37,343 bases of DNA from the NCBI GenBank assembly GCA_947629265.1, contig CANRCZ010000001.1, positions 1 to 37,343 of the forward strand, given 5' to 3'. Source of the DNA: an uncultured Bacilli bacterium. Lineage in GTDB: Bacteria; Bacillota_I; Bacilli_A; RF39; UBA660. Below are positions 1-37,343 of the stretch, one piece after another. The notes under the pieces are model-generated. The model had not been told where the DNA came from, searched no databases, and saw only the letters and a list, made by a program, of their open reading frames with translations. The position numbers and the translations under genes were made by a program. Numbering within the stretch: position 1 is the stretch's first letter; every line of letters starts with the position of its first letter.

Positions 1-246
1 ATGGCATACGAACACACAGTTATGACTATGAATGATTGGATAAATGCAACGGATAAATTATTAAAATTTAGAGAAAAGAATATTTTAACTCATTCTGGCA
101 AAATAACTCATAAGGAAGCAATAAATAAAGCTGAAAGAGAATATGAAAAATACAGGATAATTCAAGATCAAAGATATATATCTTCAATGGATGAATTTTA
201 CAATAAATATCTTAATGAAACTAAAAATAGTAGTGACAAGAATTAA
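1..246 (+). CDS. RhuM-family protein, C-terminal fragment (cut by window start)
   Basis: The frame is open from the first base to the TAA at 244-246 and gives 81 residues, so the gene very probably starts upstream of the window; the ATG at base 1 is likely an internal methionine. The segment MNDWINATDKLLKF, then ILTHSGKITHKEA, then EREYEKYRIIQDQRY resembles the end of RhuM-type proteins (virulence protein RhuM family, PF13310), which typically finish with a W-I-x-x-L-D helix, a G-K-I-S/T-H turn and an E-Y-E-K-Y/F-R helix. The biochemical role of the family is not established. No membrane segment is visible in what remains. The identification rests on remembered family features and only the tail is present. 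Confidence 0.7.
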   Translation: MAYEHTVMTMNDWINATDKLLKFREKNILTHSGKITHKEAINKAEREYEKYRIIQDQRYISSMDEFYNKYLNETKNSSDKN

Positions 247-301
247 TGTTAATAAAATCATTGTTAACTAATGAAAAATAATTTAAAAAAGGAGTGAAAA
301 T

Positions 302-535
302 ATGAAAATTGATTGGATATCTCTTTTTATAGGAGGAATTATTGGGGCTTTTTTTAGTTGGATAATTACAAAATTTTATTATGAAAAATCAAAAAAAGAT
401 AGTAATATAAGTGCTGAAAAAAAGAATATAAGTGACGAAAAAAAACACCAAGAAATAATTGAAAAGTTAAATGATATAAAAGATAATAGTATAGGATTTG
501 AGGTTATAGAAGAATTAAAGGATAAAAATCAATAA
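302..535 (+). CDS. Small single-pass membrane protein, unknown function
   Basis: A 77-residue protein with a good ribosome-binding site (AAAGGAG, 8 bases before the ATG). Residues about 6-25 (WISLFIGGIIGAFFSWIITK) form one hydrophobic helix, followed by a charged Lys/Glu/Asp-rich tail that is likely helical or coiled-coil and cytoplasmic. I do not recognise a family. It stands between the RhuM-like gene (56 bases upstream) and a strong terminator at 586, and could share a transcript with the former. Small one-helix proteins of this layout occur near toxins and phage genes, but nothing here proves such a role. Confidence 0.75.
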   Translation: MKIDWISLFIGGIIGAFFSWIITKFYYEKSKKDSNISAEKKNISDEKKHQEIIEKLNDIKDNSIGFEVIEELKDKNQ

Positions 536-585
536 AAAAGATATTAATTTATTATATTTTGTAGCCAAAGAAAATCAAAAATATT

Positions 586-610
586 AAAAACTGAATTTTC
601 AGTTTTTTCT
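586..610 (+). terminator. Rho-independent terminator
   Basis: The arms 586-594 (AAAAACTGA) and 599-607 (TCAGTTTTT) are perfectly complementary around a 4-base loop and run into T-rich sequence. It ends the transcript of the small membrane protein just before the promoter of the first surface-protein gene. Confidence 0.8.
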
Positions 611-619
611 TTGTAATGA

Positions 620-648
620 TTGAAAATATAATATAAATATTATATAAT
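620..648 (+). promoter_or_regulatory. SigA-type promoter of surface paralog 1
   Basis: TTGAAA at 620-625 and TATAAT at 643-648 are separated by exactly 17 bases, a near-consensus vegetative promoter 35 bases upstream of the ATG at 684. The same arrangement recurs before paralog 2 at 1590-1618. Confidence 0.8.
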
Positions 649-702
649 TAGAATGTAAAAATAAAGAAAAGGAGACAAGAAAAATGAAAGAGAAAATAAA
701 GC

Positions 703-1524
703 TTGGGGGGGGGTTATCTACTAATAATTTTAGTACTATTAGTGATAACTAATGGTATAACATATGGAGCTAGTCAATTGACTAGTGATGGTGTGAGTTA
801 CACTAGAGGTAGTAATACTATGAGTGTAAAGCAAGCTTTGGATGATTTAATGAGTAAGTCATCTAAAGTTGATGATTTAGAGAAAAAAGCTAATGAATTA
901 GAAGAAAAATCAAAAGTTTATAAGTATGCTAAATTAGCTGACGTAGTAAAACAAGGCGACTATGTAGCGTATAATGCTGGGACATGGGATTCATCAGTAA
1001 AATTACCGACAACTCAAGGAAACTTTGGCGGTTATACTGCTAGTACTAGTAAAAATGCCAGTGTAGTTTGTGAGTCTGGTTGGGGTTCAACAAACTTAAA
1101 GGGATGGCGTGTTCTAAAAGTTGTAAGTAATCAAGTGTATTTAGTCCACGCAGGTCAACCTGAATGTTATTATCATGGAATTAATTCAAGTGATAGTTTA
1201 ACGAAATTAGACTTAAGAGCTCAAAATACATATGTAGATGGAAAATATGCTGAGTCTGCACATGCAATGACTTATCAAGAAGCTTTTGATATTACTGGTA
1301 GTGAAAATACTACCACCAAGGATTTAAGAAAAACAGATGCTAGATATTGGTTAGCAGCTGCGGTTAACAGCACTGACTTGCGAACTGTGGATCCTTCTGG
1401 TAATATCAGTAAAAGTGGTGGATATGCACACGGTTTCCGCCCGGTTGTAGTTCTAAAATCAACTGTCTTTACAACAGGTCAAGGTCAAGATCAATTTAGT
1501 CAACCAGCTTGGATACTTGTATAA
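703..1524 (+). CDS. Surface protein paralog 1 with variable lectin-like C-terminus; G9 tract puts it out of frame
   Basis: The open frame begins at a TTG (703) that has no ribosome-binding site. The natural start is ATG 684, preceded by AAAGGAGA. From that ATG the frame runs through the nine-G tract 705-713 and stops at 750-752 after 22 codons. With eight (or eleven) G the ATG would join the body frame and give MKEKIKLGGGYLLIILVLLV, a charged N-terminus plus hydrophobic anchor, about 279 residues in total. After the anchor come a shared stalk motif (SVKQALDDL) and a short coiled coil (about 55-72). The C-terminal domain has two cysteines about 36 residues apart, LKGWRVLK, LVHAGQPECYYH, a variable loop region and GFRPVVVLKS. 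This resembles the C-type-lectin/DUF6273-like fold. As sequenced the gene is in the OFF state, unless the tract length is an assembly error. Paralog 2 follows after a terminator. Confidence 0.8.
   Translation: MGGGYLLIILVLLVITNGITYGASQLTSDGVSYTRGSNTMSVKQALDDLMSKSSKVDDLEKKANELEEKSKVYKYAKLADVVKQGDYVAYNAGTWDSSVKLPTTQGNFGGYTASTSKNASVVCESGWGSTNLKGWRVLKVVSNQVYLVHAGQPECYYHGINSSDSLTKLDLRAQNTYVDGKYAESAHAMTYQEAFDITGSENTTTKDLRKTDARYWLAAAVNSTDLRTVDPSGNISKSGGYAHGFRPVVVLKSTVFTTGQGQDQFSQPAWILV
705..713 (+). repeat. Poly-G (9) tract, probable phase-variation switch of paralog 1
   Basis: Nine consecutive G lie 21 bases after the ATG at 684, in DNA where long G runs are otherwise absent. Loss of one G (or gain of two) fuses the ATG frame with the 270-codon body. 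Homopolymer slippage at such tracts is the classic mechanism of on/off contingency genes. Confidence 0.8.
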
Positions 1525-1542
1525 TGATAAATAAAAAATATT

Positions 1543-1567
1543 AAAAGCTGATAATTTAGCTTTTTTT
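1543..1567 (+). terminator. Rho-independent terminator after paralog 1
   Basis: AAAAGCT (1543-1549) pairs with AGCTTTT (1558-1564) across an 8-base loop and is followed by a T run to 1567. It separates the two surface-protein transcription units. Confidence 0.7.
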
Positions 1568-1589
1568 CTTTTGAATAAATAAAACAGTA

Positions 1590-1618
1590 TTGAAAATACA
1601 ATATAAATTTAGTATAAT
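1590..1618 (+). promoter_or_regulatory. SigA-type promoter of surface paralog 2
   Basis: TTGAAA (1590-1595) and TATAAT (1613-1618) with a 17-base spacer. The region from here through the ATG at 1653 is nearly identical to that of paralog 1, so the duplication included the promoter, ribosome-binding site and G tract. Confidence 0.8.
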
Positions 1619-1671
1619 TAGAGTGTAAAATAAAGAAAAGGAGACAAGAAAAATGAAAGAGAAAATAAGGC

Positions 1672-2742
1672 TTGGGGGGGGGTTATCTACTAATAATATT
1701 AGTACTATTAGTGGTAACTAATAGTATTACATATGGTGTAAGTCAATATACAAGTGATAGTGTAAGTTACACTAGAGATGGTGAAACTAAAAGTGTGAAA
1801 GAAGCATTAGATGATTTGATTGTTAAGGTTGATAAAAAGAGTGGAAACTTTAATATTACATTAGCTGAACAACCAATAGTAAATGGTAAAACAGTAAGTG
1901 CGACTACATATAAAAATCTTGTTAATACTGTAATAGATAAAATGGTTACTGCAATGGGATCAACAGCAACAATGGCAGAGTTAACAGCATTAAAAAGTGC
2001 AACATTAACATGGACAAGTGAAAATTCTACTATTGCAACTGTAAACGGAACAAATGTAACAGGAAAATCTGTAGGAAAAACAAAAATAATAGGAATAGAT
2101 AGTACAGGAAAAAAAGTAACAGTTCCAGTAAATGTAATTGCAGGTGAATATTTAGCTCAAAAAGCAAAAGTAGGAGATTACGTAGCTTATGATGCTGGTA
2201 ACTGGAATGTCGCTACAAATATACCATGGTCTCACGGACAATTCGGAGGAAATGGAACGGGTAATAAAGGAAATAGTGTAACTTGCGAGTCTAGATTTGG
2301 TTCACCAAATTTGAAAGGTTGGAGAGTGTTAAAAATTGATAGTGGCCAAGTCTACCTAGTCCACGCTGGACAACCCGAATGTTATTATCATGTTTTTGAA
2401 AGTACTACTACCGCATATGGTGCTGCAAGTAAAAAAGCATTAGATGATCACGCTCAGAGTGTATATGTAAATCAATACGCACAATCAGCACATGTTATGA
2501 CTAAAGACGAGGTTGAAGCTATTACCAATACTAGTGATACTTTACGAAAAACCGGAACATATTATTATCTGGCCACTGCAGCTTCTCAGTACTTGTATTA
2601 CGTGAGTGATGATGGTAGCTTCGACTACACCGGCAGCAACCATTCTTGGGGTTTTCGCCCAGTTGTAGTTCTGAAATCTACAGTCCTAACTACAGGTGAG
2701 GGACAAGATATGTTTGGAAATAAAGCTTGGATAATAGCATAA
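1672..2742 (+). CDS. Surface protein paralog 2: Ig-like stalk and hypervariable lectin-like C-terminus; G9 tract, out of frame
   Basis: As in paralog 1, the open frame starts at a TTG (1672) without a ribosome-binding site, while ATG 1653 has AAAGGAGA upstream but is one base out of frame because of the nine-G tract 1674-1682; its frame stops at 1719-1721. With eight G the product would be about 362 residues starting MKEKIRLGGGYLL. Order: hydrophobic anchor, SVSYTR...SVKEALDDL stalk motif, a bacterial Ig-like (Big_2-type) domain at about 58-160 with LTWTSENSTIATV and G-K-S-V-G-K-T, then a C-terminal domain with two cysteines, LKGWRVLK, LVHAGQPECYYH, a variable segment and WGFRPVVVLKS. Codons 2617-2640 all end in C, unlike the rest of the gene. 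Likely a surface adhesin or receptor-like display protein; the ligand is unknown. Confidence 0.82.
   Translation: MGGGYLLIILVLLVVTNSITYGVSQYTSDSVSYTRDGETKSVKEALDDLIVKVDKKSGNFNITLAEQPIVNGKTVSATTYKNLVNTVIDKMVTAMGSTATMAELTALKSATLTWTSENSTIATVNGTNVTGKSVGKTKIIGIDSTGKKVTVPVNVIAGEYLAQKAKVGDYVAYDAGNWNVATNIPWSHGQFGGNGTGNKGNSVTCESRFGSPNLKGWRVLKIDSGQVYLVHAGQPECYYHVFESTTTAYGAASKKALDDHAQSVYVNQYAQSAHVMTKDEVEAITNTSDTLRKTGTYYYLATAASQYLYYVSDDGSFDYTGSNHSWGFRPVVVLKSTVLTTGEGQDMFGNKAWIIA
1674..1682 (+). repeat. Poly-G (9) tract, probable phase-variation switch of paralog 2
   Basis: The second copy of the nine-G tract, in the same position relative to the ATG (21 bases after it) and the same off-frame register as at 705-713. 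Both genes therefore appear OFF together in this assembly. Confidence 0.8.
2596..2666 (+). other. Candidate variable region (DGR-type or recombination cassette) of paralog 2
   Basis: Between conserved YYYLA and GFRPVVVL blocks this stretch differs completely from the other two paralogs. At 2617-2640 the eight codons AGC TTC GAC TAC ACC GGC AGC AAC are all NNC, atypical for a gene whose codons otherwise mostly end in A or T. In diversity-generating retroelements, AAC codons of a template repeat mutate at A positions and yield NNC codons. This is inference: no template repeat or reverse transcriptase is present here. Confidence 0.5.
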
Positions 2743-2744
2743 AC

Positions 2745-2769
2745 AAAAAACGCAATAACTGCGTTTTTT
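2745..2769. terminator. Bidirectional terminator between paralog 2 and rlmH
   Basis: The ten-base arms 2745-2754 (AAAAAACGCA) and 2760-2769 (TGCGTTTTTT) are perfectly complementary around a 5-base loop. A-run and T-run flanks let it serve both convergent transcription units. Confidence 0.85.
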
Positions 2770-2772
2770 ATA

Positions 2773-3228
2773 CTACTTATGATAAGTTTCATTATTAATA
2801 ATTTTATAACAACGATATATCTGCTCTAACAATATAACCCTAAATAATTGATGCGGAAAAGTTAACTTAGAAAAAGATAATTTTAAATCACTCAATTTTT
2901 TAATATCATCATGTAAACCATAAGAACCACCAATAATAAAAGTAATATTAGGATTATAAATTTGAATTTCCTCTATTTTTTTAGATAAATCTACTGAATT
3001 ATACATATTACCATCAATCTCTAAAGTAATAATATAATCACCCTTTTTAATTTGTTTTAAAATTAAATCTTTTTCACTCTCTAAAACTTTATCAATATCA
3101 TCATAACTTTGATCCTTTAACTCAATAATTTCTAAATTAACATACTTTTTAATTCTTTTAGAATATTCATTGATAGCTTCAATCAAAAAATTTTCCTTAA
3201 TCTTACCAATACAAATAATCTTAATCAT
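2773..3228 (-). CDS. rlmH: 23S rRNA (pseudouridine1915-N3)-methyltransferase RlmH
   Basis: A 151-residue SPOUT-class methyltransferase that methylates N3 of pseudouridine 1915 in helix 69 of 23S rRNA on assembled ribosomes, using S-adenosylmethionine. Visible signatures are the N-terminal MIKIICIGKIKE strand, FIIGGSYGL at residues 97-105 (trefoil-knot SAM-binding loop), the LTFPHQLFRVILLEQIYRCYKI helix region and the conserved C-terminal YHK. The length is normal for the family. Its start overlaps the end of the upstream yycJ-like gene by 4 bases (ATGA-type overlap), so the two are translationally coupled, and it is the last gene of the rplI-dnaB-yycJ-rlmH cluster. Confident. Confidence 0.97.
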   Translation of the reverse strand: MIKIICIGKIKENFLIEAINEYSKRIKKYVNLEIIELKDQSYDDIDKVLESEKDLILKQIKKGDYIITLEIDGNMYNSVDLSKKIEEIQIYNPNITFIIGGSYGLHDDIKKLSDLKLSFSKLTFPHQLFRVILLEQIYRCYKIINNETYHK

Positions 3229-3998
3229 AATTCAATAAGTTCAGATCTTTCATACTGTGAAGCTATAACAATATTATCAAAATCAATATTATGACTTTTT
3301 AAAGTACTATTCAAAGTATCAAGTGCTAAAGTAGGATCATTATTTTCCTCACTTAAATGTGCTAAAAAAATTACTTTTGTCTTATCACCAATAAACTTAG
3401 ATAAATAAAAAGATGAATCCTTATTAGAAAGATGACCACTATCCCCTAATATTCTTTGTTTTAAATAATAAGGATAACTACCATTCATCAATTTATCAAT
3501 ATCGTGATTACTTTCCATAATATAAGCACTATGATTAGATAATTTATCAAAATTCTTATCCTTAATATAACCAGTATCAGTTATATAAACAACTGACTTA
3601 TTATCATAACTTACAATATAAGCATTAGAATCACTAGCATCATGAGACGTTTTAACTACCCTAACTAATAGATCATCAATATAAAAATCACTATCGATTA
3701 AATGATAATTATCGATAACAAACTGTTTAGATAGATCATCATACATTTTCTTAGTTAAATATAAAGGAGTATGATATTTCTTTAAAAACACCTTTAAACC
3801 TGCTATATGATCACTATGTGTATGCGTTATCAATATTCCCTTTAAACTACTAGGATTAACCATTAACTCTTCTAAAAGTTCAACCGCATGAGAACTAGTA
3901 ATACCTAAATCAATTAAAATCGCTGTTTCATCATTTTTAATTAATGTACAATTACCCTTAGAACCACTTGCTAGTACACATACCTTTAAACTACTCAT
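3225..3998 (-). CDS. yycJ: YycJ/WalJ-type metallo-beta-lactamase-fold hydrolase
   Basis: A 257-residue MBL-fold protein of the YycJ/WalJ type. The metal-binding motif THTHSDH lies at residues 58-64, a later aspartate in YITDTG and a histidine in FLAHLSEEN complete the usual ligand set, and the N-terminal VLASGSKGNCTLI block is typical. In Bacillus and Staphylococcus the orthologue sits beside walRK and has been linked to cell division, DNA repair and 5'-exonuclease activity. Here no WalRK genes adjoin; the gene lies between dnaB (8-base overlap) and rlmH (4-base overlap), so it is part of one co-translated operon. The family call is secure; the exact substrate is not settled. Confidence 0.93.
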   Translation of the reverse strand: MSSLKVCVLASGSKGNCTLIKNDETAILIDLGITSSHAVELLEELMVNPSSLKGILITHTHSDHIAGLKVFLKKYHTPLYLTKKMYDDLSKQFVIDNYHLIDSDFYIDDLLVRVVKTSHDASDSNAYIVSYDNKSVVYITDTGYIKDKNFDKLSNHSAYIMESNHDIDKLMNGSYPYYLKQRILGDSGHLSNKDSSFYLSKFIGDKTKVIFLAHLSEENNDPTLALDTLNSTLKSHNIDFDNIVIASQYERSELIEL

Positions 3999-5334
3999 GT
4001 TCTAACCTCTCATTATTATCAAAATTAACAAATGTCGATTTATCACGTTTAAAAATCAAATCGACCGTTGTCGTAGGACCATTACGATGCTTTCTAATAA
4101 TAAACTCACTTTTACTAGTATTTTCATCGATCATTTTAGTAGGATCATAATAATCCTCACGATATAAGAAAGCCACGATATCAGCATCCTGTTCAATAGA
4201 ACCAGATTCCCTTAAATCACTTAAAATCGGTCTTTTATCATCACGAGAGTCAACACTACGAGAAAGTTGGGCTAAAGCGATAATTGGTACCTCTATTTCC
4301 ATCGATAAAGTTTTAAGTGAACGTGAAATTTCAGCGATTTCTTGTTGACGATTACCAGAATACTTAGAATTTACACTGATCAATTGTAAGTAGTCGATAA
4401 TGATGACTCCTAAATTACCCTCACTCGCTAATCTTCTAGCCTTAGCACGAATTTCACCTATCGAAATACCAGGTGTATCATCGATAAATATTTTAGTTTC
4501 AGCTAACCTACTTATAGCTTCATTTACCCTCTTCCAATCATTGTTTTCTAACTTACCACTCGATAATTTACGACTATCAATCTGTCCAACCGAAGCTAAC
4601 ATACGCATCGCTAATTGTTCAGCTGGCATTTCAAGATTGAATATAGCTACACTTTTATCAGTATTCATAGCAATATTAGTTGCAACATTAAGTGCAAAAG
4701 CTGTTTTTCCCATAGCTGGTCTAGCAGCAATAATGATTAATTCCGTAGGATGCAAACCAGATGTAACACTATCTAACCTACCAAAACCAGTTGGTACACC
4801 AGTTATCTCACCTTTAGTTTTAGCAAGCTTCTCCAAACTAGCTTGTGTCTTCATTAAAACGTCTTGAATACTTTGAAATTCACTAGCATTTCTAGTTCTT
4901 CCAATATCTAAGACAACTTTTTCTGATTTATCAAGTAGTTCATCTAAAGAACTAGCCCAATTATAACTATCATTTTCAATCGCTTGAGCTGTTTCAATTA
5001 AACGTCTTTTAATAGCATTTTCATTGACGATTTTAATATACTCTTCAACATTAGCAGCACTCGGTACGATAGAGGTTAATTCGGTAATATACTCTACTCC
5101 ACCCACTTGATTTAAAATTTTTCTTTTTTCAAGCTCTGAACAAATAATGGTCATATCGATAGGTTTACCTTGTTCATCTAATTCTTTTATCACATCAAAA
5201 ATCTGTTTATGACTATCTAAATAAAAGCTTTCCTTAGTTAAACTTTCCGTACATTTTTTTAAAGCTTTATTAGACATAAACATTGAACCTAATACAGATT
5301 GTTCGGCATTATTGTCATGAGGCATACCGTTCAT
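3991..5334 (-). CDS. dnaB: Replicative DNA helicase DnaB
   Basis: The hexameric 5'-3' helicase that opens DNA ahead of the replisome and binds DnaG primase through its N-terminal domain (the gene is called dnaC in Bacillus subtilis). The 447-residue length is normal. Residues 4-105 form the N-terminal helical domain (PHDNNAEQSVLG start). The RecA-like ATPase domain carries Walker A ARPAMGKTA at 204-212, Walker B GVIIIDYLQLI at 309-319, and a C-terminal RKHRNGPTTTVDLIF block. The start ATG at 5334 has a GAGGGTG ribosome-binding site that overlaps the rplI stop codon, 3 bases upstream, indicating coupled translation. It overlaps yycJ by 8 bases. Confidence 0.97.
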   Translation of the reverse strand: MNGMPHDNNAEQSVLGSMFMSNKALKKCTESLTKESFYLDSHKQIFDVIKELDEQGKPIDMTIICSELEKRKILNQVGGVEYITELTSIVPSAANVEEYIKIVNENAIKRRLIETAQAIENDSYNWASSLDELLDKSEKVVLDIGRTRNASEFQSIQDVLMKTQASLEKLAKTKGEITGVPTGFGRLDSVTSGLHPTELIIIAARPAMGKTAFALNVATNIAMNTDKSVAIFNLEMPAEQLAMRMLASVGQIDSRKLSSGKLENNDWKRVNEAISRLAETKIFIDDTPGISIGEIRAKARRLASEGNLGVIIIDYLQLISVNSKYSGNRQQEIAEISRSLKTLSMEIEVPIIALAQLSRSVDSRDDKRPILSDLRESGSIEQDADIVAFLYREDYYDPTKMIDENTSKSEFIIRKHRNGPTTTVDLIFKRDKSTFVNFDNNERLEHE

Positions 5335-5337
5335 AAA

Positions 5338-5778
5338 TCACCCTCTTACTTCTATTTTAATAGTAGCGATAACCTTTTTATGTAATTCGATATTTACATT
5401 ATGAAAACCTAATGATGATATTTGATTATCTAATTTAATTTGAACTTTATCGATATTGTAACCTTTCTTATCAAGTTCTTGCTTAATTTGTTTCGTAGAA
5501 ATAGTTCCAAAAACTCTATCATGATCACCAGTTTTAACATGAAAAACAAATTTATCACTTTCTAATTTTTTCTTTAAATCTTCCATATCTTTAATAAGCA
5601 ATGTTTCTTTTAATTTATTACTTTCTAATTCATTACTTAATTTTTTAATATTGTTTTCATCAGCTCTTAAAGCATAGCCTTTTTTAATTAAGAAATTGTT
5701 AGCATAACCATCACTAACCTCTTTTATTTCATTTTTTTTACCTTGTTTTTTAACATCTTTAATAAATATAACTTTCAT
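5338..5778 (-). CDS. rplI: 50S ribosomal protein bL9
   Basis: Protein bL9 binds 23S rRNA near the L1 stalk base with its N-domain and reaches out along a long helix to its C-domain. The 146 residues show the signature [20 protein letters not shown], then [16 protein letters not shown] (residues about 22-37), a long charged helix and a C-terminal domain with FGTISTKQI. The length is typical. The start has AAAGGTGATTT upstream. It is the first gene of the rplI-dnaB-yycJ-rlmH operon; the gdpP gene often found before it in Firmicutes is absent. Stop codon TGA confirms the standard code. Confidence 0.96.
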
Positions 5779-5860
5779 AAATCACCTTTTCCTAAAGTGT
5801 ATTATACCACTAAATCATATAATTTTAACAAAAACTTATATATTAATTATACTATGAAAT

Positions 5861-5888
5861 AAAAAAAAATAAAGCTTTTACAGCTATA
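5861..5888 (-). terminator. Probable weak terminator after whiA
   Basis: Read on the minus strand, TATAGCT and AGCTTTA pair with one mismatch around a short loop just after the whiA stop, followed by a long T run (A run on plus at 5861-5869). Confidence 0.5.
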
Positions 5889-5889
5889 T

Positions 5890-6804
5890 TTATTTGTTAC
5901 TATTTCTAATATTGTTCGCTAGAGTTTTAATTTTATCAAAACGGTGGTGTAATCCTGATTTAGTAATAGGTTTACCCGTTTCTAAACTTATGATTTCACT
6001 TAACTCTAAAAGTGACTCCTCTTTATATTTTAATCTATATATAGCAGCTTCTTTAGTTTTATCATCTAATAGATCTAAACCACCGACGTCCATGATTAAT
6101 TCAATGTCTTTAACTTGATTATTCGCTGTTTCAATTATTTTATTAACATTAGCTTGTTCACAATTGTTTAATCGATTAGTCATATTTTTATGATCACGAT
6201 ATATTCTTATATCTTCAAAATAAAATAATGACTCATTAGCGTTTACAATTCTTAAAAAATCACCAATCTTTTCCGCTTCTTTAATATAGACCATATACTT
6301 ATTATCTTTTTTAATGACCTTGCTATTTAGATTAAATTTATTAAGTAGATCGGATACAAAATCAGCATACTCTTTATTATTTACAAAAAATTCCAAATGA
6401 TATCTTGATTTAGCTGGATCATTAATACTACCAACTCCCATAAATAATCCTTTTATATAAGATCTAACAGCATCTTCATCATCGATAATATATAAACTAG
6501 GAATATTGTTGTTAAGGGATAAATCTTCGATAATAAAATCTACTTTGTTTTTAATTTCTAATATATAGATTAAATTTTTATTAAAATTAAATCCACGACG
6601 AACTGTTATTTTAGGTATTATTTGATATTTTCTTTTAATTAAGTTATATATTCTCCTAGCGACACTAGCATTTTCAGTTGATACTTTGATATTTTTATCG
6701 ATAACACCGATTGTTTTAATTAAAGCTGAAAGTTCAGCGATATTATCAATATCGATAATTTCTAACTTACTTATTTCATTTTTAACATTACTTGTAAATG
6801 ACAT
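5890..6804 (-). CDS. whiA: WhiA family DNA-binding regulator
   Basis: A 304-residue WhiA protein: an N-terminal degenerate LAGLIDADG homing-endonuclease-like fold (SYIKGLFMGVGSINDPAKSRYHLEFF at about 113-139) and a C-terminal helix-turn-helix (KEESLLELSEII ... KSGLHHRFDKI). In actinomycetes it controls sporulation-associated division; in Firmicutes it affects division and chromosome segregation and occurs with or without spores. It lies 6 bases after yvcK, the standard yvcK-whiA order. The usual third member, rapZ/yvcJ, is not upstream in this window. The family call is secure; targets in this organism are unknown. Confidence 0.95.
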   Translation of the reverse strand: MSFTSNVKNEISKLEIIDIDNIAELSALIKTIGVIDKNIKVSTENASVARRIYNLIKRKYQIIPKITVRRGFNFNKNLIYILEIKNKVDFIIEDLSLNNNIPSLYIIDDEDAVRSYIKGLFMGVGSINDPAKSRYHLEFFVNNKEYADFVSDLLNKFNLNSKVIKKDNKYMVYIKEAEKIGDFLRIVNANESLFYFEDIRIYRDHKNMTNRLNNCEQANVNKIIETANNQVKDIELIMDVGGLDLLDDKTKEAAIYRLKYKEESLLELSEIISLETGKPITKSGLHHRFDKIKTLANNIRNSNK

Positions 6805-6810
6805 ACTACC

Positions 6811-7752
6811 CTACTTTATCAGCGACGTAAAAATATCTAATGCTAGTTTATCAGTTCGATGTCTAATAATACCATTTTGAATTGTAACATAATTATTAGT
6901 TATCAGTTCAATGTTTTTAAGTTCATCTTTATCTAAATATACTTGATCTTTTTGTTCCAATGTTTCATATTTATTTTTAATATCATAAGGAATAATCCCC
7001 TCATTCGCGATAACTGTTTTGATTTTCTTTTTACCAAGGTAACTATTTAAAATATTTACATGATCACTTACTTTAAAACCATCAGTTTCACCTGGTTGTG
7101 TCATCATGTTACATACGTACATTATATCAGCTTTCGATTTATCGATTTCTTTTATCATCTTTTTACATATTAAATCAGGAATGATACTCGTATAGATACT
7201 ACCCATACTTAAGATAATTAAATCAGCATTACGAATAGCATCTAAAGCATCTTCTGAAACCTTAGGAGTTTTATCATAATAAACCTTTTTAATTTTTTTA
7301 TTACTTAAAGTAATATTATGCTCCCCTACTATTTCTGTATCATCATCCATAAGTCCAATTAATGATACATTATCTTCCGTTAATGGAACAACCTTACCTT
7401 TTAAATTTAAGACCTTACTTATAGCCTTTATACCATCGGCTAAATTACCAGTCATATTAGCCATCGCTGTTAATAATAAATTACCAACCGTATGACCATT
7501 CAAATCACTTATCGTATTAAATCGATAATTAAGTAACTTTTCAACCAATTCCTCAGTTTCTGATAATGATACTAATACCTTTCTTATATCACCAACCGCT
7601 GGAATATTAAACTCTTCTCTTAAAATACCAGTACTTTTTCCATCATCACAAACCGATACAACAGCAGTTATATTAACTGGAAATTGTTTTAATCCTACTA
7701 GTAGCTGGCTCATACCAGTACCACCACCTAAGACAACAACATTTTTATTCAT
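6811..7752 (-). CDS. yvcK: YvcK/GlmR gluconeogenesis factor
   Basis: A 313-residue CofD/YvcK-family protein. The glycine-rich N-terminal motif VLGGGTGMSQLLVGLK (residues about 7-22) and VGDIRKVLVSLS, GHTVGNLLLTAM and YVCNMMTQPGETDGF blocks are characteristic. In Bacillus subtilis GlmR binds UDP-GlcNAc and stimulates GlmS, steering carbon to cell-wall precursors during growth on gluconeogenic substrates. It heads a two-gene operon with whiA and is divergent from spoIIR; both promoters must lie in the short AT-rich gap 7753-7854. Nothing is unusual apart from the missing rapZ neighbour. Confidence 0.95.
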   Translation of the reverse strand: MNKNVVVLGGGTGMSQLLVGLKQFPVNITAVVSVCDDGKSTGILREEFNIPAVGDIRKVLVSLSETEELVEKLLNYRFNTISDLNGHTVGNLLLTAMANMTGNLADGIKAISKVLNLKGKVVPLTEDNVSLIGLMDDDTEIVGEHNITLSNKKIKKVYYDKTPKVSEDALDAIRNADLIILSMGSIYTSIIPDLICKKMIKEIDKSKADIMYVCNMMTQPGETDGFKVSDHVNILNSYLGKKKIKTVIANEGIIPYDIKNKYETLEQKDQVYLDKDELKNIELITNNYVTIQNGIIRHRTDKLALDIFTSLIK

Positions 7753-7854
7753 AGATTCCTCACATCCACTATATAATTTTCTACTATATTATACTATATT
7801 TATAAAAAAATGTATAAAAAAAATTTATTTTATCATTATAAGGTAGGTGATACA

Positions 7855-8376
7855 ATGAAAAAATTATTAATTTTATTAATACCAGTATTATGTTTATCAT
7901 TTTTAAATAAAACTGAAGCTTATGAAATACCAAGTGAAGCTATCAGACTTAGAGTTCTAGCGAATACCAATAGTGATTACGATTTACAAGTTAAATTTAA
8001 AGTCAGCAACAAAATTCAAGATACAATGTACAATCTATTAAAAGATACTAAGGATATTGGAGAAGCTAGAAAGATCATAAAAGATAATTTAGATATTATC
8101 GATAATGATATAGAAAAAGTTTTACAAGTTGAAAATTATCCTTATGGCTATAATATTGACTATGGTTATAACTACTTTCCCAAAAAAGAATATAAAGGCG
8201 TTATCTATAAAGAGGGTGAATACGAGTCTATCTTAGTTACATTAGGTAAAGGCGAGGGTGATAATTGGTGGTGTGTTTTATTTCCACCTTTATGTCTAGT
8301 TGAAGCTGATGAAAGTGATGTAAGCGACGTTGAATATAAAACTTTTATCGGTGAATTAATCGATAAATATTTCTAA
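7855..8376 (+). CDS. spoIIR: Stage II sporulation protein R (SpoIIR)
   Basis: SpoIIR is secreted from the forespore and activates the membrane protease SpoIIGA in the mother cell, which matures sigma E. I chose ATG 7855 (173 residues) over the in-frame ATG 7810 because AGGTAGGTG lies just upstream and the protein then opens with a clean signal peptide (MKKLLILLIPVLCLSFLN). Family blocks are clear: IRLRVLANTNSDYDLQVKFKV, the YPYGYN...FPKKEYKGVIY region, EYESILVTLGKGEGDNWWCV and FPPLCLVEA. The gene indicates an endospore programme with sigma F and sigma E, supported by the coat genes elsewhere in the window. In other species it is under sigma F; I could not assign such a promoter here. Confidence 0.93.
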   Translation: MKKLLILLIPVLCLSFLNKTEAYEIPSEAIRLRVLANTNSDYDLQVKFKVSNKIQDTMYNLLKDTKDIGEARKIIKDNLDIIDNDIEKVLQVENYPYGYNIDYGYNYFPKKEYKGVIYKEGEYESILVTLGKGEGDNWWCVLFPPLCLVEADESDVSDVEYKTFIGELIDKYF

Positions 8377-8379
8377 TAT

Positions 8380-8408
8380 TTGACAACTTTAAATTCATTT
8401 GTTAGAAT
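8380..8408 (+). promoter_or_regulatory. SigA-type promoter of the 8432 gene
   Basis: TTGACA (8380-8385, full consensus) and TAGAAT (8403-8408) with a 17-base spacer, immediately after the spoIIR stop and 24 bases before the next ATG. Confidence 0.75.
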
Positions 8409-8431
8409 ATTAAAGATTGAGGGGGTAGACC

Positions 8432-9196
8432 ATGGATTATAATAGACTATTAAATCAAGATTTATACCATATAAAAAAACAGTTTTTGCATCTTAAAGAA
8501 GCTTTAGAAACTTATAAATATTATTATGATGATAAAAAATTCAAAATTGAACTAAGTGATGGACAATCTATGAAATTTGAAATAAGAAGAAAAAATTTAC
8601 CACATTTATTAGGTTTCAATAAAGATAAATATATGTATGATAAACTGTTTAAATATTTAGATTTAGATATAAATAAAAATTCCTTATATAATTTAATAAA
8701 CTATTTAAGTGAAAATTATGATGATATTACTAAAGAAATAACTGAATGTATAGATAATCAAACTAGTAGAAAAATAGGTTATCGATCAGTTGTCTTCTCT
8801 AGTTTTGATAATTTAATCATACCTAACTACGTAATATGTAATAGAAAATATAACCGCATTGGTACTATCGCTAGTAATTATGTCATCATTAAAGATTTAA
8901 ACTATGAAGAATGTGAATATAGTGGTTTAGGTATATTTAATAATCCTTATAAAAACTATGCTGAAACCTTGATAAAAATTGCAAAAACAGGTAATTATGT
9001 CGTTGCAAATAACCATGTTTTATTACCAAATAAATTAATAATAAACGATGAAAAAGTTATCGATGGTTCAAAAGAAAAACAATTAAAATTAATTAAAAAT
9101 TATGCTGATTTTATCAAACAAAACAATTTAATCTTAATTACCAAAGACGATGAAATAAAAGAAGCATCTACTAAAATGAAAATTAAAGTTCGTTAA
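8432..9196 (+). CDS. Uncharacterised protein with PBECR4-like (BECR-fold nuclease-like) features
   Basis: A 254-residue soluble protein with a strong GAGGGGG ribosome-binding site and its own consensus promoter. The block DGQSMKFEIRRKNLPHLLGF (about 43-63) resembles the entry of PBECR4-type domains (phage Barnase-EndoU-ColicinE5/D-RelE-like nucleases), in which an F/L-x-x-x-N-x-x-H-L-L-G motif is common. The C-terminal half has SGLGIF, YAETLIKIAKTGNYVV and LILITKDDE. I cannot identify catalytic residues with certainty, and no antitoxin gene adjoins. It has no signal peptide or membrane segment. The gene is certain; the nuclease relation is a tentative pattern-based inference. Confidence 0.85.
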   Translation: MDYNRLLNQDLYHIKKQFLHLKEALETYKYYYDDKKFKIELSDGQSMKFEIRRKNLPHLLGFNKDKYMYDKLFKYLDLDINKNSLYNLINYLSENYDDITKEITECIDNQTSRKIGYRSVVFSSFDNLIIPNYVICNRKYNRIGTIASNYVIIKDLNYEECEYSGLGIFNNPYKNYAETLIKIAKTGNYVVANNHVLLPNKLIINDEKVIDGSKEKQLKLIKNYADFIKQNNLILITKDDEIKEASTKMKIKVR

Positions 9197-9205
9197 TGTA
9201 TATTT

Positions 9206-9242
9206 AAAAAACTTCCTAATAATATATTGTAGGAGGTTTTTT
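9206..9242 (+). promoter_or_regulatory. Terminator-like hairpin that contains the mntP ribosome-binding site
   Basis: Arms 9206-9218 (AAAAAACTTCCTA) and 9230-9242 (TAGGAGGTTTTTT) pair over 13 positions with one G-U wobble, around an 11-base loop. The right arm contains GGAGG, the only ribosome-binding site for the ATG at 9243, and ends in six T directly before it. It can therefore act as a terminator for the 8432 gene and as a translation-blocking stem for mntP. Confidence 0.7.
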
Positions 9243-9773
9243 ATGTCATTTTTAATAGTTATAATTATCGCTGTATCACTTAGTATGGACGCTTTTTCCC
9301 TCTCCTTAGCATATGGTACTTTAAATATTGATAAAAAACAGATATATCTACTTTCAACCATCGTCGGTATCTTTCATTTTTTTATGCCTTTAATCGGTAT
9401 GTTTATCGGTAGCATTATTCTCGATTGGCTACCAGTAGCACCCAGTACGATCGTTTTTTTAGTATTAGTTTTTATCGGTGTTCAAATGATTATTGAAACA
9501 TTAAAAAACGAACGCAAATTATCAGTTATGAACACTTTAGAATTATTTTTGTTTTCTCTAGCTGTATCAGTCGATAGCTTTTCAGTTGGTATCGGTTTAA
9601 AAACAATATATAGTGTACCTATCATATGTTCAATTACATTCTCATTATCAGCCCTACTTTTTACTTACCTTGGATTACAATTAGGTAAGAAAATAAACGA
9701 GATGATAGGTTCAATATCAACTTTAATTGGTGGTATAGCTTTAATTATTATCGGAATTTTTTACATAGTATAG
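9243..9773 (+). CDS. mntP: Putative manganese efflux pump, MntP family
   Basis: A 176-residue membrane protein with six predicted helices arranged as two similar halves. Each half carries the family motif: SLSMDAFSLSLAYG (Asp16) and AVSVDSFSVGIGL (Asp110). MntP-type proteins (DUF204) export Mn2+ and protect against manganese excess. The length is close to the usual 185-190. The start is fixed by GGAGG 6 bases upstream, which lies inside a hairpin stem (9206-9242). There is no room for a yybP-ykoY manganese riboswitch in the 46-base gap, so control, if any, would be through that hairpin. The murA gene follows after 53 bases with its own probable -10. Confidence 0.85.
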   Translation: MSFLIVIIIAVSLSMDAFSLSLAYGTLNIDKKQIYLLSTIVGIFHFFMPLIGMFIGSIILDWLPVAPSTIVFLVLVFIGVQMIIETLKNERKLSVMNTLELFLFSLAVSVDSFSVGIGLKTIYSVPIICSITFSLSALLFTYLGLQLGKKINEMIGSISTLIGGIALIIIGIFYIV

Positions 9774-9826
9774 TTTAATTAAAATAATTGTGATATAATT
9801 TAGCTAGTATAGGATAGGAGAAATAT

Positions 9827-11080
9827 ATGAAAAGAATTGAAATTGAAGGAGGACATACACTTACTGGTGAAATAAAAATAAGTGGCGCTAAAAATAGTGC
9901 CGTTGCCTTAGTACCAGCATCCATTTTATCTGATAGTATAGTCAAAATAGAAAACGCTCCCAATATTTCGGATATCGATGCCTTAGAAGAAATTTTGGAA
10001 TATCTAGGAGCTTCTTTTAAAAAAGAGGGTAGCTTAATAACCATCGATCCATCAACTATTGAAAACAAAGAAATACCTGAAGCTATATCAGTAAAATTAA
10101 GAGCTTCATATTACTTTATGGCTGCCTTACTTGGTAAATATCGTCATGTTGAAATGTATTTCCCAGGGGGATGCAATATCGGATCAAGACCAATTGATCA
10201 AACTTTAAAAGCTTTTGAAGAATTAAATGCTAAAGTTGAAAATATTGGAAACAAATATATCATATCCGCCGAAAGATTGATAGGAGGACATATATATTTA
10301 GATATGCCAAGCGTTGGTGCTACCATCAATACCATGTTAGCAGCTACCTTAGCAGTTGGTACGACCATCTTAGAAAACGCCGCTAAAGAACCAGAGATCG
10401 TCGATGTCGCTACCTTTTTAAACAATATGGGCGCTAAAATAACTGGAGCTGGAACTAGTGTTATTAAAATCGAGGGTGTCCAAAAATTAAACGGCTGTTA
10501 TACAGAGGTTATTCCTGATCGTATCGAAGCAGGTACCTATGTTATCGCTGGAGCCTTATTAGGAGAAAACTTAAAAATAACCAATATTATTCCCGAACAT
10601 ATCAAATCACTTACATCAAAACTAGAACAAATGGGCGCTGATATGACTATTGGAAATGACTATATCACAATAAACAAAATAGAAAATATCAAACCAACTA
10701 ATATAAAAACCTTAGGTTACCCAGGTTTTCCAACCGATTTACAACAACCGATGACTGTCTTATTATCTTTATCCGACGGTATATCATACCTAGAAGAAAC
10801 AATTTATGAAAATCGTTTCCAAAACGTACCTTACTTAAATATGATGGGTGCTAATATCGAAATAAGTGGTCAAAAAATTAAAATAAACGGTGTTAAAAAA
10901 TTATATGGTAAAGACGTTTTAGCTACCGACTTAAGAGCCGGAGCTTGTATGTTACTAGCTGGTTTAGTAGCAAATGGCATAACTAGAATAACCCAAGTAG
11001 AACACTTGTTAAGAGGTTATGAAAACGTAATTGAAAAATTAGTCGCTGTTGGTGCTAAAATAAAATTAGAAGAAATATAA
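9827..11080 (+). CDS. murA: UDP-N-acetylglucosamine 1-carboxyvinyltransferase (MurA)
   Basis: Transfers enolpyruvate from PEP to UDP-GlcNAc, the first committed step of peptidoglycan synthesis in the cytoplasm. The 417-residue length is standard. Lys22 in SGAKN and the catalytic cysteine in PGGCNIGSRPID (Cys116) are present, so the fosfomycin-sensitive Cys form is expected. RAGACMLLAGL and GYENVIEKL near the end are typical. The ribosome-binding site is ATAGGAGAAA; TATAAT at 9794-9799 probably serves as its -10 box. Low-GC Firmicutes often carry two copies (murAA/murAB); which one this is cannot be decided here. It is followed by a clear terminator. Confidence 0.96.
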   Translation: MKRIEIEGGHTLTGEIKISGAKNSAVALVPASILSDSIVKIENAPNISDIDALEEILEYLGASFKKEGSLITIDPSTIENKEIPEAISVKLRASYYFMAALLGKYRHVEMYFPGGCNIGSRPIDQTLKAFEELNAKVENIGNKYIISAERLIGGHIYLDMPSVGATINTMLAATLAVGTTILENAAKEPEIVDVATFLNNMGAKITGAGTSVIKIEGVQKLNGCYTEVIPDRIEAGTYVIAGALLGENLKITNIIPEHIKSLTSKLEQMGADMTIGNDYITINKIENIKPTNIKTLGYPGFPTDLQQPMTVLLSLSDGISYLEETIYENRFQNVPYLNMMGANIEISGQKIKINGVKKLYGKDVLATDLRAGACMLLAGLVANGITRITQVEHLLRGYENVIEKLVAVGAKIKLEEI

Positions 11081-11083
11081 TTA

Positions 11084-11108
11084 AATAGAGTAAATACTCT
11101 ATTTTTTT
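11084..11108 (+). terminator. Rho-independent terminator after murA
   Basis: AATAGAGT (11084-11091) and ACTCTATT (11096-11103) form a perfect 8-bp stem with loop AAAT, followed by T to 11108. Confidence 0.85.
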
Positions 11109-11122
11109 AGTAAGGTGATATT

Positions 11123-11719
11123 TTGAAAAAACTAATTTTTATTATAGGCATTATCCTAGCAATATTTTTTATATACATGTTTAATATCGATAATAAAATT
11201 ACTTATTTAAACATAAGTGATACCGAAAATCCTTATACAGTTTATATAACTAACTATATAGATAGCAAAAACAAACTAGATGAATACATAAACAATTTTT
11301 CCTTAGAAGATTACCGCATAACAGCCTTAATAAACGATATCGATAATAACCGTTCCTTATATATTAATAAAAAAAATAGAACATTAAAAAATACATTAGT
11401 AACCTCAGATTTAATTACTATATCAATAGGTAATACCGACTTATACTACAAAATGAATTACTATGATATCGATGAAATGTATAATTATGTCGATGAATTG
11501 TTAAGCGATTACGATATACTTTTTAAAAAAATAAGAAAGATAACCAAAGAAAAAATCATCGTTTTTGGCTATACCTTTTTAGGAAAAGATAAAGAAATAA
11601 TCGATTACTATAACGATCACTTAGAAATTTTATGTAACGATAATAATATTAAATTTATCAAAATCGACAATAAAACCAAAGATAATTTAAAAAAAGAGGT
11701 AAATAGTTTATTAAAATAG
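11123..11719 (+). CDS. Membrane-anchored SGNH-like protein, apparently degenerate
   Basis: Starts at TTG 11123 with AAGGTGAT upstream; 198 residues. Residues 4-19 (LIFIIGIILAIFFIYM) are an N-terminal anchor or uncleaved signal. The rest has the look of SGNH/GDSL hydrolases: a first strand ITYLNISDTENPY where GDS is expected, a second block SDLITISIGNTDL, and YNDHLEILCNDNN before the end. The nucleophile serine of the GDS motif is not in its usual context (NISDTEN), so activity is doubtful. It lies between murA and a BI-1 gene with a 37-base gap to the latter. The fold call is by resemblance; no partner or substrate can be stated. Confidence 0.8.
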   Translation: MKKLIFIIGIILAIFFIYMFNIDNKITYLNISDTENPYTVYITNYIDSKNKLDEYINNFSLEDYRITALINDIDNNRSLYINKKNRTLKNTLVTSDLITISIGNTDLYYKMNYYDIDEMYNYVDELLSDYDILFKKIRKITKEKIIVFGYTFLGKDKEIIDYYNDHLEILCNDNNIKFIKIDNKTKDNLKKEVNSLLK

Positions 11720-11756
11720 CTTAATATGATATACTATTAATAGAGGAAGTGATTAT

Positions 11757-12398
11757 ATGGAAATATCAAAATATTTTTCTAAAGTATTTTTATGGATGTG
11801 TATCGGCTTAGCTGTTACCTTTATTACTGGTCAAGTCGTAGCTAATAGTCCATCTATGGTTATGGAAGTTTTTAGTGGATGGTACATATTATTAGCTATA
11901 TTACAGATTGGTGTCGTTATATTTTTATCAGCTAGAATTACTAAAATGCAACCGACGACCGCTAAAATAACTTTTATTATTTATTCAATATTGACAGGTC
12001 TAACTTTTTCATCTATCTTTATAGCTTATAAAGTTACATCAATAATGACGGTCTTTTTAGTAACATCAGGTGTCATGTTGATATTTGGTTTAATAGGTTA
12101 TTTTACGAAGATCGATCTAACTAAACTAGGAAATATATTACTTATCGGTTTATTATGTATTATCGTTGTAAGTATCATTAATATGTTTGTTGGAAATGCT
12201 ACTTTAGATTTAGGATTATGTATCCTTAGTATCGTTATCTTCTTAGGATATGTAGCATTCGATATTCAAAAAATCAAACAATTTTATAATTTTGATCCTA
12301 ATAATGATAACCTAGCGATTATGGGTGCTTTGGAACTATATCTCGATTTTATTAATATTTTTCTTAATTTGTTACAGCTTTTTGGCGATAATGACTAA
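11757..12398 (+). CDS. Bax inhibitor-1 / YccA family membrane protein
   Basis: A 213-residue protein with seven hydrophobic segments and the typical family ending ALELYLDFINIFLNLLQLFG. The segment FLGYVAFDIQKIKQF contains the conserved aspartate of the family helix 6-7 region. BI-1/YccA (TMBIM) proteins act as pH-gated calcium leak channels in some bacteria (BsYetJ) and modulate FtsH in others. RBS GAGGAAGTG lies upstream. It seems to form its own unit; rpmE follows with its own promoter. The family call is firm; physiology here is unknown. Confidence 0.93.
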   Translation: MEISKYFSKVFLWMCIGLAVTFITGQVVANSPSMVMEVFSGWYILLAILQIGVVIFLSARITKMQPTTAKITFIIYSILTGLTFSSIFIAYKVTSIMTVFLVTSGVMLIFGLIGYFTKIDLTKLGNILLIGLLCIIVVSIINMFVGNATLDLGLCILSIVIFLGYVAFDIQKIKQFYNFDPNNDNLAIMGALELYLDFINIFLNLLQLFGDND

Positions 12399-12405
12399 AA
12401 AACAC

Positions 12406-12434
12406 TTGCATTAATAATAAATAACTGTTATAAT
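12406..12434 (+). promoter_or_regulatory. SigA-type promoter of rpmE
   Basis: TTGCAT (12406-12411) and TATAAT (12429-12434) with a 17-base spacer. The motif ACACTTGCAT around the -35 recurs before cspA at 16454. Confidence 0.8.
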
Positions 12435-12451
12435 CAAAGTCGTGAAATTCT

Positions 12452-12472
12452 ATTGACTTACATTTAGTCAAT
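12452..12472 (+). promoter_or_regulatory. Hairpin in the rpmE leader
   Basis: ATTGACT (12452-12458) and AGTCAAT (12466-12472) form a perfect 7-bp stem with a 7-base loop, ending 3 bases before the purine-rich ribosome-binding site of rpmE. It has the position expected of an autoregulatory r-protein leader, but I cannot confirm the known L31-leader consensus. Confidence 0.5.
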
Positions 12473-12490
12473 GGCGGAAGGAGAGAAATT

Positions 12491-12694
12491 ATGAAAAAGG
12501 GAATTCATCCAGAATATCAAGATACTAAAGTTACATGTGCTTGTGGTAACACTTTTACAGTAAAATCAAATAAAAGTGAACTACATATTGAAACTTGTGA
12601 TAAATGTCATCCATTTTATACAGGTACACAAACTAACGTATCAAGAAGAGGACGTATTGAAAAATTCAATAATAAATATGGATTAAATAAATAG
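12491..12694 (+). CDS. rpmE: 50S ribosomal protein bL31, zinc-binding form
   Basis: A 67-residue bL31 of the zinc (C+) type. [20 protein letters not shown] opens the protein, and four cysteines at 16, 18, 36 and 39 (CAC and CDKC) make the zinc site. [20 protein letters not shown] is the RNA-contacting end. bL31 bridges the subunits at the central protuberance. RBS GGAAGGAGAG. The gene is monocistronic, between its own promoter and the terminator at 12697. A C+ form implies that a zinc-free paralog may exist elsewhere for zinc starvation; none is visible here. Confidence 0.97.
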
Positions 12695-12696
12695 TT

Positions 12697-12722
12697 AAAA
12701 TGTTAATTTCTAACATTTTTTT
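12697..12722 (+). terminator. Rho-independent terminator after rpmE
   Basis: AAAATGTTA (12697-12705) pairs perfectly with TAACATTTT (12711-12719) around ATTTC, then T. Confidence 0.85.
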
Positions 12723-12802
12723 CTTTATAATTTAAGTACCATTATAGACAAAGTTATCAATATATGATATTCTAGATTAAAGATAAACTAGGAGGATCTA
12801 AG

Positions 12803-13249
12803 ATGGTAAAATATTTGACTGATGATGAATTAGAAGAGGAAAGAAACAAGGAACGAAGAGAATATTTTAGATATATGAACCAGTTGCGAAAACGTCAAAA
12901 ACATATGGTTATCGCTTTTACGGTAGTTTTAATCTTTTCTGTTTTAATAGCTGGTAGCTTTTTATTATATGTTCACTACAATAATCAAACTTTAGTACTA
13001 GTTATTGAAAGTTCTTCTAATGATGAGGTAGATGATATATCAAAGAAAATATTAATAAGTAATTTTAAAGATTTAGAGTATGACGCTAATGGTGAATTTA
13101 AGATAACGATGGAAGATATTTATAACAATAAGTATGGTTATAAGATTGATAAACAGTATAAAGATAATCAATTATGTGATGGTTATATATTGATTAAAAA
13201 AGAGGATAATGACTATAAAATAGATGCTACAAATTATTGTAAAAAGTAG
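12803..13249 (+). CDS. Single-pass membrane protein with pilin-like extracellular tail
   Basis: 148 residues with RBS CTAGGAGGAT. A basic, glutamate-rich cytoplasmic start (1-34) is followed by one hydrophobic helix at about 35-57 (MVIAFTVVLIFSVLIAGSFL) and an outer domain. The outer part contains a segment ITMEDIYNNKYGYKID and ends CDGYILIKKEDNDYKIDATNYC, in which two cysteines bracket a short beta stretch. That ending is reminiscent of small type IV-pilin-like proteins of Gram-positives, but the helix is not N-terminal and no prepilin cleavage motif is seen, so it is probably not a true pilin. Function unknown. The stop codon is embedded in its own terminator. Confidence 0.8.
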   Translation: MVKYLTDDELEEERNKERREYFRYMNQLRKRQKHMVIAFTVVLIFSVLIAGSFLLYVHYNNQTLVLVIESSSNDEVDDISKKILISNFKDLEYDANGEFKITMEDIYNNKYGYKIDKQYKDNQLCDGYILIKKEDNDYKIDATNYCKK

Positions 13250-13276
13250 GTATTAATTTAATATCTACTTTTTTTC
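13241..13276 (+). terminator. Terminator overlapping the end of the 12803 gene
   Basis: The arms 13241-13254 and 13260-13273 pair over 14 positions (one G-T wobble) with a 5-base loop, ending in a T run. The stop codon 13247-13249 is inside the left arm. Confidence 0.8.
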
Positions 13277-13338
13277 ATTAAATGGTTGAGGTTAGGGTTT
13301 TTATCTTTATTTTATTAAGTTTTTGGCTATATTTCCAA

Positions 13339-13367
13339 TTGATAAATTTGTCAAAAAATGGTAATAT
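13339..13367 (+). promoter_or_regulatory. Probable promoter of agrA-agrC
   Basis: TTGATA (13339-13344), 17 bases, TAATAT (13362-13367); about 40 bases upstream of the response-regulator ATG at 13407. Confidence 0.6.
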
Positions 13368-13406
13368 GTTAAGGTAGGATACTGTTTAGAATAAAGGAGT
13401 TAAGAT

Positions 13407-14129
13407 ATGATAGAGTTTATTGTTTATGATGATAAAAAAGATTTTTGTTTAATGGTAGAAAAAGCTATTAAAAAGGTTACTAGTAGTACTAAGACAACAT
13501 ATAATATAAATTCTTTCACCAGCTATACTAAGGAATTTGATGATTTGATAAATCAAAATATGGCTTCTAAAATTTATATATTAGATATTGAAATTCCAGA
13601 TAGTATTTCAGGTATTGATATCGCTAGAAAGATTAGAAAAAAGGATTGGAATAGTATTATTATTTTTGTAACATCTCATGTTGAGATGGGTTATGAAGCT
13701 TTAAAAGCACAGATTATGTTACTTGATTTTATATGTAAACAAAATGATTGTTCTAATTCATTGATTAAAACTTTAAAGAAAGCTATCAACAAAGTTAATG
13801 ATAAGAAAGTTATGATCTTTGAAAGTGACGGTATAACTAATAGAGTTTATATTGATGATATATTGTATGTTAAAAGAGATTCAATTGATAGAAAGTGTAT
13901 AATTAAAACGACTTATAATGAAATAATTATCAATAAAAATTTAAGTGAGATAATGGATATGTTAGATAGTAGATTTTATTTATCACATAGGAGTTGTTTA
14001 ATCAATACAGATAAAATTAGAACTGTTGATTGGAAGAATAATATCATTTATTTTGAAAATAATGATACGACCGATTATTTGTCTAGAGATAAAAGGAAAG
14101 GGTTAAAAGAATATGTTGGAAATCATTAG
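13407..14129 (+). CDS. agrA: LytTR-family response regulator, AgrA-like
   Basis: A 240-residue two-domain regulator. The receiver domain (1-125) has the acidic pair Asp8-Asp9, the phospho-acceptor Asp60 in YILDIEIPD and Thr/Ser plus downstream basic residues as in AgrA. The LytTR DNA-binding domain (about 140-236) includes YIDDILYVKRDS, the conserved FYLSHRSCLIN block and KRKGLKEYV. AgrA proteins bind pairs of 9-bp direct repeats about two helical turns apart; such a pair lies before agrB at 16413-16443. RBS AAAGGAG. The reading frame overlaps the kinase gene by 17 bases, so the pair is co-translated. agrA precedes agrC here, opposite to Staphylococcus (BDCA). Confidence 0.92.
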   Translation: MIEFIVYDDKKDFCLMVEKAIKKVTSSTKTTYNINSFTSYTKEFDDLINQNMASKIYILDIEIPDSISGIDIARKIRKKDWNSIIIFVTSHVEMGYEALKAQIMLLDFICKQNDCSNSLIKTLKKAINKVNDKKVMIFESDGITNRVYIDDILYVKRDSIDRKCIIKTTYNEIIINKNLSEIMDMLDSRFYLSHRSCLINTDKIRTVDWKNNIIYFENNDTTDYLSRDKRKGLKEYVGNH

Positions 14130-15420
14130 TTTATTTATAATATGTAATTTATCTTTTTTAGTAAGTTATTATATATTTTCTGTTATAACTGGTCATGAAA
14201 TAATTATAAATAAGAAATTAATTGTATATGGCATAATATTTACTATGACATATATAATTGCAACTTTAACAGAAGCAGTTAAACTTAAAACTATATTAAT
14301 AAATGTTATATCAAATTTAATGTATATGGATATACACCATGAAAAATTAAATAAAACTATTTTAGCAGCACTTATTAATTATATACTTATGATGTTAAGT
14401 GAAACAGTATTTACTTTAGTTTTCATATATGGAATAGGTGGTATATTTACTATTGATTTTGTAACTAAAGATTTTATAGGAATAATCATTTCAAATGTAA
14501 TTATTTTGTTATTAGTTTTAATAATGATTAAGCTTAAATTTATTAGAAATATTTTTAGAAGAATAGTAAAGTGGTATGATGGTAGTAAACTAATCAATAT
14601 AATATTATTAATAATAGTAGCATTTAGTTTAATAGCATTTTTTACATATCAAAATTTCATTGGTATTCATTCAATTGTTTATTTTATTGAGGTCAATATA
14701 GCATTATTAGCAATATTCATATTTGTTATAGGCTATTTTAATCAACTCGCTAGAAATAAACACATTCTATTAGATTATGACCAATTAATGGAATATGTTA
14801 AAACTTATGAAAAGGTTCTTGATGAAAAGAGTAAACAACAACATGAATATAAAAATCAACTTATATTAGTAGGTTCAATGGTTAAGAGTAATGATAAAAA
14901 AGTAATTGATTATATCAATAAACTAGTAAAGATCGAAGATGAACAAGAAAATTATCAATATTTAACCAAACTTAAAAATTTACCAACAGGTGGTTTAAAA
15001 GGTTTTATTATGTATAAAATTGACGTCATGTTACAAAAAGGTATAATACCATTTATTGATATATCTGCTACTTTAACTGAAGATACTTGGAAAATATGTG
15101 AAAATCATCTTCAAGATATTAGTAGAGCATTAGGTGTATATTTGGATAATGCTATTGAAGCAGCATGTGAGTCAGAAAATAAATATATTTTACTTGATGC
15201 TGAATATTGCGATGATACAATAATATTTACTATTTCAAATACTTATAAAGGAAGAATTGATTTTACTAAAATCGATAAAAATGATTATACAACTAAAGGA
15301 AAAGGTAGAGGACATGGTCTAGCCTTGATAAAAGATATTATTGATAAGAATAATAAATTAGAACAATATAGAGAATTAAGTGGTATTTATTATGTTCAAA
15401 AGTTAATCATAAAGAAATAA
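14113..15420 (+). CDS. agrC: AgrC-like peptide-sensing histidine kinase (HPK10 type)
   Basis: 435 residues: six to seven hydrophobic helices in the first ~210 residues (peptide-sensing domain), a linker helix, the H-box HEYKNQL with phospho-accepting His244, an N-box with LDNAIEA (Asn346), and a G-box KGRGHGLALIKDII (about 397-410) of a GHKL ATPase. This HEYKN/LDNAIEA/GxGLG arrangement is typical of AgrC-type kinases responding to cyclic peptides. The start ATG lies inside the agrA end, with AAAGGGTTAAAAGA upstream. The partner peptide and its processing enzyme are encoded on the opposite strand immediately downstream. The call is firm by domains and context. Confidence 0.92.
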   Translation: MLEIISLFIICNLSFLVSYYIFSVITGHEIIINKKLIVYGIIFTMTYIIATLTEAVKLKTILINVISNLMYMDIHHEKLNKTILAALINYILMMLSETVFTLVFIYGIGGIFTIDFVTKDFIGIIISNVIILLLVLIMIKLKFIRNIFRRIVKWYDGSKLINIILLIIVAFSLIAFFTYQNFIGIHSIVYFIEVNIALLAIFIFVIGYFNQLARNKHILLDYDQLMEYVKTYEKVLDEKSKQQHEYKNQLILVGSMVKSNDKKVIDYINKLVKIEDEQENYQYLTKLKNLPTGGLKGFIMYKIDVMLQKGIIPFIDISATLTEDTWKICENHLQDISRALGVYLDNAIEAACESENKYILLDAEYCDDTIIFTISNTYKGRIDFTKIDKNDYTTKGKGRGHGLALIKDIIDKNNKLEQYRELSGIYYVQKLIIKK

Positions 15421-15432
15421 AGTTATTTTAAT

Positions 15433-15466
15433 TAAAAAAAGGTTGTACCGAGTTGGTATACTTTTT
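15433..15466 (+). terminator. Terminator after agrC
   Basis: An A-run plus GTACC pairs with GGTATAC plus a T-run (stem with a 2-base bulge) and runs into T. It faces the agrD terminator at 15501-15522. Confidence 0.65.
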
Positions 15467-15500
15467 TATATTGTATATATTAATTTATAATGAATAAAAT

Positions 15501-15522
15501 AAAAAAGAGCCAAAGCTCTTAT
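15501..15522 (-). terminator. Terminator after agrD
   Basis: On the minus strand AAGAGC, loop TTTG, GCTCTT and a T run. Plus-strand arms are 15505-15510 and 15515-15520. It stands 13 bases after the agrD stop. Confidence 0.85.
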
Positions 15523-15533
15523 TAAATGTATAA

Positions 15534-15647
15534 TTATTTTTCAATAATGCTTTTTGGTGCTTCTGGTTCATCAATCCAACCAAATACACATAAAGTTGAT
15601 ACACTAGCTCCAAAGTTAGCTATAGCTTCTAAAATTGCTGATAACAT
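15534..15647 (-). CDS. agrD: AgrD-like autoinducing peptide precursor
   Basis: A 37-residue ORF. The minus-strand leader reads AGGAGG, 7 bases, ATG (15647); an upstream in-frame ATG at 15653 is only one base from the AGGAGG and is less likely. The peptide has three AgrD parts: an amphipathic N-terminal helix (LSAILEAIANFGA), a core STLCVFGWI, and an acidic C-terminal recognition tail DEPEAPKSIIEK, comparable to DEVEVPKEL in Staphylococcus. AgrB would cut before the tail and form a thiolactone from the single cysteine (Cys20). Aligned on the DE..P tail the ring would be CVFGWI (six residues), one more than the staphylococcal five; if cleavage is after Trp it is CVFGW. It lies 53 bases after agrB on the same strand. 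Confidence 0.9.
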   Translation of the reverse strand: MLSAILEAIANFGASVSTLCVFGWIDEPEAPKSIIEK

Positions 15648-15700
15648 CGTCATACCTCCTTCTTTTTATTCTTCTATATTAAGCATAAAGCCTAATACCA

Positions 15701-16300
15701 TTATTGTTCATATAATAAATAATTATTATAAGTAAAGTGAAACAATTTATAACTTATTGGTAAAATCATAAATATTTCAACAAAGATACCAGCCATTATA
15801 AGATTAGAAATAAGTTCATTTTTACAAGTAAGAAAAGCGATAACTAAAATAATACAGTTTATAGTTGTAACAAATTTAAGTTTCTCTCTTCTTTCTTTTT
15901 TTATTATTGGCTTTTTCTTGGTATCAGCTGGAGCATACCTATATATTAAGATAATATCGATTATTGCAATTATAATCTTTAAATTAAAAGGAATTACAAC
16001 ATATCTTAATAAGAAAGGTAATACTAAGAAGATCAATGAAGAAGAACTTAAACATATAGAACTTTTACTTGCATGTAGTCCCGCTCCAGGAATTCTTAAA
16101 ATATTGAAAGTTATAAATAATATAAACATTTCCTTAAAAATATTTAAGATAATCGCCAGAGTAAAAATTATAATTGTTTTGGTAATAAAGATATAAAATC
16201 CCTCTAAACCGTAACGGAATTCTTCTAATTTAACATCATCGATGGAAGGATTGCTATTCTTAATTACTGCCAATGAATAGTTCAAAAAATTCTCTTTCAT
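15701..16300 (-). CDS. agrB: AgrB-like accessory gene regulator (AIP-processing membrane protease)
   Basis: AgrB is an integral-membrane cysteine endopeptidase that removes the AgrD tail and cyclises the peptide. I place the start at 16300 (199 residues, typical) because GGTGAGG lies 3 bases before this ATG; an in-frame ATG at 16369 lacks such a site. The catalytic pair is present: His76 in RIPGAGLHA and Cys83 in KSSIC, seven residues apart as in the family. YRYAPADTKKKPI is the conserved basic/proline loop, and several hydrophobic helices follow. It is transcribed toward agrC, with agrD downstream. The call is firm. Confidence 0.95.
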   Translation of the reverse strand: MKENFLNYSLAVIKNSNPSIDDVKLEEFRYGLEGFYIFITKTIIIFTLAIILNIFKEMFILFITFNILRIPGAGLHASKSSICLSSSSLIFLVLPFLLRYVVIPFNLKIIIAIIDIILIYRYAPADTKKKPIIKKERREKLKFVTTINCIILVIAFLTCKNELISNLIMAGIFVEIFMILPISYKLFHFTYNNYLLYEQ

Positions 16301-16412
16301 ATCCTCACCGCTAAAAATGATATCATATTTAAACTTTTGAAAAAGCAATTTTGCTCCAACAATATCCATTTATGATTAAAACGTAAAAATCAATAACAAA
16401 TATTATCAAAAT

Positions 16413-16443
16413 TTGCAATTCAGACATAATAAATTACAATTCA
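16413..16443. promoter_or_regulatory. Direct repeat pair, candidate AgrA/LytTR binding site
   Basis: TTGCAATTCA (16413-16422) and TTACAATTCA (16434-16443) are spaced 21 bases start to start, two helical turns, as AgrA-type sites are. ACAATTCAA matches 6 of 9 positions of the staphylococcal AgrA half-site ACAGTTAAG. It lies upstream of agrB. Confidence 0.5.
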
Positions 16444-16498
16444 AATAAAACACTTGCATGGATGTTTTAAATTTGGTAAATTAAGAAGGCAGTACAAA

Positions 16499-16576
16499 AT
16501 ATGGCTTGCAATTCTAACCAAAAGATTGAGTTTTCGGTCTTTATATTGCAGAACCCAAATTAATTGTAAGCCATAT
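16499..16576 (+). promoter_or_regulatory. Structured 5' leader of cspA (15-bp long-range stem)
   Basis: 16499-16513 (ATATGGCTTGCAATT) and 16562-16576 (AATTGTAAGCCATAT) pair over all 15 positions with one G-U wobble, enclosing 48 bases that can fold an inner hairpin (ACCAAAA with TTTTCGGT). The stem ends 7 bases before the cspA ribosome-binding site. Temperature-responsive leaders are known for cspA mRNAs. Confidence 0.65.
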
Positions 16577-16602
16577 AAACTTAGAAGGGAGAGTCGAGTT
16601 AC

Positions 16603-16815
16603 ATGAAAGGTAAAGTTAAATGGTTTAATAACGACAAAGGCTATGGATTTATCGAGCATAGTAGTGGCGAAGATATATTTGTACACTACTCTTCAATATT
16701 GACACCAGGATACAAAACCTTAGTCGAAGGACAATACGTCGAATTTGAACTTGTTAGAACAGATAAAGGATTACAAGCCAAGAACGTCGTAGAAATAAAG
16801 ACCACTTTAGTATAG
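16603..16815 (+). CDS. cspA: Cold-shock protein, CspA family
   Basis: A 70-residue single cold-shock domain that binds single-stranded RNA/DNA. MKGKVKWFNNDKGYGFIEH contains RNP1 (KGYGFI, 12-17) and is followed by RNP2 (DIFVHYS, about 24-30). The length is slightly above the usual 66-67. RBS GAAGGGAG is 11 bases before the ATG, a longer gap than usual. The mRNA would have a leader of about 110-120 bases with a strong stem (16499-16576). It is divergent from agrB. Confidence 0.95.
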   Translation: MKGKVKWFNNDKGYGFIEHSSGEDIFVHYSSILTPGYKTLVEGQYVEFELVRTDKGLQAKNVVEIKTTLV

Positions 16816-16824
16816 TGGTTTTAA
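16797..16824 (+). terminator. Terminator after cspA
   Basis: ACCACT and AGTGGT form the stem around a 7-base loop that includes the stop codon region, with A-rich left and T-rich right flanks. Confidence 0.75.
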
Positions 16825-16900
16825 TTTTGTAAAAAGTTTGTGTAAATGTACAAATTAAATCTAAAATATGATATACTTTTTATAGAAAGGTGGGGTATAT

Positions 16901-17431
16901 ATGAAAATAAATATCCATAGTAGCAAAGTTGAAATAACTGACGCTATAAAAAACTATATTGACACCAAGATAGGAAAATTAGAAAAATACTTTGAAAATC
17001 CAGAGGAGCTTACCGCTAATGTACTTATTAAAGTAACTAATATAGCTCAAACAGTCGAGGTGACTATTCCAATTAGAAGAGCTATACTAAGAGCTGAAGA
17101 TACCAACAAAGATCTTTATTCAGCTATCGATTTAGTCTATGAAAAACTAGAAAGACAAATCAGAAAAAATAAAACGAGAATGTCTAGAAGAAATAATAAA
17201 GAAAATAAAGCTGTATTTACTGATTTCGACTTAGGTAACGAGGTCGAAGAAGAGGGTGTAGTTGTTAAAAGAAAATCTTTCGACGCTAAACCAATGAGCG
17301 AAGAAGAAGCTATATTACAAATGGAATTACTAGGACATAGTTTCTTCGCTTTCAAAGATACCAATACTAACAACGTAAGTGTTGTATATAAAAGAAAAGA
17401 TAATAACTACGGTATAATCGAAATGAAATAA
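16901..17431 (+). CDS. hpf: Ribosome hibernation promoting factor, long form
   Basis: A 176-residue long-form HPF. The N-terminal domain (1-95, MKINIHSSKVEITDAIKNYI) occupies the decoding centre of the 30S; the basic linker (RKNKTRMSRRNNK) leads to a C-terminal dimerisation domain (about 125-176, KSFDAKPMSEEEAILQMELL, then HSFFAFKD and VVYKRKDNNYG). Long HPF forms 100S dimers in stationary phase. RBS AAAGGTGGGG. It is a monocistronic unit between terminators at 16824 and 17436. Confidence 0.96.
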   Translation: MKINIHSSKVEITDAIKNYIDTKIGKLEKYFENPEELTANVLIKVTNIAQTVEVTIPIRRAILRAEDTNKDLYSAIDLVYEKLERQIRKNKTRMSRRNNKENKAVFTDFDLGNEVEEEGVVVKRKSFDAKPMSEEEAILQMELLGHSFFAFKDTNTNNVSVVYKRKDNNYGIIEMK

Positions 17432-17435
17432 ACTA

Positions 17436-17463
17436 AAAAGTGTCAAAAAATTGACACTTTTAT
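17436..17463 (+). terminator. Rho-independent terminator after hpf
   Basis: AAAAGTGTCAA (17436-17446) pairs perfectly with TTGACACTTTT (17451-17461), loop AAAA. Confidence 0.9.
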
Positions 17464-17530
17464 TAATATATAATTAAATTATTATAATATATATGGTAAA
17501 ATTAAACTATGATAAATGGGATGTGATACA

Positions 17531-17965
17531 ATGAGACATTTTTGTGCATCAGTATTTGTAATAAACCCTGATGATAAAAAAATACTATTAACTAAACATA
17601 AAAAATTTAACCGCTGGACACAACCAGGTGGCCATATCGAACATAACGAAGCTCCAGAAGAAACAGCTCTAAGAGAAGCATACGAAGAAACAGGTATAAA
17701 AGTTAAATTACTAGGTGAAAGATTTCCTCGTGAAGACGATTATATAAGACCATTAGGTATCCAAAAAAATCGAGGAGCGCAGGGAGATATCCATATCGAC
17801 GTTATATATGCCGCTGTTCCAGTTGGTAATATCGAACCTAAAGTAAGTTTTGAAAGTACCAACGTTAAATGGTTTTCAAGAGAAGAACTTGAACATATTA
17901 ACGTTTTCCCTGATATTAAAATAACTTATGACTACGTTTTAAAAAACTACATAAAAAAAAACTAA
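17531..17965 (+). CDS. Nudix hydrolase
   Basis: I take ATG 17531 (144 residues) because GGGATGTGA lies just upstream; an in-frame ATG at 17516 is part of that sequence. The Nudix box matches perfectly: Gly34, Glu40, Arg48-Glu49, Glu52-Glu53, Gly55 (GGHIEHNEAPEETALREAYE and so on), the Mg2+ and pyrophosphate-hydrolysing loop. RHFCASVFVINPDDKKILL precedes it. The substrate (nucleotide, sugar nucleotide or cap-like) cannot be told from sequence. The gene is convergent with the next one and overlaps its end by 4 bases. Confidence 0.92.
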   Translation: MRHFCASVFVINPDDKKILLTKHKKFNRWTQPGGHIEHNEAPEETALREAYEETGIKVKLLGERFPREDDYIRPLGIQKNRGAQGDIHIDVIYAAVPVGNIEPKVSFESTNVKWFSREELEHINVFPDIKITYDYVLKNYIKKN

Positions 17966-18603
17966 TGACTTTTAACATCAGCTAATTTATCGATAACAAT
18001 ATCGATATCTTTTTTATCTTTAACTATTTTTACAAAAACAAAAGCATCCTTTTTATAATCCTTATTAATATTAGAATCACTCAATAATTTACAAGCTAAT
18101 ATATTTTTATCACTAGAATATACTTGGGTTCTACCCCATATAAGTTCTGATTTTTTATTACTTTCAAAGTAAAGCTCTAAATCATCAGGAAATAATTCAT
18201 GTCTAAATTGATCTAAAATAGCTAAACCTCTAGCTTCTAAAATAGATGCTTTATTATAATATTTACTATCGATATCCTTTTCAATAATATCTAAATTATC
18301 GATAACTTTTTTAGTTTCATCATTAACTAATTGAAAAGATATTTTTTTAATAAGATCACCATTTAATACATAATCATTAGTGAGATAGTTATCACTTACA
18401 TGCAAAGAATCATCTTCATGAAAGATATTACCTAAAATTCTAAAAGAAATACCCTTTTCACTATCGATATAAACATATGCTAAAGTAAGCGCATCATCAA
18501 GTTCTAATTTTAAAGCCTTGTTGATTTTTTTAATATCTTTATACTTTTCAATCGCTATCCATTTTCTATCTATATTTCTAAAATTCTCATCTAACAGCTT
18601 CAT
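17962..18603 (-). CDS. Conserved-looking cytosolic protein, unknown function
   Basis: A 213-residue soluble protein without signal peptide or membrane helix, opening MKLLDENFRNIDRKWIAIEKY. It is rich in Asp/Lys and shows strand-like segments (ALTLAYVYIDSEKGISFRIL) and a helical middle (YYNKASILEARGLAILDQFR). I recognise no family motif. It is 9 bases downstream of the thermonuclease gene on the same strand and so is probably co-transcribed with it; the ribosome-binding site (AGAGGTG) sits in that gap. No function is proposed. Confidence 0.8.
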   Translation of the reverse strand: MKLLDENFRNIDRKWIAIEKYKDIKKINKALKLELDDALTLAYVYIDSEKGISFRILGNIFHEDDSLHVSDNYLTNDYVLNGDLIKKISFQLVNDETKKVIDNLDIIEKDIDSKYYNKASILEARGLAILDQFRHELFPDDLELYFESNKKSELIWGRTQVYSSDKNILACKLLSDSNINKDYKKDAFVFVKIVKDKKDIDIVIDKLADVKSH

Positions 18604-18612
18604 ACAACACCT

Positions 18613-19224
18613 CTATTTTAATAATTTATCCATTCCATCATTAATTTTTTTATTAACTTTACTTTTGACTTTTCTTTTAACTTTTTTTCTAAATTTTTGG
18701 CTAAAAATAAACAATATAACAATACTAATCGCTGTTATAATATAATTACTTTTATAATCTTTCCATATATTAAGCTTTTTTTGTTTCGCTATTCTTTCAC
18801 TATCTTTTAACATATCCGTATATTTATAATCATCATATAAATAAGTTACCTCAGCTAAACCATTTTTAACGATGATATTTTGTAGTAATTCATCATCGAC
18901 AAAGACCCATGCTAAAGTTCTACCATATTTATCGACTTTATCACCATCATATTCTAATTCGATTTTTTTAGCATTCCTCATCGTCTTACATACGAACTCA
19001 CTAGCTTGTTTACCATAAGGTTCTATCTTATTAGTAGATTCTGGCGTATCGATCGCTAGAAATCTAACTTTGACCTCTTTATTATCGACTATAAAATAAG
19101 CCGTATCACCATCGACACATTTAGATAGTGTTACATTTATCTTACCATCAGCATAAGTATTATCTAAGTTTAAGACAAATAAAAACGTCAATAATAACAA
19201 TATATTTTTAAAAAACTTTAACAT
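18613..19224 (-). CDS. Thermonuclease (SNase-like) with C-terminal membrane anchor
   Basis: A 203-residue staphylococcal-nuclease-like protein: signal peptide (1-25, FFKNILLLLTFLFVLNL), an OB-fold nuclease domain (about 28-150), a C-terminal hydrophobic helix (YIITAISIVILFIFS, about 157-171) and a very basic tail (KFRKKVKRKVKSKVNKK). Catalytic residues match the model enzyme: Asp40 region, Arg54 (VRFLAIDTPE), Asp59, Glu62 and Arg102 (DKYGRTLAW). It is expected to cut DNA/RNA with Ca2+ at the cell surface, held in the membrane rather than released. RBS AGGTAAGAT-like. It heads a two-gene unit. Confidence 0.92.
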   Translation of the reverse strand: MLKFFKNILLLLTFLFVLNLDNTYADGKINVTLSKCVDGDTAYFIVDNKEVKVRFLAIDTPESTNKIEPYGKQASEFVCKTMRNAKKIELEYDGDKVDKYGRTLAWVFVDDELLQNIIVKNGLAEVTYLYDDYKYTDMLKDSERIAKQKKLNIWKDYKSNYIITAISIVILFIFSQKFRKKVKRKVKSKVNKKINDGMDKLLK

Positions 19225-19258
19225 ATCTTACCTCTACTATATTATATATTAAAATTTA

Positions 19259-19288
19259 TTTACATACAAGCTAAAAATATGATATAAT
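19259..19288 (+). promoter_or_regulatory. Promoter of typA
   Basis: TTTACA (19259-19264), 18 bases, TATAAT (19283-19288), 24 bases before the start codon. Confidence 0.65.
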
Positions 19289-19311
19289 ACCTTAAGTTTG
19301 GAGTTGAGTAT

Positions 19312-21129
19312 ATGAAAAATATTAGAAATGTAGCTATAATCGCTCATGTCGATCATGGTAAAACAACGATCGTCGATCAATTATTAAAATATTCAGGAAC
19401 ATTTAGAGATAATGAACAAGTTGATACTAGAGTAATGGATTCAAATGATATCGAAAGAGAAAGAGGAATTACTATTTTAGCAAAGACGACCGCTATCGAT
19501 CATAATGGTTGCCGTATTAACATTCTAGATACCCCAGGACATGCTGATTTTGGTGGCGAGGTTGAAAGAATTATGAATATGGTTGATGGTGTTCTATTAG
19601 TAGTCGATGCTTATGAGGGTACGATGCCACAGACAAGATTTGTTTTAAAGAAAGCTTTAGAAGCTAAGGTAACCCCTATATTAGTTGTCAATAAAATCGA
19701 TAAAGATACCGCTAGACCAAAAGAGGTAGTCGATGAGGTAATCGATTTATTTATCGAACTTGGAGCTGATATCGATCAATTAGATTTCCCAGTTGTCTAC
19801 ATGTCAGCTATCAACGGAACCTCTTCATTAGATCCTGATAAAACAACTCAAAAACCAGGAATGGACCCTATTTTAGATATGATAGTTGATTATATACCAT
19901 CACCTAAAGTTGATATAAATGGTTCTTTACAATTTCAACCAGCTTTATTAGATTATAATGATTACGTTGGTCGAATTGGTATCGGTGTCGTTAAAAGAGG
20001 TAAAATTAAAGCTAATGAAATGGTATCATGTGTTCGTTTAGATGGTAGTATCAAACAATTTAGAATAGCTAAAATGTTCGGTTTCATCGGCCTTAAAAAA
20101 ATTGAAATCGAAGAAGCTGAAGCCGGTGATATTATCGCTATTTCAGGACTTCCTGATATCTCTGTTGGTGAAACTGTCTGCGAGGTTGGTAAAGAAGATG
20201 CTCTTCCAATATTGAGAATCGATGAACCAACTTTACAGATGACTTTCGGTGTCAATACCTCACCATTTGTCGGTAGAGAGGGTAAAATTGTAACCGCTAG
20301 AAAGATATTAGAACGTTTACAAAAAGAAACGGAAAGAGACGTATCTTTGCGTGTTGATTTAGTTCCAAATGATAGCGAGTCCTTTATCGTATCTGGTAGA
20401 GGTGAACTACATTTATCCATCTTAATTGAAAATATGCGTAGAGAGGGATTTGAATTACAAGTATCAAAACCAGAAATTATCAAAAAAGAAATAAATGGTG
20501 TTATATGTGAACCATTTGAAGATGTTCAAATCGATGTTCCAGAAGAATATGTAGGTTCAGTTATCGAAGCCCTAGGTAATAGAGAGGGTACAATGTTGAA
20601 CATGGAAAATAAAGAAAATCAAGTTCGTTTAAACTATGTCGTACCATCTCGTGGTTTAATTGGTTTCTCAACTGAATTTATGACGATGACTAAAGGTTAC
20701 GGTATTATAAATCATACCTTTAAAGAATATTCTAAATTAGCAGGCGATAGTGTCGGTGAAAGAAAACTAGGTGTTTTAGTTTCTATGGAAAACGGTAAAT
20801 CAACCGCCTATGCTCTAGGTCAATTAGAAGATCGCGGTGTCATGTTTATCGAACCTGGTACGGACGTATATGAGGGTATGATCGTCGGTGAACATACTCA
20901 TGAAAATGATCTAGCTGTTAACGTTGTAAAAGGTAAAAACCTAACTAATACTCGTAGTGCTGGTAAAGACCATACTGTTGTTTTAAAACGACCAAGATTA
21001 CTTAGTCTAGAATACTGTTTAGACTATATAAATAGTGATGAGTTAGTCGAGGTTACTCCTGTTAACTTTAGAATGCGTAAACGTATATTAAATACAGCTG
21101 AAAGAAAGAAATTCGATAGTCGTAAATAA
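19312..21129 (+). CDS. typA: Ribosome-associated GTPase TypA/BipA
   Basis: A 605-residue translational GTPase related to EF-G and LepA that helps 50S assembly and adaptation to low temperature or stress. G motifs: AHVDHGKTT (11-19), RERGIT (49-54), DTPGH (73-77), NKID (127-130). Domain II, EF-G domain III/V-like repeats and the family-specific C-terminal domain ([56 protein letters not shown]) are all present, and the length is normal. RBS TTGGAGTTGAG. It stands alone with its own promoter. Confidence 0.97.
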
Positions 21130-21188
21130 TTTCTTTTTTTCTTTCTAAAATTGATTAAATATGATATTATTATATAGAAAGGAGTGAT

Positions 21189-21740
21189 ATGATGGCATTT
21201 ATTATTATAGGTGTTGTTGTAGCAATTATATTAATCTATATATTTGTAACGTATAATAGTTTAATAGGTTTAAAAAATAGTGTTGAGGAAGCTTTTTCAA
21301 CCATGGACGTTTATTTGAAAAAAAGATGGGATTTAATTCCAAATTTAGTTGAAACAGTAAAAGGATACGCTAGTCATGAAAAAGAAACATTAGAAGAGGT
21401 AATTCGTTTAAGAAATTCAGCATATAGCAATATGTCTGACGATGAAAAAATTAAAACTAACGAACAATTATCTAATGGAATTAACAAAATAATGATGCTA
21501 GCTGAAAACTATCCTGATTTAAAAGCTAATCAAAACTTTATGGATTTAAGCAACGAACTTACTAAAGTAGAAGAAGATATTGCTAATTCAAGAAAATATT
21601 ATAACGCTGTTGTAAAAAATTATAATAATAAAGTACAAATGTTACCTAGTAATATAGTCGCTAGTTTATTCAGATTTAAAACGAAAAAAATGTTTGAAGC
21701 TGCCGCTAGTGAAAGAGAAAACGTAAAGGTAAGTTTCTAA
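21189..21740 (+). CDS. lemA: LemA family protein
   Basis: 183 residues. One N-terminal membrane helix (about 3-22) and then the helical LemA domain: YNSLIGLKNSVEEAFSTMDV, KKRWDLIPNLVETVKGYASH, NELTKVEEDIANSRKYYNAV and the end FKTKKMFEAAASER. RBS AAAGGAGTG; either of two adjacent ATGs (21189 or 21192) may be used. The stop codon overlaps the start of the next gene (TAATG), so the two are translationally coupled. LemA-DUF2207 pairs are widespread, but the biochemical role is not known; envelope stress functions have been proposed. Confidence 0.95.
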   Translation: MMAFIIIGVVVAIILIYIFVTYNSLIGLKNSVEEAFSTMDVYLKKRWDLIPNLVETVKGYASHEKETLEEVIRLRNSAYSNMSDDEKIKTNEQLSNGINKIMMLAENYPDLKANQNFMDLSNELTKVEEDIANSRKYYNAVVKNYNNKVQMLPSNIVASLFRFKTKKMFEAAASERENVKVSF

Positions 21741-23557
21741 TGAAAAAATTATTTAATATTATAATTTTTTTAATTGTTGTAATAATACCATTTAATGCTA
21801 AAGCGATCAATTATCCATATGAGATAACAAGTTATAATGTCGATATTAATGTTAATAAAAACAATATTTTAGATATAACTGAAAAAATAGGTGTTCACTT
21901 TAATGAGGAAAGACATGGTATATACAGAACTTTACCTTTGAAAAATAAAGTTGAAAGGGTAGATGGTAGTACCTCTTATAACCGTGTTAAAATAAACAAT
22001 ATATCGGTCGATGATGAATATGAAATATATCGTGAGAACAATAATAAAGTAATCAAGATAGGATCAAAAAATAAAACATTGACTGGTAATAAAGATTATA
22101 CTATCAAGTATTCATATAATTTAGGAAAAGATCCAAGTAAAGATTATGATGAGTTATATTTTAACATTATAGGTTCTAATTGGGATACGACGATTAGCAA
22201 AATCACTTTTAAAATAACGATGCCAGATAAGTTTGATGCCAGTAAATTAGGTTTCGCTAGTGGGGTAGTTTCTTCTACTTTAAATGATATTGATTATAGT
22301 ATCGATGGCAATGTTATAACTGGTTCACTAGATAGAACTTTAAATCCTGGTGAAGCTTTAACTGTTAGATTAGAACTAGATGAGGGCTACTTTATTAATG
22401 CTAGTGATAACTACGATCTATTTATGATATTAGGTTTTGTTTTGCCGATATTATTTGTTATAATTTCATATTTACTATGGAATAAGTATGGTAAAGATGA
22501 TAAGGTAGTTGAAACGGTCGAGTTTTATCCACCTGAGGGATTAAATAGTGCTTTAGTTAGTTTTATGTACGATGGTCGCGCTAGTAGAAAATCAGTTGTA
22601 TCATTACTTATCTATTTAGCGAATAAAGGTTATTTAAAAATAATCGAAAAAGACCATAGTTTTGAATTAGTTAAATTAAAAGATTATGATGGTAATGATG
22701 AATATGAAAAGCTATTTTTAGATAAATTATTTAAAACAGGTGATACGGTAACAAAAACTGATCTACAAGATAAGTTCTATATAACTGTCGGTAAAATTAT
22801 AAATGGTTTAAATAAAAAAAGTAATATAGATAAAATATTTGAACATGTACCAGTTTTACCAAGTATCATTATGATGATTATGATGCTAGTAACTATTGTT
22901 TTAGTATCATACCGACCATTAGCGGAATATAACGATGGTGATATATCATCTATAATTGTTGGTTTTATCTATATCGCCGTTGTTTCTGCTATCGCTAGAT
23001 GCAGTACTAATAAAAAAGGAGCTATTTCTATTTTCTCAATTTCTTCAGTAATTTGGGTAATTATTAGTATGCTTTTAATCGCTCCAGCTTTATCAGAAAG
23101 TCCTATATATGCACCTATTTATGTGGTTGGTAGTATATGTATGTTAGTAATACTATTATTACTAGGACTTATGCAAAAAAGAAATCGTTATGGTACGGAA
23201 ATATTAGGTAAGATAAGTGGTTTTAAAAATTTCTTGAAAACCGCTGAAAAATCTAGATTAGAAATGATGGTAAATAGTAATCCAAGTTATTTTTATGATA
23301 TTTTACCATATGCTTATGTTTTAGGCGTTTCTGATAAGTGGATAAAACAATTTGAAGATATCGCTATTGAACCACCAGATTGGTATGATGGTTATACAGT
23401 TTTTGATATCAATAATTTTGGTTTGTTTATAGACAGTACCTTAAGTAATGGCATTACCACTGTTTCCGCTAGTACCTCTGATGGTTTCTCAGGAGGCTTC
23501 TCTGGTGGTGGCTTTTCAGGTGGAGGTTCCGGCGGTGGTGGCGGAGGCTCATGGTAA
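21740..23557 (+). CDS. DUF2207 domain membrane protein
   Basis: 605 residues. Signal peptide (1-22, ending FNAKA), extracellular DUF2207 domain (about 24-215: YPYEITSYNVDINVNKNN, ERHGIYRTLPL, YNLGKDPSKDYDELYFNIIG), a first membrane helix (about 227-246), a cytoplasmic winged-helix-like stretch (RASRKSVVSLLIYLANKGYLKI), three to four further helices (about 370-475) and a C-terminal Gly/Ser-rich tail ending GGSW. That tail is normal for the family. Coupled by a 1-base overlap to lemA, and together they probably form an envelope complex. Confidence 0.93.
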   Translation: MKKLFNIIIFLIVVIIPFNAKAINYPYEITSYNVDINVNKNNILDITEKIGVHFNEERHGIYRTLPLKNKVERVDGSTSYNRVKINNISVDDEYEIYRENNNKVIKIGSKNKTLTGNKDYTIKYSYNLGKDPSKDYDELYFNIIGSNWDTTISKITFKITMPDKFDASKLGFASGVVSSTLNDIDYSIDGNVITGSLDRTLNPGEALTVRLELDEGYFINASDNYDLFMILGFVLPILFVIISYLLWNKYGKDDKVVETVEFYPPEGLNSALVSFMYDGRASRKSVVSLLIYLANKGYLKIIEKDHSFELVKLKDYDGNDEYEKLFLDKLFKTGDTVTKTDLQDKFYITVGKIINGLNKKSNIDKIFEHVPVLPSIIMMIMMLVTIVLVSYRPLAEYNDGDISSIIVGFIYIAVVSAIARCSTNKKGAISIFSISSVIWVIISMLLIAPALSESPIYAPIYVVGSICMLVILLLLGLMQKRNRYGTEILGKISGFKNFLKTAEKSRLEMMVNSNPSYFYDILPYAYVLGVSDKWIKQFEDIAIEPPDWYDGYTVFDINNFGLFIDSTLSNGITTVSASTSDGFSGGFSGGGFSGGGSGGGGGGSW

Positions 23558-23586
23558 CAAAAAAAGACTTTCATTAGTCTTTTCTT
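23558..23586. terminator. Bidirectional terminator between DUF2207 gene and cotJC
   Basis: AAAAAGACT and AGTCTTTTC form a hairpin with A-rich and T-rich flanks; it overlaps the cotJC stop. Confidence 0.75.
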
Positions 23587-24143
23587 TGTATTTTTTTATC
23601 TAAATAGTAATTACGTAATTCTTTAAATCTTTGATAGTGAACAACCTCTCTTTGTCTTAAGAATGCAAGAGGTGCTAAAACATCGACGTCGTTTGTTAAA
23701 TCCATTAAATGTTCGTATGTAGCTCTAGCACGTTGTTCAGCTGCCATATCACTTTCTAAGTCAGCGATAAAGTCACCGCTAGTTTCGATATATGACGTAG
23801 TAAATGGTACTCCATTTGGATCGTTTATGAATAGACCACCATCGTGCATGCTGAACATACCACCCATGCCGGCATTTTTAATTTCTTCGATCGTAGCACC
23901 TTTAGTTAATTGGTATATCATTGCTGATATCATTTCTAAATGCGCTAATTCTTCAGTTGCAATATCTGTTAATAAAGCTTTACCTTTATCATCTGGCATC
24001 GTATATCTTTGGTTAAGATATCTTAAGGCAGCTGATAATTCTGAGTCGGGTCCACCATATTGTGAATATAAGTATTTAGCCATTTTTAAGTCTTTATTTT
24101 TGATATTTACAGGATATTGTAATTTTTTTTCATATTTCCACAT
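23574..24143 (-). CDS. cotJC: Spore coat protein CotJC (manganese-catalase-like)
   Basis: 189 residues from ATG 24143 (GAGGGGG upstream); a longer in-frame start at 24215 would lie inside the cotJB reading region. MWKYEKKLQYPVNIKNKDLK opens the CotJC family; the ferritin-like metal ligands are seen in ATEELAHLEMI and MAAEQRARATYEHL, and LRQREVVHYQRF follows. The family resembles Mn catalase and sits in the inner spore coat; peroxide-decomposing activity is plausible. The ATG follows the cotJB stop by one base (TAA-T-ATG), so translation is coupled. It supports an endospore former. Confidence 0.94.
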   Translation of the reverse strand: MWKYEKKLQYPVNIKNKDLKMAKYLYSQYGGPDSELSAALRYLNQRYTMPDDKGKALLTDIATEELAHLEMISAMIYQLTKGATIEEIKNAGMGGMFSMHDGGLFINDPNGVPFTTSYIETSGDFIADLESDMAAEQRARATYEHLMDLTNDVDVLAPLAFLRQREVVHYQRFKELRNYYLDKKIQRKD

Positions 24144-24144
24144 A

Positions 24145-24573
24145 TTAGTTTCCCCCTCTTTCCCAAGGCCATGGTTCATTATCCCAAGCCCATGGGTATA
24201 CCATATTAGCTTCACTATTTACAAATAATGGACCAAATTGGCTTTGATATTCTTTAGCAAGCTTTTCAGCTTCATTACTATAATTACTAAATGCCATAAT
24301 CATATCGCGATCATCAGGATATATATCTAAGTAAAGATTAATATCATGCGCTGCAAAGCATAAAGCATCGTAGTAAGTTTTTAAGTCGTTATCAAGTTGA
24401 ACAGGACTAGATAATTTGTAGTCATTATAAAGTTTAGGGAACATATTACCTCTTATAAAACCTTGATAAGGGTCATAAGTGTTATTTGCATTTACATTTT
24501 CTGTAAATGTTGGATTATTATAGTTATTATTTTTATAGTTATAATAATCTAAAGCATTTCTGTACTCGTTCAT
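24145..24573 (-). CDS. cotJB: CotJA-CotJB fusion spore coat protein
   Basis: 142 residues with a good GGAGGTAG ribosome-binding site. Residues about 55-142 are CotJB (LKTYYDALCFAAHDINLYLD, IYPDDRD, YQSQFGPL, VYPWAWDNEPWPWE). The preceding segment, about 33-53 (YDPYQGFIRGNMFPKLYNDY), matches the core of CotJA, which is normally a separate protein in cotJA-cotJB-cotJC operons; no separate cotJA is present upstream, so the two appear fused. The first 30 residues are Asn/Tyr-rich and disordered. The operon is under mother-cell (sigma E) control in other species. The coat role is known by family; the fusion is my reading. Confidence 0.88.
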   Translation of the reverse strand: MNEYRNALDYYNYKNNNYNNPTFTENVNANNTYDPYQGFIRGNMFPKLYNDYKLSSPVQLDNDLKTYYDALCFAAHDINLYLDIYPDDRDMIMAFSNYSNEAEKLAKEYQSQFGPLFVNSEANMVYPWAWDNEPWPWERGGN

Positions 24574-24703
24574 TTTCTACCTCCAATTTATAGTAATCTT
24601 TTAGTATAACATTGTATAGGCTAGTATCTAAAATTTGCAAAAAAATTATAAAAAGGGTTGATATTTTTAATAAAAATTGATATATTATATTAGTAATTGA
24701 TAT

Positions 24704-24780
24704 GGCGTGATTGGTGAAGGGGTTAACACGGCGGATTGTGGTTCCGTTATGCAAGGGTTCGAATCCCTTATCGCGCCCCA
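24704..24780 (+). tRNA. tRNA-His (anticodon GTG), CCA encoded
   Basis: 77 bases. G-1 (24704) pairs with C73, the histidine-tRNA identity feature. The acceptor GCGTGAT pairs with ATCGCGC, and the anticodon GTG is at 24738-24740. The T-loop block GGGTTCGAATCCC is perfect, and CCA is encoded at 24778-24780. A T-rich hairpin follows at 24789. Confidence 0.97.
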
Positions 24781-24788
24781 CATTGAAT

Positions 24789-24816
24789 TAAAAGTTCATA
24801 ATTATGGACTTTTTTC
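24789..24816 (+). terminator. Terminator after tRNA-His
   Basis: AAAAGTTCATA pairs with TATGGACTTTT (one G-U) and runs into T. Confidence 0.75.
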
Positions 24817-24970
24817 TTTTTGCAATTAAAATAGTGGTAATTTTAAGAATAAATAATATAATGATTGTTAAATTATGGATTGAAAAAATTTTATTTTGTA
24901 GTATAATATTGTTCAATTTGTTAGTTGTAGTTCTTTATTTATATAAAAAAATATTTATTGGTGTTTTAAT

Positions 24971-25008
24971 GTACTAAAATTTATCATAATATGATAAAAT
25001 TAAAGTAC
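24971..25008. promoter_or_regulatory. Palindromic operator-like site before the HipA-like gene
   Basis: A perfect inner inverted repeat TTTATCAT / ATGATAAA (24980-24987, 24991-24998) is flanked by GTACT (24971-24975) and AGTAC (25004-25008). It overlaps a candidate -10 (TATGAT, 24990-24995) 44 bases before the start codon. A dimeric repressor could bind here. Confidence 0.55.
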
Positions 25009-25038
25009 AATAGGAACACTCAGACAAGGATGATACTA

Positions 25039-25830
25039 TTGATTAATATTGTTGAGATAAAAAATAAATTAGGTAATGGATGCACAGTACCGTTTGTTGT
25101 TTGGTGTGATGATGGTCAAACTTACATAGTAAAATTTCCAGGAAATGAACAAGGAGTAAAAGCATTAGTTAATGAATTTATAGCTTCAAATTTATGTGAG
25201 TACCTTGAATTGCCAATTTTTAATTATAATCTAATTAATGTTAAAAAGAGTGATTATAATGATAAAACAAAAAATGATATAATTCCATTAGAGGGTACAG
25301 CATTTGGTACCGTTTATAATGATAATGCCTTAACAATATTAAATTCAAGTATGATATCTAATGCGTCAAACAAAAATGATGCTATAAAAATTTTAATATT
25401 TGATATATTAATTGGAAATTTTGATAGAAATAAAGGTAACTTAATGATAGACTCAATTTCTAAAAAAATTTTTATGATTGATCATACTCATATATTTAGT
25501 TTAGGAACAATTTGGGATGAATTTCAATTGCCAAGATTAATTGATGAAAAATTTGATATCAGTAATCTTAATCAATTTAATTATAACAATATTATGGGAT
25601 CAATAAAAATTGATAAAGGATTTAATAATGAATTGAATAAATTTATAATGAAAGTAAAAAATATTAGTAAAGAGTTTATTGAAGACATTATTAAAAATAT
25701 TCCAGATGATTGGAATGTTTCAGATAGAGAGAAAACTTTATTGACTGATTACATTTATAATAGATTTAATAGAGTTGATGAAATTTTAGAACTGTTAAAT
25801 ATGAAAGGTGGTGATAATAGTGAAAACTAA
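25039..25830 (+). CDS. HipA-like kinase domain protein
   Basis: I prefer TTG 25039 (263 residues; AAGGATG 6 bases upstream) to the longer start at 24991, which lies inside the palindrome. It shows a HipA_2-type kinase: KLGNGCTVPFVVW, Lys32 in YIVKFPGN (ATP contact), catalytic loop GNFDRNKGNLMI (Asp129-Arg130, Asn134) and the metal-binding IDHTHIFSLG (Asp148). It is much shorter than HipA (about 440) and lacks the N-subdomain seen there. HipA kinases of toxin-antitoxin systems phosphorylate a tRNA synthetase; the target here is unknown. Overlaps the DUF3037 gene by 11 bases, so the two form a unit. The palindrome at 24971 may bring regulation. Confidence 0.88.
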   Translation: MINIVEIKNKLGNGCTVPFVVWCDDGQTYIVKFPGNEQGVKALVNEFIASNLCEYLELPIFNYNLINVKKSDYNDKTKNDIIPLEGTAFGTVYNDNALTILNSSMISNASNKNDAIKILIFDILIGNFDRNKGNLMIDSISKKIFMIDHTHIFSLGTIWDEFQLPRLIDEKFDISNLNQFNYNNIMGSIKIDKGFNNELNKFIMKVKNISKEFIEDIIKNIPDDWNVSDREKTLLTDYIYNRFNRVDEILELLNMKGGDNSEN

Positions 25831-26590
25831 AGCTAAATATGCTATTTTAAAGTATGTTCCAAATTTAGAAAGAAATGAAAGGATCAATGTAGCAGTTACA
25901 TTACATTATCCTGAGACAAAACAACTTGAGATGACTATTATCAATAACTGGAAAAGAGTTAAAAGTTTCGATGATGAGGCAGATATTAAATTTTTAAAGA
26001 AATACGTAGATGATTTAAAAGAGCAATTTACTGTAAATTTAACTAATGATTTTGATGGAATCAGTTTAGATAATCCTTTGTTACTTGATGAATTAACAAA
26101 ATATTTTGTTAATAAATTTATATTTGAGATACATGAAATTGATACTAATGAGATATTTGGCGATTTATTAAAAAATTTAAAAGACATTTATTTATATTAT
26201 GAGGTTGGTAAAGATAAACGTATAACTGAAAAAGAAAGTAAAGCTTATATAGAACGTCATTTATTAGAAAATAATATTTCTTATGAAAAACATGGAACAA
26301 AAAATAGTATCCAAGAACAATATGGCAACAACATTAATTTTGATTATAAAATAGACAACAATTATTATAAATTGATATTTTTAACTGAAGATAATTATGC
26401 TGGTTATGTAGGTATTTTAAAAATGTGGATTGCGAATGCAATAATGTTAAAAAAAGAAAATAAGAAATTAATTTTTGTCATTGATGACTTATTAAAAAAT
26501 GATCGAACAGAGTGTTATAAAAAAATGTTATCAGATTATGGTGATATAATTACTGTTCAAGAGTTTATTAATTTGAAAACAAATAAATAG
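25820..26590 (+). CDS. DUF3037 domain protein, partner of the HipA-like kinase
   Basis: GTG 25820 (256 residues) has AAAGGTGGTG upstream and starts MKTKAKYAILKYVPNLERNE, the usual entry of DUF3037 (PF11236): YAILKYVPNLxRNExINVAV. An upstream in-frame ATG (25808) is less suited. The C-terminal half (about 130-256) has a second region with YYKLIFLTEDNYAGYVGILK, perhaps a restriction-endonuclease-like or unrelated domain; I cannot decide. DUF3037 genes are commonly found next to HipA-like kinases, as here. No signal peptide. A terminator follows at 26636. Function unknown. Confidence 0.87.
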   Translation: MKTKAKYAILKYVPNLERNERINVAVTLHYPETKQLEMTIINNWKRVKSFDDEADIKFLKKYVDDLKEQFTVNLTNDFDGISLDNPLLLDELTKYFVNKFIFEIHEIDTNEIFGDLLKNLKDIYLYYEVGKDKRITEKESKAYIERHLLENNISYEKHGTKNSIQEQYGNNINFDYKIDNNYYKLIFLTEDNYAGYVGILKMWIANAIMLKKENKKLIFVIDDLLKNDRTECYKKMLSDYGDIITVQEFINLKTNK

Positions 26591-26635
26591 TATATTTTAA
26601 TTGATTTATCATAATTATTATAATTATATAAAATG

Positions 26636-26659
26636 AACTAACATAGTTGTTAGTTTTTT
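26636..26659 (+). terminator. Terminator after the HipA-DUF3037 unit
   Basis: AACTAAC (26636-26642) and GTTAGTT (26649-26655) are perfectly complementary, followed by T. Confidence 0.85.
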
Positions 26660-26715
26660 AATTGAAATGTTATTATTTATTATAGTATAATTAACTTATA
26701 AGTTGGAGGTTTTAC

Positions 26716-27642
26716 ATGGATAAAAATGAAATAGATATTTATCTACATACTATATTAAAAAAGCAATTGCAAAAATTAAAAGTATCCAATCATGGATTAT
26801 ATGCTATTATAAATAATGTTAAAAAACAACTATATAGTATTATTAAACATTGGAACGATACCGATTTTATAAATGCTATTTTTTGTACAGTCATAGAAGA
26901 GGGTCATTTTTATGAACCATATGTTAATGATAAAATTGGTAATTTAGTCGTTCTTGGTATTAGAAATAGTTTAATAGAGGTACTCGCTAGTGTTGATTAT
27001 AAAGAATACGGTTTAAAAGCTCCTTTAAGCGATAACGATATTAAAGCGATCACTAGTCAGGCGATTATATATTTTAAAGACGTCGATATCGATTCTTTAT
27101 CTAATAAACTAGATTTAGATGATGATTACTACTACGATTTAGCAAAAAAATATAACGTCGCTTATAATTCCTTAGTTCAGTTAGGAAAATGTTCAAGTGA
27201 CAACCTACAAATTGAATATCCCAAACTAACTAGTGAACCTTATATATTAGAAGAACTTGTATCAAATGAAGGAACTGATAAAAAAATAAATAATGGTGTT
27301 GTAAGAGATATCGCTAGTGGAATTAATGATACTCTAGCCCCTGGTTTAATTGAATTATTAAGAGGAATACTAAATAAAAAGGCTTCGATAATTTATATTG
27401 ACTCCTTTAAATATTTATCACGTAATTTTGAGGTAAACCTTAAAGTTCTACAATTTTTATTAACTCATAATGCTACCCTTTTAACTAGTAATTTCTATAT
27501 TCAAAATGACTATGTTTCAAGAAGAAAAGATTTAATTAGAGCAGGTCATGGTAATGACTTTAATGAAGAAGCGATTAAAACGATCGGTGAGGTATCTTTA
27601 AAATATAAACATGAGTTAGAAAAAACATTTCCATTAGAATGA
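26716..27642 (+). CDS. Unknown protein with a resolvase-like C-terminal segment
   Basis: A 308-residue soluble protein with RBS GTTGGAGG. I recognise no complete family. Residues about 140-160 (YYYDLAKKYNVAYNSLVQL) look like a helix-turn-helix. Residues about 224-262 (ASIIYIDSFKYLSRNFEVNL, then HNATLLTSNF) recall the core of serine recombinases (D-R-L-S-R, then G-v-x-L-x-S), but no N-terminal catalytic serine motif is present. It could be a remote relative or a chance likeness. It stands alone between terminators and is followed by a long gene-free region. Confidence 0.78.
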   Translation: MDKNEIDIYLHTILKKQLQKLKVSNHGLYAIINNVKKQLYSIIKHWNDTDFINAIFCTVIEEGHFYEPYVNDKIGNLVVLGIRNSLIEVLASVDYKEYGLKAPLSDNDIKAITSQAIIYFKDVDIDSLSNKLDLDDDYYYDLAKKYNVAYNSLVQLGKCSSDNLQIEYPKLTSEPYILEELVSNEGTDKKINNGVVRDIASGINDTLAPGLIELLRGILNKKASIIYIDSFKYLSRNFEVNLKVLQFLLTHNATLLTSNFYIQNDYVSRRKDLIRAGHGNDFNEEAIKTIGEVSLKYKHELEKTFPLE

Positions 27643-27652
27643 TATTATAAAT

Positions 27653-27681
27653 AATTCGCAATTAAGGTGCGGATTTTTTTT
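27653..27681 (+). terminator. Terminator after the 26716 gene
   Basis: AATTCGCA (27653-27660) pairs with TGCGGATT (27668-27675, one G-U), followed by a T run. Confidence 0.8.
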
Positions 27682-28029
27682 ATTTGCAACTTTATAATTA
27701 AGGTCAAAACATTAAAAACGTGTATCAAAAAAAGTAGTAAAATGTCGTTTTTCTAAATTTTTAAAAATTTGTGTAGTAAAAAATTACAAAAAAATTTTTA
27801 GGTGAAAACCGTTATAAAACAAGGGTAAAACCCTTGTTTGTCGAATAATGACGTACGATTTTTAAAAAATTACAGAAATTCAAAAATCGCTCAGAAATTT
27901 GAAAAAAACGTTAATTTCTGCTTAAGCAGAAATTGAGTTTAGGCCGATTTTTTTAAACAAAAATGCGAAAAACTGTAATTTGAAAAAAATTTTTGATTTT
28001 TATATCATGATTTCAGAAAGGAGGCAAAA
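27682..28029 (+). other. Gene-free stretch rich in inverted repeats; possible structured RNA
   Basis: No ORF with a ribosome-binding site in this stretch. It holds a 9-bp perfect hairpin AAACAAGGG/CCCTTGTTT (27817-27839), a hairpin CGATTTTT/AAAAATCG (27856-27889), a 22-base perfect palindrome (27913-27934, half-site AATTTCTGCTT), and AAATTACAG (27867-27875) complementary to CTGTAATTT (27973-27981). CAGAAATT occurs three times directly and once inverted. TATAAT at 27693 has no clear -35. It may be a long 5' leader of the 28030 gene or an independent RNA. Confidence 0.5.
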
Positions 28030-29253
28030 ATGAAAAAAATATTGATTTTAGTAGCACTGCTATTAATGCCAAGCTTTGTTAGCGCTAGTACGATTGAAAG
28101 AAATGTTAAAATTCAATTTGAAAGTGAAAGCAACACGATTGAAACAAAAATCAAATTTAGAATTAAAGATGAAAACGATTATATCAACGATACGATATAT
28201 GAAACTAACACCAAAGGAATATTTAATGGTAAAATATCACTTGATGAAAAAACATATTATGTTGAAATCGTCGATATACCAAGTAATATCGTTTCATATA
28301 CGACGTCATTTGAGGTAACTAGCAATGATATCGTCCACAATGTTGATTTTGATGAACAACAAGGTTTGATAAGCATTAGAAGACAAGGTATATTTTTTCT
28401 AAATGATACTAAAACATATATAAGCGATATTAAAGACGCTAAATATCAGATTTATGCTAAAGAAAAAATCAATAGTTATACTGGTAAAAAGTTCGCTAAA
28501 GATGAATTAGTTGGAACAGTAACAACTAGTCATGGTTTTGCATCGATGGAATTACCATTTGGTAAATATTATTTCAAAGAAGAAAGTATCGATGACTATT
28601 TTAAAGATCCAGAAACATACAATGTGACTATCGATTTAGAGCATATTTATAACGATATTTATATTTCGACTTTGCATAACCCCCTAGAAATAGAGTCAAA
28701 TATCGATTATGATTTATGTTTAGATGAAGATATTACTGTCGATGATAAAGTAGTAGCTACTAAAGGGACATGTTATGGTCAAAAAGATAAATATTATGTA
28801 CCATACGGTAGATACATATTAAAAATCGGTTCCCAAGAACAAGTTATCAATTTTGATAAAAGTAATCATTCTTTTGAATTTCAAGAAGATTGCCCTGAAG
28901 ATTTAATAGATGAAGATTCATCCGATAGAGATGATGAAGAAGACGATGGAACTGATGAAGACTATGACTACGATGAAGATGAAGATGATGATAATGTTTC
29001 TATCAAAGCTGAATATAATGGCACAGGTCTAGGATCTATCGAAGACGATATTAACGTTGAAGATGAAGACCAAGAAAATACTAACCATCTCCCAAAAATA
29101 CAAGAAATTTCTAATAATGTTGAAAAATCATCTCCTAATGTTACAGAAATTTCTAATAATAAAATGCCAGTCACTAGCAGTAGAACTAATCATTATTCAT
29201 TAGCATTATCAGGTTTAATGTTTATAATTCTAAGTATCTTAAAAAAACAATAG
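28030..29253 (+). CDS. Secreted SpaA-type surface protein with acidic tract and C-terminal anchor
   Basis: 407 residues; RBS AAAGGAGGC. The signal peptide is 1-19 (FVSA end). Two prealbumin-like (SpaA/Cna-B-type) beta domains: about 24-110 (IKFRIKDEND, GIFNGKISLDEKTYYVEI) and about 122-205 (AKYQIYAKEKINSYTGKKFA, then FGKYYFKEES). A third cysteine-bearing region (230-265) and a strongly acidic tract (289-322) follow. The end has MPVTS (379-383), a hydrophobic helix LALSGLMFIILSIL and KKQ, the layout of a sortase signal but with MPVTS instead of LPxTG. Two Thr/Asn-Glu-Ile-Ser-Asn-Asn repeats lie at about 358 and 372. It is likely a cell-wall or membrane-bound adhesin. Confidence 0.85.
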   Translation: MKKILILVALLLMPSFVSASTIERNVKIQFESESNTIETKIKFRIKDENDYINDTIYETNTKGIFNGKISLDEKTYYVEIVDIPSNIVSYTTSFEVTSNDIVHNVDFDEQQGLISIRRQGIFFLNDTKTYISDIKDAKYQIYAKEKINSYTGKKFAKDELVGTVTTSHGFASMELPFGKYYFKEESIDDYFKDPETYNVTIDLEHIYNDIYISTLHNPLEIESNIDYDLCLDEDITVDDKVVATKGTCYGQKDKYYVPYGRYILKIGSQEQVINFDKSNHSFEFQEDCPEDLIDEDSSDRDDEEDDGTDEDYDYDEDEDDDNVSIKAEYNGTGLGSIEDDINVEDEDQENTNHLPKIQEISNNVEKSSPNVTEISNNKMPVTSSRTNHYSLALSGLMFIILSILKKQ

Positions 29254-29285
29254 TATTTTTAAAAAGATTAAAAATATAATTTAAT

Positions 29286-30089
29286 ATGAGAAATATTATA
29301 CTATTAATTTTAAAAGGGTTCGTTATTGGATGTGGCAAGATATTACCCGGTGTAAGTGGTAGCCTAATAGCTTTATCACTTGGTGTATATGAACCAGCTG
29401 TTGAAGCCATCAGTAATATCTTTAATAACTTTAAAAAGAATATTATCTACTTAGGACTACTAGGTATCGGTATATTAATATCTATAATAATAGGTAGCCA
29501 CATTATAAGTTATCTCTTAAATAAATGTTATTTAATATCAATGTTCTTATTTATTGGACTTATTATGGGTTCTGTCATTGATGTCAAAAATAAAATCGTC
29601 AAAAAGAAATATTTAATTACAATATTAGTAGCCGTCTTATCATTTTACCTATTTAGCATCAAAGGTATAAGCGAATATGATTTTAATAGTCTAACTAGTT
29701 TATTTATTATTGGCTTTATCGATGCCTTTACCATGATAGTTCCCGGTATCAGCGGAACAGCTATCTTCATGCTACTAGGTTGTTATGATGAGTTGCTGTA
29801 TATATTCGCTAATATGATAGGTATTTTATTTAAAAGTCCGTTCATCATTATCATACTAAGTTTAGGTTTATTAATTGGTATCATAATTACCTCCAATCTG
29901 ATGAACTACTTACTAAAAAACAAAAGCGATTTAATTTATTCAATAATATTAGGATTTTCTTTGTCAACGGCAGTATTTTTATTCATAAAAACGGTCAGTA
30001 CTAACTTTAACATCATAGAATTTATTATCGGAATTATCTTTTTAATAATCGGTTGTATCATAACTAACTATAAATCACATAAAATATAA
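29286..30089 (+). CDS. DUF368 polyprenyl-phosphate translocase
   Basis: 267 residues with about eight hydrophobic helices. The two family repeats are GCGKILPGVSGSLIALSLGV (about 16-35) and DAFTMIVPGISGTAIFMLLG (about 146-165), each with the P-G-V/I-S-G turn. DUF368 proteins (PopT) return undecaprenyl phosphate from the outer to the inner leaflet, recycling the carrier for peptidoglycan and teichoic acid synthesis. The start has no strong ribosome-binding site; weak translation or coupling with the upstream surface gene (32-base gap) is possible. The 30102 gene follows after 12 bases. Confidence 0.9.
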   Translation: MRNIILLILKGFVIGCGKILPGVSGSLIALSLGVYEPAVEAISNIFNNFKKNIIYLGLLGIGILISIIIGSHIISYLLNKCYLISMFLFIGLIMGSVIDVKNKIVKKKYLITILVAVLSFYLFSIKGISEYDFNSLTSLFIIGFIDAFTMIVPGISGTAIFMLLGCYDELLYIFANMIGILFKSPFIIIILSLGLLIGIIITSNLMNYLLKNKSDLIYSIILGFSLSTAVFLFIKTVSTNFNIIEFIIGIIFLIIGCIITNYKSHKI

Positions 30090-30101
30090 AGAGGTGAAAT
30101 T

Positions 30102-30401
30102 ATGAGTGATCTACCAAAAGTATTTCAAAACGAAATAGATAAAGATATAGGTAATAACAACAAATATTCCTACGATAAAAACGAAGAAATTAACAACATA
30201 AGAAAAAGTGGAGTACCAGTTTTAGAAAAAATAAAAAATATATTTAACTCTCCAAACTACGTATATAAAGCAGACGTAATAATCGAATATCAAGGTTTAA
30301 AACAAGAAAAAAGAGTCATTGGGTATAATAAAAACGAATTAATTACAATCGACGATGAGAAAATATCTATCAGCAAAATAGACGATATTTATTTAAAATA
30401 A
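30102..30401 (+). CDS. Small protein, unknown function
   Basis: 99 residues with RBS AAAGAGGTGAAA, 12 bases after the DUF368 gene and probably co-transcribed. The first half is Asn/Lys/Asp-rich and likely flexible; the second half (about 53-99: YKADVIIEYQGLKQEKRVIG, ELITIDDEKISISKIDDIYL) looks like a small beta-barrel or SH3-like fold. No family is recognised, no signal peptide, no membrane segment. A bidirectional terminator follows. Confidence 0.75.
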   Translation: MSDLPKVFQNEIDKDIGNNNKYSYDKNEEINNIRKSGVPVLEKIKNIFNSPNYVYKADVIIEYQGLKQEKRVIGYNKNELITIDDEKISISKIDDIYLK

Positions 30402-30438
30402 AAAAGGCTTTAATGAATAATCATTATAGCTCTTTTTT
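30402..30438. terminator. Bidirectional terminator between 30102 gene and the coat protein gene
   Basis: An imperfect hairpin (AAAAAGGCTTTAATGA with TCATTATAGCTCTTTTT) between convergent genes with A and T flanks. Confidence 0.65.
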
Positions 30439-30440
30439 TG

Positions 30441-30887
30441 TTATATGTTCTCAACACAAACATCATTTAAGCATCTGATACTACATACACAATTCAAATT
30501 CATTGTGAAAACTGAATTAGTAGCTAAATATGGGAAATTAGTAGATGTTTCAGGATCGGTATTTGCTTGAAGAACTCTAAAAGTAGCACAGCAACCATCG
30601 ACTTTTTCTACTCTAAATACAGTTGAGCAAGTAGCTGAACTTGTTCCAGCTGGACATGAGGTTGTATCTCTACTGATTGGCATACTCCAAGGAAGACCAT
30701 TAGCAGCACAAGTATATAGCATAATTGGTCTAGTATTTACACCTAAAGTAGTAGCTGTATTACCTAAAAATCCTCTATCGCAAGTATCTAAGCAGTTATC
30801 ACCACAACAATTAGCGTTGCGTTGTAGAATACATATTACATTTAATATTTCCGCTATACAGCAGCAATCGTTATTTTCATTTGTCAT
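30441..30887 (-). CDS. CotY/CotZ-like cysteine-rich spore coat protein
   Basis: 148 residues from ATG 30887, which has AAGGGGTGG upstream; an in-frame ATG at 30914 is less suited. Cysteine-rich: CCCIAEILNVICILQ, NCCGDNCLDTC, then RPIMLYTCAANGLPW, STVFRVEKVDGCCATFRVL and LNCVCSIRCLN. The last two blocks correspond to FFRVERVHGSCATLSLL and DLDCFCAINCLN in Bacillus CotZ. CotY/CotZ form disulfide-crosslinked outer coat (crust) lattices. Probably expressed in the mother cell late in sporulation. It adds to the spore genes seen elsewhere in the window. Whether it is CotY or CotZ cannot be said. Confidence 0.88.
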   Translation of the reverse strand: MTNENNDCCCIAEILNVICILQRNANCCGDNCLDTCDRGFLGNTATTLGVNTRPIMLYTCAANGLPWSMPISRDTTSCPAGTSSATCSTVFRVEKVDGCCATFRVLQANTDPETSTNFPYLATNSVFTMNLNCVCSIRCLNDVCVENI

Positions 30888-30977
30888 ATAATCCACCCCT
30901 TCTTTTATTTTCAATATAGCATATTCTTAACAGGGCGATAATGTGTGAACAATTTACCTATAAAATAATAAAAATAT

Positions 30978-31643
30978 CTATTTTTTAGATATCTTTAATT
31001 TTTTAGAAATTATATTGTAATTAGGAAATGCTAGATTAATACGTTTAAACAATATCGATTTTTCCGTTAATATCTCTCTAATTTTAGTATTGAACTCTAA
31101 AGAACAATCCCTTTTAATCATATCAGCTGTCTTATTTAATTTAAACGTTATAATAACCGACGTCGCTATATCAGCGATAAATATTAATAAAAATATAATA
31201 GATATAATATACAAAGATAAGGTATTAATATATGATAGCCGACTTATAATAAAAGGATTAAGAACCTTTATAACTAGTATCCCTAAAAAACCGAAATAAA
31301 TCGAATTTTCTAAATTGATCCTACCATTAACATTAAAACTTTTCTTGCTGTAATCCCACCATCTAGCACTAAAGATTTTTTCTAGTAAAAAACTTACAAT
31401 ATATTCAACTACTGATGAAATAACAAACGACATAATAAATAGTAACAATATATCATTATGATACTTAGATAAAATAATAGTCATCGCTAAAGCTGAAATA
31501 CCATATACCGGACAACAAGGTCCGATTAAGAAACCTCTATCACATATTTTTTTATCTCTAATCCAACAATAAATTGTTTCAACCAACCAACCTAGTACAG
31601 AATAGATAAGAAATAACAAGAAAATAAATAAGAATGTATGCAT
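30978..31643 (-). CDS. PF06541 putative ABC-transporter-type membrane protein
   Basis: 221 residues with about five helices. FLIYSVLGWLVETIYC and the block KICDRGFLIGPCCPVYGISA are typical of the PF06541 (CmpB-like, putative ABC transporter permease) family, as is EKIFSARWWDYSKKSFNVNG. No ATPase gene adjoins, and transport has not been shown for most members. RBS GAGTAGATA-like (AAAGGAGTAG). It lies 63 bases upstream of the coat gene, with a promoter for the latter likely in between. The family call is fairly sure; the function is not. Confidence 0.88.
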   Translation of the reverse strand: MHTFLFIFLLFLIYSVLGWLVETIYCWIRDKKICDRGFLIGPCCPVYGISALAMTIILSKYHNDILLLFIMSFVISSVVEYIVSFLLEKIFSARWWDYSKKSFNVNGRINLENSIYFGFLGILVIKVLNPFIISRLSYINTLSLYIISIIFLLIFIADIATSVIITFKLNKTADMIKRDCSLEFNTKIREILTEKSILFKRINLAFPNYNIISKKLKISKK

Positions 31644-31746
31644 ATTATCTACTCCTTTCTTTTATTTTAACACAATATAATTAAAAATAATATCTAAAAA
31701 ACACAATTTATTGTATAATAATTATAAGTTGATGGGTGGTGTAACA

Positions 31747-32985
31747 ATGAATACTAAAAAATTAGCCGTAATCTTTTCTATCTTATTAGTAACATATTTT
31801 ATTTTACAATTTAGTATTACCTTTTTTAAACATGGTCATCATGTTACTTATGTAGTTAAAGATAATAAAAATCAAATAACGATCGATGAGGTCTATACAA
31901 GAAATTTTAAAAATGAACGTGATAATTACTATCTAACCTTTAAAACTGATGAAATAGAATTTGATTTACAACTTTTTAATGACTTTAATAAACGTAACTA
32001 TATTGTAAAAGATGCTAGATATTATAATGGTGATAAATATAAATGTATATATCCAATTTTTAAAGATAAAAAACAGTATACTGATATTATATGTTACGAT
32101 GGTACTAAATACTTAAGTTACAGTAATATAAGTGGTAGTGATAAAGATCTTGATAGCTTTGTTAGCAAAATTAAAGAGTATCATCCACTTAATGATGATA
32201 GCAGTAAAGTAAGTTCTAACAATATGGAAATATATAAAGATAACCTAATTAAAGATCATACTTTAGCAATTGAAACATATAAAGGTTTATATCTAGTAAA
32301 TAAAGATGAACTTGTTTCATTATTCGATAACGACGTCTATGAAAAAGATATCCATAGTTTTGTAGGTAAATACTATCTAACCGCTGATTATGATGAACAA
32401 TATAACTTTAAAAATATGTATTTAGTTAATATAGTAAATGGTAAAAAAAGTGAAATCCAATATCAAAAAAATATCTCCTTTGACAGCTATATCATGGGTA
32501 ATATAGATGATGATGTTTACCTTTTAGATAAAAGTAACCATAAACAATATTTAATCGATATTAAAAATAAAGATATCAGTTTAAATGGTGAAGATAAAAT
32601 TACTATGTACGATAATGGTAAAATAAAAGATATCAATATTTATGAAGCAATCAATAACAATTTAGTATTTAATAAATATTCAATCGATCAAACTAAATAT
32701 GAACGAGTTGATAAAGTAGGTAACAAGTTATCAGGATATTATTATCTATATGAAAAGAAAGATAATTACTATAATATATACCGTAGTAATATCCAAGATA
32801 AGGATAAAATATATTTTATAACTAAAGTACCAACTACCGAAAATATTATCTATATCGATGATTATATATACTTTAAAGATAACGATCAAATAAAATATTA
32901 TCAAGATAGTTTAGGTATTAAAACAATAATAAAAAATAGTGAATTAAAATACAATCATTCATTAATATATGGTGTGTTCAATTAG
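31747..32985 (+). CDS. Membrane-anchored extracellular protein, unknown
   Basis: 412 residues from ATG 31747 (GGTGGTG upstream); the in-frame ATG at 31711 lacks a ribosome-binding site. An N-terminal membrane helix (about 6-25, KLAVIFSILLVTYFILQFSI) precedes a long outside domain of short repeated strands with Tyr/Asp (YLLDKSNHKQYLIDI, YYYLYEKKDNYYNIYRS, YIDDYIYFKDNDQIKYYQ), suggesting a beta-propeller-like sensor or lectin. No known family motif is seen. A promoter may lie at about 31690-31730. The terminator at 32974 overlaps the stop. Confidence 0.8.
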   Translation: MNTKKLAVIFSILLVTYFILQFSITFFKHGHHVTYVVKDNKNQITIDEVYTRNFKNERDNYYLTFKTDEIEFDLQLFNDFNKRNYIVKDARYYNGDKYKCIYPIFKDKKQYTDIICYDGTKYLSYSNISGSDKDLDSFVSKIKEYHPLNDDSSKVSSNNMEIYKDNLIKDHTLAIETYKGLYLVNKDELVSLFDNDVYEKDIHSFVGKYYLTADYDEQYNFKNMYLVNIVNGKKSEIQYQKNISFDSYIMGNIDDDVYLLDKSNHKQYLIDIKNKDISLNGEDKITMYDNGKIKDINIYEAINNNLVFNKYSIDQTKYERVDKVGNKLSGYYYLYEKKDNYYNIYRSNIQDKDKIYFITKVPTTENIIYIDDYIYFKDNDQIKYYQDSLGIKTIIKNSELKYNHSLIYGVFN

Positions 32986-33003
32986 GAACACTCTTTTTTT
33001 TAA
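32974..33003 (+). terminator. Terminator after the 31747 gene
   Basis: GTGTTC (32974-32979) pairs with GAACAC (32986-32991) and is followed by a TCTTTTTTTTT run. Confidence 0.8.
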
Positions 33004-33032
33004 CACATATATTAAGTTGAGGAGGTATTTAT

Positions 33033-33470
33033 ATGTATCAAATATATCAAGCTATGTCCAATGAAAGTTTAGAAGATGTTGCAAATAAATTAGGCGTTGA
33101 TATTGAAGAATTGATGATGCTAAATGGTATGAACCCTAATGATGATTTAACTGGTATGTTTATCGTTGTACCTAAAGGTAATGAAACATATAAAAAATAT
33201 ATTGTTAAAAAAGGTGATAGTATCTATTCTATAGCTCGTAGTCACAATGTTGATTATCAAACTTTATTGAGATTGAATGGTTTAGAAGAGGGCGATTATA
33301 TTTATCCTAATCAAGAGATTATCATTCCAAATGGTAAACAAAAAATGTACGTTGTCGAAGAAAATGAAACTATAAAGTCTATTTCTAATAAATTAGGTAA
33401 AGATATGGTTGAATTGATTAATGAAAATGAAGATATCTATCTAGTACCAGATCAAATAATTAAATATTAA
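33033..33470 (+). CDS. Three-LysM protein
   Basis: 145 residues, RBS TGAGGAGGTA. Three LysM repeats: 1-47 (YQIYQAMSNESLEDVANKLG), 54-99 (YKKYIVKKGDSIYSIARSHN, LLRLNGLEEGDYIYPNQEII) and about 107-145 (MYVVEENETIKSISNKLGKD). There is no signal peptide or lytic domain, so the protein would bind peptidoglycan or spore cortex from the inside. LysM proteins without a secretion signal include spore-coat morphogenetic SafA- and SpoVID-like proteins, so a spore role is possible but unproven. Flanked by terminators on both sides. Confidence 0.9.
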   Translation: MYQIYQAMSNESLEDVANKLGVDIEELMMLNGMNPNDDLTGMFIVVPKGNETYKKYIVKKGDSIYSIARSHNVDYQTLLRLNGLEEGDYIYPNQEIIIPNGKQKMYVVEENETIKSISNKLGKDMVELINENEDIYLVPDQIIKY

Positions 33471-33490
33471 AGTACCTTAGTGGTACTTTT
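33469..33490 (+). terminator. Terminator after the LysM gene
   Basis: AAAGTACC (33469-33476) pairs perfectly with GGTACTTT (33482-33489), followed by T. Confidence 0.8.
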
Positions 33491-33549
33491 AAAATTATGT
33501 CTTTATTTTATAACAAAATTAGGTTATAATAATAGAGGAGTTGATAAAG

Positions 33550-33957
33550 ATGAAAAGATTATTATTTATACTAACAAGTTTATTAATTTTAACAGGTTGT
33601 TCTTTTGGTGGAACTAAGGTTAAAGATATAAGCTATGAAGACCTTAATAAAAAGATGAGTGATAATGAGACTTTTGTTTTATATATAGGTTCTTCTAGTT
33701 GTAGTCACTGTGCAATCGTTAAGCCAATATTAGATGAGGTCGTTAAAAAATACGATTTAGAGGTTTACTATATAAATATGGCTAAAGTGACTGATGAACA
33801 ATATGATGCTATTAAAGATAAAACTAATTTACAAGGAACACCAACTATTTTATTAGTTAAAAATGGTAAAAGTAAGACTACCAATCGTTTAGTTGGTGAA
33901 ACTGATGAAGATGGTATCGTAAATTTCTTTAAAGAGATTGGTGAAATAGATGGATAG
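33550..33957 (+). CDS. Thioredoxin-fold lipoprotein
   Basis: 135 residues from ATG 33550 (GAGGAG 9 bases upstream; TTG 33541 abuts the ribosome-binding site and is less likely). A lipobox LTGC places lipidated Cys17 after a hydrophobic signal, so the protein is attached to the outer membrane face. The thioredoxin-like domain has Cys51-Ser-His-Cys54 (SSSCSHCAIVKPI) and the cis-proline motif QGTPTILLV. A role in thiol redox or disulfide exchange at the envelope is likely. The end overlaps the AAA+ gene by 8 bases, and -10 TATAAT is at 33525-33530. Confidence 0.9.
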   Translation: MKRLLFILTSLLILTGCSFGGTKVKDISYEDLNKKMSDNETFVLYIGSSSCSHCAIVKPILDEVVKKYDLEVYYINMAKVTDEQYDAIKDKTNLQGTPTILLVKNGKSKTTNRLVGETDEDGIVNFFKEIGEIDG

Positions 33958-34903
33958 TTTTAGTGTTTTAGATCATTACGGTGAAGAATTAACCGCTAAA
34001 GAATATGTTACTAACCCGGCAATCGCTCGTGATAGTGAAATCGCTAAAACGATGATGATTTTATTAACACCTGAAAAGTCGGCTTTATTAGTAGGTAAGG
34101 CTGGTATTGGTAAGACCGCTATTGTCGAGGGTATCGCCTATTTAATTCAAAAAAATCAAGTACCCGTAGCGTTACAAGGTTATAAGATAATTAAGATCAA
34201 TTCAACATCTCTGTTAGGTAAAATCAATCTTGGTGGTAAAGAAGAATTAGTTATAACTTTATTCGTTAGAGAGTTAAAGGAAAGAGAAAAGACGATCGTC
34301 TTTATCGATGAGGTACATACTTTAATGGGTGCTGGTAGTGATGGTCCAATGGATTTAGCCAATATCTTAAAGCCCGCTTTAGATAGAGGTGATATTAAAG
34401 CGATTGGTGCAACTACAACCGAAGAATATAATACTTACGTTATCCGTGATAGAGCGTTCTTAAGAAGATTTGAAAGAATTGACGTGTTAGAACCAGATGA
34501 ACCGACAACGGTTGAAATATTGTTAGGTAGTTTACCTAAAATTGAAAAACAAACAGGTATTAAATTTAAGTACAATGAGTATGTTACTAAATTATTGATC
34601 GAGCGAATTGTTAGAGCTACAAGTGAATTTAAGAGAGTTTATGGTCTAGCCGCTCAATATCCTGACGTCGCTTTTTCCGTTTTACAAGGATCTTTTTCAC
34701 AAGCTTTATTTAGAAATAAACAATATGTTGAAATCGATGACGTTTATAATGCTATAATGACTAGCAAGCGAATATATCCTGATAGTATCGTTAAAGAGTT
34801 AAGTTCTTTTAAGGAAGATTTTAAAGATTTCTGTATCGAAGAGGGTGTAACCTTAAAAGATTTTACGATCGATGATATTAAAGGTGAACAAGATTATTAT
34901 TAA
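33950..34903 (+). CDS. Single-ring AAA+ ATPase related to ClpA/ClpB/ClpC D1
   Basis: 317 residues, only one AAA+ module. Walker A GKAGIGKTA (49-57), Walker B VFIDEVHTLMGAG (117-129), sensor-1 region KAIGATTTEEYN and arginine fingers RDRAFLRRFERI match the first ATPase ring (D1) of Clp/Hsp100 unfoldases (PAVKNYG.. type). There is no N-terminal Clp domain, no middle domain and no D2 or ClpP tripeptide. C-terminal residues about 250-317 are specific. It overlaps the thioredoxin lipoprotein by 8 bases (ATGGATAG overlap), so they are co-made. It may remodel an unknown partner. Confidence 0.9.
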   Translation: MDSFSVLDHYGEELTAKEYVTNPAIARDSEIAKTMMILLTPEKSALLVGKAGIGKTAIVEGIAYLIQKNQVPVALQGYKIIKINSTSLLGKINLGGKEELVITLFVRELKEREKTIVFIDEVHTLMGAGSDGPMDLANILKPALDRGDIKAIGATTTEEYNTYVIRDRAFLRRFERIDVLEPDEPTTVEILLGSLPKIEKQTGIKFKYNEYVTKLLIERIVRATSEFKRVYGLAAQYPDVAFSVLQGSFSQALFRNKQYVEIDDVYNAIMTSKRIYPDSIVKELSSFKEDFKDFCIEEGVTLKDFTIDDIKGEQDYY

Positions 34904-34927
34904 ACTGTATAAAAAACAGTTTTTTTG
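34902..34927 (+). terminator. Terminator after the AAA+ gene
   Basis: AAACTG (34902-34907) pairs with CAGTTT (34917-34922), then T; begins at the stop codon. Confidence 0.75.
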
Positions 34928-34979
34928 TTGAATTTTAAAAAATAATATGTTAGAATATGCTGAAAAAAAGGGGGATTAT

Positions 34980-35693
34980 ATGGAAATATATGTTAAGGGT
35001 GAAAAAATAGTTTTACCAAATAAAGAATGTGGTAAAGGTTCTGAGGGTAAAGCTTATTTATATAATGATAAGATTTATAAAATATATTATACAAATGCTA
35101 TCAATGAGGGATATGGTAATAAGGAAAATTTTCATCGCTATTTATTAGCGCTTCAAACTGATCAAATCTATTTACCAATCGATATTATTTTGGATGAAAA
35201 TGGTGAATATATTGGATATGTTACTGAGTATGCTCATGGTAATAAAAAGGATAAAAAGGGTATAACTAAAATGTCTAGGGATAATCTTATTAATAATTTA
35301 ATTACGTTAGAAAAAAGTTTTAATTATTTAAGTGATAATTATGTTTTAACTAATGACGTATCTGTTCATAATACGATTATTGATTATGAAAATAATGAGA
35401 TTAACATTATCGATCCAGGTAGATACCGTTGTTATAATTTATTAACGCAAAATGATTATCGAATTCAAAATAAAAAAAGGTTAGAGTATTTAATTGAACT
35501 ACTTATTTATATGGATTTTATCAGTTATAAACCAGCTGGTAGTAAGAGGTTAGAAAAAGCTTTATGTGATTATATAAAAAGTGATAAACTTAAATTAGGT
35601 ATCGATAATTATAGTGACTATTTTAAATATCGTTTAGAAGATTATGAAAATGTTTTAGAATATGCTAAAACTTTAAAAAAGTATGTAAAATAA
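34980..35693 (+). CDS. Protein-kinase-like protein
   Basis: 237 residues from ATG 34980 (AAAGGGGGA upstream; the in-frame ATG at 34947 is not preceded by a site). GKGSEGKAYLYNDKIYKIYY (18-37) is a G-loop with Lys34, followed by a hinge (YVTEYAHGNKK), a catalytic-loop-like TNDVSVHNTII (Asp126, Asn131) and a metal-site IDPGRYR (Asp145). Order and spacing fit a small eukaryotic-like kinase or HipA/aminoglycoside kinase relative, but the HRD motif is replaced by NDV. Substrate unknown. It is possibly a separate unit, with a promoter after the terminator at 34902. Confidence 0.82.
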   Translation: MEIYVKGEKIVLPNKECGKGSEGKAYLYNDKIYKIYYTNAINEGYGNKENFHRYLLALQTDQIYLPIDIILDENGEYIGYVTEYAHGNKKDKKGITKMSRDNLINNLITLEKSFNYLSDNYVLTNDVSVHNTIIDYENNEINIIDPGRYRCYNLLTQNDYRIQNKKRLEYLIELLIYMDFISYKPAGSKRLEKALCDYIKSDKLKLGIDNYSDYFKYRLEDYENVLEYAKTLKKYVK

Positions 35694-35721
35694 ACATTAT
35701 AAAATTAATGTTTAAAAAATA

Positions 35722-35740
35722 TTGCCATTCATACCGATAA
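35722..35740 (+). repeat. 19-base direct repeat, copy 1
   Basis: TTGCCATTCATACCGATAA, identical to 36291-36309 on the same strand. The pair brackets the HTH regulator gene. The first six bases resemble a -35 box, with TATTAT 18 bases on. Confidence 0.9.
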
Positions 35741-35769
35741 TGTGATATTATATTAATATAAGAATAGAC

Positions 35770-35801
35770 AAAAAAGGTTATTTAGTTTTACCTAATAACC
35801 A
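35770..35801 (-). terminator. Terminator of the HTH regulator gene
   Basis: On the minus strand GGTTATTAG pairs with CTAAATAACC (one extra base) and is followed by T. The stem overlaps the stop codon and last codons of the regulator. Confidence 0.7.
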
Positions 35802-36239
35802 ATTTAATGATTTGTTAGTATTTTTCGCTATTTCAATTAGAAATAGGGTTGAAATTTTAATTTTACCATTTTCATAATCACTGATAACTGAGCTGGTTGT
35901 GTTTAGTTTATCAGCTAGTTTTTGTTGGGTAAGGTTAGAATTTAATCTAGCAGTCTTAATATTTTGACCGAGGATGGTATAGTTTATTTCTTTGGGATTA
36001 AAATTTATGTCTTTCTTATCTGATAGACCGACTATATAATCAATATTTATGTTAAATATATTGGATATTCTATTAAGGTAAGAAATAGGGATTATGTTTT
36101 TGCTAATTTCCCACATTGAGTAGGTGGATCTATTACATTTTAATAGTTTAGCCATTTGCTGTTGGGATAGATCGTTTCTAGTTCTTATTTGTTTTATAAT
36201 ATTTGATATCTCGTTTATATTGGTAATATTGTTTTTCAT
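35778..36239 (-). CDS. Tandem XRE-family (two HTH) transcriptional regulator
   Basis: 153 residues with two complete XRE/HTH_3 domains in tandem: about 14-70 (IKQIRTRNDLSQQQMAKLLK, STYSMWEISKN) and about 91-150 (IKTARLNSNLTQQKLADKLN, SSVISDYENGKI). The two differ, so a monomer could bind an asymmetric site or two sites. RBS GTAGGTGACT-like. The upstream region has a perfect 12-base palindrome (36265-36276) and the 19-base repeat copy 2 (36291); copy 1 lies past its 3' end. It is divergent from surface paralog 3, 106 bases apart, and is a good candidate for controlling it. Confidence 0.93.
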   Translation of the reverse strand: MKNNITNINEISNIIKQIRTRNDLSQQQMAKLLKCNRSTYSMWEISKNIIPISYLNRISNIFNINIDYIVGLSDKKDINFNPKEINYTILGQNIKTARLNSNLTQQKLADKLNTTSSVISDYENGKIKISTLFLIEIAKNTNKSLNWLLGKTK

Positions 36240-36264
36240 ATAGTCACCTACGTGTTAATTATTG

Positions 36265-36276
36265 CATGATATCATG
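36265..36276. promoter_or_regulatory. 12-base perfect palindrome in the divergent regulator/paralog 3 region
   Basis: CATGATATCATG lies 25 bases before the regulator start on the minus strand, near its probable -10. Its place and symmetry fit autoregulatory XRE operators. Confidence 0.55.
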
Positions 36277-36290
36277 TTTTATGTAAATTG

Positions 36291-36309
36291 TTGCCATTCA
36301 TACCGATAA
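36291..36309 (+). repeat. 19-base direct repeat, copy 2
   Basis: TTGCCATTCATACCGATAA, 36 bases before the ATG of surface paralog 3 and 551 bases from copy 1 start to start 569. It could be an operator or a -35 region. Confidence 0.9.
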
Positions 36310-36345
36310 ACATGTAATTGATTATGTTATTAAAGGAGGAAGAAA

Positions 36346-37343
36346 ATGAAGAGATTTTTTATTAAAAAAGGGATTATATTTGGTTTAGTTATTGGGTTTT
36401 TATTAGCTTTAACCACTAGTTATGCTATTGATAGTCTTAATAGTGAGAGTGTAAGTTATACTAAAGGTGATAAAGTGATGAGTGTTAAACAGGCTTTGGA
36501 TGATTTAATTTTAAAGGTTAATGAAAAACAGGATATTGTTTTACCTTATGTTTTAGAGGTCGGATTAAATTATACTGAGGAAACAGTTTATCTTGAGAAA
36601 AAAATAGATACTTTATTAGGAAATTTGGTAAGTACGTATAATGGTACTTTATCAGTAGATAAATTAAATAAGATAAAGAATGCAACTTTAAAATGGGAAA
36701 GCGCTAGTAGTGATATCGCTAGTATTGATGGTAACAAAATAAAGGGTAACAAAGTAGGTAAGACAGTTTTATATGGAAAGCTAGATGATGAAAGAGTTGT
36801 AGCTGTATCAGTGTCAGTTGTTAATACAAGTTCTTTAATAGATAAAGTAACTGTTGGCGATTATGTGGCTTATGATGCTGGTACGTGGAGTGAAGATAAA
36901 GATAGACCAACAACGAATGGAACTTTTGGCGGATATAAAAAAGGTCAAAGTAAGAATGCTAGTATAAAAGGATGTTGGTATGATACTGGATCATCATTAC
37001 AAGGATGGCGAGTGTTATCAAAAAATACTGAAAGTAAAACAGTAACTTTAGTCCATGCTGGTCAATCCGAATGCTATGATCATCAAACAAATCCAACTAG
37101 TAGTATAGAGTTAATGAACAGTGAGGCTCAAAAGCAATATGTAAATACAAAATATGCCACCTCAGCCCATGTATTAAATAAAAGTGAGATTGAAATTTTT
37201 GCCCCAAGTGATACTTTAAGATATATTGGTAACACATGGTATTGGTTAGCGGATGTTTATACTTGTTGTGGTGCTTTGTATGCTATTAATCAAAGTGGTT
37301 CAATCTCTGCTTCACAACATACCTTTAGTATTCGTCCAGTAGT
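36346..37343 (+). CDS. Surface protein paralog 3 (cut by window end)
   Basis: The frame is open from ATG 36346 (AAAGGAGGAA upstream) to the window edge, 332 full codons. Signal/anchor MKRFFIKKGIIFGLVIGFLL, then SVSYTKGDKVMSVKQALDDL, the same stalk motif as in paralogs 1 and 2. A Big_2-type Ig-like domain (about 60-165, LKWESASSDIASIDGNKI) leads to the C-terminal domain: YDAGTWSEDKDRPTTNGTFG, LQGWRVLSK, LVHAGQSECYDH, a variable section after YWLA, and IRPVV at the edge. There is no G tract; the start is plain. The variable section is rich in NNT codons (GAT GTT TAT ACT TGT TGT GGT GCT). It is likely controlled by the divergent XRE regulator. Confidence 0.88.
   Translation, partial: MKRFFIKKGIIFGLVIGFLLALTTSYAIDSLNSESVSYTKGDKVMSVKQALDDLILKVNEKQDIVLPYVLEVGLNYTEETVYLEKKIDTLLGNLVSTYNGTLSVDKLNKIKNATLKWESASSDIASIDGNKIKGNKVGKTVLYGKLDDERVVAVSVSVVNTSSLIDKVTVGDYVAYDAGTWSEDKDRPTTNGTFGGYKKGQSKNASIKGCWYDTGSSLQGWRVLSKNTESKTVTLVHAGQSECYDHQTNPTSSIELMNSEAQKQYVNTKYATSAHVLNKSEIEIFAPSDTLRYIGNTWYWLADVYTCCGALYAINQSGSISASQHTFSIRPV

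Follow-up and report, generated by a model that had tools for sequence, protein, structure and literature searches.

The agr loci covered by one review have the order agrBDCA or are split into an agrBD and an agrCA unit (PMC12312760). Five-residue rings make up the majority of characterised autoinducing peptides (AIPs) (PMC4916163, PMC12312760), and a ring of six is known from C. acetobutylicum (CVLVTL; PMC12312760, PMC4916163). Trp-containing rings are known from C. perfringens (CLWFT), L. plantarum (CVGIW) and C. difficile (CPWII) (PMC12312760). In S. aureus, R70, G75, H77 and C84 of AgrB are needed for proteolysis, and AgrB cleaves AgrD directly before an Asp, with D33 and E34 essential for the cleavage (PMC10196373). 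LytTR regulators bind 9-bp repeats, which are usually 12 bp apart and so follow a 21-bp period (PMC6193735).

An open reading frame (ORF) of 37 codons in the window (the whole stretch of DNA analysed, 37,343 nucleotides) is very likely the agrD of a complete agr-type quorum-sensing circuit, with a predicted six-residue ring CVFGWI and predicted AgrA feedback through a repeat upstream of agrB. The following features were assigned.

13407-14129, plus strand: agrA-like response regulator gene, receiver (PF00072) and LytTR (PF04397) domains, overlapping the start of agrC
14113-15420, plus strand: agrC-like receptor histidine kinase gene, GHKL ATPase, HEYKN motif (HATPase_c_5, 51.1 bits), converging on agrD
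15505-15520, minus strand: intrinsic-terminator-like hairpin AAGAGC-TTTG-GCTCTT at the end of agrBD, with a run of T after it (folding energy -7.2 kcal/mol, z -2.86)
15534-15647, minus strand: agrD, 37-aa AIP propeptide (translation, TIGR04223 match, kept behind agrB in relatives)
15655-15660, minus strand: ribosome-binding site AGGAGG of agrD, perfect, 7 nt 5' of the ATG
15701-16300, minus strand: agrB, predicted AgrD-processing membrane cysteine peptidase (PF04647, 112.5 bits; alignment of homologues)
16416-16449, minus strand: predicted AgrA site, direct repeat TTTATTTGAATTG-N8-TATGTCTGAATTG of 21-bp period, with its start some 150 bp before the ATG of agrB
16603-16815, plus strand: cspA-type cold-shock gene, divergent, sharing the intergenic region with agrB (PF00313, 90.4 bits)

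The agrD gene, its partner agrB and their relatives

The 37-aa product of the minus-strand ORF was translated as MLSAILEAIANFGASVSTLCVFGWIDEPEAPKSIIEK, with a hydrophobic/amphipathic N-terminus, a single Cys and the tail DEPEAPKS. It could be divided into a predicted leader (MLSAILEAIANFGASVSTL), ring (CVFGWI, C20 to I25) and tail (DEPEAPKSIIEK), and part of the leader may be retained as an exocyclic tail. The features of the AgrD family, namely a hydrophobic or amphipathic leader, a Cys at the ring start, an acidic D/E-E..P tail and an adjoining agrB, were all found here. TIGR04223 (quorum_AgrD), the curated AgrD model of NCBI with 38 positions, was matched with 20.2 bits, above its curated cut-off of 19, while the Pfam family of staphylococcal AgrD (PF05931) gave only 13.7 bits, under its cut-off of 22.7. 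This ORF was the only one above the TIGR04223 cut-off in the whole 1.22-Mb genome. Judged by its sequence and its context, it is a genuine agrD.

The first-pass annotation was correct in the coordinates, the length and the AGGAGG, and the strand, which it left unstated, is minus. The AgrD pattern it described (helix, one Cys, DEPEAPKS) was borne out by the TIGR04223 match, the adjoining agrB and the relatives. Its description of the gene as unannotatable by length was wrong, since agrD can be annotated through a match that exceeds the curated cut-off.

The agrB gene is single-copy in the genome and ends 53 nt before agrD. Its reading frame is open to 16369, but the start shared by the aligned relatives is the ATG at 16300 (199 aa). 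R69, G74, H76 and C83 of AgrB were invariant in 21 aligned homologues and match R70, G75, H77 and C84 of S. aureus. By sequence, no solved structure of an AgrB relative was found in the PDB set.

Relatives of AgrB were found in 41 of 98 genomes searched, mostly of the window's own family. When public genomes were scanned with the AgrB alignment, 401 relatives came up, 80 of which were fetched; the same scan with a single AgrB as query found none. The fetched relatives were metagenome-assembled genomes labelled uncultured Bacilli, Tenericutes, Erysipelotrichaceae and similar, whose isolate names pointed to sources that included the guts of rabbits, ruminants and chickens. Four carried the Candidatus genus names Faecisoma, Pelethosoma, Coprosoma and Aphodocola, and Coprosoma, Faecisoma and Aphodocola have been assigned to the GTDB order RF39 (PMC8035907), so that the genome of the window probably belongs to RF39 as well. 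No report of AgrD in RF39 was found in the open-licence literature searched.

Downstream of agrB (within 700 nt), an ORF preceded by a ribosome-binding site and encoding a Cys/Ser ring with an acidic tail was present in 100 of 108 distinct agrB loci; the control scans gave 5/108 for the antisense strand of these regions and 0/108 for the sequence upstream of agrB. Among the eight loci without a call, three showed an AgrD by eye (L067, L078, L140), as did L066 with Thr in place of Cys; in L046 and L136 the contig ends inside the leader. The other two (L068, L075) are from a different family, in which the genes are codirectional, and an AgrD-like ORF with C-I-G-F was listed downstream in their genomes. 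The Cys and the tail, whose loss in relatives had been set beforehand as grounds for rejecting the gene, were both retained across about 100 loci.

Ring size and ring sequences

Over these loci the Cys, the D/E-E pair and the P (+5) were almost invariant, and the five remaining ring residues were hypervariable. The invariance of Cys and D/E-E was partly required by the search pattern, whereas the six-residue spacing and the ring variability were not, so more weight falls on the counts of ring length and on the variability profile. Six ring residues were present in 95 of the 103 AgrD peptides of relatives, and 94 of these started at Cys. When the peptides were aligned on the tail, entropy was 2.5-3.3 bits at ring positions -5 to -1, then dropped to 0.2 at D and 0.0 at E, with 0.63 at P.

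In the window the Cys is likewise followed by five residues before D/E-E, not by four, which by sequence places this AgrD outside the five-residue class. A staphylococcal-type ring CVFGW in a genuine AgrD, with the Ile left on the tail, would agree with the size of most characterised AIPs, but it is unlikely: the residue just before D, at 2.64 bits, varied as much as the rest of the ring and the tail began sharply at D, exactly Cys plus five preceded D/E-E in 94/103 relatives, and six-residue rings do exist, as in C. acetobutylicum. The ring CVFGWI (C20 to I25) is favoured over CVFGW because conservation jumps exactly at the D that follows the cleavage site of S. aureus AgrB, this length being predicted on the assumption that the cleavage point is fixed relative to D-E-P. 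The same counts and the same boundary support the six-residue reading C-V-F-G-W-I that had been proposed for this ORF.

Ring sequences were almost never shared, with 92 distinct ones among the 94 six-residue Cys rings, and 94% of the ring residues were hydrophobic. CVFGWI itself was absent from all fetched relatives, and the peptide is therefore new in this set. The novelty first claimed for the ring held to that extent; a Trp-containing ring is ordinary, with Trp in 61 of the 92 distinct six-residue rings and in rings described elsewhere.

Two relatives had another residue at the position of the ring Cys. Ser was found in L074 (SYFWLS before EEPECPKS) and Thr in L066 (TWLFVW before DETEYPED). 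Ser rings are known lactones, and a literature search found no Thr ring among described AIPs.

Receptor genes, gene layout and the upstream repeat

The agrA and agrC genes lie downstream of agrBD on the opposite strand, and wherever the flank of a family relative was long enough, this convergent agrBD/agrAC layout was seen there too. The only two exceptions (L068, L075) were members of the other family. No description of a convergent layout was found in the open-licence literature searched. AgrA and AgrC both scored far under the staphylococcal equivalog cut-offs (57.6 bits for AgrC with the full-length model), and no LytTR protein besides AgrA was found in the genome. The first 210 residues of AgrC were less conserved than the remainder in 26 of 26 full-length homologues (0.31-0.32 vs 0.46-0.47 for the closest genus members), a variability of the sensor half as in a diversifying receptor.

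Some loci contained duplicated genes. A tandem agrD pair with differing rings stood behind one agrB in L056, L113 and L126 (CVIIFL and CWIWYM in L126). Two matches to the AgrC C-terminal part were present in each of L045, L058, L096, L092, L102, L113, L126, L134 and L142, beside one agrA in those inspected; some of these are the same genome twice (L045/L096).

It is very improbable that the cyclic peptide made by AgrBD is not a signal for its own AgrC and acts instead as, for example, a bacteriocin-like or interference peptide. The strongly hydrophobic rings would suit such a role, but agrC and agrA accompanied agrBD in all relatives with sufficient flanking sequence, the sensor half of AgrC varies as a receptor would, and two agrC matches occurred in two of the three two-agrD loci (the third is at a contig end), these being small numbers with nine two-agrC loci overall. 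The reading of the ORF as a chance frame, or as a decayed one, is barely credible, the mere 37 codons and weak Pfam score standing against a curated-model match, a perfect ribosome-binding site, intact partners, conservation in about 100 loci and a near-zero background.

For the signal circuit, a predicted regulatory element was found upstream of agrB. It reads TTTATTTGAATTG TAATTTAT TATGTCTGAATTG, two half-sites repeated with a period of 21 bp, and the exact form TGAATTG-N14-TGAATTG occurs once in the genome, at agrB. The motif obtained from 35 training loci had an information content of 5.55 (3.6-4.0 in shuffled sequences), and its score in 68 held-out loci reached 7.54 at lag 21, the remaining lags between 12 and 33 giving 3.36-4.44. 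The motif is degenerate and the held-out test is not fully independent, since training and test loci share one lineage; the lag is still specific. The median repeat position was 155 bp before the agrB start. Positive feedback of AgrA on agrBD is thus predicted, and for agrBD only, because no clear lag-21 signal was present upstream of agrA (3.89 vs 2.97-3.77 at other lags). No -10 element was found at a fixed distance behind the repeat.

A wider AgrA regulon was considered and rejected. TGAATTG-N14-TGAATTG with up to two mismatches gave 15 hits in the genome, fewer than the 30 of the reversed-pattern control, and the agrB site alone was exact, so no regulon can be claimed. The repeat lies between agrB and cspA and could for this reason affect cspA too. 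By eye, a cspA-like sequence was seen upstream of agrB again in several relatives.

Elsewhere in the window, three paralogous and probably secreted proteins were encoded (703-1524, 1672-2742 and 36346-37341), which probably form a surface-protein family. Each had a hydrophobic segment at the N-terminus, and after it came an SVSYT/VKxALDDL stretch common to all three. One contained a Big_2 domain, apart from which no Pfam family was above its cut-off in the three.

Proposed circuit and comparison with known systems

From the gene, its ribosome-binding site, the partner genes, the catalytic residues, the conservation boundary, the repeat and the layout, all read from the DNA, we infer the cleavage point, ring chemistry, sensing and autoregulation, and with them the whole mature peptide. 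AgrB would cleave AgrD between Ile25 and Asp26 (C-V-F-G-W-I | D-E-P), and a thiolactone would be closed between the Cys20 thiol and the Ile25 carboxyl, giving C-V-F-G-W-I as a ring of six residues, to which a short exocyclic tail from ...VSTL may or may not remain attached. The leader would be trimmed by a second protease. AgrC would sense the released peptide through its variable membrane domain and phosphorylate AgrA; AgrA would then bind the 21-bp-period repeat upstream of agrB and raise agrBD expression, closing a positive feedback loop.

One gene of the CAAX-protease family (PF02517) was observed in the genome (G000:C7:45031-45306). MroQ of S. aureus belongs to the CAAX-protease family, and the gene is thus a possible leader-trimming protease, a lead only in so broad a family.

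A broader proposal is possible and is put forward tentatively. The RF39-order gut Bacilli may share one agr lineage with six-residue AIPs, convergent agrBD/agrAC and almost as many pherotypes as species, a few members of which would have changed Cys to Ser (L074) or Thr (L066), the latter predicting a Thr-linked lactone AIP. Such a lineage would add an intact agr system for uncultured small-genome gut bacteria, for which none was described in the open-licence literature searched. About ninety concrete, synthesizable cyclic-peptide sequences were obtained, together with a rule that can be tested (a ring of six residues, cleavage before D-E), which would broaden a field mostly built on five-residue rings. 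In staphylococci, an AIP can inhibit AgrC in a different strain or species, so RF39-type peptides may likewise affect gut neighbours.

Six-residue rings are already known from C. acetobutylicum, and the CVFGWI locus is a further agr system. Compared with the first-pass annotation, the analysis adds a predicted lineage-wide six-residue rule, the convergent layout, the putative AgrA repeat and the Ser and Thr variants.

With S. aureus agrBDCA (AIP-1 to AIP-4) the locus shares the AgrB catalytic residues, an AgrD composed of leader, Cys ring and DE..P tail, an AgrC receptor kinase, a LytTR regulator AgrA, and variability of both signal and sensor. S. aureus has a five-residue ring, codirectional agrBDCA and a divergent RNAIII, whereas here a ring of six is predicted and agrBD converges with agrAC. 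The locus falls outside the staphylococcal type, as the window and its relatives are convergent and no RNAIII-like RNA was among the Rfam matches in the window. Listeria monocytogenes agrBDCA (AIP CFMFV) has in common the Agr circuit, a short AIP and a LytTR AgrA, and differs in its five-residue ring, established by MS/MS (PMC4916163), and in its agrBDCA operon. Enterococcus faecalis Fsr (GBAP) follows the same logic of processing and sensing, but with a nine-residue lactone ring formed through Ser and the order fsrBDCA (PMC12312760). C. acetobutylicum Agr shares the six-residue ring [CVLVTL], and there too agrBD and agrCA are listed as two units (PMC12312760), a likeness in the division into units; ring sequence and lineage are different.
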